NCBI GenBank assembly: GCA_001600355.1 | Contig: BCJU01000002.1 | Location: 1,240,001-1,304,000 of the forward strand | Direction of reading: 5' to 3' | Length of the DNA stretch: 64,000 nucleotides | Source of the DNA: Meira nashicola | Taxonomy: Eukaryota > Basidiomycota > Exobasidiomycetes > Exobasidiales > Brachybasidiaceae | Shown: positions 1-64,000 of the stretch, piece after piece | How positions within the stretch are numbered: position 1 is the first letter of the stretch | Layout of the letters: every line of letters starts with the position of its first letter | Made by a program: the position numbers and the translations under genes | Notes under the pieces: generated by a model | The model's database searches: none | Told to the model about the DNA's origin: nothing | The model's input: only the letters and a program-made list of their open reading frames with translations

Positions 1-669
1 GGTGGTGATGGAATGGACAATCTTGATTCTGCAAGTCAAGCTTTCACAATGTTTACACGATTTACACGTTATTCCGCATTCACAAATAATGCTACAGCTG
101 CTGCTAATAGACGTAGAAGAGGAGATGCTGAAACGGGAAGCACAATGTCGCAATTCACTTTACGAACAAAAGCAGGAGCTGCTTCTACGACACAAACGGC
201 AAAATCTCGTAAGAAAGAAATGCGTAAGCAAGGAACAGGAAAGAAGAATAGTATTTATGAAGAGGATTATTTGTATACTTCTTTGCGAAAGTTGTTAGAT
301 TCACGTTTTGAAAAGATTCAAAAGGATAGCGGAAAAGTACTTTTACAACTTGTCAGATTGGCCGATCATGTACCAGAAGAGGGAGATGAAAATAATAAGC
401 AATGTGCAGAACGTGCACAAGAGTTGGCAAACGTATTAGATCGTGTTGAAACAACGATGAATACGTTGAGCGAAGATTTATGGCAAGATAATTTGGACGA
501 TGAGGAAGCATTAGAGGAAGAACGTGTCAAGGCGATTCAAGAAGGTTTAGCATTAGGTCTTTCATGGGATCAATTACAATCAAATGGATTATTTGCACCA
601 CCTTTACACCGAGAACGAATTACTGTCGCATCACAAGAATGGAGACAACCGGCAATCGTTCCGGTATAA
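1..669 (+). CDS. ELP1: Elongator complex subunit 1 (Elp1/Iki3), C-terminal part only
   Basis: The reading frame is open from base 1 to the TAA at 667-669, so the gene enters from the left and only the last 222 codons are seen. The C-terminal signature of Elp1/IKI3 is present: an S-Q-F-T-x-R segment, then a basic stretch rich in K/R (KSRKKEMRKQGTGKK), then IYEEDYL and a helical end. Elp1 is the scaffold of the six-subunit Elongator complex, which modifies the wobble uridine (U34) of tRNAs; the basic C-terminal region is known in yeast to matter for tRNA binding and localisation. The stop lies only 77 bp from the stop of the convergent GH3 gene. The family call rests on this conserved tail; the WD40 propellers lie outside the window. 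Confidence 0.85.
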   Translation, partial: GGDGMDNLDSASQAFTMFTRFTRYSAFTNNATAAANRRRRGDAETGSTMSQFTLRTKAGAASTTQTAKSRKKEMRKQGTGKKNSIYEEDYLYTSLRKLLDSRFEKIQKDSGKVLLQLVRLADHVPEEGDENNKQCAERAQELANVLDRVETTMNTLSEDLWQDNLDDEEALEEERVKAIQEGLALGLSWDQLQSNGLFAPPLHRERITVASQEWRQPAIVPV

Positions 670-746
670 TTTACGAGAAAACTGTTTAATCAATTGTAAT
701 TTTATTTATTCATATCTACAAAAAAAATACCTTTTTCACATCCATT

Positions 747-3398
747 TTATTCTACACCAGTTCCTGTCCAAGACCATGATTGATCGATAGTAATAATTAC
801 TTTTCCGAGTTCATCGCCATAACGAGCTGAACGAGCCAAGACTAGATCGTAATCGCCTTGTTTTACTTGCCATGAACGATTTTTTTCGTCCCAATAGCTA
901 AAAGCGTCTTGATATAATTGAAGATTTGCTTCTTCTGTTTGATCGGGAGAAGGACGTAAAACTGTGAATGCAACTAAACGTTGAATTGGTTCATCTTTAG
1001 CATCAGTTAAAGGAATATGAGGACGTAAATAAATTTGAATAACTTCTTTTCCACTTCGTTTTCCATTATTTGTACTTTTAACTTTTAATGAGATTGGTAA
1101 AGTAGATTTGTTGATCTTATTTGCTTTTTCCAAAAAAGGACCTTGAGTTAAAAATGAAGTATAACCACCTAAACCTTGACCGAAATGAAATGCAGGTTGA
1201 TTTGAATTTTTGTTTTTATTATAAAATTTATAACCTACTAAACGACCTTCAACGTAATTTGTATGTGGACCTTGTTTATCGTTCGGAAGATGAATGCCAG
1301 GGAAATATGATTCATCTGTACCAGTAGGATGATCTTCAATTTTAGCTGGCCAAACGTGTGCTAAACGACCACTTGCAGGTGCTTCTCCTCTAGCTAATAA
1401 AATGTCTGATAAAGATTCTGCACCTTCTTGACCTCCATACCAACATTGAACTATTCCAGTTGCATCTTTAATCCAAGGCATTTCAACTACGCTTCCAGTT
1501 AAATTTAAAATGATTGTTTTACCTGGAGATGATTTTGTGATTTGATTTACTAAATCATCTTGACGTCTAGGTAAAAGAATGTTTGATCGATCGAAACCTT
1601 CACTTTCCCAATCTTTACCTAAAGCAGTCATAATGATAGTTAAATCTGATTGTTTTGATTTTTCAACTGCTTCTTTAATCAAATTATCTTCATCTTCTAC
1701 TTCTTCCATTCCAACTTGAAATCCACCATATTTTGCATCTCCATGTTCTTTACCAACTAATCTAGGAAGGAAATGAACTTCGATTTGAATCTTTTGATTT
1801 GATTTAACATCAATGAGATATTCTTGCCATTTACGTAAAGGATTAACGATTGATTCGAATAAATCACTTTCTCCATCAAAATTCCAAATTGATTGTTTAT
1901 CTTTTTCGCCATCGATTGTAACATAAACTGTCATTGTACCTAAACCTAAAAGACCGAAACGTAATTTAGAATCGTTTTTAATTTGATCTAATTCAATCAA
2001 TCCACGAACCCAATAATTATTCCATGGAACTTCTTTTGGCTTTGGCATCATTGTACTTAAAGTAGATTTTTGTCCGATTGAACTTGCAACGATTTCACCT
2101 TTTCCAATTTGACGACCTGTAAAGAAATCCAATTTGATAGGTTGTTCTAATGGTTTAACGAAATTATGAATTCCAATTCCTTTATGATGATTTATAATTA
2201 CACTTTCACCTCCTTTTTCTTTTTTAATTGCATCTTTGAATGTACTTAAAGGTTGCATTACTTTTTGTGCCGTTAAATTTGCACTTCCACCACCAGATTG
2301 AACTGCATCTAACCAAGGTGCACCAACGCATAAAATTTTGAGATCTTTCTTAGGAATGATTGGTAAAATATTATTTTCATTTTTGAGTAAAACTGCTCCT
2401 TCAGCTCCAATCTTTCGAATTGAAGGTCCAACTTGTTCCATTGGAATACTTTTTTCATTTTCATCTAAAATTGATTTTTGATAACCAAGTTTATGAACTT
2501 TTTTAATCAATTCTAACACTTTTAAAACGCAACGATCTAAATCTTTTGAAATCTTTTTACCTTCTTCATCACCTTTTTCAATCTTTTCAATTGTTTGGCT
2601 TATCGTTCTGTGAATCGTTGGACCTGGCATTTCTAAATCAGTTGCATTAAATGCATTCGCATGCATTGCAAACCAATCAGACATTACTAATCCATCGAAT
2701 TTCCATTCTTTACGTAAAATGTCTGTAATCATTTCATCATTTTCGCTTGATGAAACACCATTTACTCGATTATAAGCAGTCATTACGCATGCAGGTTGTG
2801 ATTTGAATGGATCATCGTTGTTTTTGTTAGACAATCTTTGCATATCTGCCATTATAATCCTAAAAGGCTCCAAATAAACTTCACGTAAAGTTTCAATTGA
2901 AAGATCACTTGAATTATTTCTACGATCATATTCTGCTTCATTTGCAATAAAATGTTTCATCGTTGCTCCAACACCACAACTTTGAGCACCTTGAATCCAA
3001 GAACTTGCTAAATATCCCATTAATGTTGGATCTTCTGAATAACTTTCAAAAAATCTACCTGCACGTGGATCACGTTGACCGTTAATTGTTGGACCTAATA
3101 AAACATGACATTGTTTTTCAATTGAATCTAATGCAATTTGTTTTCCCATTTCGAATGCTAATTCTCTATCCCAAGTTGAACCTAAACAAGAAGGTGAAGG
3201 AAAAAGAGTTGAAGGTGTCGAATCATGAAAATCTCCTCCTCCACGTGCACCGATAGGACCATCTGTTAATTTGATAAAAGGTACTTTTAATCTTTCAATA
3301 CTAAACGTTCTCCATAAATCTGATCCAGATGTTAATTGAATCTTTTCTTCTAACGTTAATTGTGCCAATAAGGCTTGTGGATCGATAGGATCAGACAT
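747..3398 (-). CDS. GH3 beta-glucosidase with PA14 insert, probably intracellular
   Basis: An 883-residue single-exon protein. In order: GH3 N-terminal barrel with KHFIANEAEYDRR (about 148-160) and VMSDWFAMHA, whose Asp241 is the expected catalytic nucleophile; the C-terminal GH3 alpha/beta domain interrupted by a PA14-type beta domain (about 400-555); and a fibronectin III-like domain near the C terminus (about 770-870). This order is that of fungal PA14-containing beta-glucosidases, which hydrolyse terminal beta-glucosides. The N terminus (MSDPIDPQALLAQLTLEEK) is hydrophilic and lacks a signal peptide, which suggests a cytosolic enzyme acting on imported oligosaccharides or glycosides. Length is normal for the family. 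The exact substrate cannot be read from sequence. Confidence 0.9.
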   Translation of the reverse strand: MSDPIDPQALLAQLTLEEKIQLTSGSDLWRTFSIERLKVPFIKLTDGPIGARGGGDFHDSTPSTLFPSPSCLGSTWDRELAFEMGKQIALDSIEKQCHVLLGPTINGQRDPRAGRFFESYSEDPTLMGYLASSWIQGAQSCGVGATMKHFIANEAEYDRRNNSSDLSIETLREVYLEPFRIIMADMQRLSNKNNDDPFKSQPACVMTAYNRVNGVSSSENDEMITDILRKEWKFDGLVMSDWFAMHANAFNATDLEMPGPTIHRTISQTIEKIEKGDEEGKKISKDLDRCVLKVLELIKKVHKLGYQKSILDENEKSIPMEQVGPSIRKIGAEGAVLLKNENNILPIIPKKDLKILCVGAPWLDAVQSGGGSANLTAQKVMQPLSTFKDAIKKEKGGESVIINHHKGIGIHNFVKPLEQPIKLDFFTGRQIGKGEIVASSIGQKSTLSTMMPKPKEVPWNNYWVRGLIELDQIKNDSKLRFGLLGLGTMTVYVTIDGEKDKQSIWNFDGESDLFESIVNPLRKWQEYLIDVKSNQKIQIEVHFLPRLVGKEHGDAKYGGFQVGMEEVEDEDNLIKEAVEKSKQSDLTIIMTALGKDWESEGFDRSNILLPRRQDDLVNQITKSSPGKTIILNLTGSVVEMPWIKDATGIVQCWYGGQEGAESLSDILLARGEAPASGRLAHVWPAKIEDHPTGTDESYFPGIHLPNDKQGPHTNYVEGRLVGYKFYNKNKNSNQPAFHFGQGLGGYTSFLTQGPFLEKANKINKSTLPISLKVKSTNNGKRSGKEVIQIYLRPHIPLTDAKDEPIQRLVAFTVLRPSPDQTEEANLQLYQDAFSYWDEKNRSWQVKQGDYDLVLARSARYGDELGKVIITIDQSWSWTGTGVE

Positions 3399-4034
3399 TG
3401 TTTTGGAAAGGAGGAGATGGATGTAAGAGGAAAAAGAGTAAATACATACGTAGTCATATGATCAGAACTTTCATCTAGCATCCGGGATTCGGTACATCGA
3501 ATTGATCTCTCAAGTAAGGATGGCTCATGCATTATCATCTTCTCGCGGAAATGCGTTGGAGGTCGTTGATTGTATGCAGCACTTTAGCTGTGCATGCATT
3601 GAATCGTTTGTTTTGCATAAAATAAAGCGGATCAATCAAACGCTAAACGTTGGGAAAAAAAAGCTAATGCATAAACACGCCTTGATGAAAGTGCAATGCA
3701 TAGAAAATCAACTTCGCACCGATCTTTGACCGAAATAAAGTGGGGGTGGCTTAGCAACTTGCTTCTCTTTCATCCCCACATCATTTCGTACGAGTAATTA
3801 AAAGCACCGGTTACCGGTCTTAAGTCAATTCAAAATCTAAAATGTCCATAAGGAATTAATTGTCTGCTAATTTACGCAAGGAAAAGAAGAAAGAAGTACA
3901 ATTGGAAAATATTATGAATGTGTAAATTATCACTCAAAAGAGTAAAAGGGTATGACAAATTGGGTATGTTACTTTGAGTGAAAGAAAAGAGAGAGAGAGA
4001 GAAATGAATGATAAAATAAATGTCCTAATTTAGA
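3399..4034. other. Intergenic: GH3 promoter and RasGEF 3' flank
   Basis: This 636-bp stretch lies between two minus-strand genes. It should hold the promoter of the GH3 gene and the 3' untranslated region of the RasGEF gene. A short GA-dinucleotide run lies near 3989-4002. A CACCGGTTACCGGT stretch near 3805 contains two overlapping copies of ACCGGT. I see no additional gene. Confidence 0.5.
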
Positions 4035-7000
4035 TCAAGTATTCGTTTTGAGCAATTGTTTGATAATCCTTGATCCAGTTGATCCTGAAACAGCTGAAGA
4101 TTGACGTTGTTCAACTTGAAGAGAACGTTGATATTGTGCCTCTTCATCCCAAACGGGTAAATCAACAATCATTTGTGCTAATGTCGTATTTTCACGTAAA
4201 GGCATTTGATATTGTTGACAACGAACGATTGCCATAACAGCATCGTACATTAAATTAAATTTACGCCAATGAATCATTCCGTCATTCGCTCGTTTTGAAG
4301 GATTTCCATCTGAAGTGCTCAAAATATCTTGTAAGTGAACTCCTAAATAAGGTATAGTTCTTCCTTCAGAATTTTCAAGTGCTAATCGATAAGCTGCAAA
4401 ACTTCGTTCGCTTCCCATCAATCTCGTCAGACTTTGATATTGCTTCATAACCTTTTTTCCGTTCAATAGCTCACGTGTATTCTTCAATCGATGAATTGAC
4501 GCATTTCCCAATCCAGCCAAGATGGCATGCAGGGTATTGTAATTATTTGTCCTTCTCAAAATTGTAGCCACTTCCATAAATTTCTCCAACATTCTTGCTC
4601 TTTGCTTGGCTTTAGATTGCACCAATACCAACGAACAAACCCATGCAGAAATATAATTAAAGTGAGCAATACTTTGAGCAACTGATGAATTAGGAGCACG
4701 TAAAGATCGTGAGACCAAGATGTGACGTAAAAGATCGCGTGGTCCGATCGTGCAAAATAAATCCCACTCGATCCTTGTTAATTCATGTGCAATATCTTCA
4801 TCGCGAATCTCAAAGAGCATATTTGAAGTATTGCGTAAGATTGCTTTTTGCATTTGAACTGACACGGGCCCTTTGGGTGTGCCAATTGCAGGCAATTGTC
4901 CTGAATTTCCTAAATATTGAGAAGATCCATTACCGCTCATACCTCCGGCACCCGTTGAATTCGACATGGCAGCTGAACTGTTTGCGCTCTTGTGACCTTC
5001 ACTGGAAATTGTTGTAACATCAGATGTGCTTCTTCTTCGATTGCCTTTTAGGCTCTCAGTCGCACTATTTTGGCCATGACTTGCAACTGATGATGTAGCG
5101 GTAGTAATATCAGAATTGGCTGTCGTATGCGTTTCACTTGTCCCTCTACCACCCTCTTGTGATCTAGAGATAGCAATAGCTGCAGCGGAATTTGAAGATG
5201 TTGAAGGTGCCCGGTTGCGGGTATCATATGGTTTTACGGGTGGAACATCTGCTGCAACTGATCTCGGTTTATCATTATCTTGATCCTTACTCCAAATTGC
5301 ATCCAAATCTGGGGCAGATCGTACGACGTCCAACAAAGGCTGCATAGGTGCAGCGATTTGCGTTGTTGCAGGGTGCACGAGTAAACGATCATAAAATTCC
5401 ACAAGAATGGAAAACGTTTCTGGATCAGATAAATCTCCAGGGTATTCTTGCATCCAATCGCCCAACATCGTCGTCAATTTCATCAACGAATAACGAATCA
5501 TTACTCCGTCCGACTTTTCGCCTCTAGCCAAAGCGTCAAATCGTACAACGATTTGATTCAAAAGGTCAATAGGTCTTGCAAAACCTCGGAAAAACGTCAT
5601 AAACATGTGTAAGAATCGCTCATCGTTTCCTGAAACGGCAGAAAAGAATAATTTGTCCCACAATTCTTCGATACTGACATATCCACCAACGCTCTTTGCA
5701 CTTTGAAGTCCCAACTGAGCACGATTGATGCTCTGTTGGAATGCGCCACCACCACCGCCATCTTCTTCACTGCCAGCTTCAATACTACCGATCGTTACAT
5801 CGCTCATCTTTCGATCAAATCTCTTGCGTGCCATGATTGATTGACGATCCCGCATAATAATAGAAGGAGCAGCAGTGGAGGAAGAAGGGCTACGGTTATC
5901 AGTATGACCTGAATCACTACTAGGTTGAAGGCCGGCATCAGGCGAGACCGCACTCATTGTTCCCGAGTCTTTACTTCCGCTCATGGACATGGATTGTGCG
6001 GCTAGAGGTGAAGTAATTGATCTTGTTGCTGGCGCAGATGATGGTCCTGTTTCGCTTATTCTCATCGTTGCACGCCCTTTTGCAACTTCTTTAACCAAAT
6101 AGCTAAAACAGTCTCTCATCCGTTTCTTGCCTTCTTCGCTTTGAACACTACATTCTGCCAAGCCTACGTTATAAACAGATGCCATATCACTTGCATAATA
6201 TGGATCAACGGCTTTAGGACTGATTTCCGATTTGCATGCCAACATGACCGTACTCAATTGGTTCATGGCAAAATTTTCCAGTAGCTCCGACATGCCTCGA
6301 AAAGAGGAAATTTGCGATGCATCATAACACAGAATAGCTGCATCAATATAAGGCAGAGAGCGAGGCCAGGCGAATCTTTTCGATGGTCCATTTAACAGAA
6401 CTGAGGCGTCCATTTCCAAAACTTCGATCGTTCTTTCCTTTTGATCTACTATGCATATCGTAGAATGAGAAGTGATCCGATCCGAAACTATAGTCGGTCT
6501 TGAAAGTCCAAACTGCCGTAAACCTTTTCTGATCACTGTCGATTTCCCGGAGCCCTTGTGACCCACAACGGCAATCACAAAATTGGCCTGAGAACGTGGC
6601 CTAGATTGTATATGTTGCAAAAGCCCCGTTCCACTACCACTCCTACTTCGCGTTTCGACAGGTAAAGAAGATTTGCTTCCACCTGCATCTCCAATTGCAG
6701 AAGACGATCCTATACTTGCAGCGCTACTGGAAGGCGTGCTTGTCAGAGTGGCAGAATGCAAACCTTCTTCGGTTGGAAAAGAAGGTAAAATTGATGAAGT
6801 ACGCATCGCACTGCTTTCGCTTGAAGTTGAAGAGGAAAGATTAAACTTTGGTGAAATGGAGGAGATCGAGATATCATTTCCGGCAAGCAGCAATTCATTG
6901 CTCAATAACGAACGTGGTCGAACACGCGGTCGAACGTTACCATGTCCACCTGGGACAGCTCCAACGGTTGCACCACGTGGACGACCGCCACGTATAGTTC

Positions 7001-8072
7001 CATTCGGACCCAAAGTGACAGGTGAAGTAGGATGAGAGAAGGATGGCGGTGTGGAGGGTAGTGGTGCTGTAGGATGTGGAGCAGCGGGAGGCAAAACGGT
7101 ACTCCTTCTACGTGAGAATGTATCGACTTTTGCTAAACTGGTCCTTCTGCTAGACACATTATTTGTTGCAGGCATTGGGTCCCCATCTTCTGCAATTCCC
7201 AACAAAGTCGCTGTGGATGCCTGATGATGCAGCTGATTATCGCTACCATCTTGTGATCCATTTGCTCCTTCCATTGCATCTTGACGAAGCGTAGCAGACG
7301 ATGCTGTGGCATTTGGTCTAGGTGACATTTGTAGCCAGCTCATTTCATTTGCTTGATGATCAACTTCATCATCTTCAAAGTTCATCTTTCGTACGTGCGA
7401 GTGAATATGCAAGCTAGGCGACGTGGATGGTCCTGCTTGCGCATCGTAAAAGTCTTCATCTTCCTCTGTTCCTGCTTCTGCGCTTGTGGTTGTAGAGGGT
7501 GGTGCTGAAGGTGAAGTACTTCTACTTGTAGATCCTTTCTGATCGTCAGTGTCTGGCATGGTAGGTGAAGAATTGCTAGCTGCCCATTCAAGAGCAGCAG
7601 TTGTCGTTAAAACTTCATCTGCTTCGTTCAGTTGTTCTTGTTCTTCATCATGCATCGGCAATGAAGATGATGAAGAGGGTGGTAAAGACTTTCTACGGGC
7701 ATACCTTTGCTTCAATTTTAATAGCTTTCTCCTTCTCCTTAGCGCTTTCTGTTGGGCATCATCCGTTCCTACCCTTGCCATTTCTTCGTCATCCTCTATT
7801 TCATCTTCACCTGATGATGTTGTATTCAGTATGCCATCAACCTCATCTTTCCCTTGATTATCTTCCCGTTCATCTTCATCATGAAGTAGGGATTCCAATT
7901 TGTGTACAAAACTTTCATGTTTTACCCAGTCATTTTGATGATTTGGTGACCAGGATGAGCCTTCCTGTAGTGAAGAGGGTGATGCAGCACTGCTGTCCCC
8001 GTTTTTTCTTTGCTGGGACGCTTCCATTTGTGCTACTTCCTCGTCTAAGCCCGCCACCTTTGGAGATGCCAT
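4035..8072 (-). CDS. Ras guanine nucleotide exchange factor with an N-terminal Ras-like P-loop domain
   Basis: A 1345-residue intronless protein. Residues 1-490 are low complexity (Ser, Thr, acidic). A Ras-like domain follows (about 493-670), opening with FVIAVVGHKGSGKST, a P-loop at 504-512. The DxxG and NKxD positions are not canonical (DASVLLNG; CKSE in place of NKxD). After another disordered stretch comes a RasGEF-N (REM) domain (about 785-900) and a CDC25-homology RasGEF catalytic domain (about 1080-1310) with the FNYISAWV, YNTLHAILAGL and PYLGVHLQDI segments typical of Cdc25/SOS proteins. The last domain catalyses GDP release from Ras-type GTPases. U. maydis has a Cdc25-like RasGEF called Sql2, but I cannot say this is its orthologue. 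The MASPKVAGLDEE start is the first ATG of the open frame. Confidence 0.88.
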   Translation of the reverse strand: MASPKVAGLDEEVAQMEASQQRKNGDSSAASPSSLQEGSSWSPNHQNDWVKHESFVHKLESLLHDEDEREDNQGKDEVDGILNTTSSGEDEIEDDEEMARVGTDDAQQKALRRRRKLLKLKQRYARRKSLPPSSSSSLPMHDEEQEQLNEADEVLTTTAALEWAASNSSPTMPDTDDQKGSTSRSTSPSAPPSTTTSAEAGTEEDEDFYDAQAGPSTSPSLHIHSHVRKMNFEDDEVDHQANEMSWLQMSPRPNATASSATLRQDAMEGANGSQDGSDNQLHHQASTATLLGIAEDGDPMPATNNVSSRRTSLAKVDTFSRRRSTVLPPAAPHPTAPLPSTPPSFSHPTSPVTLGPNGTIRGGRPRGATVGAVPGGHGNVRPRVRPRSLLSNELLLAGNDISISSISPKFNLSSSTSSESSAMRTSSILPSFPTEEGLHSATLTSTPSSSAASIGSSSAIGDAGGSKSSLPVETRSRSGSGTGLLQHIQSRPRSQANFVIAVVGHKGSGKSTVIRKGLRQFGLSRPTIVSDRITSHSTICIVDQKERTIEVLEMDASVLLNGPSKRFAWPRSLPYIDAAILCYDASQISSFRGMSELLENFAMNQLSTVMLACKSEISPKAVDPYYASDMASVYNVGLAECSVQSEEGKKRMRDCFSYLVKEVAKGRATMRISETGPSSAPATRSITSPLAAQSMSMSGSKDSGTMSAVSPDAGLQPSSDSGHTDNRSPSSSTAAPSIIMRDRQSIMARKRFDRKMSDVTIGSIEAGSEEDGGGGGAFQQSINRAQLGLQSAKSVGGYVSIEELWDKLFFSAVSGNDERFLHMFMTFFRGFARPIDLLNQIVVRFDALARGEKSDGVMIRYSLMKLTTMLGDWMQEYPGDLSDPETFSILVEFYDRLLVHPATTQIAAPMQPLLDVVRSAPDLDAIWSKDQDNDKPRSVAADVPPVKPYDTRNRAPSTSSNSAAAIAISRSQEGGRGTSETHTTANSDITTATSSVASHGQNSATESLKGNRRRSTSDVTTISSEGHKSANSSAAMSNSTGAGGMSGNGSSQYLGNSGQLPAIGTPKGPVSVQMQKAILRNTSNMLFEIRDEDIAHELTRIEWDLFCTIGPRDLLRHILVSRSLRAPNSSVAQSIAHFNYISAWVCSLVLVQSKAKQRARMLEKFMEVATILRRTNNYNTLHAILAGLGNASIHRLKNTRELLNGKKVMKQYQSLTRLMGSERSFAAYRLALENSEGRTIPYLGVHLQDILSTSDGNPSKRANDGMIHWRKFNLMYDAVMAIVRCQQYQMPLRENTTLAQMIVDLPVWDEEAQYQRSLQVEQRQSSAVSGSTGSRIIKQLLKTNT

Positions 8073-11000
8073 CCTGATTGGGTATGGATTTTGAAAAGTG
8101 GTTCTTTGCTACAATAGCACTGATGGAAAGAGAAGAGGTATTCGTAAAGTTTTGTCAGTAAAAGATGAACTTGTGATGCGATAAAAGTGATTCAGGTCAG
8201 GGAATTCATAATAAATACTCTCAATTCAGTAATCTGAGCCCTGCCCCATCTTTAAGCTCGATGGCTTTTCCCCTAAGCGCATCGAATTATATGGACGCTC
8301 CAGAACTGCTAAACTCTCTTATATGCGCTGCTATTTCCTCGTCACATTGTCCGATTTTAGATTTTGAAAACCTTAATGTGCCTGAACTGGTTTGGCATTC
8401 AATTCTTCAATACGGACGGCGTTTCAGCCTACGCTCCGAATTGCAAAGGCCGCCTTTATGAAATAATCTAGCCGCACGTAAATCGCGCATAGATCGCTTC
8501 CATGCAGAAATCGAACTTGATAATAAGTTCTCGAAAGGACGGAGAGAAAGTACCTTGTATTTGTCTGTGACGATAGGATTGCATATTGAGGATAGTAACT
8601 GGAATCATACTCACTTTATTTCTAGCCAAGTTCAACACCTATATTTGCTCCGCTCGGACTTGTTCTTTGATAAAATAAGCATGAGACGGTTAAAGATATA
8701 TGGATTCGGCCATAACTGATTAAAAGGTTTTCAAGGACGGGTTCCGCAGGGATCAGATGCACGAAATAACCTTTTTTTGTTTCTTTCTGTGCAATGTCGT
8801 ACGGACAAAGCGTGAGTGATGTTGTTCCAAATCGCCGGATAACTGGTCTGTTAGAGTATCAAAGCGGCGGCTATCAAAGAACTTCGGTTCAATGAGAAAT
8901 AGTATCCGCTAAGGAGAGAATGCTGTATATTATCCAAAGCGATACTAGTCGAAATGAAATTGACTCTTTTGATTACAACCGAATAGCGATAGTACGGCGG
9001 CGAATAAGCTTCAATCGTGCTCCTGATCAGCCTTTGGATTCAAGTCGCAATTCAAACTTGCTCGTCGAGTTGTTGGTTACAAGGAGACTTGTGTATACGG
9101 AAATTTTGTTTGTGTTATGGTTCAGATCGAGAAGTGAAATGAAAAGGAGAACAAATTCATGATCTTGCGATTTGAATGGAAGAGGAGAGCAGCAAGGTGA
9201 TCGGTCAATGATTGAAACGGCTTTATTTTTTTTCCTTTGGTGCATTTAGTGTATTACACCGTTGAAATGCTTCATTTTCGTTTGTTAGAGGAGACACGCA
9301 AGGTCAATTAAAGAGGGAAAAAATAAAAAGCTGTACAGTAAGTACACTACGCGTGGTATTATTCTTCTTCGTGTTGTCTACTAATAGAAAGCCCACAACA
9401 CCAAAAGTTGCCTCACATGCATCAACAACAATACAACAATTATAAGCGGCGCATCCGCTTGATGTATATTGACCGGATACGCGTCAACACTGTTCCTGTC
9501 CGATGCAATTTCAGGGAGTGTTTTTTTTTTTGGCACACGCATGTCGTTTCGGTCAAGCTCCTTTTCCCTTGACTCCTTGTCTTGTATGTGTGTGCATATT
9601 CATGAGGAGCATTACGATTCATGTACATACATATGTATAAATTTTCATTGTTCGGCTCAACTTTAGGGCACAGTTTCTGATCGAATTCGGTTGAGATATT
9701 TCACACGACGTCGTAGAAAATGTATCTACTCGTCTGCATGAAATTATATTATCATTCTTTTCCTTACGCACGCGGGTCCCTTTTTGAATACCGTACCGGA
9801 GCCGAAAGTATGTAGAAAAGTGCTACTGTAGGTCGGGTAAAAGGATTAGATGAAATTTGATGAGATATGATCTTACCTATTGGTCAGACCGAGTTATCCA
9901 ATCAATTTTTAATGGAATACGAGTTGACCCGATCATAACCTTCTTTTATTTTCTTAATTTGATAGGAAGCAAGTGTGATAGGTCGATAGCGTCTTTTTTA
10001 ATAGAGAAAACCCTTTATTGCATACGTAGTCTACATGTTGTATTGTGTGTTCGCACTCCTTGCTGCACCTTGCCAGTACAAGTTCAGGCAGGGAACATTG
10101 TCTCTATGGAAGCCCTAGCCATCGCGCGTATTATAATTTGATGCTTAAATTGATCTCCTGCATAAAACTTAATGCAGTCTACAGTAATCTACATATGTAG
10201 TCTATAGAATCTCATTGACCGAAACTCACATATGTGTACAGTATTAGCGCCCGAGTAAAGTGAAAAAACAAATAAAGATGCTTTTACCAGATGACTTTCC
10301 CACACGAAAGAAAGTTACTTTTGCCATATGTATGTATGTGCCTACATTATTGATTCTAGATGCAGTATGAAAAAGAGATTTCTAAAGTTCGGTAAATCTG
10401 TAATGCTTGTAACAGACACACTTGAAGATGGGTTTTTTTGTACCTTTTCGGACTGAGTGTCAAAGATAGCAAATGGTGGGTGTAGCACATCAATCGCAGG
10501 CTTCGTTTGATTTGCATTACGCTTTGTGAGGCATCATCAATTTGCACGATACTTGAATTTTTTGCCTGTAGTGTCAGTGAAGGGTAAATGTCCTTTCTTA
10601 TCTGTCATGACTGGCTTCAATGCACTTCTTCGCCTTGAAAGAATAACAGAGTATTGCTTGCAGAATTACCGATTCCCTTTCTTTTCTTTGTTCCGTCCTA
10701 CAAGGTATACCAACGAAACAAAATTCGAACCGTGATGGGCAATCAAATTCCGTTTTCATTGGATGGGATTTCTTTGTACTCGGTACCACGTCCATTAGTG
10801 ATTCTGTTGAGAGGTTTATTGTGTGTGTATGGTAATTTTTCGCCGTCTTTCATCTCCGGGAGATACCATGCAATTTTTTGAGATCTTTATAAAATTGACC
10901 TAAAAAATGAACAATTAAAAGCATTTATTGGTGTTTTCAATGCAATTTCGTAGTCACATACTATCCTGATGGCCACAGACACTGCAAACTTGCATTCATT

Positions 11001-11475
11001 TAGCGTCTCGGCACAATTGTCTGATAATTAGTTGAGTATATGCGCCTTTTTGTTTTTTCTTTTGTATTTCCAATCTCTGAAATATTTAATATTTGGGTTT
11101 TCGATTTGGGCACGAGTTCCCAAAAAACAAGGATTTAATTTGTGCAGGTGAAAGAACTACACATACTCATATTCGGCTGAGACTTTTCTGGAAAAGAGTT
11201 CGAAAGAGTGGCCCCATTTTCGTTACCATCAGCTATAACTTGAAAAGGTCCGAGTCGTCTGAATTTCATCGATTTTCCAGGTGGCGCGTGCACGTGCGAA
11301 GATATTTTAGAAGCATTAAAAGCTTGGTAAGGAGAACAGTAACTGACGCCTTGATACACAACTCCGCTCTACGCGTACTGTACACACACAACAGGCATTG
11401 GGAAAAAACGGTTTTGAAGTCATTGTTTCCTTTCGTTCTGCAAACATATATAGACGATCTCCGGATCATCACATA
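8073..11475. other. Long intergenic region with no recognisable gene
   Basis: This 3.4-kb stretch separates the 5' end of the RasGEF gene (-) from AUR1 (+) and is by far the largest gap here. All open frames are short (under 130 codons), overlap one another on both strands and match no family I know. There are several AT-rich palindromes (CTACATATGTAG at 10189-10200; CATATG and GTACATAC clusters near 9620 and 10330), a T run near 9526, and a CACGTG E-box at 11291-11296. The last few hundred bases should contain the AUR1 promoter, with a TATATA near 11447. A non-coding RNA or decayed gene is possible but not shown by the sequence. Confidence 0.5.
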
Positions 11476-12873
11476 ATGTCAGCTCCTGGCTCAAGGCTTG
11501 GAACGTTGGCACAAAAGTATGGAGGACCAACGGGATATCGTTATTTGATTGCAAGAATATTAGGAGCAGCAACTCGATTGGAAACATCAACTTCTATACA
11601 ATTAACATTAACACGATTACGACAATGGCAACCAACAGGAGGTGAAAAGATTAAATATACGTTTATGATTGTGATGACATTAATATCACTTTATGTGATG
11701 AAAGTACCAGGATTTCCACTCAAACTTGGACTTCCTGCTTTATTTTCACTTTTGGTCTTATTACCAATCACTTCGCAATTCTTCTTACCTGCTTCGCCAA
11801 TCTTACTATGGCTTTTAATCTTTTATTCATCTCAATTCGTTCCCGCAAGTAGCAGACCGCATATTTGGGTTAGCGTTTTACCAACATTGGAAACAGTTTG
11901 GTATGGTGCTTCGATTGCAGATATCTTGACAAGAATAGGACATCCAGCTTTGGACATTTTGGCTTGGATACCTTATGGTGTAGTACATTTTGCTAGCCCT
12001 TTCTTTGTGGCAGCCTTTTTGTTTGTCTTTGCACCACCAGGAACAACGAAATTTTACGGAGCTGCATTCGGTTTCATGAACGTGACTGGTGTTCTAATTC
12101 AATTTTGGCTACCATGTGCACCTCCTTGGTATGAATTACGTGAAGGATTAACACCTGCAAATTATGACATGAAAGGTTCACCTGCAGGATTGGCAAGAAT
12201 TGATCAAATATTTCATGGACATGGTTATACAGTTGGATTCACCAATGCACCCGTTCCCTTTGGCGCTTTTCCAAGCTTGCATTCAGGCAATGCAACAATG
12301 TCTGCTTTGTTTTGCAGTTACTTTTTCCCGTTAGCTCTAGAGTTGCCATTATTATTTTCTAGCAAGCGGATACGATTTGATGCACGTATATTATATTGGA
12401 TTTATGCTTTTTGGCTATATTGGTGTACGATGTATCTCATGCATCACTTTTTGGTCGATCTAGTAGGAGGTGCATGTTTGGCAACAGGATTCTTTTACTA
12501 CTTCTTACCAGATGAGATTAGAACGGTGATGGAACAAGGCTATGCATACAGACCTTCTCAACCTGCTCCACTTTCAGCTGCTCCTCCATCTGATTATCCA
12601 AGAGAGGCATTTGGAACCAGAAGTAGTGTCGATTTAAGTCAACATCCAAATGGAGATGTAATAGGAAGAAATCGTGGAGGCGTACAGTTGGATGATCTGA
12701 ATTCATCCCATACAGCAACAACTAAGAAGGATGGTAGCGTCTTGTTCGAAGTTGGACATGATGATGAAGAAGAAGATGAAGAAGAGAATGCAGTTGGAAA
12801 TCAACAAGCAAGCTTACAGGCAAGTAATGGTGAAGAATTAAAACGATCAGCTTCGGCAAATTCACATCGGTAG
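11476..12873 (+). CDS. AUR1: Inositol phosphorylceramide synthase catalytic subunit (Aur1)
   Basis: A 465-residue polytopic membrane protein of the PAP2-like phosphotransferase family. It transfers phosphoinositol from phosphatidylinositol to ceramide in the Golgi, an essential fungal step and the target of aureobasidin A. Diagnostic segments: GSPAGLARID; FGAFPSLHSGNATM (His269); and MYLMHHFLVDLVGG (His324 and Asp328). These correspond to the His-His-Asp active-site triad reported for yeast Aur1. The hydrophobic core runs from about residue 65 to 350, followed by a cytosolic tail of about 110 residues rich in Ser, Asp and Glu (HDDEEEDEEEN). The start ATG at 11476 is the first in this frame; the frame is open further upstream but without ATG. 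No auxiliary subunit gene is adjacent. Confidence 0.96.
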   Translation: MSAPGSRLGTLAQKYGGPTGYRYLIARILGAATRLETSTSIQLTLTRLRQWQPTGGEKIKYTFMIVMTLISLYVMKVPGFPLKLGLPALFSLLVLLPITSQFFLPASPILLWLLIFYSSQFVPASSRPHIWVSVLPTLETVWYGASIADILTRIGHPALDILAWIPYGVVHFASPFFVAAFLFVFAPPGTTKFYGAAFGFMNVTGVLIQFWLPCAPPWYELREGLTPANYDMKGSPAGLARIDQIFHGHGYTVGFTNAPVPFGAFPSLHSGNATMSALFCSYFFPLALELPLLFSSKRIRFDARILYWIYAFWLYWCTMYLMHHFLVDLVGGACLATGFFYYFLPDEIRTVMEQGYAYRPSQPAPLSAAPPSDYPREAFGTRSSVDLSQHPNGDVIGRNRGGVQLDDLNSSHTATTKKDGSVLFEVGHDDEEEDEEENAVGNQQASLQASNGEELKRSASANSHR

Positions 12874-13199
12874 AAATTGATGTTTCTCATGTACATTTAA
12901 ATCATATTCTGCAAATTATAATTTTCAATACATTGCGTATGGACGCCTGCTTTGAATATTATAAGTGCGTGTGTATATAAACAAATTACACAAATCGTAC
13001 GAGCCTATTATTTTTTTTGGCGCTAGAAAGTTGATTAGCTTTTATTTCGCCGATCAATATTTTTATTTTGTCATTTATGCAATCACACTTGCATGAACAG
13101 TAGTATACTGTAGTAATACACTTGAAATGCAATTCAGCTTTTCAATTTTATATCCTGTCCATCATATCATATCTGCGACTGTTTCAAAAATAAAACATA
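12874..13199. other. Intergenic: AUR1 3' flank and promoter of the peroxiredoxin-like gene
   Basis: This 326-bp AT-rich spacer lies between two co-oriented genes. A TATA-like GTATATAAAC at about 12972-12981 lies about 220 bp upstream of the next start. No gene or repeat is apparent. Confidence 0.5.
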
Positions 13200-13958
13200 A
13201 TGGGACTTTTCAGTAATCCGCCGCCAATCAACGATGATCTTACAAGTGATGATTCTATTGAAAAAGCATTAGTATTACGCGTACAAGATGGTACAGGTAT
13301 ACCACATTCTTTAGGATCTTTATTAAAAGGAAATGAAAGAACAATCTTGATTTTTATTCGTCATCATCATTGTGGTGCTTGTATGAGTTATGTAACAAAT
13401 TTATCAGAAAATAACAAATTTACTCAAATCGAACAAAATAAAACAAAAGTAATCGTGATCGGACATGGATCTTTTGAAGGTATTGAATGGTATAAAAAGA
13501 ATGCAGAAATTCATTTTGATATGTACGTAGATGAATCAAAAAAGGTACATGAAGCATTCGGATTTAATAATCGTTATTTGGGTAAACCAATAGATGCGGT
13601 ACGTATTTAGAAATTGTGAGATGTAGGATGAATGTTTTTGACTGACATTGAATATTAAAAACACACACAGAAACCTGATTATTTCAAAGGCAAATCCATG
13701 GCACAGGTTACACTTGCCTCCATTAAACGCGGATTGTTCTCCGGTAGCTTGGCTTTGAAAGGAGGTGATATCGCACTTTTAGGTGGAGAAATGGTACTCG
13801 ATAAAGGTGAGTTTGTTCGCACTCATGCTTGTATTATGTAGAAACTGAAACTGACATGTCTTCCCCTGACAGATTTGCATTGCATCTTCGTGCATCGTAT
13901 GCGTGATACTCAGGATCACACGCCAATCGAAAAGCTCGCCGAATATGTGATCGCATGA
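13200..13958 (+). CDS. AhpC/TSA-type peroxiredoxin-like (thioredoxin-fold) protein
   Basis: Three exons: 13200-13598, 13671-13806 and 13873-13958. Introns start GTACGT and GTGAGT and end CAG, giving 206 residues. The fold is the thioredoxin-like AhpC/TSA-2 group (related to PRXL2/FAM213). It shows ILIFIRHHHCGACMSY, with a C-G-A-C (CxxC) pair near residue 60, then VIVIGHG and a conserved C-terminal section (FSGSLALKGGD; GGEMVLD; CIFVHRMRDTQDHTP). Members are thought to act in thiol redox chemistry, but fungal ones are largely uncharacterised. The splice joins keep the frame (phase 0, then phase 1) and restore the family's C-terminal motif, which supports the model. No targeting signal is evident. 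Confidence 0.8.
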
Positions 13959-14534
13959 TCTTCAATCTCTGCAAATACTCGAATAATCGACATATCATCA
14001 GTACCTTTCACTTCATTCATATACCATTCTTCATGCTCTCATACCCGACAGTACTTCTCTGTACTATTTCTCATCGAATCGTCATAATCAATTTAATTGA
14101 TACAAAATTCCTGTGAATCAGAAGCGAAAAATGAAAGAAAGAAACTTTGTAAGCTATACATGCCAAGAAAATATAATGTTTATCTCTACAAAAGCACATA
14201 TAAATCTCTTCTTCTTGTTTTTTAAATCAGATAGGAGCGAAAGACATTTTGAAAGATATGCTTGCGTCCGCATTGTGTAAAACACTCAGCGTGAACTATG
14301 CTATTAGTGACGATTTGTCATCCTTTAAAAGAAAAGAGAGAGATTTGTGCTTTGCTTCGCCCTTTATGACGATAGACTAGATGATCTACAGAAAGCTGAA
14401 CTGATCCTCTTATATTGGAACTCACCTATTTTAGTCATGTCATGTCATCATGAAAGACAATAATGGTATGAAGAATTACAAAAGCAACATTCAACATTCG
14501 CGCTTTTCTAAAAAGGACAAACAAGAAAAAAAAT

Positions 14535-14575
<41 letters not shown>

Positions 14576-14676
14576 GTGTTGCGTTGTTTGACGTGAGTGA
14601 ATGCATGGATCAACGAGTAGAACGAACATGCAGATCATCTTCTTACGATCATCCTACATTTCATAAACACGAAAAA
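13959..14676. promoter_or_regulatory. LSM6 upstream region
   Basis: This 718-bp spacer holds the 3' flank of the peroxiredoxin-like gene and the LSM6 promoter. About 110 bp before the LSM6 ATG there is a (CA)n microsatellite that runs straight into CACGTGCGCGTG, so a CACGTG E-box (14567-14572) sits at its edge. No other gene is seen. Confidence 0.5.
14539..14569. repeat. (CA)n microsatellite
   Basis: About 15 uninterrupted CA dinucleotides, immediately followed by GTGCGCGTG. Alternating purine-pyrimidine tracts like this can adopt Z-DNA. It lies about 107 bp upstream of the LSM6 start codon. Confidence 0.95.
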
Positions 14677-15116
14677 ATGGCAGACACAGATGCAATAAAG
14701 ACAGAAGTCAATTCATCAACGCCTTCACAAAATACCACATCCACCAACGCCAAAGGATCACCAAACGATTTCTTGAAAAAAGTGATTGGAAAACATGTCG
14801 TCGTTCGACTAAATTCAGGTGTAGATTATCATGGTAAGTGTTTTGAGATCATAAGAGATTTCATGAAGATTTAAATGCTTATTAGCTTTAAACCTTTGCT
14901 ATACATAGGCATATTGAGCTGCTTGGACGGATTTATGAATATCGCTTTGGAGGAAACACAAGAAGTAGTAGAAGGTGTTCCACGTGGAAAATATGGTGAC
15001 GCATTTATTAGAGGGAATAATGGTACGTATACAATAATAATAAATACCTTTTTCTCAAGACCTCACTGACACCCGTTTCCTTTCTTGCAGTACTTTACAT
15101 CACAGCAAAAGAATAA
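14677..15116 (+). CDS. LSM6: U6 snRNA-associated Sm-like protein Lsm6
   Basis: Three exons: 14677-14833, 14909-15022 and 15091-15116. Introns are GTAAGT...TAG and GTACGT...GCAG. The spliced protein has 98 residues. After a short hydrophilic N terminus, the Sm fold carries FLKKVIGKHVVVRLNSGVDY (Sm1), LSCLDGFMNIALEETQEV, and AFIRGNNVLYI (Sm2), the Lsm6 arrangement. Lsm6 belongs to the Lsm1-7 ring (mRNA decapping and decay, cytoplasm) and the Lsm2-8 ring (U6 snRNA 3' end, nucleus). The tiny last exon of 26 bases supplies the VLYITAKE end, so an unspliced reading would miss the Sm2 motif. An in-frame ATG further upstream (near 14602) exists, but the Lsm6 family starts close to MADTDA. Confidence 0.93.
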
Positions 15117-15199
15117 GTTGAAACCGTTTCATTAATCGTCTTTAAACGGGCATTAATCTATCTGTATTATACAAAGTAGGGTGACAAGTGTTCCATAAA

Positions 15200-18100
15200 T
15201 CAATGCAGAGGTCTGGTTGACATCCTAGGCGTAACTTGATCATCTTCTTCATCATCGCTAGCTTCTTGCACGATAAATTGTGTAGAATCAGTCAAATCTC
15301 CTGAAGGTGATGATTGTCGCATTTGCATCGCATAACCAGAAGCATTATTCGATCTCCCATTATTGCTCATCGCATATCTGCTTGGCCAAATACGAGAAGC
15401 CAAAAGATCTGTCCTCTTCTTTGTCCATAACCATGCGTCACGCAACAATATTTCCAATTCACCTCCAAAGTCTCCCAACGTTTCCATCGAAACACCGGAA
15501 GTAGATCCTACTCGCACTCCAGAAGATGAAGTGTTACGTGACATGCCCAATCCTCCTGGCAAAGGCATGAATGCTGAGGCAGAAACTGTTCGCAAACCAA
15601 CCGATTCCCTTGCTGCTTCATGTGCCAAATATTCAGCACGTTCTTGAGTTGCAATAACTTTAAGTAAATCTTTTACCGTTACTAATCCAGTCAATTTACC
15701 CAAATGGCTTACTAAAATCACTCTTGGACCCATTTTTTTGAACAAATCCATCACAACTTCTAGAGGCATTGTTGGTTGAACTTGTAATGGATTCTGTTCT
15801 ACCCATTTACCCAGCTCAATTTCATCATTATCACCTTCACCGTTTATACCGCCTCCTGCCGTTCCCAGTAATGCGTCATCTCCTCCTTCTAGTCCGTCTT
15901 CATCCTCATTATCTTCATCATCATCATCATCTTCATCTGCCGATAAAAGAGTTTCATTCTCTCTTGGAGCCCTTCGACGTGCTTTGGCTGCCGCTAATTC
16001 TTCTTGATCATCGAACGTGTTCAATGCTGGCGTTGGAGGTGCGTTGGGAATAGTTTCGTTCTGATTTAAGGTGAAATAACACATCGTTTTTGGGCTCAAG
16101 CTATTTCGAGCATGACGAGCTTTACCGATGGCATATCTCAGCTCTGTCTTTCCAATATATCCTAAAAGTATACGATCTTGTGCATTTTGAACGATTGGAA
16201 AACCTTTATAAATTCCTGAAGCTAATCTCTTTTCTACTTCATGTAATTCCATTCCTTCAGCATGCAAGACAACAGCATCTTTCGTCATCACATCGCCCAC
16301 TTTGAGATTAAACACATGATCGTCTTTATCCAAAAATGGATATCCTTGAAATTTAATAGTTTGTTCGGCAATTCCACCTTTTGCGTACCAATCTGCGATT
16401 CCTTTTGTAATCATGACTACCAACATGGTTGGTAAGATGTAAGTCAATGCGCCTGTTAATTCAAACATGATCACAACCACGGCTACAGTGATTCGAGTTA
16501 CACCTGCCAATGCTGCTGCTGCTCCCAAGAAAGCATATGTTCCAGGTGTAATACATGGCACGTCAGGCTGACAAGCAGAAAAGAAAGAAGCTTGAGGATA
16601 AGATGTTTGTAAAGATTTTACCAAAATTCCAATCATTCGTCCAAATGTTGCTCCGATTGCCATTGAAGGAACAAAGATACCTGCAGGTACTTTGCAACCA
16701 TAAGATAAAATCACCAATGCAACACGCAATACTGTTGCTAATAACAAAGAATTCACCATTCTCCATTGTGCTGATGATTGACAAAGGTTGTCATAATCTC
16801 CACCTCCTTCACATTCGCGGAATAAAATTTCGAGTGATTCAGACATATCGATACGTAAAAACATATTCCAATATCCTATCAAAGCAGTGATTGCCGCTAA
16901 AATCACAGCTTCTGATACACCATGACTTGCTAAATTCTCCCTTCGAAACTTTTGAACTTGTAAGTTATATTTGATAACAAAAGCGCCATATAATCCGCCA
17001 AAAATACCAATAATCACATAAAAGAATATTTCGAAATAATGCCAATCACGATCGTAAGATACTTGGAATAAAACCAACTTTCCCGTCCTGAAAGGGTTCA
17101 TAAACGAAAGAGCTACGGTAGCTGCTAAAGCGCATAAGAAACTACGCCACATTGTAGAAGAAGGAAAATTGTATGCCATCTCCTCCAAAGAAAACAGTAC
17201 ACCTCCGATCGGAGAACCAAAAGCTACAGCTACACCGGCAGCACTGGCAGCTGTAAGTAATTCGCGCATCCTAGCTTGACTTCGAGCAAAACTTCTAAAC
17301 CACGTTCCAACGATATTGCCTATACAACATGCAATATGCACAGCAGGACCTTCTTTACCAACGCTCAATCCAGACGAAATTGCTAATGGTAAACTTAAGC
17401 TCTTGATAGCAAAAGTTCCAGTTCCCAAAAATCCATTGATGATAAAACCAGCGAGAATGCACTTGATTTCACTAATTCCGCTCCCTGCAGCATAAGGTGC
17501 AAATACTCGAACTAGATAGGCACATGCTGCCGAAAGAGCGACTGCGAACATTATATAAATAACGAATGAAGGCAATGTCCATGTGCTCCAAGGTATCCAA
17601 TCTTCGCAAATTTCAGTAGCTGAATTAATGGGAACATTTGAAGAAGTATCATTTGCTGCTCTTCTATAAAATTGATCAGCTGCTGATTGAACGAAAGGTA
17701 GGGCACGAGAAGATAATTGAGTGAAAGCTGGAAAGGCGTTGATTTGATCTCGTGCATGAGCTATATTTGGTAATGTTGCTGTGGCCGTTTTTACTGCCGC
17801 TGCTGCCGCTGCTGTTGATACTTTAATAGCTACCGGCGGTAATGCTCCTCCAGGTCCAGTCGTATCCGTCATTTCTCCACAACAAAATTTCTTATTTAAC
17901 CACCAACCGGCAGCACAACGACCTTGTTTTATATCAGAAAACCATTCTGTTGCAATACTAATCACTGCCATATTCACACCTATCAATAGTCCTACCATAA
18001 CTACAACACCACTATCGGTTACCGCTCCTGCTGCTCTGCAAATGAAACGCCAAAACCACCATAATCTTCTGCCCCAAGGATTTTCTGTTGGCCACCATCT

Positions 18101-18583
18101 AGGAGGTCTATCTCCAGGTTCAAAGCGACCTTTTCCCCAAGCGTCCATATGATTACCGAAACCTCCATTAAGATTTCCATTTGCAAGAGGTGCATTAGAA
18201 GATGTTTGTCTATGCGTTCCTTTTCGTGAAGCTCTTGCCCTTTCACGCATACTATCTGTAATCCAATCAACTGTTGAAAAGCTTTCATATCTTCTAATTT
18301 CATCTAATGCTTCTTCGTCCATATCATTGGCCATAGAAGCAGACCTTTGTGTGGTTCCATCATTGTTATTATTATTATTACTGCTGCTGCCGCCGCTACC
18401 TTCAGCTGTTCCGAGTCCTAAATTACTCATTCTTCTTGATCCTCTTCTTCCCGTCGTTTGACCCGAATTTAGGGATGACGGTCCTCCTTCATCGGGCAAA
18501 GCTGTCGAAATGACCATCTCTGGAATTAAAAAACGATTAGGTTGTATGCTGTCAAGGTTCAAATTTATACCGAAATCTGCCAA
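15200..18583 (-). CDS. CLC-family chloride/proton exchanger with two CBS domains
   Basis: A 1127-residue intronless protein. The N-terminal 150 residues are cytosolic and low complexity. The CLC membrane domain spans about 165-730, with signature loops GSGISEIK (about 370), GKEGPAVH with the gating Glu411, and GSPIGGVLFSLEE. Glu518 in WHYFEIFF occupies the position of the internal proton glutamate of CLC antiporters, so exchange rather than a simple channel is predicted. The C-terminal region has CBS1 (about 760-820), an acidic linker (a run of D/E near 880), CBS2 (about 925-980) and a disordered tail. It resembles animal ClC-3/4/5 and yeast Gef1, which act in Golgi and endosomal membranes. 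A poly-Ala/Val loop and an Asn-rich run near residue 70 are low complexity. Confidence 0.95.
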   Translation of the reverse strand: MADFGINLNLDSIQPNRFLIPEMVISTALPDEGGPSSLNSGQTTGRRGSRRMSNLGLGTAEGSGGSSSNNNNNNDGTTQRSASMANDMDEEALDEIRRYESFSTVDWITDSMRERARASRKGTHRQTSSNAPLANGNLNGGFGNHMDAWGKGRFEPGDRPPRWWPTENPWGRRLWWFWRFICRAAGAVTDSGVVVMVGLLIGVNMAVISIATEWFSDIKQGRCAAGWWLNKKFCCGEMTDTTGPGGALPPVAIKVSTAAAAAAVKTATATLPNIAHARDQINAFPAFTQLSSRALPFVQSAADQFYRRAANDTSSNVPINSATEICEDWIPWSTWTLPSFVIYIMFAVALSAACAYLVRVFAPYAAGSGISEIKCILAGFIINGFLGTGTFAIKSLSLPLAISSGLSVGKEGPAVHIACCIGNIVGTWFRSFARSQARMRELLTAASAAGVAVAFGSPIGGVLFSLEEMAYNFPSSTMWRSFLCALAATVALSFMNPFRTGKLVLFQVSYDRDWHYFEIFFYVIIGIFGGLYGAFVIKYNLQVQKFRRENLASHGVSEAVILAAITALIGYWNMFLRIDMSESLEILFRECEGGGDYDNLCQSSAQWRMVNSLLLATVLRVALVILSYGCKVPAGIFVPSMAIGATFGRMIGILVKSLQTSYPQASFFSACQPDVPCITPGTYAFLGAAAALAGVTRITVAVVVIMFELTGALTYILPTMLVVMITKGIADWYAKGGIAEQTIKFQGYPFLDKDDHVFNLKVGDVMTKDAVVLHAEGMELHEVEKRLASGIYKGFPIVQNAQDRILLGYIGKTELRYAIGKARHARNSLSPKTMCYFTLNQNETIPNAPPTPALNTFDDQEELAAAKARRRAPRENETLLSADEDDDDDEDNEDEDGLEGGDDALLGTAGGGINGEGDNDEIELGKWVEQNPLQVQPTMPLEVVMDLFKKMGPRVILVSHLGKLTGLVTVKDLLKVIATQERAEYLAHEAARESVGLRTVSASAFMPLPGGLGMSRNTSSSGVRVGSTSGVSMETLGDFGGELEILLRDAWLWTKKRTDLLASRIWPSRYAMSNNGRSNNASGYAMQMRQSSPSGDLTDSTQFIVQEASDDEEDDQVTPRMSTRPLH

Positions 18584-19007
18584 TTCCGAAACTTAATTCC
18601 TGCACGGTATACATGATTAAGGCTTGTGCGTGAATTCTTCTCCCGTCGTATCTGCAATTCGAGTCGCGTTTGCCCTGAAAGCTGTCAGAGATTTAAGGTG
18701 TATGCATTATATAATCAGCTTAACATTTTTTTTTTGGTTTTGTTTTAGCGTATGTATTCTTTTATGCGAAGAAGAACTTTTCAAGGAACTTCACCATCAC
18801 ATTACAGAGATTTTCATATCAATGACCAGCTAATTCTCTACGCAACGATAAGCTCATCCTTTCAACACGACGTTTATTCTTTCCGTCAACCGGCGTGTCT
18901 CTTTATCGTTACTTCCTTTTGGGAGAACGAAGGCAGGCACGCCGAACGATTTCGCATTCCTCCACCTTGCAAAAGGATTTAGAAGTAATATCGTATCAGC
19001 AAGAAAG
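18584..19007. promoter_or_regulatory. Divergent promoter between CLC exchanger and tRNase Z genes
   Basis: This 424-bp region separates two divergent start codons and should hold both promoters. It includes a T run near 18725. I see no conserved motif or extra gene. Confidence 0.5.
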
Positions 19008-22000
19008 ATGTTGTCTACATTAAGGATTATTCATCCTCCATCATCCGATAATCCAACATGTCTACCAATTTTAATATTGACAGTAGATAATAGAAGATTC
19101 TTGTTCAACGTACCTGAAGGAACAACGAGAATTTTGCTCGAACGTGGTGCAGGAGGAGCACTGAAAAATTTAAAAGGAATCTTTGTACCTCGTTCTGGAG
19201 TTGATGAATGCGGTGGACTTCCAGGAATGCTTATGTCTTTGGCAGATCGATCTTTGACAGAGATGAAATTGTTTGGACCACCTGTTCTATCTCAATTGGT
19301 TTGCACAGCACGGTCATATGCAAGACGGGATGGTTTCAAGTTGAGCATACACGAAAGCAATTTATCTGAAAATGGCTCTTCTTCGTCAAAGGATGGTGAA
19401 ATAATATACAAAGATGCAGATATTGGTGTCCAAGCTATTCCAGTATACCCCAAAGGTTTCACCTTGCCTCATTCGAATGGTGTGTCAGGACCCTCGTCTC
19501 AAGGCTCACTAGATCGACCTTCCAAGAAGCAAAAGAGTGAATCAAGCATGAATCAAAATAATTATGCGCCTACAGCAGAAGTTCGAAATTTTTTGAAGTT
19601 GATGTTCTCATCCAAGCCTTATGTCAACGGCAAAAATAGCGGTGTCGCTGTGAAAGAGCAAGAGACGGATAGTTCAGCGGATGAAGAAGCTGCACAGAGG
19701 GTCAAAATTACTCAAAGTCGATTTCAAAAGCTTTCATCGCCTCCACTACCTTCAGTTGAGCTAAGCGAAGCTCACTCTGGACAAGCACCAGCATTGACAT
19801 ACATCGTAAAAGGTAGCCCAGTCAGAGGACGTTTTGACGCTCAAAAAGCAAGAGAGATTGGCGTACCCGACCCTAGCCTGTATAAAATTATAGCGAGCGG
19901 GAAGGATATTGTAGTGAATAGACCGAAGCAATGGTTTGAATGGGATGAAAAACGAAGAAATGCTTGGTTTCTGCGTCAGAAAGCATCAAAGTCAGCAAAA
20001 GATGGAAAGCATACAAAGGCAAAAAAGCAGGCGACCAAAACAAACGACGATGATCTTGCTAATGTGGAAACGGAAAGCGTAAAGATCTATAGCAAGGACT
20101 TATTGGCACCATCAATACCACCTACAAACTTTGCACAGGTCTATCTACCTTCGATTGATTATTTGGATTCTTTCTTTTCAGCAAGTACGCAAGCGCAATT
20201 TGAAGGATTAAAAGAGCAAATGCATATTATGATCCATGCTGTGCATCCCAATGTCCTAGAGACTGATCAATATCAAGCCTTCGTCAAAAGTTTCCCAAAA
20301 ACACATCATTACATCTCATGCCGCCAGTATGTTCCCGACAAACTTGGATATCCTTCATTCGCAACAAGCATGCTACGCCTTAGCCGAATCGATCAGAATT
20401 TGTTCAAAGTGCCCAATTATTCTTTGACACCCAAACGATCACTCGCAAAAGTAGGACTGGATCTTTCCAACGTACTCCCTATCGACACTGAAACAATAAT
20501 CGGTCTTCAACCGAGAAAGTCACCAAGTTCGGAAATTGCAAACATTAAAGACTTTAACTTTTCTACCGATTCTCCAGAAGCAGAGGCTTTGGCCAGTTTC
20601 TCTTATGAACCAAAGTATGACCTTCAAGCTGCGGCTCTTGAACGTGGACGACAGAGATGGGCAAAATATATCGAGCTGGTTTCACACTTACACGAGGAAG
20701 AGATGCAAGATGTATCACAAGATAGCACATCAAGTCAACTAGACAAAATTGCTCTTACCACACTTGGTACCGGCAGTGCTCTTCCCAGCAAGCACAGAAA
20801 TGTCAGCAGTACTCTCTTGCACCTTCCTGATAAGCAAGGATATATACTCTTAGACGCGGGTGAGGGCACATACGGTCAGCTTTGTCGAAGGTTCGGATCA
20901 GAGGTGGATAATGTTGTGCGTGATATTAAGCTAATCTTCCTCAGTCATACGCACGGAGATCATCATATGGGCACAGCAAAATTATTGGCAGAACGGAAAA
21001 AGCTTTCGGTTGATCGACCATTGTTTGTGTTGAGTAACAACTTTACTCGAGCATATCTGTTGGAAGTCAATGAAATTCAATCACTCGATATCTGTAAGAC
21101 AGAAGAATCAGGAAGCGCTAAACGAGGTGTAATTTTCCTCGAAAGTGAAAATTTTGATTCTTGGTATGGAGTACGACCGGATGCTCTTGTAGAAAATCCC
21201 ACTACGCCAGATCAAGAAGATAAGGCTTATCATACTTTTACAAAGAATGAAGTCCGCAAATATATATCCAGTTCGCTTCGTACCCCAAAAGGTAAGGATG
21301 ACTTTGAAAATCGCTTGAATTTCGTTCTAAAACAATCTATGGAAAGCAAAATTCCACTACGTGATGCTTCAAGGCAACAGATAGATGCTTTAGAGGAAGA
21401 ACTCAGTGACACCAAGGTGTATACTACCGAAGTAGATCATCGAGGAGCAAAATGTTTCGGAATCGTGTTGCGAGGAAAAGGATGGAGTTTGGCATACAGT
21501 GGCGATACGCAACCTTGTGAACGTTTTGTCAAAGCGGGTAAAGATGTCGATATTCTTTTACATGAAGCCACTTTCGAAAATGGAGAAGAAGAAAATGCGG
21601 CAAAAAAGAAACATAGCACGGTGGGACAGGCTGTTGATGTTGCGCGAAAAATGGGAGCAAAGAAATTGTTATTAACCCATTTCAGTCAACGTTATCCCAA
21701 TATACCTAAGATCAGACCGGAAGAAGAAAATATTGAACATTCGGGCGTGGATCCATTGGTTGGCATCAGCTTTGATCTTATGACTGTCAAAGCGAACGAC
21801 ATTGGCAAAACGGAACGCTATAGAGAAGCATTGCAAGTTCTATTTGATGCTGAAGAAGATGATGGAGAAGACGAAAGTGGAGAAGGAGAGAATGGAGAGG
21901 GTGGAGGAGAAGGAAGTGTCAAAGGGAATTCCAAAGGCAAAGGCGCAAAGGAGACACAATCTGTAGAAAAAGGTGAGTGTATTCTATAGCATAGCTAGAA

Positions 22001-22610
22001 GGAGAGAATACAAAATTGATAGATCATCTTGTTTCTTTCAGATAAAAAGGCTGAACAGGCACAAAATGGACAGGCAAATGATGCTCAGCAGGTAGAATCA
22101 TCTACTTCCGAGGACGCTTCCTCAAACCATGCAAGAAGGGGCCATACCGTGCAGAGCAAGTACGTAAAAAATCATGAACATGTTTACGTGGTGATCAATA
22201 CGGTGCCTTTGCATCGTTCTCGCAATGCACCTAGCTCTAGCGCAAACGATGTTGCCCCTTTTAGTAGGTTAACATTTGCTGATTCAATTCAAAGATCGTT
22301 GGATGAAATGCACGGGGTAATGGGAAGTAGCTTCGAACGTGATTTAATCTTATTTCGACATTCTTCCGATTCTACCGTCTTGGCAATTTTTAAAGTTGCT
22401 TCTGATTACGCCCAACTGTTAACCTCTGTCATTTCTGCAGGTGTTCAGATCAAATCAAATGCAGGTACAATTTTCATTACTCGATACGCCGGTTTACTAA
22501 ACAGCTTTGACCTGAACGCCGCTCAAGCAATGATTTTACCAGATCAATCAGCAGGGCAACGATCTTTGCAACCACCTGGACGTGCTTGGTTACAAGCTCA
22601 ATTCTCATAA
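19008..22610 (+). CDS. TRZ1: Long-form tRNase Z fused to an Rpp14/Pop8-like RNase P domain
   Basis: Two exons, 19008-21972 and 22042-22610, joined across a 69-bp intron (GTGAGT...TTTCAG) in phase 1; 1177 residues. Residues 1-985 are a long-form (ELAC2/Trz1) tRNase Z. The inactive N-terminal half has RRFLFNVPEGTTR and GGLPGMLMSLAD. The catalytic half has LPSKHRN (about 595), the SHTHGDHHMG metal motif at about 646, YSGDTQPCE, HEATFENG, KHSTVGQA and LTHFSQRYP. It cuts the 3' trailer from pre-tRNA. An acidic/Gly-rich linker follows, then exon 2. Exon 2 (about 1022-1150) reads as the Rpp14/Pop5/Pop8 fold: VKNHEHVYVVI, SLDEMHGVMG, DLILFRH, STVLAIFKVASDYAQLL and TIFITRYAGLLNSF. These follow the order of the RNase P/MRP subunit family. 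The tRNase Z call is secure; the fused domain is inferred by eye. Without splicing, translation stops at 21989 after GECIL. Confidence 0.88.
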
Positions 22611-22725
22611 AATATTTGACACTTATTTTACACACTTTGTTAAATTACACCACTTAATCGATCCAATAATCGAATTGTATTAAATTTTTACATAATGCTG
22701 TGCTTTTGTATTCTATTTCAAACAC

Positions 22726-25700
22726 CTAGTCTGATTCTCCTTGAACCCAAATGTGCCCACTCTGTTTGGCCATATGATGCTCAGGTAATGCATCCCATTC
22801 TTTACTCTCTTCCATATCGATGCCTTGAACCCATCGTTTCCATGCTTCTTCATATCCTCTTTCCAAATGACGTACCCATCTTTTCGTATCAAAAAGCTTG
22901 TTTGAATCACGCGATAAGAACAATTCTTTTCGTAAATCTGATAAATCTCCATGCGATCTGCGTGAATCAGTTCCGGGAGGTGCTTGTGGTCCATTCTTTG
23001 CCAAATCAATACGTGATCGTGGTGGGAGTGGATCTAGATTCTCTTGATTTTGTTCTTCCTTTTTGGATTCGGCTTCTGCTTTCTTCACATTCGCAGGTGC
23101 AGGCGCTTCATTGGCTTTTTGTCCTTGTTGGCCAGTCGAATTGACGGCAGTATGTTGTGCAGCTGATGAACTTTCTGCATTGAAGCTTAATGCATCTGCT
23201 TGTACAACATTTTCTCCTTTTTTGGGTTGATTTGCTTTGAGACTCTTTCCATTTTCATCAATATAAGTGTAAGAAAGACTTTGTGCCAATTGTACAGCTC
23301 GATCTTCATATGCTTGCTCTGAATCAACAATCATTCTATCTCCTTGTCCTGCTGCGGCTACAATACTTGCTGCTACTCTACTAGCCATCTTGTGCTTGTG
23401 TTTAGGCCAAGTTAGTACAGGCGTTGCAGACCATAAAATGTCCGCACTTGTTGTATGTGCACCACATTCTAAAGTGTCCAAAAATAAATCTGCAATCCGA
23501 CCACGATGGATGTGAACACTTTTTGGCGCAACATCGGTAAAGATCACTCTTGCAGCCACTTCATCACCAAAATGTTTTTGCGCATAACGCAATAAATGTG
23601 CTTCTCCAGCTGAAGGAAAACGTAAAAGCCAAATTATACTATTTGGCACACGTTTGAGAATTCGTAGCCATAATTTGAACAATGTAGGCTCAAGCTTGTA
23701 TAATTGATTAAAATCTGCAAAGATCACGTAATCATCTGGCAAAGAAGGCCAAAGTTCTTTACGTGCTTGCCATCTACGCTTTTCTTCTTCTCTCCATGCC
23801 TCCTCATCGTTCATCTGATGAGGTTTGACAATTTCTCCTGAAGCACCACGTCTTTGTTCAGGTTCACGGAAACCTTGACGATGATCGTTAACAAAGTAAC
23901 TATCGGGCAAATAGATGAAATGTTCGGTATACACCCAATCGTTATCTGTAGATTCAGGATCACGATCTCCATCGAAATCTGTCAATCTACGTTGCCTTTG
24001 CGATCCTTGCTTCCTTTCTTTTCTCCAAATGTCGGTACTTGTCATCTCTGGTGGACAAACGATCGGATCTACAACAATCCAATCCGTCCAGCTACTTGCC
24101 ATTCCTCCTGCGAAACCCATAAATTCCAATTGAACCGGACAAGGTCTTGCAGCAAAAATCTCATTTCTGGCACCTTTGGTGTACCCATTCAAGTTCATCA
24201 ACAAATGAATTCCATCATCCAAAATACGTGAAATGATCATTTGATTTGTCCATGCGCTTACGTCCAAAAAGTGTTCGGCTTCTTTTTCGATCTTCTTACG
24301 ATAAGGAGATTGATCAGAAACAGTTGTTGCGTAAAGGAAGATCTCAAATTTGGATCGATCATGAAAGCCAAAAGTGGACTGCATCAGATGCGCTAGCGGA
24401 TGATTATTGAAATCGCTGGATACATATCCCACTTTGATCCTTGGCGATGGAGGTGCAGGCGGCGGATAAACATTGGAAGGCAGCCAAAATTGAGACATTG
24501 TTGTTTGAGATATACGCAAAGCTGTTCGATGAGAAATTAGACGGATATGTCTAGGTGGAATTTTGAGAGTGAATGTGTGGAATGGAAGTACGGTTGGCAC
24601 TGCAGGCGTTCCAAGACATGTTGGCAAAGGTATCCTTCGATACTTTTGTATGTCTTGTGGTTGTGGTATGATGCGTGGTAAGACACGCTCAGATTCTATT
24701 TGATTTCCGTACACATCAACGTACCACTCCCTTTGCGTCCTTCGTATGATGCGTTCGATCAATCTGATCACGAAAGAACCTTCATTTATCTTTTGTTTTT
24801 CTCGATCACCTTCCAAGCCCATGGCAGAGATCATTTGAATTCGATCGATATAAATTTGCTTTTGTTTAGAATTGTTTCGGCCGGTCATTCGTACGATCAA
24901 TTCAGCCCATTCTTCAGGACTGCGATCAGAGCACAAAGAGCCTATACCATACAAGCTTCCTTCGTCTAATTGACGCTCTAATAGCGCCACCACACGTGCC
25001 ATGAATCCTTCTTTGCCTTCATCACTTTGACCGTATACTTCTTCCCAATCACATATGGCAAGCAAAGCATTGACTAAGCCACACAAAGCTTCGGGAAAGT
25101 TTGCGTTTACCTCTACAGCACGTCGGTAATATTGCACGGAATCTTGTGTACGACCTTGATCTTTGATCGCATTGCCCAAATTAGCTAATGCAACGTCAAA
25201 TGTCGGGTTGCAATCGATTGCTTTCTCATACATCTGAACCGCTTCAGTCAGATGATTTAAATCTTTTAGTAAAGAACCAAAATTTGTATATAGATGCGGG
25301 TGTTTGGGATCCAAAGTTAGTCCGTAGGTATAGTATTGAAGAGCGAGAGATTGTCCATTGATACTTTGACGTTCTCCTGCGCCAGAAGCAACGGTAGTGC
25401 TAACTGGTATGGAGGATAAAAGGATACCCAAATTATTTGCAGTCGAAGCAGCAGGACTGACAGTGATTGATAGGTAATACAACGGCAAAAGTAGCGAAGT
25501 TGAAGGTGGAATGCCGTCCAAAGTTAATGCACCATGAGGACCACTGGTAGCGCGAGTGGTAGCATCTTGAATTAATTTCGCAAGGGTAAGCAAAACTGTA
25601 CTCGTCATTGTTTGTGATTGTTGCAAGGTAGATTGAATCGTATCAACACTTTGAACAGCTCGACGACAAGCTTCCACCAGAGCAGGTAAGCTACGTTCTG

Positions 25701-27731
25701 TTTCAGCAAACAGTATACTGGCCAATTGAACAGCACCTTGTGGTAACATCATCAATAAAGGTAATTGCGATCCTCCGCCAAGACGAAGTAGCGTACGAAG
25801 TAGTTTATCGCCTGCTTTGCGCACTAAGCGAAGAATGCCACCACCCGGACACAAAAGATGATATTGACCTGCAGCAGCTTGTTGAATCTGTTGAGAATCT
25901 TGCAGATTCAATCCAATGGCTTGAGCAATGTCCGATAAAGCATGTGTTGCATGAGCGCCGGGCAACGCAATACCCATAGTCAGAACACCAACAACATAGG
26001 AAGAAAGGACAAGATCGCGTACACTGTATGCGCTATTTTCAGAGGTGGACAAGACCACTTCGATGGCTCTCTCGTACTCTCTTGCTGCAGGTACAGCACC
26101 CAGATCGGGCAAAACATATTTGAGATTTCCTTTTGCATAAAACAGATTTTGTAACCTAGGCCCTTGAGCAACCGGTAAATGCATTGGCATATACACAGGA
26201 GAATTTTCAAAAGATGCAATCGCACCGCTGCCTGGTACCTTTCGCAATCGACCTTCATCAGTTGCCTGTTGACGTTTAGACAATACGTTTGATTCGACAT
26301 ATTCGCACAACTTCAATGCTTCGTTGAATCTTGGTAACCCAGTTTCAGGTTTGCGATCTGCAGGCGCTATCCTTTGATCATTATCCGAAGGTAATTGACC
26401 AATTTCCGCAACACGATTGGCAGCAGCATGTTCTTCTTTGTTAGGTGGAATTTGTTGTGGCGAACACAAGACGCCCAAAAGATTCTCATAAGCATCCCAA
26501 TAACCCGGTCGAAGCTTCACAGCTCGCCACCACCATGATTCGGCTTCGTGCCATCGACCCAAAGCGCGCAAGGTAGTGCCGATATTGCTCATGCTTTCGA
26601 CATAATTTCCGTCGATTGACAAAATCTCTTTGTTGTACCACAAACTTGCTGCCAAATCACCACAACTGTAATATGCGCAACTCAAAAGCAACAACGTCGG
26701 CAAATGGCGGGGGTGCAATTTGTGAAGAGTGTGTAATAAAGGCAGTAAGGAAGGATGTAATTCTGTACGCATCTGAATCTGCTCTCCCTCCTTCTTCGTT
26801 TTGTCTACTACTCCTTGTTCACCCTGATCTATTGGAATTTGCTTTCCCCCAGTTGCGTACAATTGATGGGCATATTGCAATAACTGATCGCGAATTTGAG
26901 GAGAATCGACGCTCAAACCGGTTGATGAAGATGCTTGGGCTACAAGGAGCATAGGGTCATTTTGCTGAATCGTATATGAGCTAGCAGAAGAAGATCCCAA
27001 ACCTTCAGCTGTAGAATGACTTGTGAATTGCGGTAAGGCAGCGTTTTGTTGTTGAAGTAGTTGTTGTTGTTGCTGAGTGATGGACACGCTATGGGCTGAA
27101 GATGGCGCAAAGTACGGTTGCGTGAAGCCGTCCGTATGCAATTTTTGATAATATCCGGCAGCCAATGCAGTAAGCTGGGATTGAAAATGACGTGCAAAAT
27201 CAGGCGGAATGAATTGCGTTGTTGATTGTCCATTTCCGCCAAAGCTTTTGCACGCTACCGTTGTGCGGTGTAATTGTTGACGTGCTTGCTCTTGGCGGTC
27301 TGCACCTTCCAATCCGGCCTTTTAAAAAAAGGAAAATGGAGGAAAAGTCAGCAAAAAAAAAACACACCATATTTCAAATCAGGCCAAGACAAACTTACCC
27401 ATGCACGTAGCAAGACTGTAATCTCTTCTTGTTCTTGCTCCGTTAGTGAACGGCTGCTGGAACTGATAATTTCTCCTTTATCGTTATCAGTTCTTCTTTC
27501 TGCATTTTCCTTGCTTTGCATCTCCGTATCGTTATCTTGAAAAGTACTTGCTGTTGTCAAGGCTGCAGTAGCAATAGCAGCAGCTGAAGCAAGAATCTGA
27601 AAGTAGAGTAGAGAGAATGTAAGAAAATTGATTTCTCGTTTTTTTCATAACTTTTCAATAAAACATACCGTATATTCATCTGGAGCCAATCGATAGCTAA
27701 TTGATGGCGGCGAATCGGTTGTAAGACGCAT
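22726..27731 (-). CDS. OGT: UDP-GlcNAc:protein O-GlcNAc transferase (GT41, TPR type)
   Basis: Three exons read from the right: 27731-27669, 27596-27399 and 27318-22726. Introns are GTATGT...TTTCAG and GTAAGT...AAAAG, all phase 0; 1617 residues. TPR repeats lie at about 285-375 (CAYYSCGDLAASLWYNKE; GRWHEAESWWWRAV) and 745-840 (NFGSLLKDLNHLTEAVQMYE; ALANLGNAIKDQGR). The GT41 catalytic region (about 1045-1580) has VGYVSSDFNNHPLAHLMQS with the conserved HPxxH, FMGFAGGM, and FADFNQLYKLEP with the lysine expected to contact UDP. It also has LKRVPNSIIWLLRFP, the FTDVAP and GAHTTSADILWS segments, and ERGYEEAWKRW at the end. It transfers GlcNAc to Ser/Thr of nuclear and cytosolic proteins. A long Gln/Ala/Lys-rich insert splits the C-lobe. 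The start ATG at 27731 follows a pyrimidine-rich leader. The gene is convergent with tRNase Z (115 bp). Confidence 0.92.
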
Positions 27732-28662
27732 GACGCATTTAAAGTGTGAAAGGAGGCGGAAAGAGGAAATGTTTGAAAGGATCATGTAGATGGCCAAAGA
27801 GAAGATGTTTTTGTCAGTAATTTGTGAATGGTAGAGGTGAAGGCTAGGAACGTTTAGGTGAATGATCTGGTTAGCACAGCCTGAAGGCATATGACATCAA
27901 TGAGCAAAGCTCATTCGAGAACAGCCCTTTTATGTGCTTTTGATGAAGAATGAGTAACGAATCGTAATCGTGGTATGAGACGAAGAAACACATTTGTGTT
28001 TGAAGAGTGTATCATGCAAATGCCGCCGCAAACATGTGCTTTTTCTTGGCTTCGCGTCAGTAAAATGGAAGCGCACGCATTCGTCTGAATGAAGTAAAAG
28101 TCCTCTTCCTTGAACATTATCAAATCAAGCCGATTTATTCCATCCTTCTCCAAGAGCACTATTGTGCAATCAAGAGTAAAGCAGATTCTTTGACAAAGAA
28201 GGAAACTTAGATAAGCATACCTTCCATTCCAAGCTCCTTTCATACCTTCCTTCATCACATTCTCTCTCGGATCACAATTTCTTCTCCCACCAAATTTTTC
28301 ACCGCTATAGCCGCTATTACCGCCACAGAGTGAAATTTCCGAAACATTACGGCCAATCAAATTTGTAGCGCGGCTTTGATTGCACGTCATTACGAAAGCA
28401 AATCATTATCGGTATACCGTCGTTGTTAAATGACAGCACCAACAGCTTTGATAATCAATTGATCCACAACGATGAGATTAATCTTGGTCCTTTCATCATA
28501 CCTTTCTTCTTGTCGTCATGGCTTTGTCAGATTTTTCTTGGCAGAGCGCAATATAAGCGCTATAATTTCGCTCCGATTGAGCCGTCCATTGTCGGACGGA
28601 GACGATAGCAATAAAAAAGGCACACACGAAAGAAAAGCGGAAGAAAAAAAAAGCAAAGCTAC
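27732..28662. other. Intergenic: OGT promoter and 3' flank of the disordered-protein gene
   Basis: This 931-bp stretch lies between two minus-strand genes. A pyrimidine-rich tract on the minus strand (about 27735-27775) directly precedes the OGT start, as in many fungal promoters. A minus-strand frame of 159 codons (28390-27911) is open but has no recognised homology and coding-unlike composition; I treat it as chance. CTCATT/AATGAG inverted pairs lie near 27900-27915. Confidence 0.45.
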
Positions 28663-29929
28663 TCACGAGGGTACAAAATTCGTCTGATTTGTCGCATTCA
28701 GATTGGCGCCACCTGAAAAAGGCGTACGCATTCCCATCACTATATCCGGAGGAGGTAGCATAGCAGGCGAAGGACTTGGCATCATTGGCGTACTAGGAAC
28801 ACCTTGAAAAGGTTGACTTGGATCATACCATCTATTGGAATCTTCTGGTGTTAGATTGGCGGAAACTGTTTGAGCAATATACTCATGAACAGCCACATTT
28901 GCTGCAATATTGCCAACTTGCACTTGTGCTTGAGTTCGTGGAGATAATGGTGCGTAGAAACTAGCATCTTCCTTGGATGAATGCGATTGATTGAAGTAAT
29001 GCGGCAAGCCTCTTGAAGCCAAAAGCATCTCCTGAGAAGGATACTTCTGTTGTTGAGAAAGAGAGGATGAAGACTCACCTTGTTTTATGGCATTTTGCTG
29101 GAAATTCTAAGAAAACAAAAATTAATTGGGAGCGTCAGTAACGCGCATATATTTGCTGATTGAATGCAAATCTACTTACCATCTCAACACTTCTATTCCG
29201 CCCATTTTGGCCGCTTTTAGAAGCTAAATTTATGCTATCAAATCCGCCTTGAACGCCAGAAATACCGCCATCATTTGCTTGAAATGACGTTCCGGATTGT
29301 TGTTGAGCAGAAGGCTCATAAACATTACTGGCAACCAATTGAGCGGCCGAAAAAGCTGAAGCGGAAGAAGCTTGAACAGCTCCAATTTTAGCGGCAGTAT
29401 GCAAAGAATTAGCAATAGATCCTTGTATTCCAACCGAGGCAGGATGAACGGAAAATGGGGGAGGTGCGATATTTGTCGAACGTTGGCCGGAAGGAAAGTT
29501 GGGAAAGTTTGTTGGTAAACTTGGCCGGCGGGTTCCTGAAGAGTTACCATTTTCTGTTTTGTTTGATAAATCGGATATCAATCCAGCACTTTCACGTCTA
29601 TGTTGAAGTAATTGTCCTTCAGCTGCAATTTGCACTTGTCCGAGCAATGCTTCACTTACGTTTTGTGCAGGTGTTTGAGCTAAAGCATTGGCTGCCATTA
29701 ACATCGATGCTGCTCCACTTCCGGCCGGTAAATTATGCGTAGAAGGACGACCGAACGAATGAGAACCAGGATTATATGTACTCTCTCCACCAGAATCGCC
29801 TAATGAGGATGATGATGCCATGTTCTGATATCCACCTTGGCTATTCCGTCTAGCAAAAGGCGATAAAGTATCCTCTGTGCGATTAGATTTATTTTGTTGG
29901 GACTGCATCTTGACATTTCCATTCATCAT
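28663..29929 (-). CDS. Unrecognised Ser/Asn/Gln-rich disordered protein
   Basis: I do not recognise this gene. Two exons, 29929-29180 and 29106-28663, are joined by a 73-bp intron (GTAAGT...TTCTTAG) in phase 0, giving 397 residues. Composition is rich in Ser, Asn, Gln, Ala and Gly throughout, with short ordered-looking pieces such as ASMLMAANALAQ, VSEALLGQVQIAAEGQLLQH, NIAANVAVHEYIAQTVSANL and SNRWYDPSQPFQG. There are no membrane segments, zinc ligands or signal peptide. The style resembles activation domains or scaffold linkers of fungal regulators. The TGA stop is embedded in a perfect 5' splice site (CTC/GTGAGT), so a further exon to the left, or even joining to the OGT gene on the same strand, cannot be excluded. 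Its promoter region is shared with the divergent bZIP-like gene. Confidence 0.55.
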
Positions 29930-30752
29930 AAAAACGATATCAAAAATATTTTCATCAACCAGTGTTACGATCGTTTAGCATTTTTCCTTTTGAAGTATAT
30001 TTCTCCACTTTTTGACAATTATCCTATGAACCATTCCTTCTTCCAAGCGAATACGATGAAATCCTTCTCTATATTTTTAGTATGAACTGGGGTATACACT
30101 TCTAGTCTATGGTAGTTCTTAGTTGAGTTCTACAAACTACTCTTAATCAGTTATCCGATCAATATTTGACTCTATGAAAAGCCAAGCCATACTCGGCGCT
30201 AGATCCGAATCTCAACGCCAAAAAACTTAAACGAGTGTTACTCGGAGTGTATATATTTATTCTAAAACCTTACTCGTTCATATCAGCAGAGCACGAACCA
30301 ATTTGATCTTTCTTCCGTCATCGCGCAGCTTATGCGAGCTAACAGAAAATACTAATTTTGCAGAGCAGCAGGAATTCGGGTCACACCTTACTTTTTTGTG
30401 GCGCTGAGTTGGCGCCGGCGAAGCTTAGCAGTACCGAATAATGTTTTGGATTAACGAAAAGAGGTAGGGAGGTGAGGGGGGACAACTCCAAGCTCAGCAG
30501 TGTAACGCGTCTTTCAAGAACGCTAACCCCGAGCGCTGCGCGTCCTGCACAGGATGCATGAATAAACGTGTATAAAATTGATAAAAAAATAATATCCGCG
30601 TTCTATCAAAAGAATCATCTTCTTTCCTCTTCAACCATCATCAGGAGGAATATCACTCCCACACCGAAGCTCCAACCGGAGTCTGGAGGATCAGCTTTCA
30701 TGAGCCTCATTCGTAATATTTCACACCTAAAAGTGACACAAAAAGCCTAAAC
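29930..30752. promoter_or_regulatory. Divergent promoter region upstream of the bZIP-like gene
   Basis: This 823-bp region lies between divergent starts. It includes a G-rich run on the plus strand (AGGTAGGGAGGTGAGGGGGG, about 30462-30481), a TATA-like GTATAAAATTG near 30570, and short upstream open frames before the bZIP-like start. There is no separate gene. Confidence 0.5.
30700..30750 (+). promoter_or_regulatory. Upstream ORF of 16 codons ending 2 nt before the bZIP-like start
   Basis: ATG at 30700 opens a 16-residue frame (MSLIRNISHLKVTQKA) that stops at TAA 30748-30750; the main ATG is at 30753. A three-codon frame (ATG CAT GAA TAA) also lies at 30553. If the transcript begins upstream, the 16-codon frame would control reinitiation at the main start, as known for several fungal bZIP genes. 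The transcript start is unknown. Confidence 0.45.
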
Positions 30753-33047
30753 ATGGCGCCAAAACGACAAAAATCTGCGCTTGCTCGCACTTCTACAAAC
30801 AATGATGCGAGCGAAGCAACAACACGTAAAAATGAGAAATTCTTGAACACATCAAAAGCGAGCGGAAATACACAAGACCGATCCAGTCCAAGCGGAGAGG
30901 ATGACGATTTTGAAGAGGATGAGGATGATGAAGATGATGACGAAGACGAAGAGGATGATGAGGAAGAAGAAGATGATGATGATGAAGAGGAAGACGAAGG
31001 CGTGGAAGATAATGGAGGATTTGATGAGAAGTTCCTTGCACAGCTGATGGCTATGGATCCAATTTTCTCAAATAAAGCTGGTCAATCTGCCGTCTCATCT
31101 CAAAAAGCTTTTGAAACATCTACAAATGGCACAGCTTCTTCGACAAACAAAGATGATTCCGTGTCAACGCGTCAACTTACTTCCTCGCATGGGACGCCGT
31201 TTCCGAATATGCCAGCTTATGCTTCTGCTGCTTCTACACCTTCGAATGAGTTCTACGATGGTGCGATCAACTTTTTGACCGAAGTGTTAGGATCATCTGA
31301 TCCTTCGATGTGGAATGGCGCTGAAACACAGCAGAGTCAAAATGGGTGGAATTCAGAGCAATTTTCAACTGTACAACCTGCTGCCAGTCCTGCCCCTACA
31401 CAAGCTCAATTCAAAAATTTGCAACCTTTGATCGGAAATTTGATCGCAAGACTTAAAGGGCAACCGGTCGAAGAATCAGAGCAAGGACCAAGAGTATTAG
31501 AAGATGATCTCGTCGTCCTTTTGCAGAGTTTGATGGCACAAAGGCAGGCTCAAGAGGAGAGAAAGAATATACAAAAATCTGATAAAGGGCAAAAAGGTAT
31601 AACGCCTCGTACTGATGTACAACGCCAACAAGCACAAACGCCGCAACAACCAGCAATTTCTCAACCAAACAGTGGCTTTCCTACAATGGACGAAATTAAT
31701 GCACTTGCAGCTTCTTTCCCAATCCTACCAAACACAGATGGTACCACAAATGCAAATTCGACCCAACAGCCTCAAACTGGATTTTCCATCGTTGATTTCG
31801 ATTTTGGCGATGACGATGATGATCCTGACTTTGTGCCCAACAATTTCAACCTCTCACAACCTTTTGGTGAATCCTCTCAAGCGCTGGCACAAGCTTTAGC
31901 AGATGCTAATGATCAAAATGGAGATGCATGGCAACAAATGATGTCTTCTTTTGGTAATGCGAACCCTTCTGCTGTTGGTACAGGTATGGCTACAAATTTG
32001 CCCATGTCACCTGCAGGTGAAGCGAGAAGAACAAGATCGGTCTCAAAGAATGTCGATAGTCAAACATTGAATTCTGCATCATTGAAACAGCTCGACCATT
32101 CGTTGCAACCGCCAAACACAATGACCGAAGATAGCAGAGAAGAGGGCACGAGTACGACACATGAAAGTGAAGAAGGAAACACAAAAGGAAAGAAGCGCAG
32201 GATATTCACTACAGAAGAAGCACTAGAAAGAAGAAGAGAAGCGAATCGAGAATGTGCGCGAAGACAAAGAGCAAAGAAGAAAGAAGAAACAGAAGCGATT
32301 CGTAAAGAGTTGGAAAGAATACAAGCTTTAGGAATCGGAGGGACAAAGACGGGTTCTGAGAATATAATTGATGTAACACAAGCTTTAGTAGGAAGGAGGA
32401 GACGCGGTAGACCATTAGGAAGTAGAAATCGAAGAACGATGGAAGATATGAAAAGGTACAGTGAAGAAGTTGAACAAGAAACGGAAATGTCCGATTTACG
32501 AGCGGATAATCGAATGTTACGTGCTGAAATGCATCGATTACAAGAGGAGAATGCTAAGCTTCGAGCGAATGCGTTACGTCATGAAGAAGTTATGCAAATG
32601 ATGGGCGAACATGATTTGATAAAAAATCAAGAAAGAAGAAGCGGGAAACGTATGTCGTATGGAAATCGTCCTTCACATAACGAAGGAAGTCCAATTCATG
32701 ATAGCTTAGATGAAGGAGATGATTTGCCGAACGATTTGTCAAATACCCAGGACCCCGCTGGAGATTTCCTGGCCTACAATCCTTTCCGAACATTTCAACG
32801 AGTCACAAATGGAAACTCTTATCCGGGAAGGAATTCTGTCAATGCACATACATCATCCTCATTACGAAGACAAGATCAACACAATGAACCATCTCGCAGA
32901 GGAGTTCGTGAAAACCAACGTGCTGTGCCTGGACATCAAGCAATTCACCATCAACAACAATCTTCTAGAGGTGGAAATCCAAGCAATTCCTTGCAGGATC
33001 TCTTACAAGCAGCGGCTACCGAAATGGGAGGTTACGATTATACTTGA
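30753..33047 (+). CDS. bZIP-like nuclear protein with AT-hook between basic region and coiled coil
   Basis: A 764-residue intronless protein. After the first 50 residues comes an acidic block (D/E run, about 50-90) that would suit transcription activation. The middle is Gln/Asn/Ser-rich. A basic region with the bZIP pattern N-x7-R (RREANRECARRQRAKKKEE) lies at about 493-512. It is not followed directly by leucine heptads; about 45 residues later there is an AT-hook-like core (RRRRGRPLGSRNRR, about 547-560). Then comes a coiled coil with four leucines spaced exactly seven apart (DLRADNRMLRAEMHRLQEEN, about 582-605). A sequence-specific DNA-binding regulator is likely, but target and pathway cannot be named. 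An upstream open frame may control its translation. Confidence 0.75.
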   Translation: MAPKRQKSALARTSTNNDASEATTRKNEKFLNTSKASGNTQDRSSPSGEDDDFEEDEDDEDDDEDEEDDEEEEDDDDEEEDEGVEDNGGFDEKFLAQLMAMDPIFSNKAGQSAVSSQKAFETSTNGTASSTNKDDSVSTRQLTSSHGTPFPNMPAYASAASTPSNEFYDGAINFLTEVLGSSDPSMWNGAETQQSQNGWNSEQFSTVQPAASPAPTQAQFKNLQPLIGNLIARLKGQPVEESEQGPRVLEDDLVVLLQSLMAQRQAQEERKNIQKSDKGQKGITPRTDVQRQQAQTPQQPAISQPNSGFPTMDEINALAASFPILPNTDGTTNANSTQQPQTGFSIVDFDFGDDDDDPDFVPNNFNLSQPFGESSQALAQALADANDQNGDAWQQMMSSFGNANPSAVGTGMATNLPMSPAGEARRTRSVSKNVDSQTLNSASLKQLDHSLQPPNTMTEDSREEGTSTTHESEEGNTKGKKRRIFTTEEALERRREANRECARRQRAKKKEETEAIRKELERIQALGIGGTKTGSENIIDVTQALVGRRRRGRPLGSRNRRTMEDMKRYSEEVEQETEMSDLRADNRMLRAEMHRLQEENAKLRANALRHEEVMQMMGEHDLIKNQERRSGKRMSYGNRPSHNEGSPIHDSLDEGDDLPNDLSNTQDPAGDFLAYNPFRTFQRVTNGNSYPGRNSVNAHTSSSLRRQDQHNEPSRRGVRENQRAVPGHQAIHHQQQSSRGGNPSNSLQDLLQAAATEMGGYDYT

Positions 33048-33112
33048 CACTGTATTTATATAGAATGTGTATAACAGACAAAAAAAGAGGTATATTGACA
33101 TTTTTAGATTTC

Positions 33113-34285
33113 TTATTGCGTAGCAGCTTGAGGTTGAGTACTATGTTGGGCAGTGTATGCGCCTACATTGTCAAGATTGTTGACTGCATCCTGGTTACCG
33201 GTTGCTTCACGAAGTTGTTTTGTACTGAATTCCCATAATTTTTGTGCAACGCTATCATCTTTGCCGATCTTACAAATATCAGGAGTACGACGATTACCCC
33301 ATGGGAAAAAGTATTCACCTTGATAATTCTTTTCTTGAACTTCGGCCGCACAAGCAGCATATAACGAATTCCAAGCACCTTTTGGTGGAGGCATAGAGAT
33401 CAAATTTGAATTGAATGCTTTACGTACCAAACGTTCTCCCAAACCTGGCTTTGAATCAGGATTTTTATCATCATGTGAACGTGAATGGAAGATTTCGGTT
33501 GAAATTACACCAGGATGGATGACGTTTACACGAACTCCGTTATCCTTTGGATCTCCTAACTTTTGTGCTAGTTTACGTGTGAATAAAACGTTACAGATCT
33601 TTGTACGTAAATAAGCCGAAGCGCCATATGTTTCCTTTTGTTCTGCAATATCGTTTATTAACCATTCTTCGGAAACTTTCATTGGATTTAAAAGACGATT
33701 ATCCACGTATCCGGTTACATCAGCAGCAACAATTACGATTCTTACGTCACTTTTACCTGTTTCTTCTTGTTGTTTACGTGCTGTACTTTGTAATAAAGGT
33801 AAAAATTGATCGATCATGAGCATATGCGATAAATGACTTGTAACGAAAGCAACTTCTAATTCGGGTGATTTTCCTTTTGTGAATTCAGGCGGAACGATTG
33901 CTGCGTTACAGATCAAGATGTCTAATCGATCATTACCTTTTTTGAAATTTTCTGCATAATTTTGAACTGCTCTAACGTCACTTAGATCGACTGCTTGATC
34001 AGCATGAACGCTACCTCCGGAGTATTTAGGTCCACCTTTTGGATCACCTTCATCAGAATGAGATTCTTTTGAATCTAAAGAAGATTGAATATCTTTTGCT
34101 GCTTCTTCTGCTTTTTTAGGATTACGACAAGCTAAATGAACGTTTGCACCATGTAATGCTAATTGACGTGCAGTTTCTTTACCTACACCTGAATTACTTC
34201 CTGTCACAATGGCAACTTTTGAACGTAAATCAGTCATTTGAGCCAAGGTAAAGTTGGACTTCCAACCTCCATATCCGTATACCAT
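33113..34285 (-). CDS. Short-chain dehydrogenase/reductase, probably catalytically atypical
   Basis: A 390-residue single-exon SDR of the retinol-dehydrogenase-like branch. It has the NAD(P)-binding TGSNSGVGKE motif near residue 28, AVDLSDV, ILICNAAIV, and the Y-x3-K pair (SAYLRTK; Tyr225, Lys229), followed by RVNVIHPGVISTE. The serine-bearing strand, normally ending VSS or TSSD, here reads VIVAAD: both serine positions are alanine (187-188). The N-terminal YGYGGWKSNFTLAQ lead is common in fungal members. An insert of about 30 Lys/Asp/Gly-rich residues follows the second strand. The enzyme binds a nucleotide cofactor, but its oxidoreductase activity is uncertain. Substrate unknown. Confidence 0.88.
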   Translation of the reverse strand: MVYGYGGWKSNFTLAQMTDLRSKVAIVTGSNSGVGKETARQLALHGANVHLACRNPKKAEEAAKDIQSSLDSKESHSDEGDPKGGPKYSGGSVHADQAVDLSDVRAVQNYAENFKKGNDRLDILICNAAIVPPEFTKGKSPELEVAFVTSHLSHMLMIDQFLPLLQSTARKQQEETGKSDVRIVIVAADVTGYVDNRLLNPMKVSEEWLINDIAEQKETYGASAYLRTKICNVLFTRKLAQKLGDPKDNGVRVNVIHPGVISTEIFHSRSHDDKNPDSKPGLGERLVRKAFNSNLISMPPPKGAWNSLYAACAAEVQEKNYQGEYFFPWGNRRTPDICKIGKDDSVAQKLWEFSTKQLREATGNQDAVNNLDNVGAYTAQHSTQPQAATQ

Positions 34286-35260
34286 CTTTGATAGTTTGAG
34301 TTGTAGTTGAAGAAGATGTTTGTAGGGAGGTTGAAGTTATGGATGGATAAGAAGAGGTTGCTTTTATGCTTTTTCTACAATTAACCCTTCTTCGGCGTTT
34401 TCTTGATCTAACTTTTCTGGCTTACGCTTATCCAATTCAGCATGAGAAGCATAAAGGGTTCTCACTCTATTCATCTTCGGTACAAATAGATGTATGTATG
34501 CCTGTACATGCTTTGTCATCTTACCGATCAAGAAGTCAAATAAATTAACAGTGGCTTGGCAAGGAAGGAATGCATACAATTCAAAAAAAAGGTGGAGGTT
34601 ATGCGCCTGCTAAGCGTGTGTATGCACTTCTTGTTCGGCGCTTTTAAAACTTAGAAGCCGCGGCGATAAAAGTTAATCATTTCGTCATAAACCTGATGTT
34701 TGTTTAATCAATTATTTTCATTTTTGCATGGAATATCAACAAGATGGAATTTTCGTAGGAAGACGTAGCTTGTCTATACTTGAAATTTTCTTAATTAAAG
34801 AAAAGTGTATTGTTTGGTCTTTTCGGTGATAAAGAAACGATTCGGTATTTAGCATTTCTCATATCAAATGGTACGTCATTTAATGCTTCAACATTCTTGA
34901 TTATCGCATTTTTGACCTTAAGCTGTCCCTATGAGTACTCTAATCTCGTGGTGGATGACTTTAATTACAATGAGTACCCGGCCATCATTTGCATGGATGA
35001 ATGAATGAATGACTGGTTTGTGCAGACGTTCGCGTATATGTGTAGTGCATGCATTTTTAGTTGGGCGTAATGAATAATAGGGTGCCGTCGCGTTGATTCT
35101 CAAACGTGTACTGGGGTAAAGCCATTCATACGTTTTAGCGTGTGCCAATCTTGGATACACAACAATTTTAAGCTTTTCGGGTAAGGATATGTGATGGTGA
35201 CTCATTCTTCACCATCTTCATTTGCATCCACACTTTCTCGGGCAATTTGAATGTTTCAGA
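34286..35260. promoter_or_regulatory. Divergent promoter between SDR and class V PLP enzyme genes
   Basis: This 975-bp region separates divergent starts. It contains short open frames only. Its right end holds a probable 5' untranslated intron of the PLP-enzyme gene, listed separately. ATG-rich TGAATGAATGAATG lies near 35000. Confidence 0.5.
35181..35259 (+). promoter_or_regulatory. Probable 5' UTR intron upstream of the PLP enzyme
   Basis: GTAAGG at 35181 and TTTCAG ending at 35259 bound a 79-bp stretch of normal intron size for this genome; the ATG start follows one base later (35261). The stretch contains an upstream ATG at 35251 that is out of frame and overlaps the main start, so splicing would remove it. 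Inferred from splice signals only. Confidence 0.5.
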
Positions 35261-37054
35261 ATGGCTTCAATAGACAATACCGAACCCGAGTCATCTCAGA
35301 ATGAAAGTTTTCAATTAGAAGGATTGACTGTGTCTAATGATGAAACATATAAAGGAAGTAGTACATCATCATATGCTACTGGATTACCCGAAGATTCAAT
35401 TCTTTCAGACGCTGTCATTCAGTCACCTCCAGAGCAAGAGAAAGAAAGTATTTCTCAAGAATCAAATTCCTCCATTCAAGCAACTTCAATCAGCATGAGC
35501 GCAGGTGCAGATCCTTGGGCCGATCCACCTGCATTTACACCTCATGTTTCAGAGATGCGAAAGCCAGCGAGGGATAATCCTTGGGCGACGGGATCTCCAG
35601 TTCCTGAAGCAAATGAAGATCAAGAAGGTAGAGTGAACGCAACTACGGAAAGGTTACAAGATCTAAACACTTCTGCAAATATTGCAAATGCAGACGCACA
35701 AATTCACGAATCACAACGTAAATACAGTTTAACATCTGATGAACGTGAAGGTGATTATGATTTGCCCAAATTAGGTAAATCTGCTGCACGATATTGGTCA
35801 TTCAAACCGGGCTATCTAAATTTGAATAATGGATCTTATGGAGCATGTCCTCAACCTGTGATGGAATACGTGAAACAATTGCTAGATCAACAGGAAGAAT
35901 TGACTGATAATTGGCGATATAACGTAATGGGGAATTTAGTAGATGAAGCACGGGCAAGTATAGCAAAGATTGTTAATTCTGATCCAGAAAGTATAGCATT
36001 GATTCAAAATGCAACAACAGGAACCAATGCAGTTTTGCGAGATATGATTTTCAAAAGCGGTGATGCAATCTTGACATTAGCCTGCACATATGGTGCCGTT
36101 AATAAAACAGTTGAATACGTTCTCGAAAATGAAAGATTACGCAATATAGAAGTTACACAAGAAGTCATACCAATCATACTTCCTTGCAAACACGAAGAAA
36201 TTTTGCAAAAAGTACGTGATGGGATTGCAAATGTGAAAAAGGCCGGAAAGCGAATTCGAATCGGAGTGATCGATACAATCTTTTCCAAACCCGGTGTACG
36301 TCTGCCGTGGGAAGCATTAGTTGCCATTTTACGAGAGAATGAAATCCTTTCTCTTGTGGATGGTGCACATGGAATTGGGGCAATTCCAATCGATCTAAAA
36401 AAAGCCGATCCTGACTTTTTCGTTTCCAATTGTCATAAATGGCTATATGCTCACAGAAGTAATGCATTCTTATACGTGCCTATTCGTAATAGACACATTC
36501 AAAGATCAGGTATACCAACTTCGTTTTCTTTCATACCAAATGCTACATCAGAAAACAATACTTGGGCTCAACAATGGATGTTAAACGGAACATGCGATAT
36601 GTCATGTATGCTTTCCGTACAATCTGCAATCGAATTCCGTCAAAAATTAGGAGGAGAAGCAAGAATAATGAATTATAATCATGATTTAGCCGTTCGTGGA
36701 GGAGAAGAAGCAGCAAAAATTTTAGGAACTTCTGTGATGGATAATGAAGATCATTCATTAACAGCTTCGATGGTTAACGTACGATTGCCAATCATTTCTT
36801 CACGTATCGCAAACGGCAATTCTCAAGATCCGGCCGCATTTGAAAAATGGGCCCAAAAAGTAGAATCCTGGTTCTTTAAATCCTTATTCGAAGAATTCAA
36901 ATGTACTGCTCCCGTTTTTGCCCATGACGGCAAAATGTGGGTTAGAATGAGCGCACAAATTTGGCTTGAAGTTGACGATTTCAGATATTGCGCTCGTGCT
37001 TTGTTGGATCTTTGCAAACGTATAAATGAAGGACAAGCAGCAGATTTCACCTAA
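35261..37054 (+). CDS. Class V aminotransferase-fold PLP enzyme (Egt2/isopenicillin N epimerase-like)
   Basis: A 597-residue protein. The first 175 residues are disordered and acidic, with DPWADPP (about 85) and DNPWATG (about 105). The PLP fold starts at YWSFKPGYLNLNNGSYGACP. It has QNATTGTNAVLRD, the cofactor aspartate in LVDGAHGIG, and Lys393 in NCHKWLYAHRSNAFLYVP as the expected Schiff-base lysine. This is the branch that holds fungal Egt2 (hercynylcysteine sulfoxide C-S lyase of ergothioneine synthesis) and isopenicillin-N-epimerase-like proteins. I cannot separate these by eye. The usual family length is about 430-470, so the N-terminal extension is extra. The neighbours do not indicate ergothioneine synthesis. 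An ATG 10 bases upstream lies in another frame. Confidence 0.85.
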   Translation: MASIDNTEPESSQNESFQLEGLTVSNDETYKGSSTSSYATGLPEDSILSDAVIQSPPEQEKESISQESNSSIQATSISMSAGADPWADPPAFTPHVSEMRKPARDNPWATGSPVPEANEDQEGRVNATTERLQDLNTSANIANADAQIHESQRKYSLTSDEREGDYDLPKLGKSAARYWSFKPGYLNLNNGSYGACPQPVMEYVKQLLDQQEELTDNWRYNVMGNLVDEARASIAKIVNSDPESIALIQNATTGTNAVLRDMIFKSGDAILTLACTYGAVNKTVEYVLENERLRNIEVTQEVIPIILPCKHEEILQKVRDGIANVKKAGKRIRIGVIDTIFSKPGVRLPWEALVAILRENEILSLVDGAHGIGAIPIDLKKADPDFFVSNCHKWLYAHRSNAFLYVPIRNRHIQRSGIPTSFSFIPNATSENNTWAQQWMLNGTCDMSCMLSVQSAIEFRQKLGGEARIMNYNHDLAVRGGEEAAKILGTSVMDNEDHSLTASMVNVRLPIISSRIANGNSQDPAAFEKWAQKVESWFFKSLFEEFKCTAPVFAHDGKMWVRMSAQIWLEVDDFRYCARALLDLCKRINEGQAADFT

Positions 37055-37359
37055 TATGTACATTGATATACTCAACCAATTATGACATTCATCACACATT
37101 ACCACCATGCATTGTTTTTTTTTCTGATGTTGTACTATTATTATAGAGCATCTACCCTAAAAATGGGCGTACAAAAGTAGTGATGAGAGTAATCGGAAAC
37201 AGAAACCAAGAAAAAAAATATTAAAGACAAAGGAAGATCAACTTCTACGAAAGAATCTCTCCGTGGAAAGGGGAAAAAAGGAAGCTATGAGAATACATGA
37301 GGAGAACAAATAAGATCCGAGGCAAAAGAGCAAAAACGAAAGTGTGAATGCAAACAAGT
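37055..37359. other. Convergent intergenic spacer
   Basis: A 305-bp 3'-to-3' spacer between the PLP enzyme and the bHLH gene; AT-rich with T runs and A runs. No gene is seen. Confidence 0.5.
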
Positions 37360-38493
37360 TTATGCTGTCATGGCAAAATAACTATTGTTGTTGTGATGCG
37401 AATAAGAATGCGAACTACCAGATCCGTTTGCATTCACGCCGCCACCATTTGACATTGGCGATGCATATGTGCTGTATTGAGTTGATTGAGGAGTATGCGA
37501 ACCACCATGGTTTTGGTTATTGAAACTGTTCATCAAATTAGAGAAGATGGCTGCAGTGTTTGGATTGATCGGTGGCATGAAATCAATTGAAGGATAATTG
37601 TTAGTGGTAGCAGCGCCACTTCCGACAGCATATTGAGCATATGTGTTTGGCATACCGTTGCTATCGAGAGAGTCACTTGTACTTGGACGACAATTGTTCG
37701 TTGCTGGTTGTAAGCTGCTAAAAGGAGATGATTGAGAAGCGGCTATGATATCATTAAAGTTGGTAAACATGGCATTGTTTGGGAACGCAGCAGCGGCGGC
37801 TGCTACAGCAGCCGCATTTGCGTCTTCACCGACCAATGATGGTGAGCTATGATCAGAAGCAGCAGCAGAGAAGCCATCACCACTTGCAGTATTTGATACA
37901 AAGTCTTCATCACCTTCACCACCAAACCATTGAGCGTTGGCATCAAATTGAATACCTTGTTCGGTAACTTGTTTAGTGAATTCAACACTCGCTAATGGTT
38001 GTGGCATATTGGGCATACCGAAAGCAGTTGTGAGAGCATCAATGGAAAAGCCTGCTTGTTGATTTGCATCAATACTTGTTGTTTGACTGTCGCGGGGTGA
38101 GAGACCACGTTCGGCACGCATTTGATTCAATTCTTGTAACATGGATTGATTTTGACGAAGAGATTCTTCCAATTTCAAACGAAGAATAGCATCATTGTGT
38201 AATGCATTACGAACAAACTCTAAAGACTTATTCACGATCAAATTCTTTGATGGACGACGAACGGTGCATGTTGTTGGTAAGTTGGCGGCCAATTCCAAGA
38301 ATCGGACATTGAGTGACTCACGGCGAGCACGTTCGACGGCATTGTGTGTTGCACGACGTTCGGCTGAAGTGCCTTTCTTATTGCCGCCACCAGAAGCTTT
38401 TCTAGTGATAGAAGGCTTGGAAGATGCAGCTTTATTGACCTGCGGGATGGTACTATAATTCACGGTGGGCGTAGCGATTTGTGCATGAGACAT
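37360..38493 (-). CDS. bHLH transcription factor
   Basis: A 377-residue single-exon protein. The basic helix-loop-helix domain lies at about 46-100: RRATHNAVERARRESLNVRF, a loop, then NLIVNKSLEFVRNAL. It is followed by a short coiled extension (LRLKLEESLRQNQSMLQELN). The basic region has His5, Glu9 and Arg13, the set that in studied bHLH proteins selects the E-box CACGTG. The rest is Asn/Ser/Ala-rich, including an alanine run near residue 235, and ends in Asn/His/Ser repeats typical of fungal activation domains. It is a probable nuclear dimeric regulator; targets are unknown. The 1.75-kb upstream region is the second longest here and contains a direct repeat. Confidence 0.9.
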   Translation of the reverse strand: MSHAQIATPTVNYSTIPQVNKAASSKPSITRKASGGGNKKGTSAERRATHNAVERARRESLNVRFLELAANLPTTCTVRRPSKNLIVNKSLEFVRNALHNDAILRLKLEESLRQNQSMLQELNQMRAERGLSPRDSQTTSIDANQQAGFSIDALTTAFGMPNMPQPLASVEFTKQVTEQGIQFDANAQWFGGEGDEDFVSNTASGDGFSAAASDHSSPSLVGEDANAAAVAAAAAAFPNNAMFTNFNDIIAASQSSPFSSLQPATNNCRPSTSDSLDSNGMPNTYAQYAVGSGAATTNNYPSIDFMPPINPNTAAIFSNLMNSFNNQNHGGSHTPQSTQYSTYASPMSNGGGVNANGSGSSHSYSHHNNNSYFAMTA

Positions 38494-40245
38494 TTTTGCA
38501 AAACTGAATTTGTTTGATTGAGATTGTATTTGTCGAGATTTACAGGAAATTAGTCGAAGATGTACTCTGTTGGAATCCGATACGATGCAGCGACTCTAAG
38601 GCGCGCGGTATGGATATATGCTTGTTTCGTAGTAAAAAAGACTGAAAAAAGTTGCAATTTTAACAGACTAATCGAACGTGGTTTAAAGAGGTTTTAAAAA
38701 TTGACGGTTATCGGCGATTTTATCAAAAAGATGATCTTTTTCCGCGAGTGAAACTCAAGCGTAATAGGATCAAAATTCAGAACAAAGAAAAGAGGAGAAA
38801 AAGAACCAAGCCGTTTCGCGAGTAAAACTCAAGCGGACTAGGCAATGGCGATTGGGTTAAAAGGAGGAGAAAGAAAAGAGGCGAAACGCCGAGCCGTCAA
38901 TAGCCACGAACGTGTTGAAAATGTGTTGATGGTGACGACAAGAAGGATTAAAAGGAAGAAAAATAGGGATCATGATTGAGTCAATTGCGCAATCGGAAGC
39001 CGCGCGCGGGAGTCGTCGCAACGGCAGTACGGCAGCTGTTTGCTAGATTTAGATGAACAGGGTTAGAGGGCATCAAAGCACTCTCAAACCAATTTAAAAA
39101 GGAAAACAAATTTGGTTCAACACTCTGCTCGTATGCTGTTTCTATGCGCCGGCGCTTGTCTTAACGCGCTTCTTCATCTGCAACAATGCACTGCATCCAT
39201 GCACCGATCCTGTCATGGCAACTTTTGGTGGCGTGCTTGTTGAATTTAAGTTGGGGGTCTGATTCCTGGGGCGAGATGCCTATGTGTGGTTGAAAAATCT
39301 GCATTAAAGTAGTGAAGTACAAGATTGGTGAATCCAAGGCATTCCGGAGGTCTCGCTCGACTTTTGTTTTATCAGCCAAAATCCTTTTCTTACCCAAGTA
39401 GGAAAGGTAACAGTCTTCTTTGGCACTAATGCACTTCTACAGAAGATATTATCGGGAAGCACTTAGGCTAAAATCGACACAGTTCAGGTACACTAGCTAA
39501 TATTTTAATTTAATGACGAAAGAGCAAATATGGTTACTGTTGATGCAGGGAAGCACTAATAACGCCTCCGCAAAGTATAGAGATGCTGTGTGCATTGACA
39601 CAGCCCATTGTTACTTTTATTGTTAAATAAGTATGAGTGAGACAGAAATCGTGCATATAGGGATCGAATGCCCTTATCTGGTTACAATTCTATTGAAAGC
39701 CGGTAATCTGTCTGAACACTTATCTTACCTTTTTATGCCGTTCAACTGATCAGGTACACTATGCCGTCCAATGATCCAATATAAGAATCAAATAAAATTT
39801 GAAACCCACGCTAAAATGGTTCTAGATACCACACTTGGTCGTATGTACCAACACACCATTTCTTGCCCCTCATCCACGGGTTTACGTTCCTTTATCGGGA
39901 CAAAGCTGATAATGGTTAACGGTTAATTTTTCGCTGATTCCGCCGAGCTGAAGTTCTTTTGGATCATTTCTGTTTATCGTTGAACCTTCTTTTGTTCATC
40001 CTTTTTTAGCGTTAAAGTTAAAACCTAACTTCCAATCTCAGAAAATAGAAGAAAAGGTACCGGCTATGGCCTGGAAACTCGACCGAAACCGATACAAATC
40101 CAGATAGCTGGCCTACTGGTTTAAAGATAAACGCGAAGGTACCGGCGCTTGCGCTTAAATAATACATAGACTACGCACGCTAGTTTGAATCAGTGGAGCA
40201 AGCTTGAAACAAACACTTCTTCCATCCTCGAATTATTATAGCAAG
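38494..40245. promoter_or_regulatory. Long divergent upstream region of the bHLH and AIG2-like genes
   Basis: A 1752-bp region between divergent starts. Near the bHLH side is a 19-bp direct repeat (listed separately) set in purine-rich sequence. Open frames are short; a 78-codon minus-strand frame (39397-39161) has no recognised relatives. Long upstream regions with uORF-like ATGs are common for fungal regulators. Confidence 0.5.
38743..38835. repeat. Direct repeat in the bHLH promoter
   Basis: CGCGAGTGAAACTCAAGCG at 38743-38761 recurs as CGCGAGTAAAACTCAAGCG at 38817-38835 (18 of 19 identical, 74 bp apart). Each is followed by purine-rich sequence containing AAAGAAAAGAGG. It lies 250-340 bp upstream of the bHLH start codon. 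Each copy has an internal inverted half (GAGT...ACTC). Confidence 0.85.
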
Positions 40246-40917
40246 ATGAGCTCTTCTTCGGGTATTTTGCGTTCAAGCATTATGCCAGCTGCATCTTATG
40301 TTGATGAAAGTGCAAAAGAGCCTACCGATCAAAATACAAAAACATATTCTTTGCTTTTCTATGGCACTCTAGTTCATCCTGCTATTCTTGCACGTATGAT
40401 TGGTCATCAAGGATCTAGTTTAATAGTTCAACCGGCTATTTTAGAAGGATATGCTCTTCATCATGTCAAAGGAGAAGATTATCCTGGCTTGATCCCACTC
40501 ATAGATAGTCAACGAATTGTATCGCAAAATGGAGAAGAAGATCTTACTCTTTGTGGCAAGTCACCCACAAAAATGGCTATTCGAGGTATGCTGGTAGAAG
40601 GATTAAGTGAAGCAGATGTAAGAAAATTGGATAAATTTGAAGGTGATGAATATATTCGTCAAGCTGTTGATGTTCTTGTAGATGAATCAGTACAACCGAT
40701 TAAAAATGATCAACGTTCAAAATCGCAAAGTATCGATCAAGTCTTATCATCTTTAACGCCAGAAAGAATTCAAACAATCTTGAGCGAAAGATCTGCATCT
40801 AAAAGATGTCATGTATATCGATGGCATGCAAGCACGAATATGTTAGAGCCGCGCATTTGGTCATTTGAAACATTTATGAGTAGTGGAAACCATCACAAGT
40901 GGTGGAATGATGCTTGA
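40246..40917 (+). CDS. AIG2-like / gamma-glutamylcyclotransferase-fold protein
   Basis: A 223-residue single-exon protein starting at the first ATG in frame (MSSSSGILRSS). The AIG2-like fold is marked by LLFYGTLVHPAIL (substrate-loop YGTL), AILEGYALHHVKGEDYPGL, IRGMLVEGLSEADVRKLDKF and EGDEYIRQAVDV. In studied relatives the glutamate in this last segment is the catalytic acid/base for cyclising gamma-glutamyl amines. It ends with a Trp-rich segment (WSFETFMSSGNHHKWW). The fungal proteins of this group are mostly of unknown substrate. Cytosolic by appearance. It is convergent with COX19, 79 bp between stops. Confidence 0.85.
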   Translation: MSSSSGILRSSIMPAASYVDESAKEPTDQNTKTYSLLFYGTLVHPAILARMIGHQGSSLIVQPAILEGYALHHVKGEDYPGLIPLIDSQRIVSQNGEEDLTLCGKSPTKMAIRGMLVEGLSEADVRKLDKFEGDEYIRQAVDVLVDESVQPIKNDQRSKSQSIDQVLSSLTPERIQTILSERSASKRCHVYRWHASTNMLEPRIWSFETFMSSGNHHKWWNDA

Positions 40918-40996
40918 TGAGGAAATTATAGTTGCTGTATTTATACAATGTACGATAGACTAATAATACAGTTAGATGCCAATGCTAAATTGCACA

Positions 40997-41473
40997 TTAT
41001 ACCATTCGATTGCGTTCCTGAGGTGGTGATCCTGGTTGCTGTTGAGGTTCACTTGATTTATTGGATTTGCCTAAATCTTCCTCGTGAAATCCTAGATTCG
41101 ACATTTCATCCTTTTCCATTAATCCGCTATTGTTGTTGGAATGAATGCACTGCGTTAGTGAAACCAGAGCATACACTTTAGTGTGTGTGTGTGTGTAGAA
41201 GTCTACTCACTTTTCCATCCGACATTGTAAGTACAATTTGCTTAGATGTCTACACTTGCCATTATCCATCTTGTTCTGCTTCATACATGTCATATACTCT
41301 CTCATTGCTTTTGTACATTCTCCTGAAAATATGAACAGAAATATGTGTTAATAACCTCTCCACTTTCTTTTTGGCAATTTGCTGCACTTACCATCATGAT
41401 CAAGCGGGAAAGAGCCACGATCTGGAGGTGTGACACTGAAGGTAGAATATGTTGGCGGTCTTCCAAATGACAT
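40997..41473 (-). CDS. COX19: Cytochrome c oxidase assembly protein Cox19
   Basis: Three small exons from the right: 41473-41392, 41322-41211 and 41126-40997. Introns begin GTAAGT and GTGAGT and end TTCAG and ATAG; 107 residues. The spliced N terminus is MSFGRPPTYSTFSVTPPDRG followed by SFPLDHDGECTKAM, a Cox19 hallmark. The CHCH fold has twin Cx9C motifs: C-TKAMREYMT-C and C-RHLSKLYLQ-C, then RMENGLMEKDEMSNLGF. Cox19 is imported into the mitochondrial intermembrane space by the Mia40 route and helps copper delivery to cytochrome oxidase. The Gln/Ser/Pro-rich tail after NLGF is an extra. Both splice joins restore the family alignment exactly, so the model is firm although no long open frame covers it. 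Confidence 0.94.
41181..41196. repeat. (GT)n microsatellite inside COX19 intron 2
   Basis: Eight GT units on the plus strand, i.e. CA repeats in the COX19 pre-mRNA, just downstream of its second 5' splice site. Confidence 0.9.
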
Positions 41474-42550
41474 GATTTTGTGATGAGAGAAGATCACTGT
41501 AAAGAGAAAAGTAGGAAGGAAGTCTGTGCATTCTCCGACTTTTAAGCATTCAATTAAATCACACATTATTTTTTTGCTTGCACGTGTTTTTAAAAAAGCT
41601 GTCACTTAAATTTTTCTCTACGCGTTTTATGAGTATTTAACAATGAATTCAATCAACAACACTTCTTTCTTCTTCTCCTTGTGCGGCATCAGGCACCGTT
41701 ATTCTCCGTGTTGCTCCTAGGGTCTTTCTTTTTTTAATGGCCATCTGGTGAGCGTCAAACGGTCAAGCCGAGATACTTTTAATGCGACTCCAGGGAAGAA
41801 CAAAATGCCATCTTCTCGTTGAATTTTGTTTTTTTTAAATGGAATTCACCGCGACGAACATCTTAGTGCCCAGTATTTGATCATCTTTCAGCAATTCGAT
41901 GTCTGGATCGAATGGGCCGGTAGTTCGTACATCCCCCCCTCTTTTTTTACAGAAATGCAATTTATACCTTTATTCGAATGTGAAATTTTATCATGATATA
42001 ATCATCAATCATTAGATCTTAGAAGCGATTATATAAGCTACTGTTTATAAACCCGATCCTGAATCGGACCGGAGTAATTGCTTTTTTCTTGAAGCAAATT
42101 ATATGCCAAAAAATAGTTCTATTTCCGAACCTTATCGCAACTCATGATTAGCGAAGACGTCATCTGGAGTGATTGATTCTCTCTCTCTGTGTTCATTTTG
42201 AAGAGACGAAGTTAACCTATCTTTATACGATTCTTTGCGCAGATAGAAGTTATTTCAAGCGATTGACGCGAAACAGGCCGACAATTGCTTCGCTTGCCGC
42301 GCAAAACGAGGCAGAAATTAGAAGAATTGAGCTTTCATTTTTTCAAATAGATATCCGATCGGGGAAGCGGCGTCTGTGCAACTGGTGCGGATGACTTGCT
42401 AGCTGCATATATTATGCACACATTCAATTCTTCTCGATAACCCTGTACCCCAACATACATTTGATTAAAAGGTTGACATTCTTCCTTTTCTCAAGACCAC
42501 CGCCTACTTTCCATTTGACTTTGAAGAAGTGTTGATCACACATAATCATC
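41474..42550. promoter_or_regulatory. Divergent promoter between COX19 and the mitochondrial carrier gene
   Basis: A 1077-bp region. A CACGTG E-box lies at 41581-41586, about 110 bp upstream of the COX19 start. C-rich CCCCCCTC followed by a T run lies near 41935. No further gene is supported; a 73-codon plus-strand frame at 42173 shows no homology. Confidence 0.5.
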
Positions 42551-43540
42551 ATGGCGACTCCAACAAAGAATCCCAAGCGTAAGTGATTCGTATTCGAATA
42601 ATTACCACCTTTTTCTGCTTGCTTATATGCTCTCTCCTTCTCTTCTAAAGCTTTACCTTTCTATTGTCAGTTCACAGCTGGTGCAATCGCTGGTACATCG
42701 GAATTGTTACTCCTTTACCCTCTTGATACAGTCAAGACAAGATTGATGTTACAAGGAAAGGTTCAAGCAGCCGGAGCAGAACATTACACTGGAATGGTAG
42801 ATGCTTTTCGTAAGATCGTTGCTTCTGAAGGTGTCGGACGATTATATCGTGGTTTGGTTCCTCCACTCATGTTGGAAGCTCCTAAGCGTGCTGTTAAATT
42901 TGCAGCAAATGATTTCTGGGGAAAAACGTATCGTGGCATTGCTGGTACGGATAAAATGACACAAGGTCTTAGTATCCTTACAGGTTGCTCTGCTGGTGGT
43001 GTAGAAGCATTTGTTACTGTACCTTTCGAACTCGTCAAGATTAAATTACAAGATAAAGCTCAAGCACATCTTTATAAAGGACCTATAGACGTTGTAAAGC
43101 AAATCGTAGCCCGTGATGGCATTTTGGGAATGTACTCTGGATTGGAAAGTACTTTTTGGCGACATGTTTTATGGAATGGTGGTTACTTTGGATGTATCTT
43201 TCAAGTTCGTTCTCTATTACCAAAGCCAGAAGGTAAAGGTCAAGAATTACGCAACAATTTCATCTCAGGTGCAATTGGTGGATTTGTTGGAACAGCATTA
43301 AACACTCCAGCTGACGTTTTCAAAAGTCGTGTACAAAATGCAACTTGGGCTCCCGGACAGAAGAAGCCATGGACATTCCCTGGAATTGCTAAAATCGCAA
43401 GAGAAGAAGGATTTAAAGGAATGTACAAAGGCTTCACACCAAAGGTACTTCGTTTAGCACCCGGTGGTGGTGTCTTGCTTTTGGTAGTAGAAGTCGTTTT
43501 GGAACAATTCCGTCGCGTGATGGGACCTCCTTACATCTAG
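42551..43540 (+). CDS. ODC1: Mitochondrial 2-oxodicarboxylate carrier (SLC25 family)
   Basis: Two exons, 42551-42578 and 42651-43540, phase 1; 305 residues. Several AGs lie near the acceptor. Only the one at 42649-42650 keeps the frame and gives KPLPFYCQFTAGAIAGTSEL, the conserved entry to helix 1 of Odc carriers. Three carrier repeats show PLDTVKTRLMLQ, PFELVKIKLQD and PADVFKSRVQN (PxDxxKxR type), with six hydrophobic segments. The match to yeast Odc1/Odc2 and human SLC25A21 is strongest in the first repeat and in the FAANDFWGK and MYSGLESTFWRH stretches. These exchange 2-oxoadipate and 2-oxoglutarate across the inner membrane, linked to lysine metabolism. Exact substrate range is inferred. 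Confidence 0.87.
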
Positions 43541-43690
43541 AAACCAAATAAGAATCTCAATGGTGGTGCAAATAGATCTTTTATGAGGTGATTTCATTAA
43601 CGCTTATTTCAATCTCAATATAGTGTACAATAGATTGCATTCTAAAAATACATGGCATTCGTAAAAGGGTACTGTAGTAGCTATATGTGT

Positions 43691-44212
43691 CTATGAAGAA
43701 ATGCTTGCAAATCCTTCCATCCAATCTCGCTCTTCAGAATCTTCCCTAGACTTTTGAACTTGATCATTTGACTCCCACCACATCTTTCCACTTCCATATG
43801 AGATGCAAAGTTCAGTTTCAGCATCAACATTTTTCATTAAAGTGTATCGAATTGTTTCTTTTTCACGATCGAAAGTATAGGAAACATTTGGAGATTGAAA
43901 AGAATGATTGAAAAGTGAACCTAAGCCTAAAGCCAAAGCCATCGTAGCACCATTTTCACCTTTACTCCAAATGTACGTATAATTGTCTAATTGTGTATAT
44001 TTGCCGTACTTTTGATATTCATCAGGAGGAAAAAGAAGAACGTGACTTATGTTGATTATTGTACCTGCTTGTAAAGGTATCCTTGTGAATACACCTCTGC
44101 CTGATGATTCTGTTTTTCGAACTGATAAAGCACCTAAAGGTAAACTTTCTTCTTCATTTGATAATGCTAAATTATGTCGGCTAATTTCATCTCCTTCCAC
44201 TTCTTCATTCAT
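43691..44212 (-). CDS. Small SET-domain protein
   Basis: A 173-residue single-exon protein consisting almost only of a SET domain. VRKTESSGRGVFTRIPLQAG is the S-adenosylmethionine-binding start. LGSLFNHSFQSPNVSY carries the NHS knot motif, and ELCISYGSGKMWW the catalytic-tyrosine segment. There are no pre-SET or post-SET cysteines and no reader domains, so it is a minimal lysine methyltransferase candidate. Substrate (histone or other protein) cannot be told. It is convergent with the carrier gene (150 bp apart) and lies in tandem with the DUF1993 gene. Confidence 0.85.
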   Translation of the reverse strand: MNEEVEGDEISRHNLALSNEEESLPLGALSVRKTESSGRGVFTRIPLQAGTIINISHVLLFPPDEYQKYGKYTQLDNYTYIWSKGENGATMALALGLGSLFNHSFQSPNVSYTFDREKETIRYTLMKNVDAETELCISYGSGKMWWESNDQVQKSREDSEERDWMEGFASISS

Positions 44213-44387
44213 CTTTCATTACCTCCCTCCCCTTTTTTTGCTTGAAGAAATGCAAGAAGAAGGGAAAGAAGAATGTCTAATTTTTTATTTATTTATTTTT
44301 ATTTTCTTGAATGCACGCTAAAAAGGTTGACTGCGTTGCATTGGAACCTAAGTGACTTGCATCAAATATGTCAAGACAATTGCACAA

Positions 44388-44897
44388 TCAGATATACCCG
44401 CTCACAAATGGTCTGATCCAATCTTTCTTGCCTAAAGGTACACCTTCTTTACGTAGGATAGCATAAGCCATGTTCACATGAAAGTAGATATTTGGCATTT
44501 GAGCTAAACCTGTAAGTGCTTTAACAGGCACAGTCTTGGGTTGATCTCGAAATTGAATCTCTTTCATCTCTTCTCCAATACTATTCGCTGTTTCTTTATT
44601 TACTTCATTTAGCATCTTGATAGCTTGTTCTATACGCTCATGCATATCTTTGTACGTTTTTAATGTCTCTTCAGGTTCCGTATAACGTTCTTTGCCACTT
44701 AAATCTGCTGAGAGAAGCATACATTGTAAGGTAGCATAGTGTACTTGAAAGGATAGAGGATTCATATCCTCAATCAAGCGTGAATGCAAGAAGTTAATAG
44801 AGTTTGGACATTTTTCCGCTTCAGTGAGAATTCCATCAAGCGCTGTCAATGCATTCTTTGCCATGCAGACGGTAGCATCGTAAAGTGAATAAGCCAT
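44388..44897 (-). CDS. DUF1993 family protein
   Basis: A 169-residue all-helical protein of the DUF1993 family, common in fungi and bacteria. It shows LYDATVCMAKNALTALDGIL at the N terminus, MNPLSFQVHYATLQC in the middle, and PNIYFHVNMAYAILRKEGVP plus LGKKDWI near the end, the most conserved family stretch. The fold resembles the DinB-like four-helix bundle. No molecular function is established, and no signal or membrane segment is present. The short 175-bp gap to the SET gene leaves room for little more than its promoter. Confidence 0.85.
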   Translation of the reverse strand: MAYSLYDATVCMAKNALTALDGILTEAEKCPNSINFLHSRLIEDMNPLSFQVHYATLQCMLLSADLSGKERYTEPEETLKTYKDMHERIEQAIKMLNEVNKETANSIGEEMKEIQFRDQPKTVPVKALTGLAQMPNIYFHVNMAYAILRKEGVPLGKKDWIRPFVSGYI

Positions 44898-45394
44898 TAT
44901 GAAAAGAGCTTTCAGAGCTCAAGACAGACATGTGATGATCGCATAGATGAGTTAAAAGAACCATTGTTCTTCATATGAGCCCGTATGTCGAATTAGATTC
45001 TTCTTCATGCATAGCATCATCGTGTCTATCGGGATTGTGCATTCACTCATTGGGGTGCACCAGTAAGCATAAGCATGTCAGCGGAGTGAAATGTTCATCT
45101 GCTCAGACAAAGTAACACTCTTATAATCTACGCGCCCGCATACAGAGATGTAAGCGGTAATATTTTTCAAAGGCATACCGAACGCGTGAAGATTCAAAGT
45201 GTAAGAGCTCATCTTTGCATACAATTTACCCCTTTGCTTCTTCTATCAAGTCGCTTCACCTATTTATACATGACAATTTCCATTGAAAAGTCTTTCGTCG
45301 ATGACACTTTATAAAATGGACAAATATCATCAATCGCAATATTAATTTCAACTCACTACAATAACGCAAAATTTTCGGTCAATTCTTGCCCATC
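44898..45394. promoter_or_regulatory. Divergent promoter between DUF1993 and MDM34 genes
   Basis: A 497-bp region. It contains a roughly 108-bp element (45064-45171) related to one at 60449-60575, listed separately. No gene is seen. Confidence 0.5.
45064..45171 (+). repeat. Diverged dispersed element, copy A
   Basis: It starts TAAGCATAAGCAT, then has GTCAGCGGAG, CATCTGCTCAGACAA, ACAGAGATGTA and ATTTTTCAAA in that order. The same blocks in the same order and orientation occur at 60449-60575 with diverged spacers. It lies in a divergent promoter region. Confidence 0.65.
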
Positions 45395-48300
45395 ATGTCG
45401 TTCAATTTTTCGTGGCCGAAATTCTCACGACAATTTCATGCTGATGCGGCAAAGATGCTCGATGGAGCATTGAACAGGGGACCAAAGCCAAAAGTGATTG
45501 CAGATGATATCAAAGTGGAAGATATAAATATGGGAACGATTCCTCCTGAACTTGAAATCTTGGAAATCGGAGAATTGAGTTCAGAAAGATTACGAGGAAT
45601 TTTTCGTTTAACATATGCAGGAGATGCTCATCTTTTACTCTCGACAAAAGTTCAAGCCAATCCTCTCACTCGACCTAATCCTAGCGGTTCTGCTTCGCCC
45701 TTTGAAGATGTATCATCGGCCTTTCCATCTTCTACGACCTCACGTGGTATATTATTTGCAGCTAGGCCACTCGTTGTACCAATGCAACTTCGACTTTCAT
45801 CAATGAGGCTAAAGGCGATCATCGTCTTAGTAGTATCCAAGCAAAAAGGAATCACTCTCGTATTCAAAAATGATCCTTTAGAAAGTGTAGAGGTTAGTAG
45901 TACGTTTGATAGCGTCGCAGTAATACAAAAATATCTCCAACAGGAAATTGAAGGTCAATTAAGGGAAATGTTTCGCGAAGATTTACCTGGAATCATACAC
46001 AGACTCAGTCAGACGTGGCTCTCAGGTCGCAATCGCAAATCGAGCAATGCTGCTGCAAGTGTCCCGACGAGACCAGTAGAACCTGACGCATTCCAACAAC
46101 CTAGAGATACAATCTCTACAGACAATGCTGAAAGCCAAAGTATACCCATTCCATCAAGGAAAGCACGCTCAACAGCATCTGTGCCAATGTCAAAGAAGGC
46201 TAAATCACCTGCCAGAAAGCGAAAATCAGAAAAGGCAGCAACAATTGCAACGGCAACACCTCCGTCATCTCCTCCTCTGCAAAAATCAACATTCAACACA
46301 CCTCGAGCACCATCTCGATCGTTCAGCTCTTCCGGGGCCGGCAAAGCTACATCGACAAACGCAATTAGCCCATCAACTTCTCCTTCAAAGCGTTTTAGTA
46401 CCTCGCCTACAGGAAAAATGGGTCGTGGGCAAAATAATGCTGACCTATCATATTCGTCCTCTATTGGATCTCTTAGTGGGTTTAACTCGGGATATGTGCA
46501 TGATGTCGAACATTACGATCCAACGTATGGACTTCGTCCGGATGAGATTCGTATCTCTGCAAACAGGAGTAATTTCAGTGGTCTAGCACAATTGGCAAGA
46601 CAAGAAACACGTGGATTAGGTGACTTTGCTTCGCTATCTTTATCGGGAGACAAAGGGAAAGATAAAATCAATAATTCTACCTCTCCACCTTCAATTCATT
46701 CACCAACGCATAAAATCGAAATTGAACAATCTAGTGAAGACGAAGCTGTGCAAGAGACAGATGAGGAAGAAGAGGATGTCGACGAGGTTCGTGGATATCC
46801 TGATCACAAATGGAATGAATTCGATGATGTTCCTGACTATCCCGACATTCATCTAGAATCTGCTCTAATAGAAAGCTCAGATGTCGATCAAGGCGACGAG
46901 GATAGTGAAGAGGAAGAAGAAGATGATGATGTTGAAGATCTCATACAAGAATCAGAGGACGAAGCTGGTAACTTTTCCAGATTTGGATATCCACCAGCAA
47001 GCGCAGACTTTTCAAATTCAGCTGTTGAAGAAAGCGCTCGTCAATCTTCATCCTTATTCACTTCATCATCCAATCTGTCAAGCTCTCCACGTAGACCTTC
47101 TTCGTCAAAGATGTCGGCCAACGGATCTAGAACACGCTCTTCGACGTCGGGAACAGGCAAAAGTTCAAGACCTCCTCTTGTCGAATATGAGACTATTCCA
47201 GCTGTCGGAGGAGGTACATTCGTACGTCCACGAGTATATCACAACGCTAGTCGCTTACAAGCACCGGATGTTGAAGAGGAAGATGATTTGGCAAGCTCTC
47301 GGATGATGGATAACACTGCCGCTAGTTCGACAGCAAGAGGACCGGCAAGCAGTCATACATACACAATCCGTCCTGATGGTGAAGAAATTGATGATAGAGA
47401 TGAGATGCATCAATTTATGCAAGAAGGAGATGATTATACAGACGAATCTCCTTCAGCGGCTGGTCATGAATCACTCATGACACTTGATCCAGATGAAATG
47501 GATCCTTCATCGATTGCTTATCGAACGCAACTTTATCGTCAACAGTACGGTCGAATGTATAGACCTGGCTACGGCAGACAAGCATCGATCAGCTCGAATG
47601 AAATCAGTAGTAGTGGTGCTTCGAGTCGACATCCATCTTATTCTCCCGATGAAGATGTTACTGCTCGACAGCGTACATGGACACCGGCCTCACGCGCTTC
47701 CACTGCACCAACTTCATCCTATCCGTCCACTCATTCTACAAGGCCTTCTTCGAATTCCCTTGCAACTTCAGCTGGAGGTGATGGTCCTTTGAAGCCTGGT
47801 CAAGTATCTAACCGAAATGCGTCAAATTCATTATCTGCTTCTAATTCAAGTAATGCGATGACTATGAACGCTTCACATCACTTTATGGACCTTGTCAATT
47901 CGAATCACACTTTAAGTCCATTCACGCGTACCTTAGATACGAAAGGTTTTGCAGTCCGTAGTCATCCTGTTACACCTACTAGCCCAAGTGTCGTAAGTGG
48001 TTCAACTACAGGTAGCAGTAATGCAAGACCTGGAATGGTACGTGGCAATACTGCAATCCCTCAACCGCAAGGTCGTTTGAACGCATCAATGAGAACTCAA
48101 TCATTTGATTCGCGCTCGTTGGATGGCCGTAGTGGAGCGAGAAGTGTTAGTGGAACAAGTTCACCTTCGATTGCTGGAAGTGCTCCTGTAGCCGGACGAA
48201 GAAGAACGTTCAAGCTAGCAGGATCCAATAAGAGCACAGACAACACTCCAACAAGAACACCAACGATTCTTGCTAGCGAAGATGGTTTCTCCAATCCTTC

Positions 48301-48595
48301 TCAACGTATAGGAAATCGTTCAAGTCCATCAATTGCATCAACAGAACAAGAATTAGGAAGTATGTATGATGGAAATGATCGTCAATCATTACGATCAAAT
48401 GTACCGCATAATCCCAGAAGCCTTTCTTATAACGGAAATGTTCCTGTGAGAAGAGCACCTGCTCCTGTGAGAAGAGGAGCATCTTACAATAACGATCAAC
48501 CACGAAGGAAACGATTCGGCAATCAGAGCGGTCTTTCCAACGAGATTCAAAATCATAATGACTCATTTCATCGAATGGGACCCATTCGAGAATAA
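45395..48595 (+). CDS. MDM34: ERMES complex subunit Mdm34
   Basis: A 1066-residue intronless protein. The first 215 residues form the SMP (lipid-binding) domain of Mdm34: MSFNFSWPKF at the very N terminus (the family start, so ATG 45395 is chosen), PPELEILEIGELSSERLRGI, FRLTYAGDAHLLLSTKVQAN, MQLRLSSMRLKAIIVLVVSK and the FKNDPLESVEVSSTFD section. The remaining 850 residues are disordered: Ser/Thr-rich, with basic patches (KKAKSPARKRKSEK) and acidic runs. Mdm34 sits at the mitochondrial outer membrane and with Mmm1, Mdm10 and Mdm12 tethers mitochondria to the ER for phospholipid transfer. Yeast Mdm34 has about 460 residues, so this tail is unusually long. An insert of about 25 residues splits the SMP domain after KVQAN. 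Confidence 0.94.
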   Translation: MSFNFSWPKFSRQFHADAAKMLDGALNRGPKPKVIADDIKVEDINMGTIPPELEILEIGELSSERLRGIFRLTYAGDAHLLLSTKVQANPLTRPNPSGSASPFEDVSSAFPSSTTSRGILFAARPLVVPMQLRLSSMRLKAIIVLVVSKQKGITLVFKNDPLESVEVSSTFDSVAVIQKYLQQEIEGQLREMFREDLPGIIHRLSQTWLSGRNRKSSNAAASVPTRPVEPDAFQQPRDTISTDNAESQSIPIPSRKARSTASVPMSKKAKSPARKRKSEKAATIATATPPSSPPLQKSTFNTPRAPSRSFSSSGAGKATSTNAISPSTSPSKRFSTSPTGKMGRGQNNADLSYSSSIGSLSGFNSGYVHDVEHYDPTYGLRPDEIRISANRSNFSGLAQLARQETRGLGDFASLSLSGDKGKDKINNSTSPPSIHSPTHKIEIEQSSEDEAVQETDEEEEDVDEVRGYPDHKWNEFDDVPDYPDIHLESALIESSDVDQGDEDSEEEEEDDDVEDLIQESEDEAGNFSRFGYPPASADFSNSAVEESARQSSSLFTSSSNLSSSPRRPSSSKMSANGSRTRSSTSGTGKSSRPPLVEYETIPAVGGGTFVRPRVYHNASRLQAPDVEEEDDLASSRMMDNTAASSTARGPASSHTYTIRPDGEEIDDRDEMHQFMQEGDDYTDESPSAAGHESLMTLDPDEMDPSSIAYRTQLYRQQYGRMYRPGYGRQASISSNEISSSGASSRHPSYSPDEDVTARQRTWTPASRASTAPTSSYPSTHSTRPSSNSLATSAGGDGPLKPGQVSNRNASNSLSASNSSNAMTMNASHHFMDLVNSNHTLSPFTRTLDTKGFAVRSHPVTPTSPSVVSGSTTGSSNARPGMVRGNTAIPQPQGRLNASMRTQSFDSRSLDGRSGARSVSGTSSPSIAGSAPVAGRRRTFKLAGSNKSTDNTPTRTPTILASEDGFSNPSQRIGNRSSPSIASTEQELGSMYDGNDRQSLRSNVPHNPRSLSYNGNVPVRRAPAPVRRGASYNNDQPRRKRFGNQSGLSNEIQNHNDSFHRMGPIRE

Positions 48596-48729
48596 TATAC
48601 CCCCTACTCATTGCTATCTGTATTACTTCTTATGAAACAAGCTTTGCTTATATCACCTTGCAATGCTCATAATGCATTTTTTTAATGACAAAAAATACAA
48701 TTGTTATAACTTTCGAGCCTAAAATTACA

Positions 48730-51069
48730 TTAACGTCTTGAAGCTTTTGCTGACATTTGAGTTTGTTCAAATCGGTCCAACATATCTTCGGCAGCATCTC
48801 GCATTTCCAAAGCCATTCTATGAATTTCTGAACCTGGACGGTTGTAGATGAGTGAATTGGCAAACATTTGCATCAAAGCTCTTCGCAATTGAGTAGCAGA
48901 AGTGATTCTACCTTCTTTAATACGTGTTTTGATTGTCTTTAAATCGAGTGGATGTCTGATTAAAGTATAATAATCGGGCGCATCAGATTCTTTTATAGGA
49001 GCATGAAAGAGGTTTCCATGCGTATGATTGCTAACTTCATTAAGCAACATCATCAAAACTTTTTCCATCCTTCTCTTTTCCATCACTTGAGCAGCTTTTT
49101 CACGTTCTGCATCACTGCCTAATTCTTCTCCTGCACCTGCTGTGCCTGTACTAGGTGCTCTTCCACCGCCACCACTTCTACGTGATTGTCTACTTACGCC
49201 ACGACCACGTCGGATAGCAGCAGGTGATACACTCGTTCTACTACGATCAATGGTTGAACGCGATGTATCTCCATCTACCGTATCCTCTTCCATTCGATCT
49301 TCATCTGTATCAGGAGATGCACCAGATGCTTCACGTGAACGTAATGCTTCTATCCTGTTATTCTTTGCAGTGCTGGTTGATGTTGAAGGTGCAGAAGGAG
49401 GTGGTGTTGGAACGTCATCTGTGGTTACAGAAACGTTTCGCGCACTTCTTCTACTTCTTCTAGGCTCGGGACGCTTCTCCGCCTCTTGCTCGTCATCATC
49501 ATCGTCATCATCATCATCTCGATCGTCCTCCTCCTCAACACCCTCCATAGCCTCTCTATTTACGTTCTCTCTAGCTTCTGTATCTATCCTTCCGGTATTC
49601 AAAGAAGCCTTTGAGCTCTTCTCAGCCTCAACCGGTGGCTTTTCCAGCTCTTCATCTTTCTCCAGCGTTGACATTTCTGTGACTTTACCTGGGGTATCGG
49701 TACTTCCCGTTGCAGATAAACCTTTGTTGTCTTCCTTATCTCGTGATGCGGGCACTTTTTGCGAATCAGATAATGCTACAGTACGAGTACCCGTTACGGT
49801 ATCATTTGCATTTGTTGGTGCATCGCTAGCATCAGGTGATAGCCTTGCTTTCTTTTGCACCATGTCTGTCTTATCTGCCTCTTTCTCTGTAGAAATTTGA
49901 TCGCGTTTGCGTTTCGCATTTGCTTCTGCGGCTTCCGATGATGACACAGAAGTGGTATTGTCTGCATTCTCATCCAATTTATTTGATGCTGTATCCTTAT
50001 CAGTCTCTGTAATTTCAACGGTCGTGGAAGATAGTCCTGCAGCTGTGCTTGCCTTCTTTTCTCCCTCAATGGAGCTTGCTGTCGCATCGCCTTTGATCAA
50101 AGAGGCATCACTTTGTTTGATGGGTATAATGGCAGGCGTTGCCTTATTTTCATCCTTCTTTTCTTTCAAAGCAGATTTTGGAGACATAGATGATAATTTT
50201 GTCTCAGAAATTTGCTTGGCTGGACTTGGACCTTTTACCTTTTCTACTCTATCTTTCTCTGCCAAAGGACTTCTATTAGCAGATGATGCTCCGGTAGAGT
50301 TGGATTTTTGATCTCGAGATACTTTTGGCGATGTCTTTGTGCTACTTGATTTCTTTGGTGTTGACTGATCAGCACGACCAGTTGAACTTTGCGAAGCCGA
50401 TGGAGTTAAATCTTCTGTATCATCATCCTTTTGTAATGCAGCGATCTCCTTTTCTTCTTTTTCTTTTTCGGATTCTTCTCGAAGCATGCCACTCTTTTCC
50501 AATTCCAGCAAAAGTTTATCATCAAGAGAGCCAGAATTGAGAGCTTCAATTTCACTTGCTAATGTTTTGAAAGCTTTCTCCTTTGTTTTAATTTGGTCTT
50601 GTAGTTCACGTACTCGTTCAGCATACAAAAATTGAGCTAATGCCAATTGACTTCCTCTATCAGTTTTTGGTGGTAGACCTCTAGCTTCTTTTGCCCGATT
50701 ACCTACTGCGGGTGATCCTGATTCTCCTTCATTTTCCAAAGCGGGATCTCTTTCACCAGGTTGTAAAACAAGATTATACTGTCTCATCAATGCAACCCAT
50801 GCTCGTTCACATTCTCTACTGCCAAAAACACGTCCTAAAGTGATACCTGCTTTTGCTGCTTGTTCAAGTCTTGATTTAGTTTTTATGAGTGGATGTGGTA
50901 GCAAAATCGATGAAACTCTTCCCCAATCAGGCGGTGAAGTGCCAATGTGATGAACTGCTTGTGATAGTAAAAGTTTATCCGATAACGTTAGACGTGAAAG
51001 TGAAGATGGTTGAACTGTATTAGGTGAAGGAAAAGGTGAATTGGGCGTCTGTGGTGCTGAAGGAGCCAT
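48730..51069 (-). CDS. BRD8-like bromodomain protein (probable NuA4 subunit)
   Basis: A 779-residue intronless protein. N-terminal SANT-like segment at about 22-105: LTLSDKLLLSQAVHHIGTSP, DWGRVSSIL, SRECERAWVALM. This matches the N terminus of BRD8/S. pombe Bdc1-type proteins. A coiled coil follows at about 150-175 (ERVRELQDQIKTKEKAF), then 450 residues of charged low complexity with acidic and Lys/Ser-rich runs. The C-terminal bromodomain lies at about 655-770 (VLMMLLNEVSNHTHGNLFHA, PDYYTLIRHPLDLKTIKTRI, QMFANSLIYNRPGSEIH). The asparagine in IYNRP is the acetyl-lysine contact. Relatives belong to the NuA4 histone acetyltransferase complex; that membership here is inference from domain order. 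Confidence 0.88.
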   Translation of the reverse strand: MAPSAPQTPNSPFPSPNTVQPSSLSRLTLSDKLLLSQAVHHIGTSPPDWGRVSSILLPHPLIKTKSRLEQAAKAGITLGRVFGSRECERAWVALMRQYNLVLQPGERDPALENEGESGSPAVGNRAKEARGLPPKTDRGSQLALAQFLYAERVRELQDQIKTKEKAFKTLASEIEALNSGSLDDKLLLELEKSGMLREESEKEKEEKEIAALQKDDDTEDLTPSASQSSTGRADQSTPKKSSSTKTSPKVSRDQKSNSTGASSANRSPLAEKDRVEKVKGPSPAKQISETKLSSMSPKSALKEKKDENKATPAIIPIKQSDASLIKGDATASSIEGEKKASTAAGLSSTTVEITETDKDTASNKLDENADNTTSVSSSEAAEANAKRKRDQISTEKEADKTDMVQKKARLSPDASDAPTNANDTVTGTRTVALSDSQKVPASRDKEDNKGLSATGSTDTPGKVTEMSTLEKDEELEKPPVEAEKSSKASLNTGRIDTEARENVNREAMEGVEEEDDRDDDDDDDDDEQEAEKRPEPRRSRRSARNVSVTTDDVPTPPPSAPSTSTSTAKNNRIEALRSREASGASPDTDEDRMEEDTVDGDTSRSTIDRSRTSVSPAAIRRGRGVSRQSRRSGGGGRAPSTGTAGAGEELGSDAEREKAAQVMEKRRMEKVLMMLLNEVSNHTHGNLFHAPIKESDAPDYYTLIRHPLDLKTIKTRIKEGRITSATQLRRALMQMFANSLIYNRPGSEIHRMALEMRDAAEDMLDRFEQTQMSAKASRR

Positions 51070-51397
51070 GATAGCGTATGAGCTTGTGGGATTGCCCTAT
51101 CCCCTTGGATATACGGTTGAAGCAGGAAATTGGATTGCAGCTGGTGATAGCAGGGACGAGAGAATGTGAGAGTGAAGCGAATGTGTTTTAAAGAAGTCAT
51201 TTTATTTACGCGTAAATTCAGATGATTATGTAACACACAATGTCGGATATTAAGAAGATTGCGCCGCTTACAAAGGAGCTAACCGAGATTTAAGACGTAC
51301 ACATGTTACCATCAAAAATCTCATCGCATACAACCAAAAGCAGCAAGTGGTGGCGGTCAAGAAAAGCTGCTCTAATTGTATTTCGACAAATCGGCTC
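51070..51397. promoter_or_regulatory. Divergent promoter between BRD8-like and M16 peptidase genes
   Basis: A 328-bp region between divergent starts. I see no further features. Confidence 0.5.
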
Positions 51398-54300
51398 ATG
51401 CTAAGCAATCCTTTACGCTCTTTAGGCTTTGGAATATTACGTACAAAACCTTTTACCGGTCTTAGCTCTTGCAATCGTTTATTGCATAGACATCATTCGC
51501 CTTTCTTCAGCATAAAATACAATAATACTACACCATCACTTTTCAGAAAATTTGCAACAATGGCTCAATCACAAGGCAATTTCGATCTCGTCAAAACTGT
51601 CAATTTAGACTATGCTCCAGGCATGTCGGTAGAGAAATGGAAAAGTAGAGTGACGGGAATGACTGTTTATTGGGCAAATTTTGAAAGTCCACTCTTGAAT
51701 TGCTACTGCACAATTGCTAGTGAGATCTTTAATGATAGTGGTGTACCTCATACACTAGAACATTTGATCTTCTTGGGCTCAGAATTATATCCATACAAAG
51801 GAATGCTAGACACTCTTGCCAATCGAGCATTCGCACAAGGCACAAACGCATGGACAGCACAAGACCATACAGCATATACTCTCACAACCGCAGGCTCAGA
51901 TGGTTTTTTGCGTATGTTACCGATCTATCTCGATCATGTTTTTCATCCGACACTTACAAAAGAAGGTTTTGTGACCGAAGTATATCACGTAAATGGAAAA
52001 GGAGAAGATGCTGGTGTAGTGTTTTCCGAGATGCAAGGTTGCGAGAATGTTTCGAGCAGTTTGATGCAATTAGCTTATCAGAGAAAAGTATACCCAACTT
52101 CATCTGCATATCGAAGTGAAACTGGAGGTTTGATGTCAGCTTTACGTGTTTTGACGATTGACGAAATTCGACAATATCATCACAAATACTACGAACCCTA
52201 TAATACTGCATTAGTCGTATGTGGACCGCTGGATCGAAAGGTACTATTTGACAGCATTCAACCTGTTGAAGAAAGATTAGTGCAACATGGAATCAATGGA
52301 GCGCCACAAGGTTGGAAAAGACCTTTTATGGAAACTCCTTCGGCACAAGTACCACAAATGAAAGAACATCGTACAGCTATCGTGGTCGACTTTCCCGAGC
52401 GCGATGAAAGCATGGGTGAAGTGATGATCTCTTGGAACGGCCCAAGGGTGGATGATTGGGTCACTGCAGAAGCCATAAGTCTTTTGGGAACTTATTTGAC
52501 AGATTCAGCTGTTAGCCCGATACAACAAGCTTTTGTCGAAAGGGAAGATCCTTTATGCACAGACGTGTATTACTCCACAACAGATAAGGCAGGTGCATCA
52601 ACGATTGAGATGTACATGTCTAGCGTTCCAACGGAGCATTTAGAAGGTTTGGATAAGAAATTGGTCGACGAAGTACTCTCAAAAGTTGCTGAGAAAGAAT
52701 TTGATATGGAACGTATCAGTATGTTGATCAAAAGGGAACGTGTCAAGCTCCTAAACATGCTCGAGACAAAGCCAGCAGATGCTTTCAGTGATGTGATCAT
52801 CAACGATTTCCTGTACGGAAGTCAAGATGGACAAGATTTGCAGAAATCAATGGATGAAATGAAAAGATTCGATATACTCGACTCTTGGACTTCAGACCAA
52901 TGGGTCAATTTATTGAAACAATATTTGATCGCCAATCAGAGAGTGGTCATAAGCGGTAAACCATCTTCAAAATTGTCAGACAGTCTAAAGAGCGAAACGA
53001 AAGCTCTCATTGAAAAACGTAAAGCCGATTTGGGTGATGAAGGTCTCCAAAAGCTCGCTGAGATCGTCAAAGAAGCGCAAAAGGCGAATGATATCCCAAT
53101 TCCGAAAGATGTTTTGACCAAATTCCAGATTCCAAATGTGGATTCGATCAACTGGATTGGAGTCGGAATCGCAACAGAAAATGGTCCTCAAAGATCTGGC
53201 GTTGAAGAATCGAACGAAGCATCTGACAAGAAATTAAGACAGTATTTGAAACAGAACGAGCACACATCATTACCCTTTGCAGTGCACTGGGGAGACATCA
53301 GATCCAACTTTGTGACTTTAACGATGCTCTTCAACACGGCTTCTTTGCCTGCAAGATTACGCCCTTTGATGAGCTTATTCATGAGTTCAATTTGGTCGTT
53401 GCCTATCAAACAGCCCGACGGCACACGATTGACATACGAGGAAGTAGTGAAAGGCTTAGATCAAGACACGCTTGAGTATGATGCCAATTTAGGTTACGGA
53501 TCAGGATTTGCCGAGATGGCCAGCATGGAGATCAAAGTGGAACGCAGCAAATACGAGCAAGGCTTCAATTGGCTCAGAGACATTATTTGGTTCTCCGAGC
53601 TGTCTTTGGATCGCATTCGTGTCAATGGATCTAAAGTTTCTCAATCATTACCAGAGCAAAGACGTGATGGTAGAATGATGTCATGGGCTTTAGCAAGATC
53701 TTTGACCCATTCAGGAAAATTATCTACGAATATCAACAATTCGATTCTCAAACAGAGTGAAGTCATTCCTGATGTGGTCAGTCGACTGTCATCTGACAAA
53801 GAAGCACAACAAGTGATCAAGGAATTACAAGAATTGAAAGATATACTCTTCCAACCGAAGAATATGATTGTGGCTATTGCCGGTGATATCACCAGCTTAC
53901 CTGCGCCACACGCTCCACTTGTTTCGATTGCCAATACTCTGGGTTGGAATAAAAGCGTTACAGATACAGCAAAGGTACAAATTCCATTTTCTCGAGATGT
54001 CTTGACTCCATTGGGTCAATCACCATCAACCAAAGGTGTGATCACCCCTCTGTCAACCATTGAGAGTTCTTTCGCCGTCTTTTCGGCAAAAGGTATTGCA
54101 GGCTGGAATGAACCTGATTCAGCAGCTTTGGCAGTCACAATAAGCGTATTAAATGCTTTGGAATCATATCTATGGCGTTACATTCGTGGTGCGGGTTTGG
54201 CATACGGGGCTTCAATTCGATCGGATATTGAAGCACAATTGATTCATTTCACCTTGTACAGATCACCCGATTCGGCAAAGGCATTCACTGCAGCAGCTGA

Positions 54301-54781
54301 TGTGATTGGCAAATTGGTCAAAGGAGAGATTGAAATGGACGATACAGTTTTGGATAGCGCAAAGAGTAGTTTATGCTTCAGTGTTGCTGACAGTGAAGGT
54401 ACAGTTGGCCAAGCTGCAACTGAAGCATTTTCCGATACAGTATTGCGTGGATTACCGAAAGGAAGAGGAAGATGGTTATTGGCAGAAGCGAAAAAGGTTA
54501 CTCAAGAACAAGTTCGCGCTTGTTTGGCAAAGTATATTCAACCAATCTTTGATCCAAAACGATCAATTTGTGCGATCGCTTGCTCGCCCTCCAACATTGA
54601 TGAAATGCAAGAAGCACTTCAAAAGATCGGATATGAGATGGAGAAAAAGGAGCTCAATTATGCAGACGAAGAAGACGAAGAAAGTAGTGGTAGTGATTCA
54701 GATGACGAGGGCGATGAAAGTGATAGCGATATGAGTGGCGTTGAGGAGGATGGAAAAGTGAGCGCCAAGCAAAAGTTATGA
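51398..54781 (+). CDS. M16C-type zinc metallopeptidase (yeast YOL098C-like)
   Basis: A 1127-residue protein of the insulinase/presequence-protease superfamily. The inverted zinc motif HxxEH is present as PHTLEHLIFLGSELYPYKGM (His118, Glu121, His122), followed by RAFAQGTNAWTAQDHTAYTL and the EVYHVNGKGEDAGVVFSEMQ region that supplies the third ligand. Further M16 repeats follow to about residue 1080, then an acidic Ser/Asp/Glu tail. It resembles the uncharacterised YOL098C group of fungal M16 enzymes. Two starts are possible: 51398 adds a 54-residue leader rich in Arg/Lys/Ser with no acidic residues, typical of a mitochondrial presequence; ATG 51560 (MAQSQGN) would give a cytosolic form. I chose the longer. 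Confidence 0.88.
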   Translation: MLSNPLRSLGFGILRTKPFTGLSSCNRLLHRHHSPFFSIKYNNTTPSLFRKFATMAQSQGNFDLVKTVNLDYAPGMSVEKWKSRVTGMTVYWANFESPLLNCYCTIASEIFNDSGVPHTLEHLIFLGSELYPYKGMLDTLANRAFAQGTNAWTAQDHTAYTLTTAGSDGFLRMLPIYLDHVFHPTLTKEGFVTEVYHVNGKGEDAGVVFSEMQGCENVSSSLMQLAYQRKVYPTSSAYRSETGGLMSALRVLTIDEIRQYHHKYYEPYNTALVVCGPLDRKVLFDSIQPVEERLVQHGINGAPQGWKRPFMETPSAQVPQMKEHRTAIVVDFPERDESMGEVMISWNGPRVDDWVTAEAISLLGTYLTDSAVSPIQQAFVEREDPLCTDVYYSTTDKAGASTIEMYMSSVPTEHLEGLDKKLVDEVLSKVAEKEFDMERISMLIKRERVKLLNMLETKPADAFSDVIINDFLYGSQDGQDLQKSMDEMKRFDILDSWTSDQWVNLLKQYLIANQRVVISGKPSSKLSDSLKSETKALIEKRKADLGDEGLQKLAEIVKEAQKANDIPIPKDVLTKFQIPNVDSINWIGVGIATENGPQRSGVEESNEASDKKLRQYLKQNEHTSLPFAVHWGDIRSNFVTLTMLFNTASLPARLRPLMSLFMSSIWSLPIKQPDGTRLTYEEVVKGLDQDTLEYDANLGYGSGFAEMASMEIKVERSKYEQGFNWLRDIIWFSELSLDRIRVNGSKVSQSLPEQRRDGRMMSWALARSLTHSGKLSTNINNSILKQSEVIPDVVSRLSSDKEAQQVIKELQELKDILFQPKNMIVAIAGDITSLPAPHAPLVSIANTLGWNKSVTDTAKVQIPFSRDVLTPLGQSPSTKGVITPLSTIESSFAVFSAKGIAGWNEPDSAALAVTISVLNALESYLWRYIRGAGLAYGASIRSDIEAQLIHFTLYRSPDSAKAFTAAADVIGKLVKGEIEMDDTVLDSAKSSLCFSVADSEGTVGQAATEAFSDTVLRGLPKGRGRWLLAEAKKVTQEQVRACLAKYIQPIFDPKRSICAIACSPSNIDEMQEALQKIGYEMEKKELNYADEEDEESSGSDSDDEGDESDSDMSGVEEDGKVSAKQKL

Positions 54782-54895
54782 GAATTGCAACACAAATAAA
54801 ATTCCTTTTGCGTGGCTGCACAAAGAGAAGTACATTGTTTTATAATTCATAAATGTTTATGATACAAATGAAATGATGACGTTTTTAGTAACTGC

Positions 54896-56395
54896 TCAGA
54901 ACAACTCTCGTAAATGTGATGTCAATTTAGGTTGACTCGGCGGTTGTGGAGATGATGGTAGAGATGTTTCAGGTGAAGACTGCGGTAATTGAGCAGGGAA
55001 AATACCCAAACTCTTTGAGATTGATGGAGATTGAACACTTTTGGCTTTCTCGTTATGGGTATGATCTTGTTGTGAAGGTGTATTAACGACTTTGCTGTTA
55101 GTTTGTGGTGCATGTTGACGTAGGTATGGTGGCGCATCCTCATTTCTTCCACCGCCCTTTCGACGAATACGAACTCGTTGAACATCAAATTGAGCTCTTG
55201 CAAATGCCTCTAAGGCGCTTTTGAGAGAAGCATTCCAGGCATAATCCGCTGCAGTAAATCCGAGAACGTTCTTTGTTGCAAATGAACAGCCACGCTCGAT
55301 GAGCAACTGTACGACGATCAATTGATTGTAAGCTGATGCATAATGCAAAGGTCGATTTCCTTCAAAGTCTCCTAGGTCAAGTGTGGCGCCTAATTCGAGC
55401 AAAAGTCGAACTACATCTTCATGACCTTTCATACTTGCAAGTGATAATGCAGTCCTGCCAAGTTCATCGGGACAATCGAGCAATCGTGTGATCGTGACTC
55501 CTACAATGTCATCCATCTCACTTGAACCTCCAGCGGAAGATTTTCCGTCATCAAGATCATGTTCTGCTTTAAGTGAATCTTCTTTGATTTCTTTGCCGTC
55601 CATGATTCGGTCTGTACGTGCGAGATAAAGAGGACTTGGGCTAGGTCTACGAGAAGGTGTAGAAGCAGCCGCTGTGACGAGAGTCAAAGCAGGACTCAAC
55701 TCTCCATCTGATTGATTACCTTCTCCGCTTCCATTCGAATTACGATCATCCCCTTCTAAGTCATCGTCACCATCTTCGTAATATGCCTTCATATTATTTC
55801 GAAATCCATAATACATCAATGAGCGTTGATGATGCAAGGTAGCAGCATGAGCAACTGCATCGATACAGCATGCTTCAATCACATCTGTACGATTACTTTG
55901 AGCTGCTAAAGAAACAGCAGTGCATCCTCGTATATCACGCGAAAAATCTCCTCTTTCATGACCCATTTCCAAAATCCATTGGATCAATTCGATACTAGCA
56001 CCATTTTCCACTGCGATCGCTAAGCTTGATTTGACTCGAACAGCTTCTCGATTTCTTTCTCTCACTCTGCTCTGTTTTGCTGTATTGAATTGAGCAGCAG
56101 AAAGAGCAAGACAATTACCTAAAGCTTCGGTTGAATGCATTGAATGAATATCGTTCATTTGATGATGGTGATGAATATGTGTATGTCCATGTGAATTCGA
56201 TGAAGAAGAAGAAGGATCGTATATGCTATTCGGTTGACTTGCTTGATTTCTGATATCAAATTTGATGTCACCACCACTGCTACCGCCTACCACCTCGGAC
56301 TGTCTCAACATTCGATCATATATCCTTTTTGCCGTTGTCAGATCATCATTTTGAATTGCTCTCCTAAAGCGATCAGACATTGAAGAAGCAGCCAT
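54896..56395 (-). CDS. Ankyrin-repeat protein, possibly Avo2-like
   Basis: A 499-residue single-exon protein. The N-terminal helix pair SDRFRRAIQNDDLTTAKRIY resembles the start of fungal Avo2-type ankyrin proteins (TORC2-associated). Ankyrin units run at about 125-200 (SLAIAVENGASIELIQWIL; GCTAVSLAAQSNRTDVIEAC) and 310-410 (LGRTALSLASMKGHEDVVRL; GNRPLHYASAYNQLIVVQLL; VLGFTAADYAWN). A disordered acidic insert with His-rich sequence lies between and before them. The C terminus is Ser/Pro-rich. No membrane or catalytic domain is seen. The Avo2 assignment rests on overall layout and is tentative; generic protein-protein interaction is the safe call. Confidence 0.8.
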   Translation of the reverse strand: MAASSMSDRFRRAIQNDDLTTAKRIYDRMLRQSEVVGGSSGGDIKFDIRNQASQPNSIYDPSSSSSNSHGHTHIHHHHQMNDIHSMHSTEALGNCLALSAAQFNTAKQSRVRERNREAVRVKSSLAIAVENGASIELIQWILEMGHERGDFSRDIRGCTAVSLAAQSNRTDVIEACCIDAVAHAATLHHQRSLMYYGFRNNMKAYYEDGDDDLEGDDRNSNGSGEGNQSDGELSPALTLVTAAASTPSRRPSPSPLYLARTDRIMDGKEIKEDSLKAEHDLDDGKSSAGGSSEMDDIVGVTITRLLDCPDELGRTALSLASMKGHEDVVRLLLELGATLDLGDFEGNRPLHYASAYNQLIVVQLLIERGCSFATKNVLGFTAADYAWNASLKSALEAFARAQFDVQRVRIRRKGGGRNEDAPPYLRQHAPQTNSKVVNTPSQQDHTHNEKAKSVQSPSISKSLGIFPAQLPQSSPETSLPSSPQPPSQPKLTSHLRELF

Positions 56396-57144
56396 AATGA
56401 TTGGCTTGATTGAATGAATGACATCGTAGTATTGCGGCTCGAACGTGTTATTTTAAAGTTTATTACCCCACTAACAGATGCAGGTCAACAATTGGACTGG
56501 AAATTGTCAATTGATTAAATAAGCGTCAATGAATCTGATGGAAATATATAAAAACTACAAGTTCGGTAATCTAGTCTAGAGCCTAAAATCCGAATTTTCC
56601 TCCACCTATTATTTATTTTGTACGCGCTTTTTGGCGGCTGGCGGGAGAGGTTCTCCGAAATGATAATTTTTCTCCAGCCAGATTACTCACCCATCACATA
56701 CATAGATCATCGATAAGGGTTAATTCTATAGCCCCAACGCAATGTGCAGTGCATTTAGTCATTCGCTGTGCGTGCGCAAAATTTCCACAAAAATGGGAAG
56801 AAAGCAAAGTTTGTGTGGTGAAGTGCCCTATCAATAAAAACCACGCACGGATATCATCTTCGCAATACAATGATAGATAAAAATACAACCAAGTGTTTCT
56901 ATCTACCATCATCGTTCATCCCTTGTGAGATTGCATTCGCTTGAAAGTTTCGATTAGTTACAGGAATTGCCGATTATCGTGAGTATAATGTTTGACTTGC
57001 ACGAATCCCTGCTATGAGAATGTTAAATTAGCATACATCATGATCAGCTCCACAGGGCCAACATCACACATCTTTCGCTTTACGAGAGATATTTTGCTCA
57101 CGCCGTACTCCTTCTAACTTTCTAGTCAATTAACACTTTCGAAA
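56396..57144. promoter_or_regulatory. Divergent promoter between ankyrin and G6PD genes
   Basis: A 749-bp region. TATA-like ATATATAAAAAC lies near 56546. No gene is supported; a 72-codon minus-strand frame (56912-56694) has no recognisable relatives. Confidence 0.5.
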
Positions 57145-58820
57145 ATGAGCGGACAACCTTCTTTCGATAAAGAGACAATCATTGTCGGTACGTATACTTC
57201 TGAAGTTGAGCAAATTTGCTAGACAAGCTTGTCTGTTCAGCATTTCATCTCTTACTAACATTTTACTCTTACAACAATGCAGTCCTTGGTGCTTCCGGTG
57301 ACTTGGCAAAGAAGAAGGTAAGAATAAAAGAAATGCTCGTGCTAGCTACAATGTGATTTCATGCTAAACTCTCCTTTCATCGCCTCCACTTTTAACAGAC
57401 ATACCCTGCCTTGTTTAACCTCTACAAATTGAGCTTGCTGCCAAAGGCAACCGCAATCATCGGATATGCACGAACAAAGATGGACAAGGATACTTTCCAT
57501 GGAAAGATTGGCGAATTTTTGAAAGGCGTTGATTCCGATGAAGACAAGAAGAAGAAGGATGACTTTTTGAATATTTGCACTTACACCGCTGGCGCTTATG
57601 ACAAAGATGAAGCTTTCCAACAATTGAACAAAGATATGGAAGAACGTGAGTCCAAATTTGAAAATGGCGCAAGTCGATTGTTCTACATGGCTTTGCCTCC
57701 AAACGTCTTTACCGTCGTTGCAGAAGGTTTGAAGAAGAATTGTTATGCAAAGAATGGTCACAACCGTATCATCATCGAAAAACCATTCGGAAAAGATTTG
57801 GAAAGTTCAAGAGAGATGATGGGTAAATTGAAGGAATTGTGGAAGGAAGAAGAGACGTTCAGAATTGACCATTATCTTGGAAAGGAAATGGTCAAGAACT
57901 TGCTTGTCACCCGCTTTGCAAACCCAATTATTGATGCTGTACTCAACAAAGATTTGGTCAGCAACGTTCAAATTACCTTCAAAGAACCTTTTGGTACTGA
58001 AGGACGGGGTGGATACTTTGATGAATTCGGAATCGTGCGTGATATTCAACAAAACCACTTGTCTCAAGTTTTGTCGTTGGTTGCAATGGAGAAACCCAAA
58101 TCATTCTCTGCAGAACACATCCGTGATGCCAAAGTGGAAGTTTTAAAGAGCGTTCCACCAATCAAAGAATCTGATGTACTCTTGGGTCAATATACAGCCG
58201 CAAAGGGCAAGCCGGGCTACAAGGATGACGACACCGTTCCAAAGGACAGCAACTGCCCTACTTTTGCCGCTTTGACTTTGTGGGTGAACAACAAGCGTTG
58301 GGAAGGAGTTCCGTTCATTATGAAAGCTGGTAAAGCATTGAACGAAGGAAAAGTGGAAATTCGTGTTCAGTTCAAAGAGGACAAAAATAAATTATTTGAT
58401 AACGCACAGAGAAATGAGTTGGTTTGGCGTGTTCAACCACAAGAAGCAATCTATGAAAAGATTTGCACAAAAGTTCCAGGTTTGCAAATGGGAACAATAC
58501 CTACCGATTTGGATTTGACATACAAGGACCGATTTAGCGATTTCAGATTACCAGAAGCATACGAAGCATTGATCTTAGACGCACTTAGCGGCGATCACAG
58601 TAACTTTGTTCGCGATGACGAATTAGACGTCAGCTGGAAGATCTTTACACCAATTTTGCATGCTATCGATGATGGAAAGCTTAAGCCTGAATCATACGAA
58701 TACGGCAGTCGGGGACCTTCTGGTTTGGATGCATTTATCGAAAAGTATGGATTTAAACGTGCTGATGATGGATATGATTGGCCAAAGACAAATGTTGCCA
58801 AAGTAGCAGGAAAAATGTAG
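57145..58820 (+). CDS. ZWF1: Glucose-6-phosphate 1-dehydrogenase
   Basis: Three exons: 57145-57187, 57283-57317 (35 bases) and 57399-58820. Introns start GTACGT and GTAAGA and end CAG; 499 residues. Splicing builds IIVVLGASGDLAKKKTYPAL, the NADP-binding GxxGDLxxxK start; no single long frame contains it. The active-site peptide RIDHYLGKE lies near residue 181 with the substrate lysine in IIEKPFGKD before it. Other conserved parts: VQITFKEPFGTEGRGGYFDE, FGIVRDIQQNHLSQVL and VPFIMKAGKALNE. It oxidises glucose-6-phosphate to 6-phosphogluconolactone, the NADPH-forming entry to the pentose phosphate pathway in the cytosol. Length is typical. Two early introns with a micro-exon are seen in G6PD genes of other fungi. 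Confidence 0.97.
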
Positions 58821-58949
58821 ATAGAAGGATAGAAAAATGTTGTATTGCACACTTTTATCGTCTTTTCGATGAATTAAATTTTAATGATCAGTTCAGCTTC
58901 CGTTTGAATATAGATACGGTTGAATTATTATTATTATTACAAAATTAGA

Positions 58950-60011
58950 CTACCTCCGAGCCACTTCCACAATCAAAATTGCAGTTCGATTGTTCTTTTG
59001 CCATACCACATCACCTCTCCTACGTGGAAAGTAGGATAACTTTTTCGCCTCGGATGGTTGTGCACTTTCCTCTGCTAGTACGTTTGCTGCATTTGACCAA
59101 TCGCAAAGGTATTTTTCCAATTCATTCAAGAATGCTAATTTTCCTTCTTCATCTATCGCTGAACCTTTACCTTTCTTGGAAGCGATTGTGATTGTACATG
59201 AAGCTCCACCACCACGCTTGATCATATTTGCCCTTATCGGTTGTAATTTATGTTGAATATCATGAGTTGTTGATTGCCAAGAAAGAACGACATTTTTATG
59301 AAGTGTTGTTGCAGACTTTACTGATGTACCTCCTGAACTAGATTCTTCCCCCGTTTCTCCTTGCTTTTGCTTTCTTGCCAATCGTATCTTTTCATATTCC
59401 ACTTTTTTATCAATCAATTTTACGATTGGTAAATCATCCAACGTCATCACCCTCTGCGGCTCTTCTCTGACTGGATCTGGTTTTCTTGTTGAGACTTCAT
59501 TTTCCTTTGAATTTGCAGATCTTTTATGACTCTTCCAACCTCTTGTAGATTGTCCGGACTTTTCCTCTTCTTCTTCTTCTTTTGCAATCGATGGCTTTGG
59601 TGTAGGCTCAATGAATTTACCCGGTGATACCTGCTGCAATGTAAAACGAGTTCGATCGATGGAAGCGAGTAATTCGGTAGTATTGAATGGTCCTGGCATT
59701 AATTCATTCGTTTGTGGATCAACTAATCTAACCCTTCTTGCTCTTATATTTTCATCCCGAATCACTCTTCCTGCATCGGATTTTTGAACTGTTTTTTGTA
59801 GCCTTACGATCGGAGTCAGATGTATTCGTCTAATACATGATGATGATGAACTCGAACTTAATCTTTGAATTCCATTTGTATCCCTCGCTAGTATACCGAT
59901 CGCATTATTGAAGTTATGAGACATGCTGAAAATGCTACTCGGATGAAGGTCGGGTGAAGTCTTTCTATAAAAAAAGTTAAAGAGCTGCTTTGATACTTTA
60001 GCGTACTTCAT
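58950..60011 (-). CDS. Mitochondrial translation initiation factor IF-3
   Basis: A 353-residue single-exon protein. N-terminal leader rich in Lys, Arg, Ser and Phe (KYAKVSKQLFNFFYRKTSP), suited to mitochondrial import. The IF3 N-domain opens with VIRDENIRARRVRLVDPQTN and continues to FTLQQVSPGKF and PIVKLIDKKVEYEKIRLARK. The C-domain has KNVVLSWQSTTHDIQHKLQP, IRANMIKRGGGASCTITIAS and a final helix. Acidic/Lys-rich linkers interrupt both domains, as in fungal mtIF3 (Aim23 type). It promotes dissociation of mitoribosomal subunits and start selection. The call rests on the typical N-domain opening and the beta-strand after it. Convergent with G6PD (129 bp between stops). Confidence 0.85.
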   Translation of the reverse strand: MKYAKVSKQLFNFFYRKTSPDLHPSSIFSMSHNFNNAIGILARDTNGIQRLSSSSSSSCIRRIHLTPIVRLQKTVQKSDAGRVIRDENIRARRVRLVDPQTNELMPGPFNTTELLASIDRTRFTLQQVSPGKFIEPTPKPSIAKEEEEEEKSGQSTRGWKSHKRSANSKENEVSTRKPDPVREEPQRVMTLDDLPIVKLIDKKVEYEKIRLARKQKQGETGEESSSGGTSVKSATTLHKNVVLSWQSTTHDIQHKLQPIRANMIKRGGGASCTITIASKKGKGSAIDEEGKLAFLNELEKYLCDWSNAANVLAEESAQPSEAKKLSYFPRRRGDVVWQKNNRTAILIVEVARR

Positions 60012-61127
60012 AACACATTCAATAATTCTTCTCAGTTATGTAGCTTTCTGCTTATGTATTCAGCAGGACAGCAACTTTTTTTATGCTCAAAACGCGCGTT
60101 TAAGGAAAAGTACACTTCTCCGGCTTCATGCATGTATGTAATAAGTTAGGCAAGATAAATTCCCGTATTATGTTTACATGAGACAATACAAAAACTTGTT
60201 TACCCGTTGATTTCGTGATGGTCAAAGGCTAGAGTAAGGAAAGTGTAAGCTCTGTTAATCAGCTCTTTGCAAGAATTTATAATATCTTGTCATCTAAGCC
60301 AATCATGTTTTGAGTGTTTATCAAATCATGAACATAATCGTATTATTCTAGGCGTAATAGGTGATTATGATAATTTATCCTCTGGTGTCTCTCTATTCAT
60401 ATTTTAGTGACAGTACCATACACCGGGTAAAACTGCATGTGCATTTTTTAAGCATAAGCATCAGCACGTCGGCGAAGCAAAAGCGTATCGCATCTGCTTA
60501 GACAAGCAGCATTGCAGGGTGCGCGGCGCAGGACAGAGATGTAGACTATGTACATGAACGGCGACATTTTTCAAAAATGGTACGTTAATAGGTAAAAAAA
60601 GCCTTAGGCCTAAAGCCCTAAGCGCTGCGCTACAAATCGGGCAAGGGATTTTAAGTCAATCGCTCACTCTACGTCTGATCTCTGATTTGATAAGCGTAGA
60701 AATCGAGCTTACCAAATTCCTGCATACATCTTATTTGTCAAAAAAAAGGTGGCGGCCTATGGATTTTACCTTTTGGACCTAATTCGCATATCATCATGGA
60801 GTATTGGAATACCAAACGTTTTTGTTGATCGTCAAGTTCATCATTTGCCATCATATTAAAAGACATCTTTCCATCTCGAACGCGCTTTCGACCAATTGAC
60901 CAATTGAATTGCGGAGACAGCATTGAATTGAATCGTCATCATATAGCATTGAAGGGCGATCTAAATCGACTTGACATTGGATAACACATCGATAATACAA
61001 TATTTGCAAAATAGATCATTATTACATTATATAGGGTTGCCGTTCAACCCCCCAAAACACTTGCTCGATTTTCACTTTTGAATCTCATCAATTGAGTTAA
61101 AAGAAGAAATAGAACTTGTAGGACGGA
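60012..61127. promoter_or_regulatory. Divergent upstream region of mtIF3 and RING/LON genes
   Basis: A 1116-bp region. It holds the second copy of a dispersed element (60449-60575, listed separately) and a palindromic TTAGGCCTAA near 60604. A 61-codon minus-strand frame (60923-60738) with an ATG is unconvincing as a gene. No RNA gene was found. Confidence 0.5.
60449..60575 (+). repeat. Diverged dispersed element, copy B
   Basis: It shares with 45064-45171, in the same order and orientation, the blocks TAAGCATAAGCAT, a GTCxGCGxAG-type block (GTCGGCGAAG), CATCTGCTTAGACAA, ACAGAGATGTA and ATTTTTCAAA. The spacers differ in length and sequence. Both copies lie in divergent promoter regions. Confidence 0.65.
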
Positions 61128-63698
61128 ATGACAACTACCGATGAACATGCGAACCCTACCGCCAAAGGTATTGGCGAACATTCTTTAATACAAACATCGA
61201 CCTTATCATCTGCAGCACAAGTAATGGCGGCAGATATGGACTTTCTCGACGCACCTAGGATGTCTGCTAGAACATTGGCTCTGCATTTGCTTCAATTAAC
61301 CGAATGTCCATCATGTCATCAACCTGTACGAGAACCTGTCACTTTACCCTGCGGTCATAGCTCATGCCTAGCTTGTATTATGAAAAAGATCAGACCGACG
61401 AACGACATGACCGATTCTGCAGTCTCGATGCCTAGCACATCCCATCTACCACCGCGGTTACCATTAGCAACAACGGTGGTAGCATGTCCGCTAGTCGGAT
61501 GCTCCAGAAGTGCAATTGGTAGAGGAATCGGAATATGGAAGGGACATATGGCCACATTCGGAGCCGATACTGCACAGCAAAGTCAATCAACAACTTTGGT
61601 GGCAGATGATGCAATCGATGGACCAGGTCAATTACCTCTTGATGCTTTCGTCGTCCCTACAAATCAAGATAGCTCTAGCCTGAGCGTAATTAGACCGCAA
61701 AGGAGACAATCATTTTCCACTAATTATGCCATCTCAAGATATGGCACAGAAGGACAGCATATCTCGAAAGAATCATCATTATTACGAACTGATGTAACAC
61801 TTTCAAAGGCAATCGATACCCTACGCCGTTTTGCCAATATACCCGAAATGCCAAGTCACTTCACCCATCGACAATCGCAACCTAATCTACATCGTGGCAC
61901 AGGATCGAGACGCGGTAGACGGAGAATGGGAGGAAATAGGCAGAGAACTAATACCCGATCAGCTCAAGATGATACACGTACAAAAATTGATGAAAGGTTT
62001 TTAGCTGTGATGGGCGCCAGTGAAGAAGGCGTTGACACTGGTACCGTCGGTGGTGTTTCTGCTGTAATTGAAGGATTAACAGATGAGGAAGATGAAAGAG
62101 ACGACAACGGTCAAGACGAGCTTGAGTCAGATTACGATGGGAAAGCGTATGAAGGAAGTGGTCAAACAACTATTGCTACAGATGAAGGCTTCTTTGATGA
62201 CGACGATGATGAAATTGGTGGAGCTTTTGCTCGACAAGATGAAAATCATAAACGTGACAAACGTGTCCGACGATACACTTTGCAAAAACAATCAGTCACC
62301 TACACCCAACTATCACATGGTTCTTTGGCCGAAACTATCAAAGAAGCCGAATTGGATGATGATGAAGCTTTGGAACAACCATTCTCATCTCGACAAGCGA
62401 TCTTGGATAATTTCCATACGGAAATGATGGATATAATGGAATGTCAATTGTGCTACATGTTACTCTATCAACCGCTCACGACTCCATGCGGACATACATT
62501 CTGTCGTCGATGCTTTTCGAGAAGTTTGGATCATTCAACTTCTTGTCCTCTTTGTCGGGCTGATATGCCGCCGTTTTCATTTTTCCAAGAGCATCCTTGT
62601 AGTTCAATACTTGTCAAGTTGATGAGTGCTAATATCACGCGCAAAGATAAGGAGGAAGGTGTTGTACAGGTAGAAGAAGGATCTGATGCTAATATCTGGG
62701 GTATGGCCAACATGTATCAAGAGCGTAAGCTAGCCATCGAGAATGAAGAACGCGAATCTCTATTGTCTACACCGATCTTTGTTTGTACTCTTGGTTTTCC
62801 ATTTATGCCTACGATTTTGCATATTTTCGAACCAAGGTACCGATTGATGATCAGACGTTGCCTCGAAAGTGGTCACCCAAGATTTGGAATGACGATGCAT
62901 TCTCAAGATATGTCGAGCAGTACGCCAGGCATGTCAGCTTACGGAACGATGCTGGAAATTAAGACGGTTCAAATGCTTCCAGATGGTCGTTCAATGATTG
63001 AGACAGTTGGCTCACACCGATTCCGCGTAATGGAAAAGGGTAGCTTGGATGGTTACACGGTCGGACGCATCGAAAGATTGGACGACATTTCCGCCGAAGC
63101 TGAATACGAGCTAGAACAAGCTTCTATGGGTAACTTTGACTTATGGACAGAATCTTCACCGCGAAGTTCAGATCGTGGCAATCGTAGCTCCGAAAGTGGA
63201 AATGTATCAGGATCGAGTGGTGCGACTTCTTCATCTCCATCTTCGGCTGATTCTACTTCGATGATGACATTAGCTGAAGCTCGAGAGGCACATGCTGCTT
63301 TCCAAGCTGCTATCGGTCTTGATTCTCTCAATCGTGGTAGACGGGAATCGGCGATAGGAGAACAACGTAGTCCAACAACCGTGAATGCAGCTTCAACATT
63401 CGTTCAACGTCCAACATCTGAACTAATTGGTGTTTGCAGTTCATTCATTGAAACATTGCGATCGGGATCGGCACCGTGGCTCATGACACGTTTGAATGAT
63501 ACGTATGGTCCAATGCCTGATCCTTCCAATGTGGCCGCGTTTGGTTATTGGATGGCTTTGGTGATGCCAATCGATGAACATGAAAAAGCTAAACTTCTTC
63601 CAATTAGAAGCTCTCGTTTGCGACTTTGCATTGTCGTTCATTGGATCGAACAATTACGCCAGACATGGTGGTTCAATCACGGTTGTTCGATTCAATAG
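61128..63698 (+). CDS. Double RING-finger protein with LON substrate-binding domain (LONRF-like)
   Basis: An 856-residue intronless protein. First RING-like module: Cys60, Cys63, Cys75, His77, Cys80, Cys83 (LPCGHSSCLAC), then a 36-residue insert before Cys120 and Cys125. A disordered acidic region follows. The second RING at 439-478 is complete (CQLCYMLLYQPLTTPCGHTF, CRRCF, SCPLCRADMP). The LON N-terminal-type domain (about 549 to the end) starts LLSTPIFVCTLGFPFMPTIL and HIFEPRYRLMIRR, with FRVMEKGSLDGYTVGRIERL, and is interrupted by a Ser-rich insert (about 680-715). Animal LONRF proteins with RING plus LON domains are ubiquitin ligases for damaged proteins; a ubiquitin E3 role here is inference. 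No protease domain is present. Confidence 0.9.
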   Translation: MTTTDEHANPTAKGIGEHSLIQTSTLSSAAQVMAADMDFLDAPRMSARTLALHLLQLTECPSCHQPVREPVTLPCGHSSCLACIMKKIRPTNDMTDSAVSMPSTSHLPPRLPLATTVVACPLVGCSRSAIGRGIGIWKGHMATFGADTAQQSQSTTLVADDAIDGPGQLPLDAFVVPTNQDSSSLSVIRPQRRQSFSTNYAISRYGTEGQHISKESSLLRTDVTLSKAIDTLRRFANIPEMPSHFTHRQSQPNLHRGTGSRRGRRRMGGNRQRTNTRSAQDDTRTKIDERFLAVMGASEEGVDTGTVGGVSAVIEGLTDEEDERDDNGQDELESDYDGKAYEGSGQTTIATDEGFFDDDDDEIGGAFARQDENHKRDKRVRRYTLQKQSVTYTQLSHGSLAETIKEAELDDDEALEQPFSSRQAILDNFHTEMMDIMECQLCYMLLYQPLTTPCGHTFCRRCFSRSLDHSTSCPLCRADMPPFSFFQEHPCSSILVKLMSANITRKDKEEGVVQVEEGSDANIWGMANMYQERKLAIENEERESLLSTPIFVCTLGFPFMPTILHIFEPRYRLMIRRCLESGHPRFGMTMHSQDMSSSTPGMSAYGTMLEIKTVQMLPDGRSMIETVGSHRFRVMEKGSLDGYTVGRIERLDDISAEAEYELEQASMGNFDLWTESSPRSSDRGNRSSESGNVSGSSGATSSSPSSADSTSMMTLAEAREAHAAFQAAIGLDSLNRGRRESAIGEQRSPTTVNAASTFVQRPTSELIGVCSSFIETLRSGSAPWLMTRLNDTYGPMPDPSNVAAFGYWMALVMPIDEHEKAKLLPIRSSRLRLCIVVHWIEQLRQTWWFNHGCSIQ

Positions 63699-64000
63699 GT
63701 CGTGCTTTTCTCCTCAATCATAGTTATCTTTATTTTATTTTGCTTAAGCCTGCTATCAGAGAAGCAGAGAAGTTTCTTTAATCCCATCAACTTTCTTATT
63801 CTTTTTAATGAAACCATACAAGACACATGATCGTTGCATTTGTATTATCTTTATTCTTGGAATCAAAAATCACATACAATGTCTGATATCTTTTGATTGA
63901 ATTTCTACTTCATACATCTTTAGAGCATGAAAATGTCGATAGTGAGATTGCTCACATTCATCCTCAAGGAGACAATACTAAAAGTGAAGTGCAATCATGC
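63699..64000. other. Right-end flank
   Basis: The last 302 bases follow the RING/LON stop. They are AT-rich with no open frame I can assign; they may be 3' UTR and the start of the next intergenic region. Confidence 0.5.

What the first reader, a model, noticed from the sequence alone, without database searches (positions are those of the whole stretch)
19008..22610. tRNase Z fused to an Rpp14/Pop8-like RNase P domain: 3' and 5' tRNA processing in one polypeptide
Exon 1 is a complete long-form tRNase Z with all metal-binding motifs. Exon 2, joined in frame by a clean GTGAGT...TTTCAG intron, encodes about 190 residues that follow the Rpp14/Pop5/Pop8 pattern: KNHEHVYVVI, SLDEMHGVMG, DLILFRHSSDSTVLAIFKVA, FITRYAGLLNSF. 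RNase P makes the tRNA 5' end and tRNase Z the 3' end. A fused subunit would physically couple the two enzymes, or attach tRNase Z to the RNase P/MRP particle. I know of no description of such a fusion. The tRNase Z identity is established family knowledge; the second domain is my reading by eye.
Basis: partly seen in the sequence, partly recalled or inferred. Interest (0 to 1): 0.87.

Follow-up and report, generated by a model that had tools for sequence, protein, structure and literature searches.

The report
tRNase Z fused to RNase P subunit
In this smut-relative fungus and in a number of its relatives the enzyme that trims the 3' end of transfer RNAs carries, on a flexible tail, what looks like a core protein subunit of the particle that trims the 5' end, so one chain may tie the two steps together.

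Summary
Exon 1 (19008-21972) encodes a complete long-form tRNase Z; a 69-nt phase-1 intron (21973-22041) joins it in frame to exon 2 (22042-22610), which encodes a Pop8/Rpp14 domain, a subunit of RNase P/MRP. Single-sequence Pfam hits are weak, but a profile of 18 such domains finds yeast POP8 (E 1.4e-6) and human Rpp14 (5.7e-5) in the PDB, and the predicted fold (pLDDT 85.6) ranks Pop5/Pop8/Rpp14 chains first. Exon 2 has no start codon ahead of the domain. The fusion recurs: 26 of 120 listed tRNase Z relatives carry it (Malassezia, Ustilaginales, Thecaphora, Exobasidium); no listed protein named as Agaricomycotina or Pucciniomycotina does. This points to an old trait of Ustilaginomycotina, not seen in Tilletia, Tilletiopsis and Violaceomyces. 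Pop1, Pop4, Pop5, Rpp1, Rpr2 and MRP RNA lie elsewhere in the genome; no second Pop8 was found (weak search). Ten paper searches listed no description. Most likely the domain docks with Pop5 and tethers tRNase Z to RNase P/MRP; splicing, docking and coupling are inferred. Against: the public Meira protein ends at the intron; no RNA data.

The parts
19008..21972 (+). Exon 1: long-form tRNase Z (residues 1-988 plus the first base of codon 989)
   Evidence: Pfam PF13691 and PF12706, TIGR02651 below cut-off
20946..20966 (+). Motif II HTHGDHH of the catalytic half (residues 647-653)
   Evidence: Motif position; coordinates computed from it
21675..21698 (+). C-terminal tRNase Z motif THFSQRYP (residues 890-897)
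   Evidence: Motif position; coordinates computed from it
21855..22145 (+). Acid-rich then polar linker between the two folded parts (about residues 950-1023), interrupted by the intron
   Evidence: Inferred from sequence and from the homologue P0007, whose residues 923-994 are under pLDDT 50; the window protein itself was not folded full length
21973..22041 (+). 69-nt phase-1 intron GTGAGT...TTTCAG; if retained, the frame ends at 21989 (..KGECIL stop)
   Evidence: predicted from sequence, no RNA data
22042..22610 (+). Exon 2: end of the linker plus the Pop8/Rpp14 domain and stop codon
   Evidence: upstream stop in this frame at 22020, first in-frame ATG at 22308
22146..22604 (+). Pop8/Rpp14-like domain (residues 1024-1176 by profile)

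Best explanation
One gene makes a 1177-residue protein: a long-form tRNase Z with its catalytic motifs, a flexible linker of roughly 75 residues, and a Pop8/Rpp14 domain. The Pop8 domain pairs with the separately encoded Pop5 and is built into RNase P, and probably also RNase MRP. This tethers the 3' endonuclease to the 5' one, so a pre-tRNA whose leader has been cut can be handed over to tRNase Z on the same particle. Shown by sequence: the joinable reading frame, both domain identities, the predicted fold, the recurrence in Ustilaginomycotina, and the lack of a start codon ahead of the domain in exon 2. Inferred: splicing, nuclear location, assembly into RNase P/MRP, the tether and the hand-over.
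Confidence: 0.75

Rival explanations
1. The gene is a fusion on paper but the two parts work apart: intron retention gives tRNase Z alone (993 aa) while spliced product, or a protease cut in the linker, supplies Pop8; the fusion is a way of co-expressing them.
For: Retention gives a stop codon that ends 17 nt into the intron. The Meira public model ends there; several unspliced ORFs do too, but a caller without introns must give that. The linker of P0007 is predicted disordered.
Against: Proteins of the source lgn, which elsewhere shows the two exons as two ORFs, hold both domains in one protein (P0007, P0043, P0044, P0087), so separation by splicing is not general. Any Pop8 made from exon 2 here must first be joined to an upstream exon.
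Confidence: 0.15
2. The domain has left RNase P and acts only as an RNA-binding or substrate-gripping arm of tRNase Z.
Against: No other Pop8 was found (weak search), while 6 of the 8 other RNase P/MRP parts searched for were found (found; not found). The core of the domain is kept in all three lineages compared, though the Ustilaginales rows lack the last helix.
Confidence: 0.07
3. Two neighbouring genes misjoined: a tRNase Z gene and a separate Pop8 gene with its own first exon.
For: In several contigs they appear as two ORFs (P0135 with P0003, P0137 with P0006, P0123 with P0093, P0124 with P0069, paired by identical longest-contig length).
Against: Only 69 nt separate them, no in-frame ATG precedes the domain in exon 2, nine out-of-frame ATGs lie between 22066 and 22303, and relatives have one annotated or one predicted protein.
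Confidence: 0.03

Closest known systems
Fungal long-form tRNase Z (S. cerevisiae and S. pombe Trz1 family; survey PMC2942849)
   Same: N-terminal pseudo-domain and C-terminal catalytic half with its motifs; the genome also has what looks like a short form, as the survey reports for Basidiomycota
   Different: C-terminal Pop8/Rpp14 domain. The survey lists Malassezia globosa tRNase ZL (1109 aa) and notes variable C-terminal extensions; I saw its abstract, section 5 and found passages, and its one occurrence of 'RNase P' is in the references
Yeast Pop8 / human Rpp14, subunits of RNase P and RNase MRP
   Same: Profile match over most of the length and predicted fold
   Different: Those are separate chains of 133 and 124 aa in the PDB; here the domain is the tail of tRNase Z
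Human mitochondrial RNase Z complex ELAC2/SDR5C1/TRMT10C (PMC11649783, abstract and outline seen)
   Same: RNase Z acts in a complex with SDR5C1 and TRMT10C, which are also subunits of mitochondrial RNase P (abstract start of PMC10602865 in the listing); the 5'-to-3' order is explained structurally
   Different: Protein-only, mitochondrial, non-covalent; here a covalent link to a subunit of the RNA-based enzyme
Human RPP14-HTD2 bicistronic transcript (passage in PMC8509007)
   Same: The Rpp14 gene is transcriptionally joined to another enzyme
   Different: Two proteins, and the partner is not a tRNA enzyme

Membership tests
Long-form tRNase Z (tRNase ZL / ELAC2) | tRNase Z N-terminal domain PF13691 plus metallo-beta-lactamase catalytic half | tested here: met
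   PF13691 36.8 bits (cut-off 27), PF12706 64.9 bits (cut-off 27); TIGR02651 at 8.3e-61 but 205.7 bits against a cut-off of 292.95
Long-form tRNase Z (tRNase ZL / ELAC2) | Catalytic metal-binding motifs intact | tested here: met
   HTHGDHH, SGDT, HEAT and THFS motifs in the window protein; their histidine and aspartate columns are invariant in 23 aligned proteins
Long-form tRNase Z (tRNase ZL / ELAC2) | Cleaves pre-tRNA 3' trailers | not testable with these tools
   No activity data
Pop8/Rpp14 (RNase P/MRP subunit) | Sequence match to Pop8/Rpp14 | tested here: met
   Single sequence below Pfam cut-offs; profile of 18 finds POP8 and Rpp14 in the PDB; 16 of 18 members match PF20976 at E<=0.1; over that family's cut-off on their own: P0024, P0034, P0087
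Pop8/Rpp14 (RNase P/MRP subunit) | Pop5/Rpp14-type alpha-beta fold | tested here: met
   [not shown]
Pop8/Rpp14 (RNase P/MRP subunit) | Heterodimer with Pop5 inside RNase P and MRP | not testable with these tools
   No complex prediction or binding data; Pop5 is encoded at G000:C1:5395353
Pop8/Rpp14 (RNase P/MRP subunit) | Being the only Pop8 of the genome | tested here: inconclusive
   Protein search finds only itself; the PF20976 search found nothing, not even this domain, and its control rang nowhere, so it has no power
Pop5 (considered) | Is the domain the Pop5 subunit itself | tested here: not met
   Pop5 is a separate 197-aa ORF with PF01900 at 92.1 bits; the domain profile prefers POP8/Rpp14 over archaeal Pop5. 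By fold alone the three tie

The most novel reading that the evidence does not exclude
In Ustilaginomycotina tRNase Z has become a built-in subunit of nuclear RNase P, and probably of RNase MRP. If the only Pop8 is its tail, each particle carries a 3' endonuclease, and one machine makes both ends of nuclear tRNAs and may also cut rRNA precursors next to MRP sites.
Probability: 0.5. Interest if true: 0.9.

Novelty: new variant of a known kind. Interest (0 to 1): 0.82.

Why it matters
I found no paper in the searches made that settles whether nuclear RNase P and tRNase Z work in a physically linked complex. A covalent fusion kept across much of a subphylum is a natural case in which the link is fixed. 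It makes the question directly testable: pull down Pop5 or MRP RNA and look for tRNase Z; cut the linker and measure 3' processing. It also predicts a fixed relation between the amounts of RNase P, MRP and tRNase Z. As a by-product the fused domains give one profile that finds both yeast Pop8 and human Rpp14, which one review passage does not treat as homologues (PMC8509007).

Tried and rejected
Pop5 as the identity of the domain: rejected, since Pop5 is a separate gene. Separate-gene reading: disfavoured. Finding a standalone basidiomycete Pop8: the profile search gave 16 proteins at E<=10, from sources lgn, ena or jgi, none named as a free Pop8. Four of the 16 share their longest-contig length with a tRNase Z ORF (script with 20 of the 120 contig lengths typed in; by eye the rest of the table gives no further match), which suggests second exons of the same gene; the other twelve could not be paired. 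A region search with the domain of P0007 listed only P0007, so reach by exact words is short and says nothing about absence. RNase P RNA: not found, 15 of 663 candidates scored. Rpp20/Pop7 and PRORP: not found; the PRORP control rang nowhere and the Rpp20 control rang in one genome below cut-off, so these say little. PF20976 in the own genome: no power. The ribonuclease Z model also gave two weak matches on C1 (24.9 and 22.6 bits) that I did not examine. In the first tail scan 100 of 122 sequences were scored, 22 lacking the TH[FYL][SG] motif; one search then scored all 138 sequences whole and of those 22 only P0001 (the window's own exon 2) was hit. P0025 had a weak hit (1e-4) and none; its tail looks frameshifted; it is not counted. 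An earlier count gave 28 tail hits under 1e-11; the correct reading is 27 (the window included) plus P0025.

Full report
What is there. The window lies in a eukaryotic genome of 17.9 Mb in 20 contigs. Its nearest named relative by this protein is Meira miltonrushii (78% identity over 70% of the part searched), so it is probably a smut-relative fungus of the Exobasidiales kind; that placement rests on one protein. On the + strand, ORF 19008-21989 encodes a long tRNase Z and ORF 22029-22610 follows at once. Removing a 69-nt intron, GTGAGT...TTTCAG at 21973-22041, joins them in frame (phase 1) into 1177 residues. The intron is predicted from sequence only.

Can exon 2 stand alone? In its frame there is a stop at 22020, within the intron, and the first ATG is at 22308, inside the domain; nine ATGs from 22066 to 22303 are out of frame with frames of 4 to 15 codons. 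A complete free Pop8 would need another upstream exon. If the intron is retained, the result is tRNase Z alone (993 aa).

Identity of the two parts. Exon 1 matches PF13691 and PF12706 over cut-off and ribonuclease Z models below their cut-offs, with the catalytic motifs present. Exon 2 alone is weak: PF01900 E 0.0016 and PF20976 E 0.095, both below cut-off, and a single-sequence PDB search lists nothing. The case rests on relatives. Eighteen C-terminal domains were aligned (A1). Their profile finds yeast POP8 (E 1.4e-6) and human Rpp14 (5.7e-5), then an archaeal Pop5 at 0.6 and an unrelated chain at 1.6. Taken singly, 16 of 18 match PF20976 at E<=0.1, best 5.5e-11, and 5 of 18 match PF01900. 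Of the full-length fused proteins scanned with Pfam, three are over the PF20976 cut-off on their own (P0024 and P0034; P0087), while P0007, P0010 and P0050 list neither family. Clade-left-out profiles guard against circularity (E for 138 sequences). Malassezia rows alone find the spliced window protein at 1.5e-8 and all nine Ustilaginales/Thecaphora proteins of the fused set. Malassezia plus Ustilaginales rows find it at 8.2e-10. The window-side rows alone (window, P0007, P0008, P0010) find all 13 Malassezia-side proteins (weakest 1.9e-7) and 5 of the 9 Ustilaginales/Thecaphora ones. The Ustilaginales-only profile did not list the window protein. None of the four lists holds a tRNase Z outside the fused set at E<=10.

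Distribution. One search scored 7992 candidates, found 484 and listed 120 (one of them, P0002, is the window's own exon-1 ORF). Of these 120, 26 carry the domain; 17 of the 26 are in A1 and 9 are not. Named ones include Malassezia furfur, cuniculi, vespertilionis, psittaci and yamatoensis, Moesziomyces, Sporisorium, Ustilago, Kalmanozyma, Melanopsichium, Thecaphora frezii and Exobasidium rhododendri (names, where 6 of 120 rows carry PF20976 precomputed). Pseudozyma flocculosa (P0117) ends in what looks like the start of the domain (by eye; not hit by the profile). No listed protein named as Agaricomycotina or Pucciniomycotina was hit; many rows are unnamed. In a quick tree of 53 of the 120, built without the domain, 40 rows that include all the named Ustilaginomycotina chosen form one branch with support 100. 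Fused proteins occur in its Exobasidium/Meira, Ustilaginales and Malassezia parts; not seen in three Tilletia, Tilletiopsis and Violaceomyces. With the six unknown rows left out the tree needs at least 3 changes of the trait. For that tree I labelled P0117 as fused by eye, and P0002, P0003, P0006, P0069 and P0093 by the downstream ORF. The simplest reading is one gain near the base of the subphylum with later losses or missed exons. A missed exon is a real possibility: the Meira public protein ends within two residues of where exon 1 ends here (P0004).

One polypeptide? In the source lgn the two exons appear as two ORFs on contigs of one length (P0003 with P0135, P0006 with P0137, P0069 with P0124, P0093 with P0123), so that source probably does not splice. 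Proteins of the same source that hold both domains (P0007, P0043, P0044, P0087) should therefore have them in one unbroken frame.

The rest of the machinery in this genome: Pop5 (C1:5395353; 197-aa ORF), Pop4/Rpp29 (C1:5856138), Rpp1/Rpp30 (C2:2728255), Pop1 (C3:213929), Rpr2/Rpp21 (C1:3661690) and RNase MRP RNA (C1:2884988-2885440, 88.9 bits, gathering score 50). RNase P RNA was not found, with 15 of 663 candidates scored; Rpp20 was not found. The exon 2 protein finds only itself, but that search reaches only close relatives. A second tRNase Z, short by its length (541 aa), lies on C3.

Novelty. Ten paper searches listed no paper that, by title, start of abstract or the passages read, describes a tRNase Z-Pop8/Rpp14 fusion. 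They cover open-licence PubMed Central only, and four lists were cut. The survey PMC2942849 (abstract, section 5 and passages) includes M. globosa tRNase ZL at 1109 aa and mentions no RNase P domain in the parts seen; P0061 has the same length and carries the domain, which suggests but does not prove that it is the same protein. Domain tables already list PF20976 on Malassezia RNase Z proteins, so the architecture is visible in databases. The PRORP review PMC10941002 (passages) mentions possible complexes of PRORP with RNase Z, not a fusion with it.

Verdict. The gene structure is very likely; physical coupling is likely but unproven.

Noticed in passing
[not shown]
   Followed up: partly
window 22726-27312, minus strand: TPR plus glycosyltransferase family 41 (O-GlcNAc-transferase-like) ORF of 1528 aa, convergent with the fusion gene with 115 bases between the two ORFs.
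   Followed up: no
G000:C1:2884988-2885440: RNase MRP RNA, 88.9 bits against a gathering score of 50.
   Followed up: no
alignment A1 (18 domains): A single profile finds both yeast Pop8 and human Rpp14 in the PDB, sequence support for their homology; a passage of PMC8509007 says a homologue of Rpp14 is absent in yeast.
   Followed up: partly
P0004, Meira miltonrushii public protein: The public gene model ends within two residues of the exon 1 end here and lacks the Pop8 domain; possibly a gene-model error.
   Followed up: no
window 15200-18583, minus strand: CLC chloride channel with CBS domain, ordinary.
   Followed up: no
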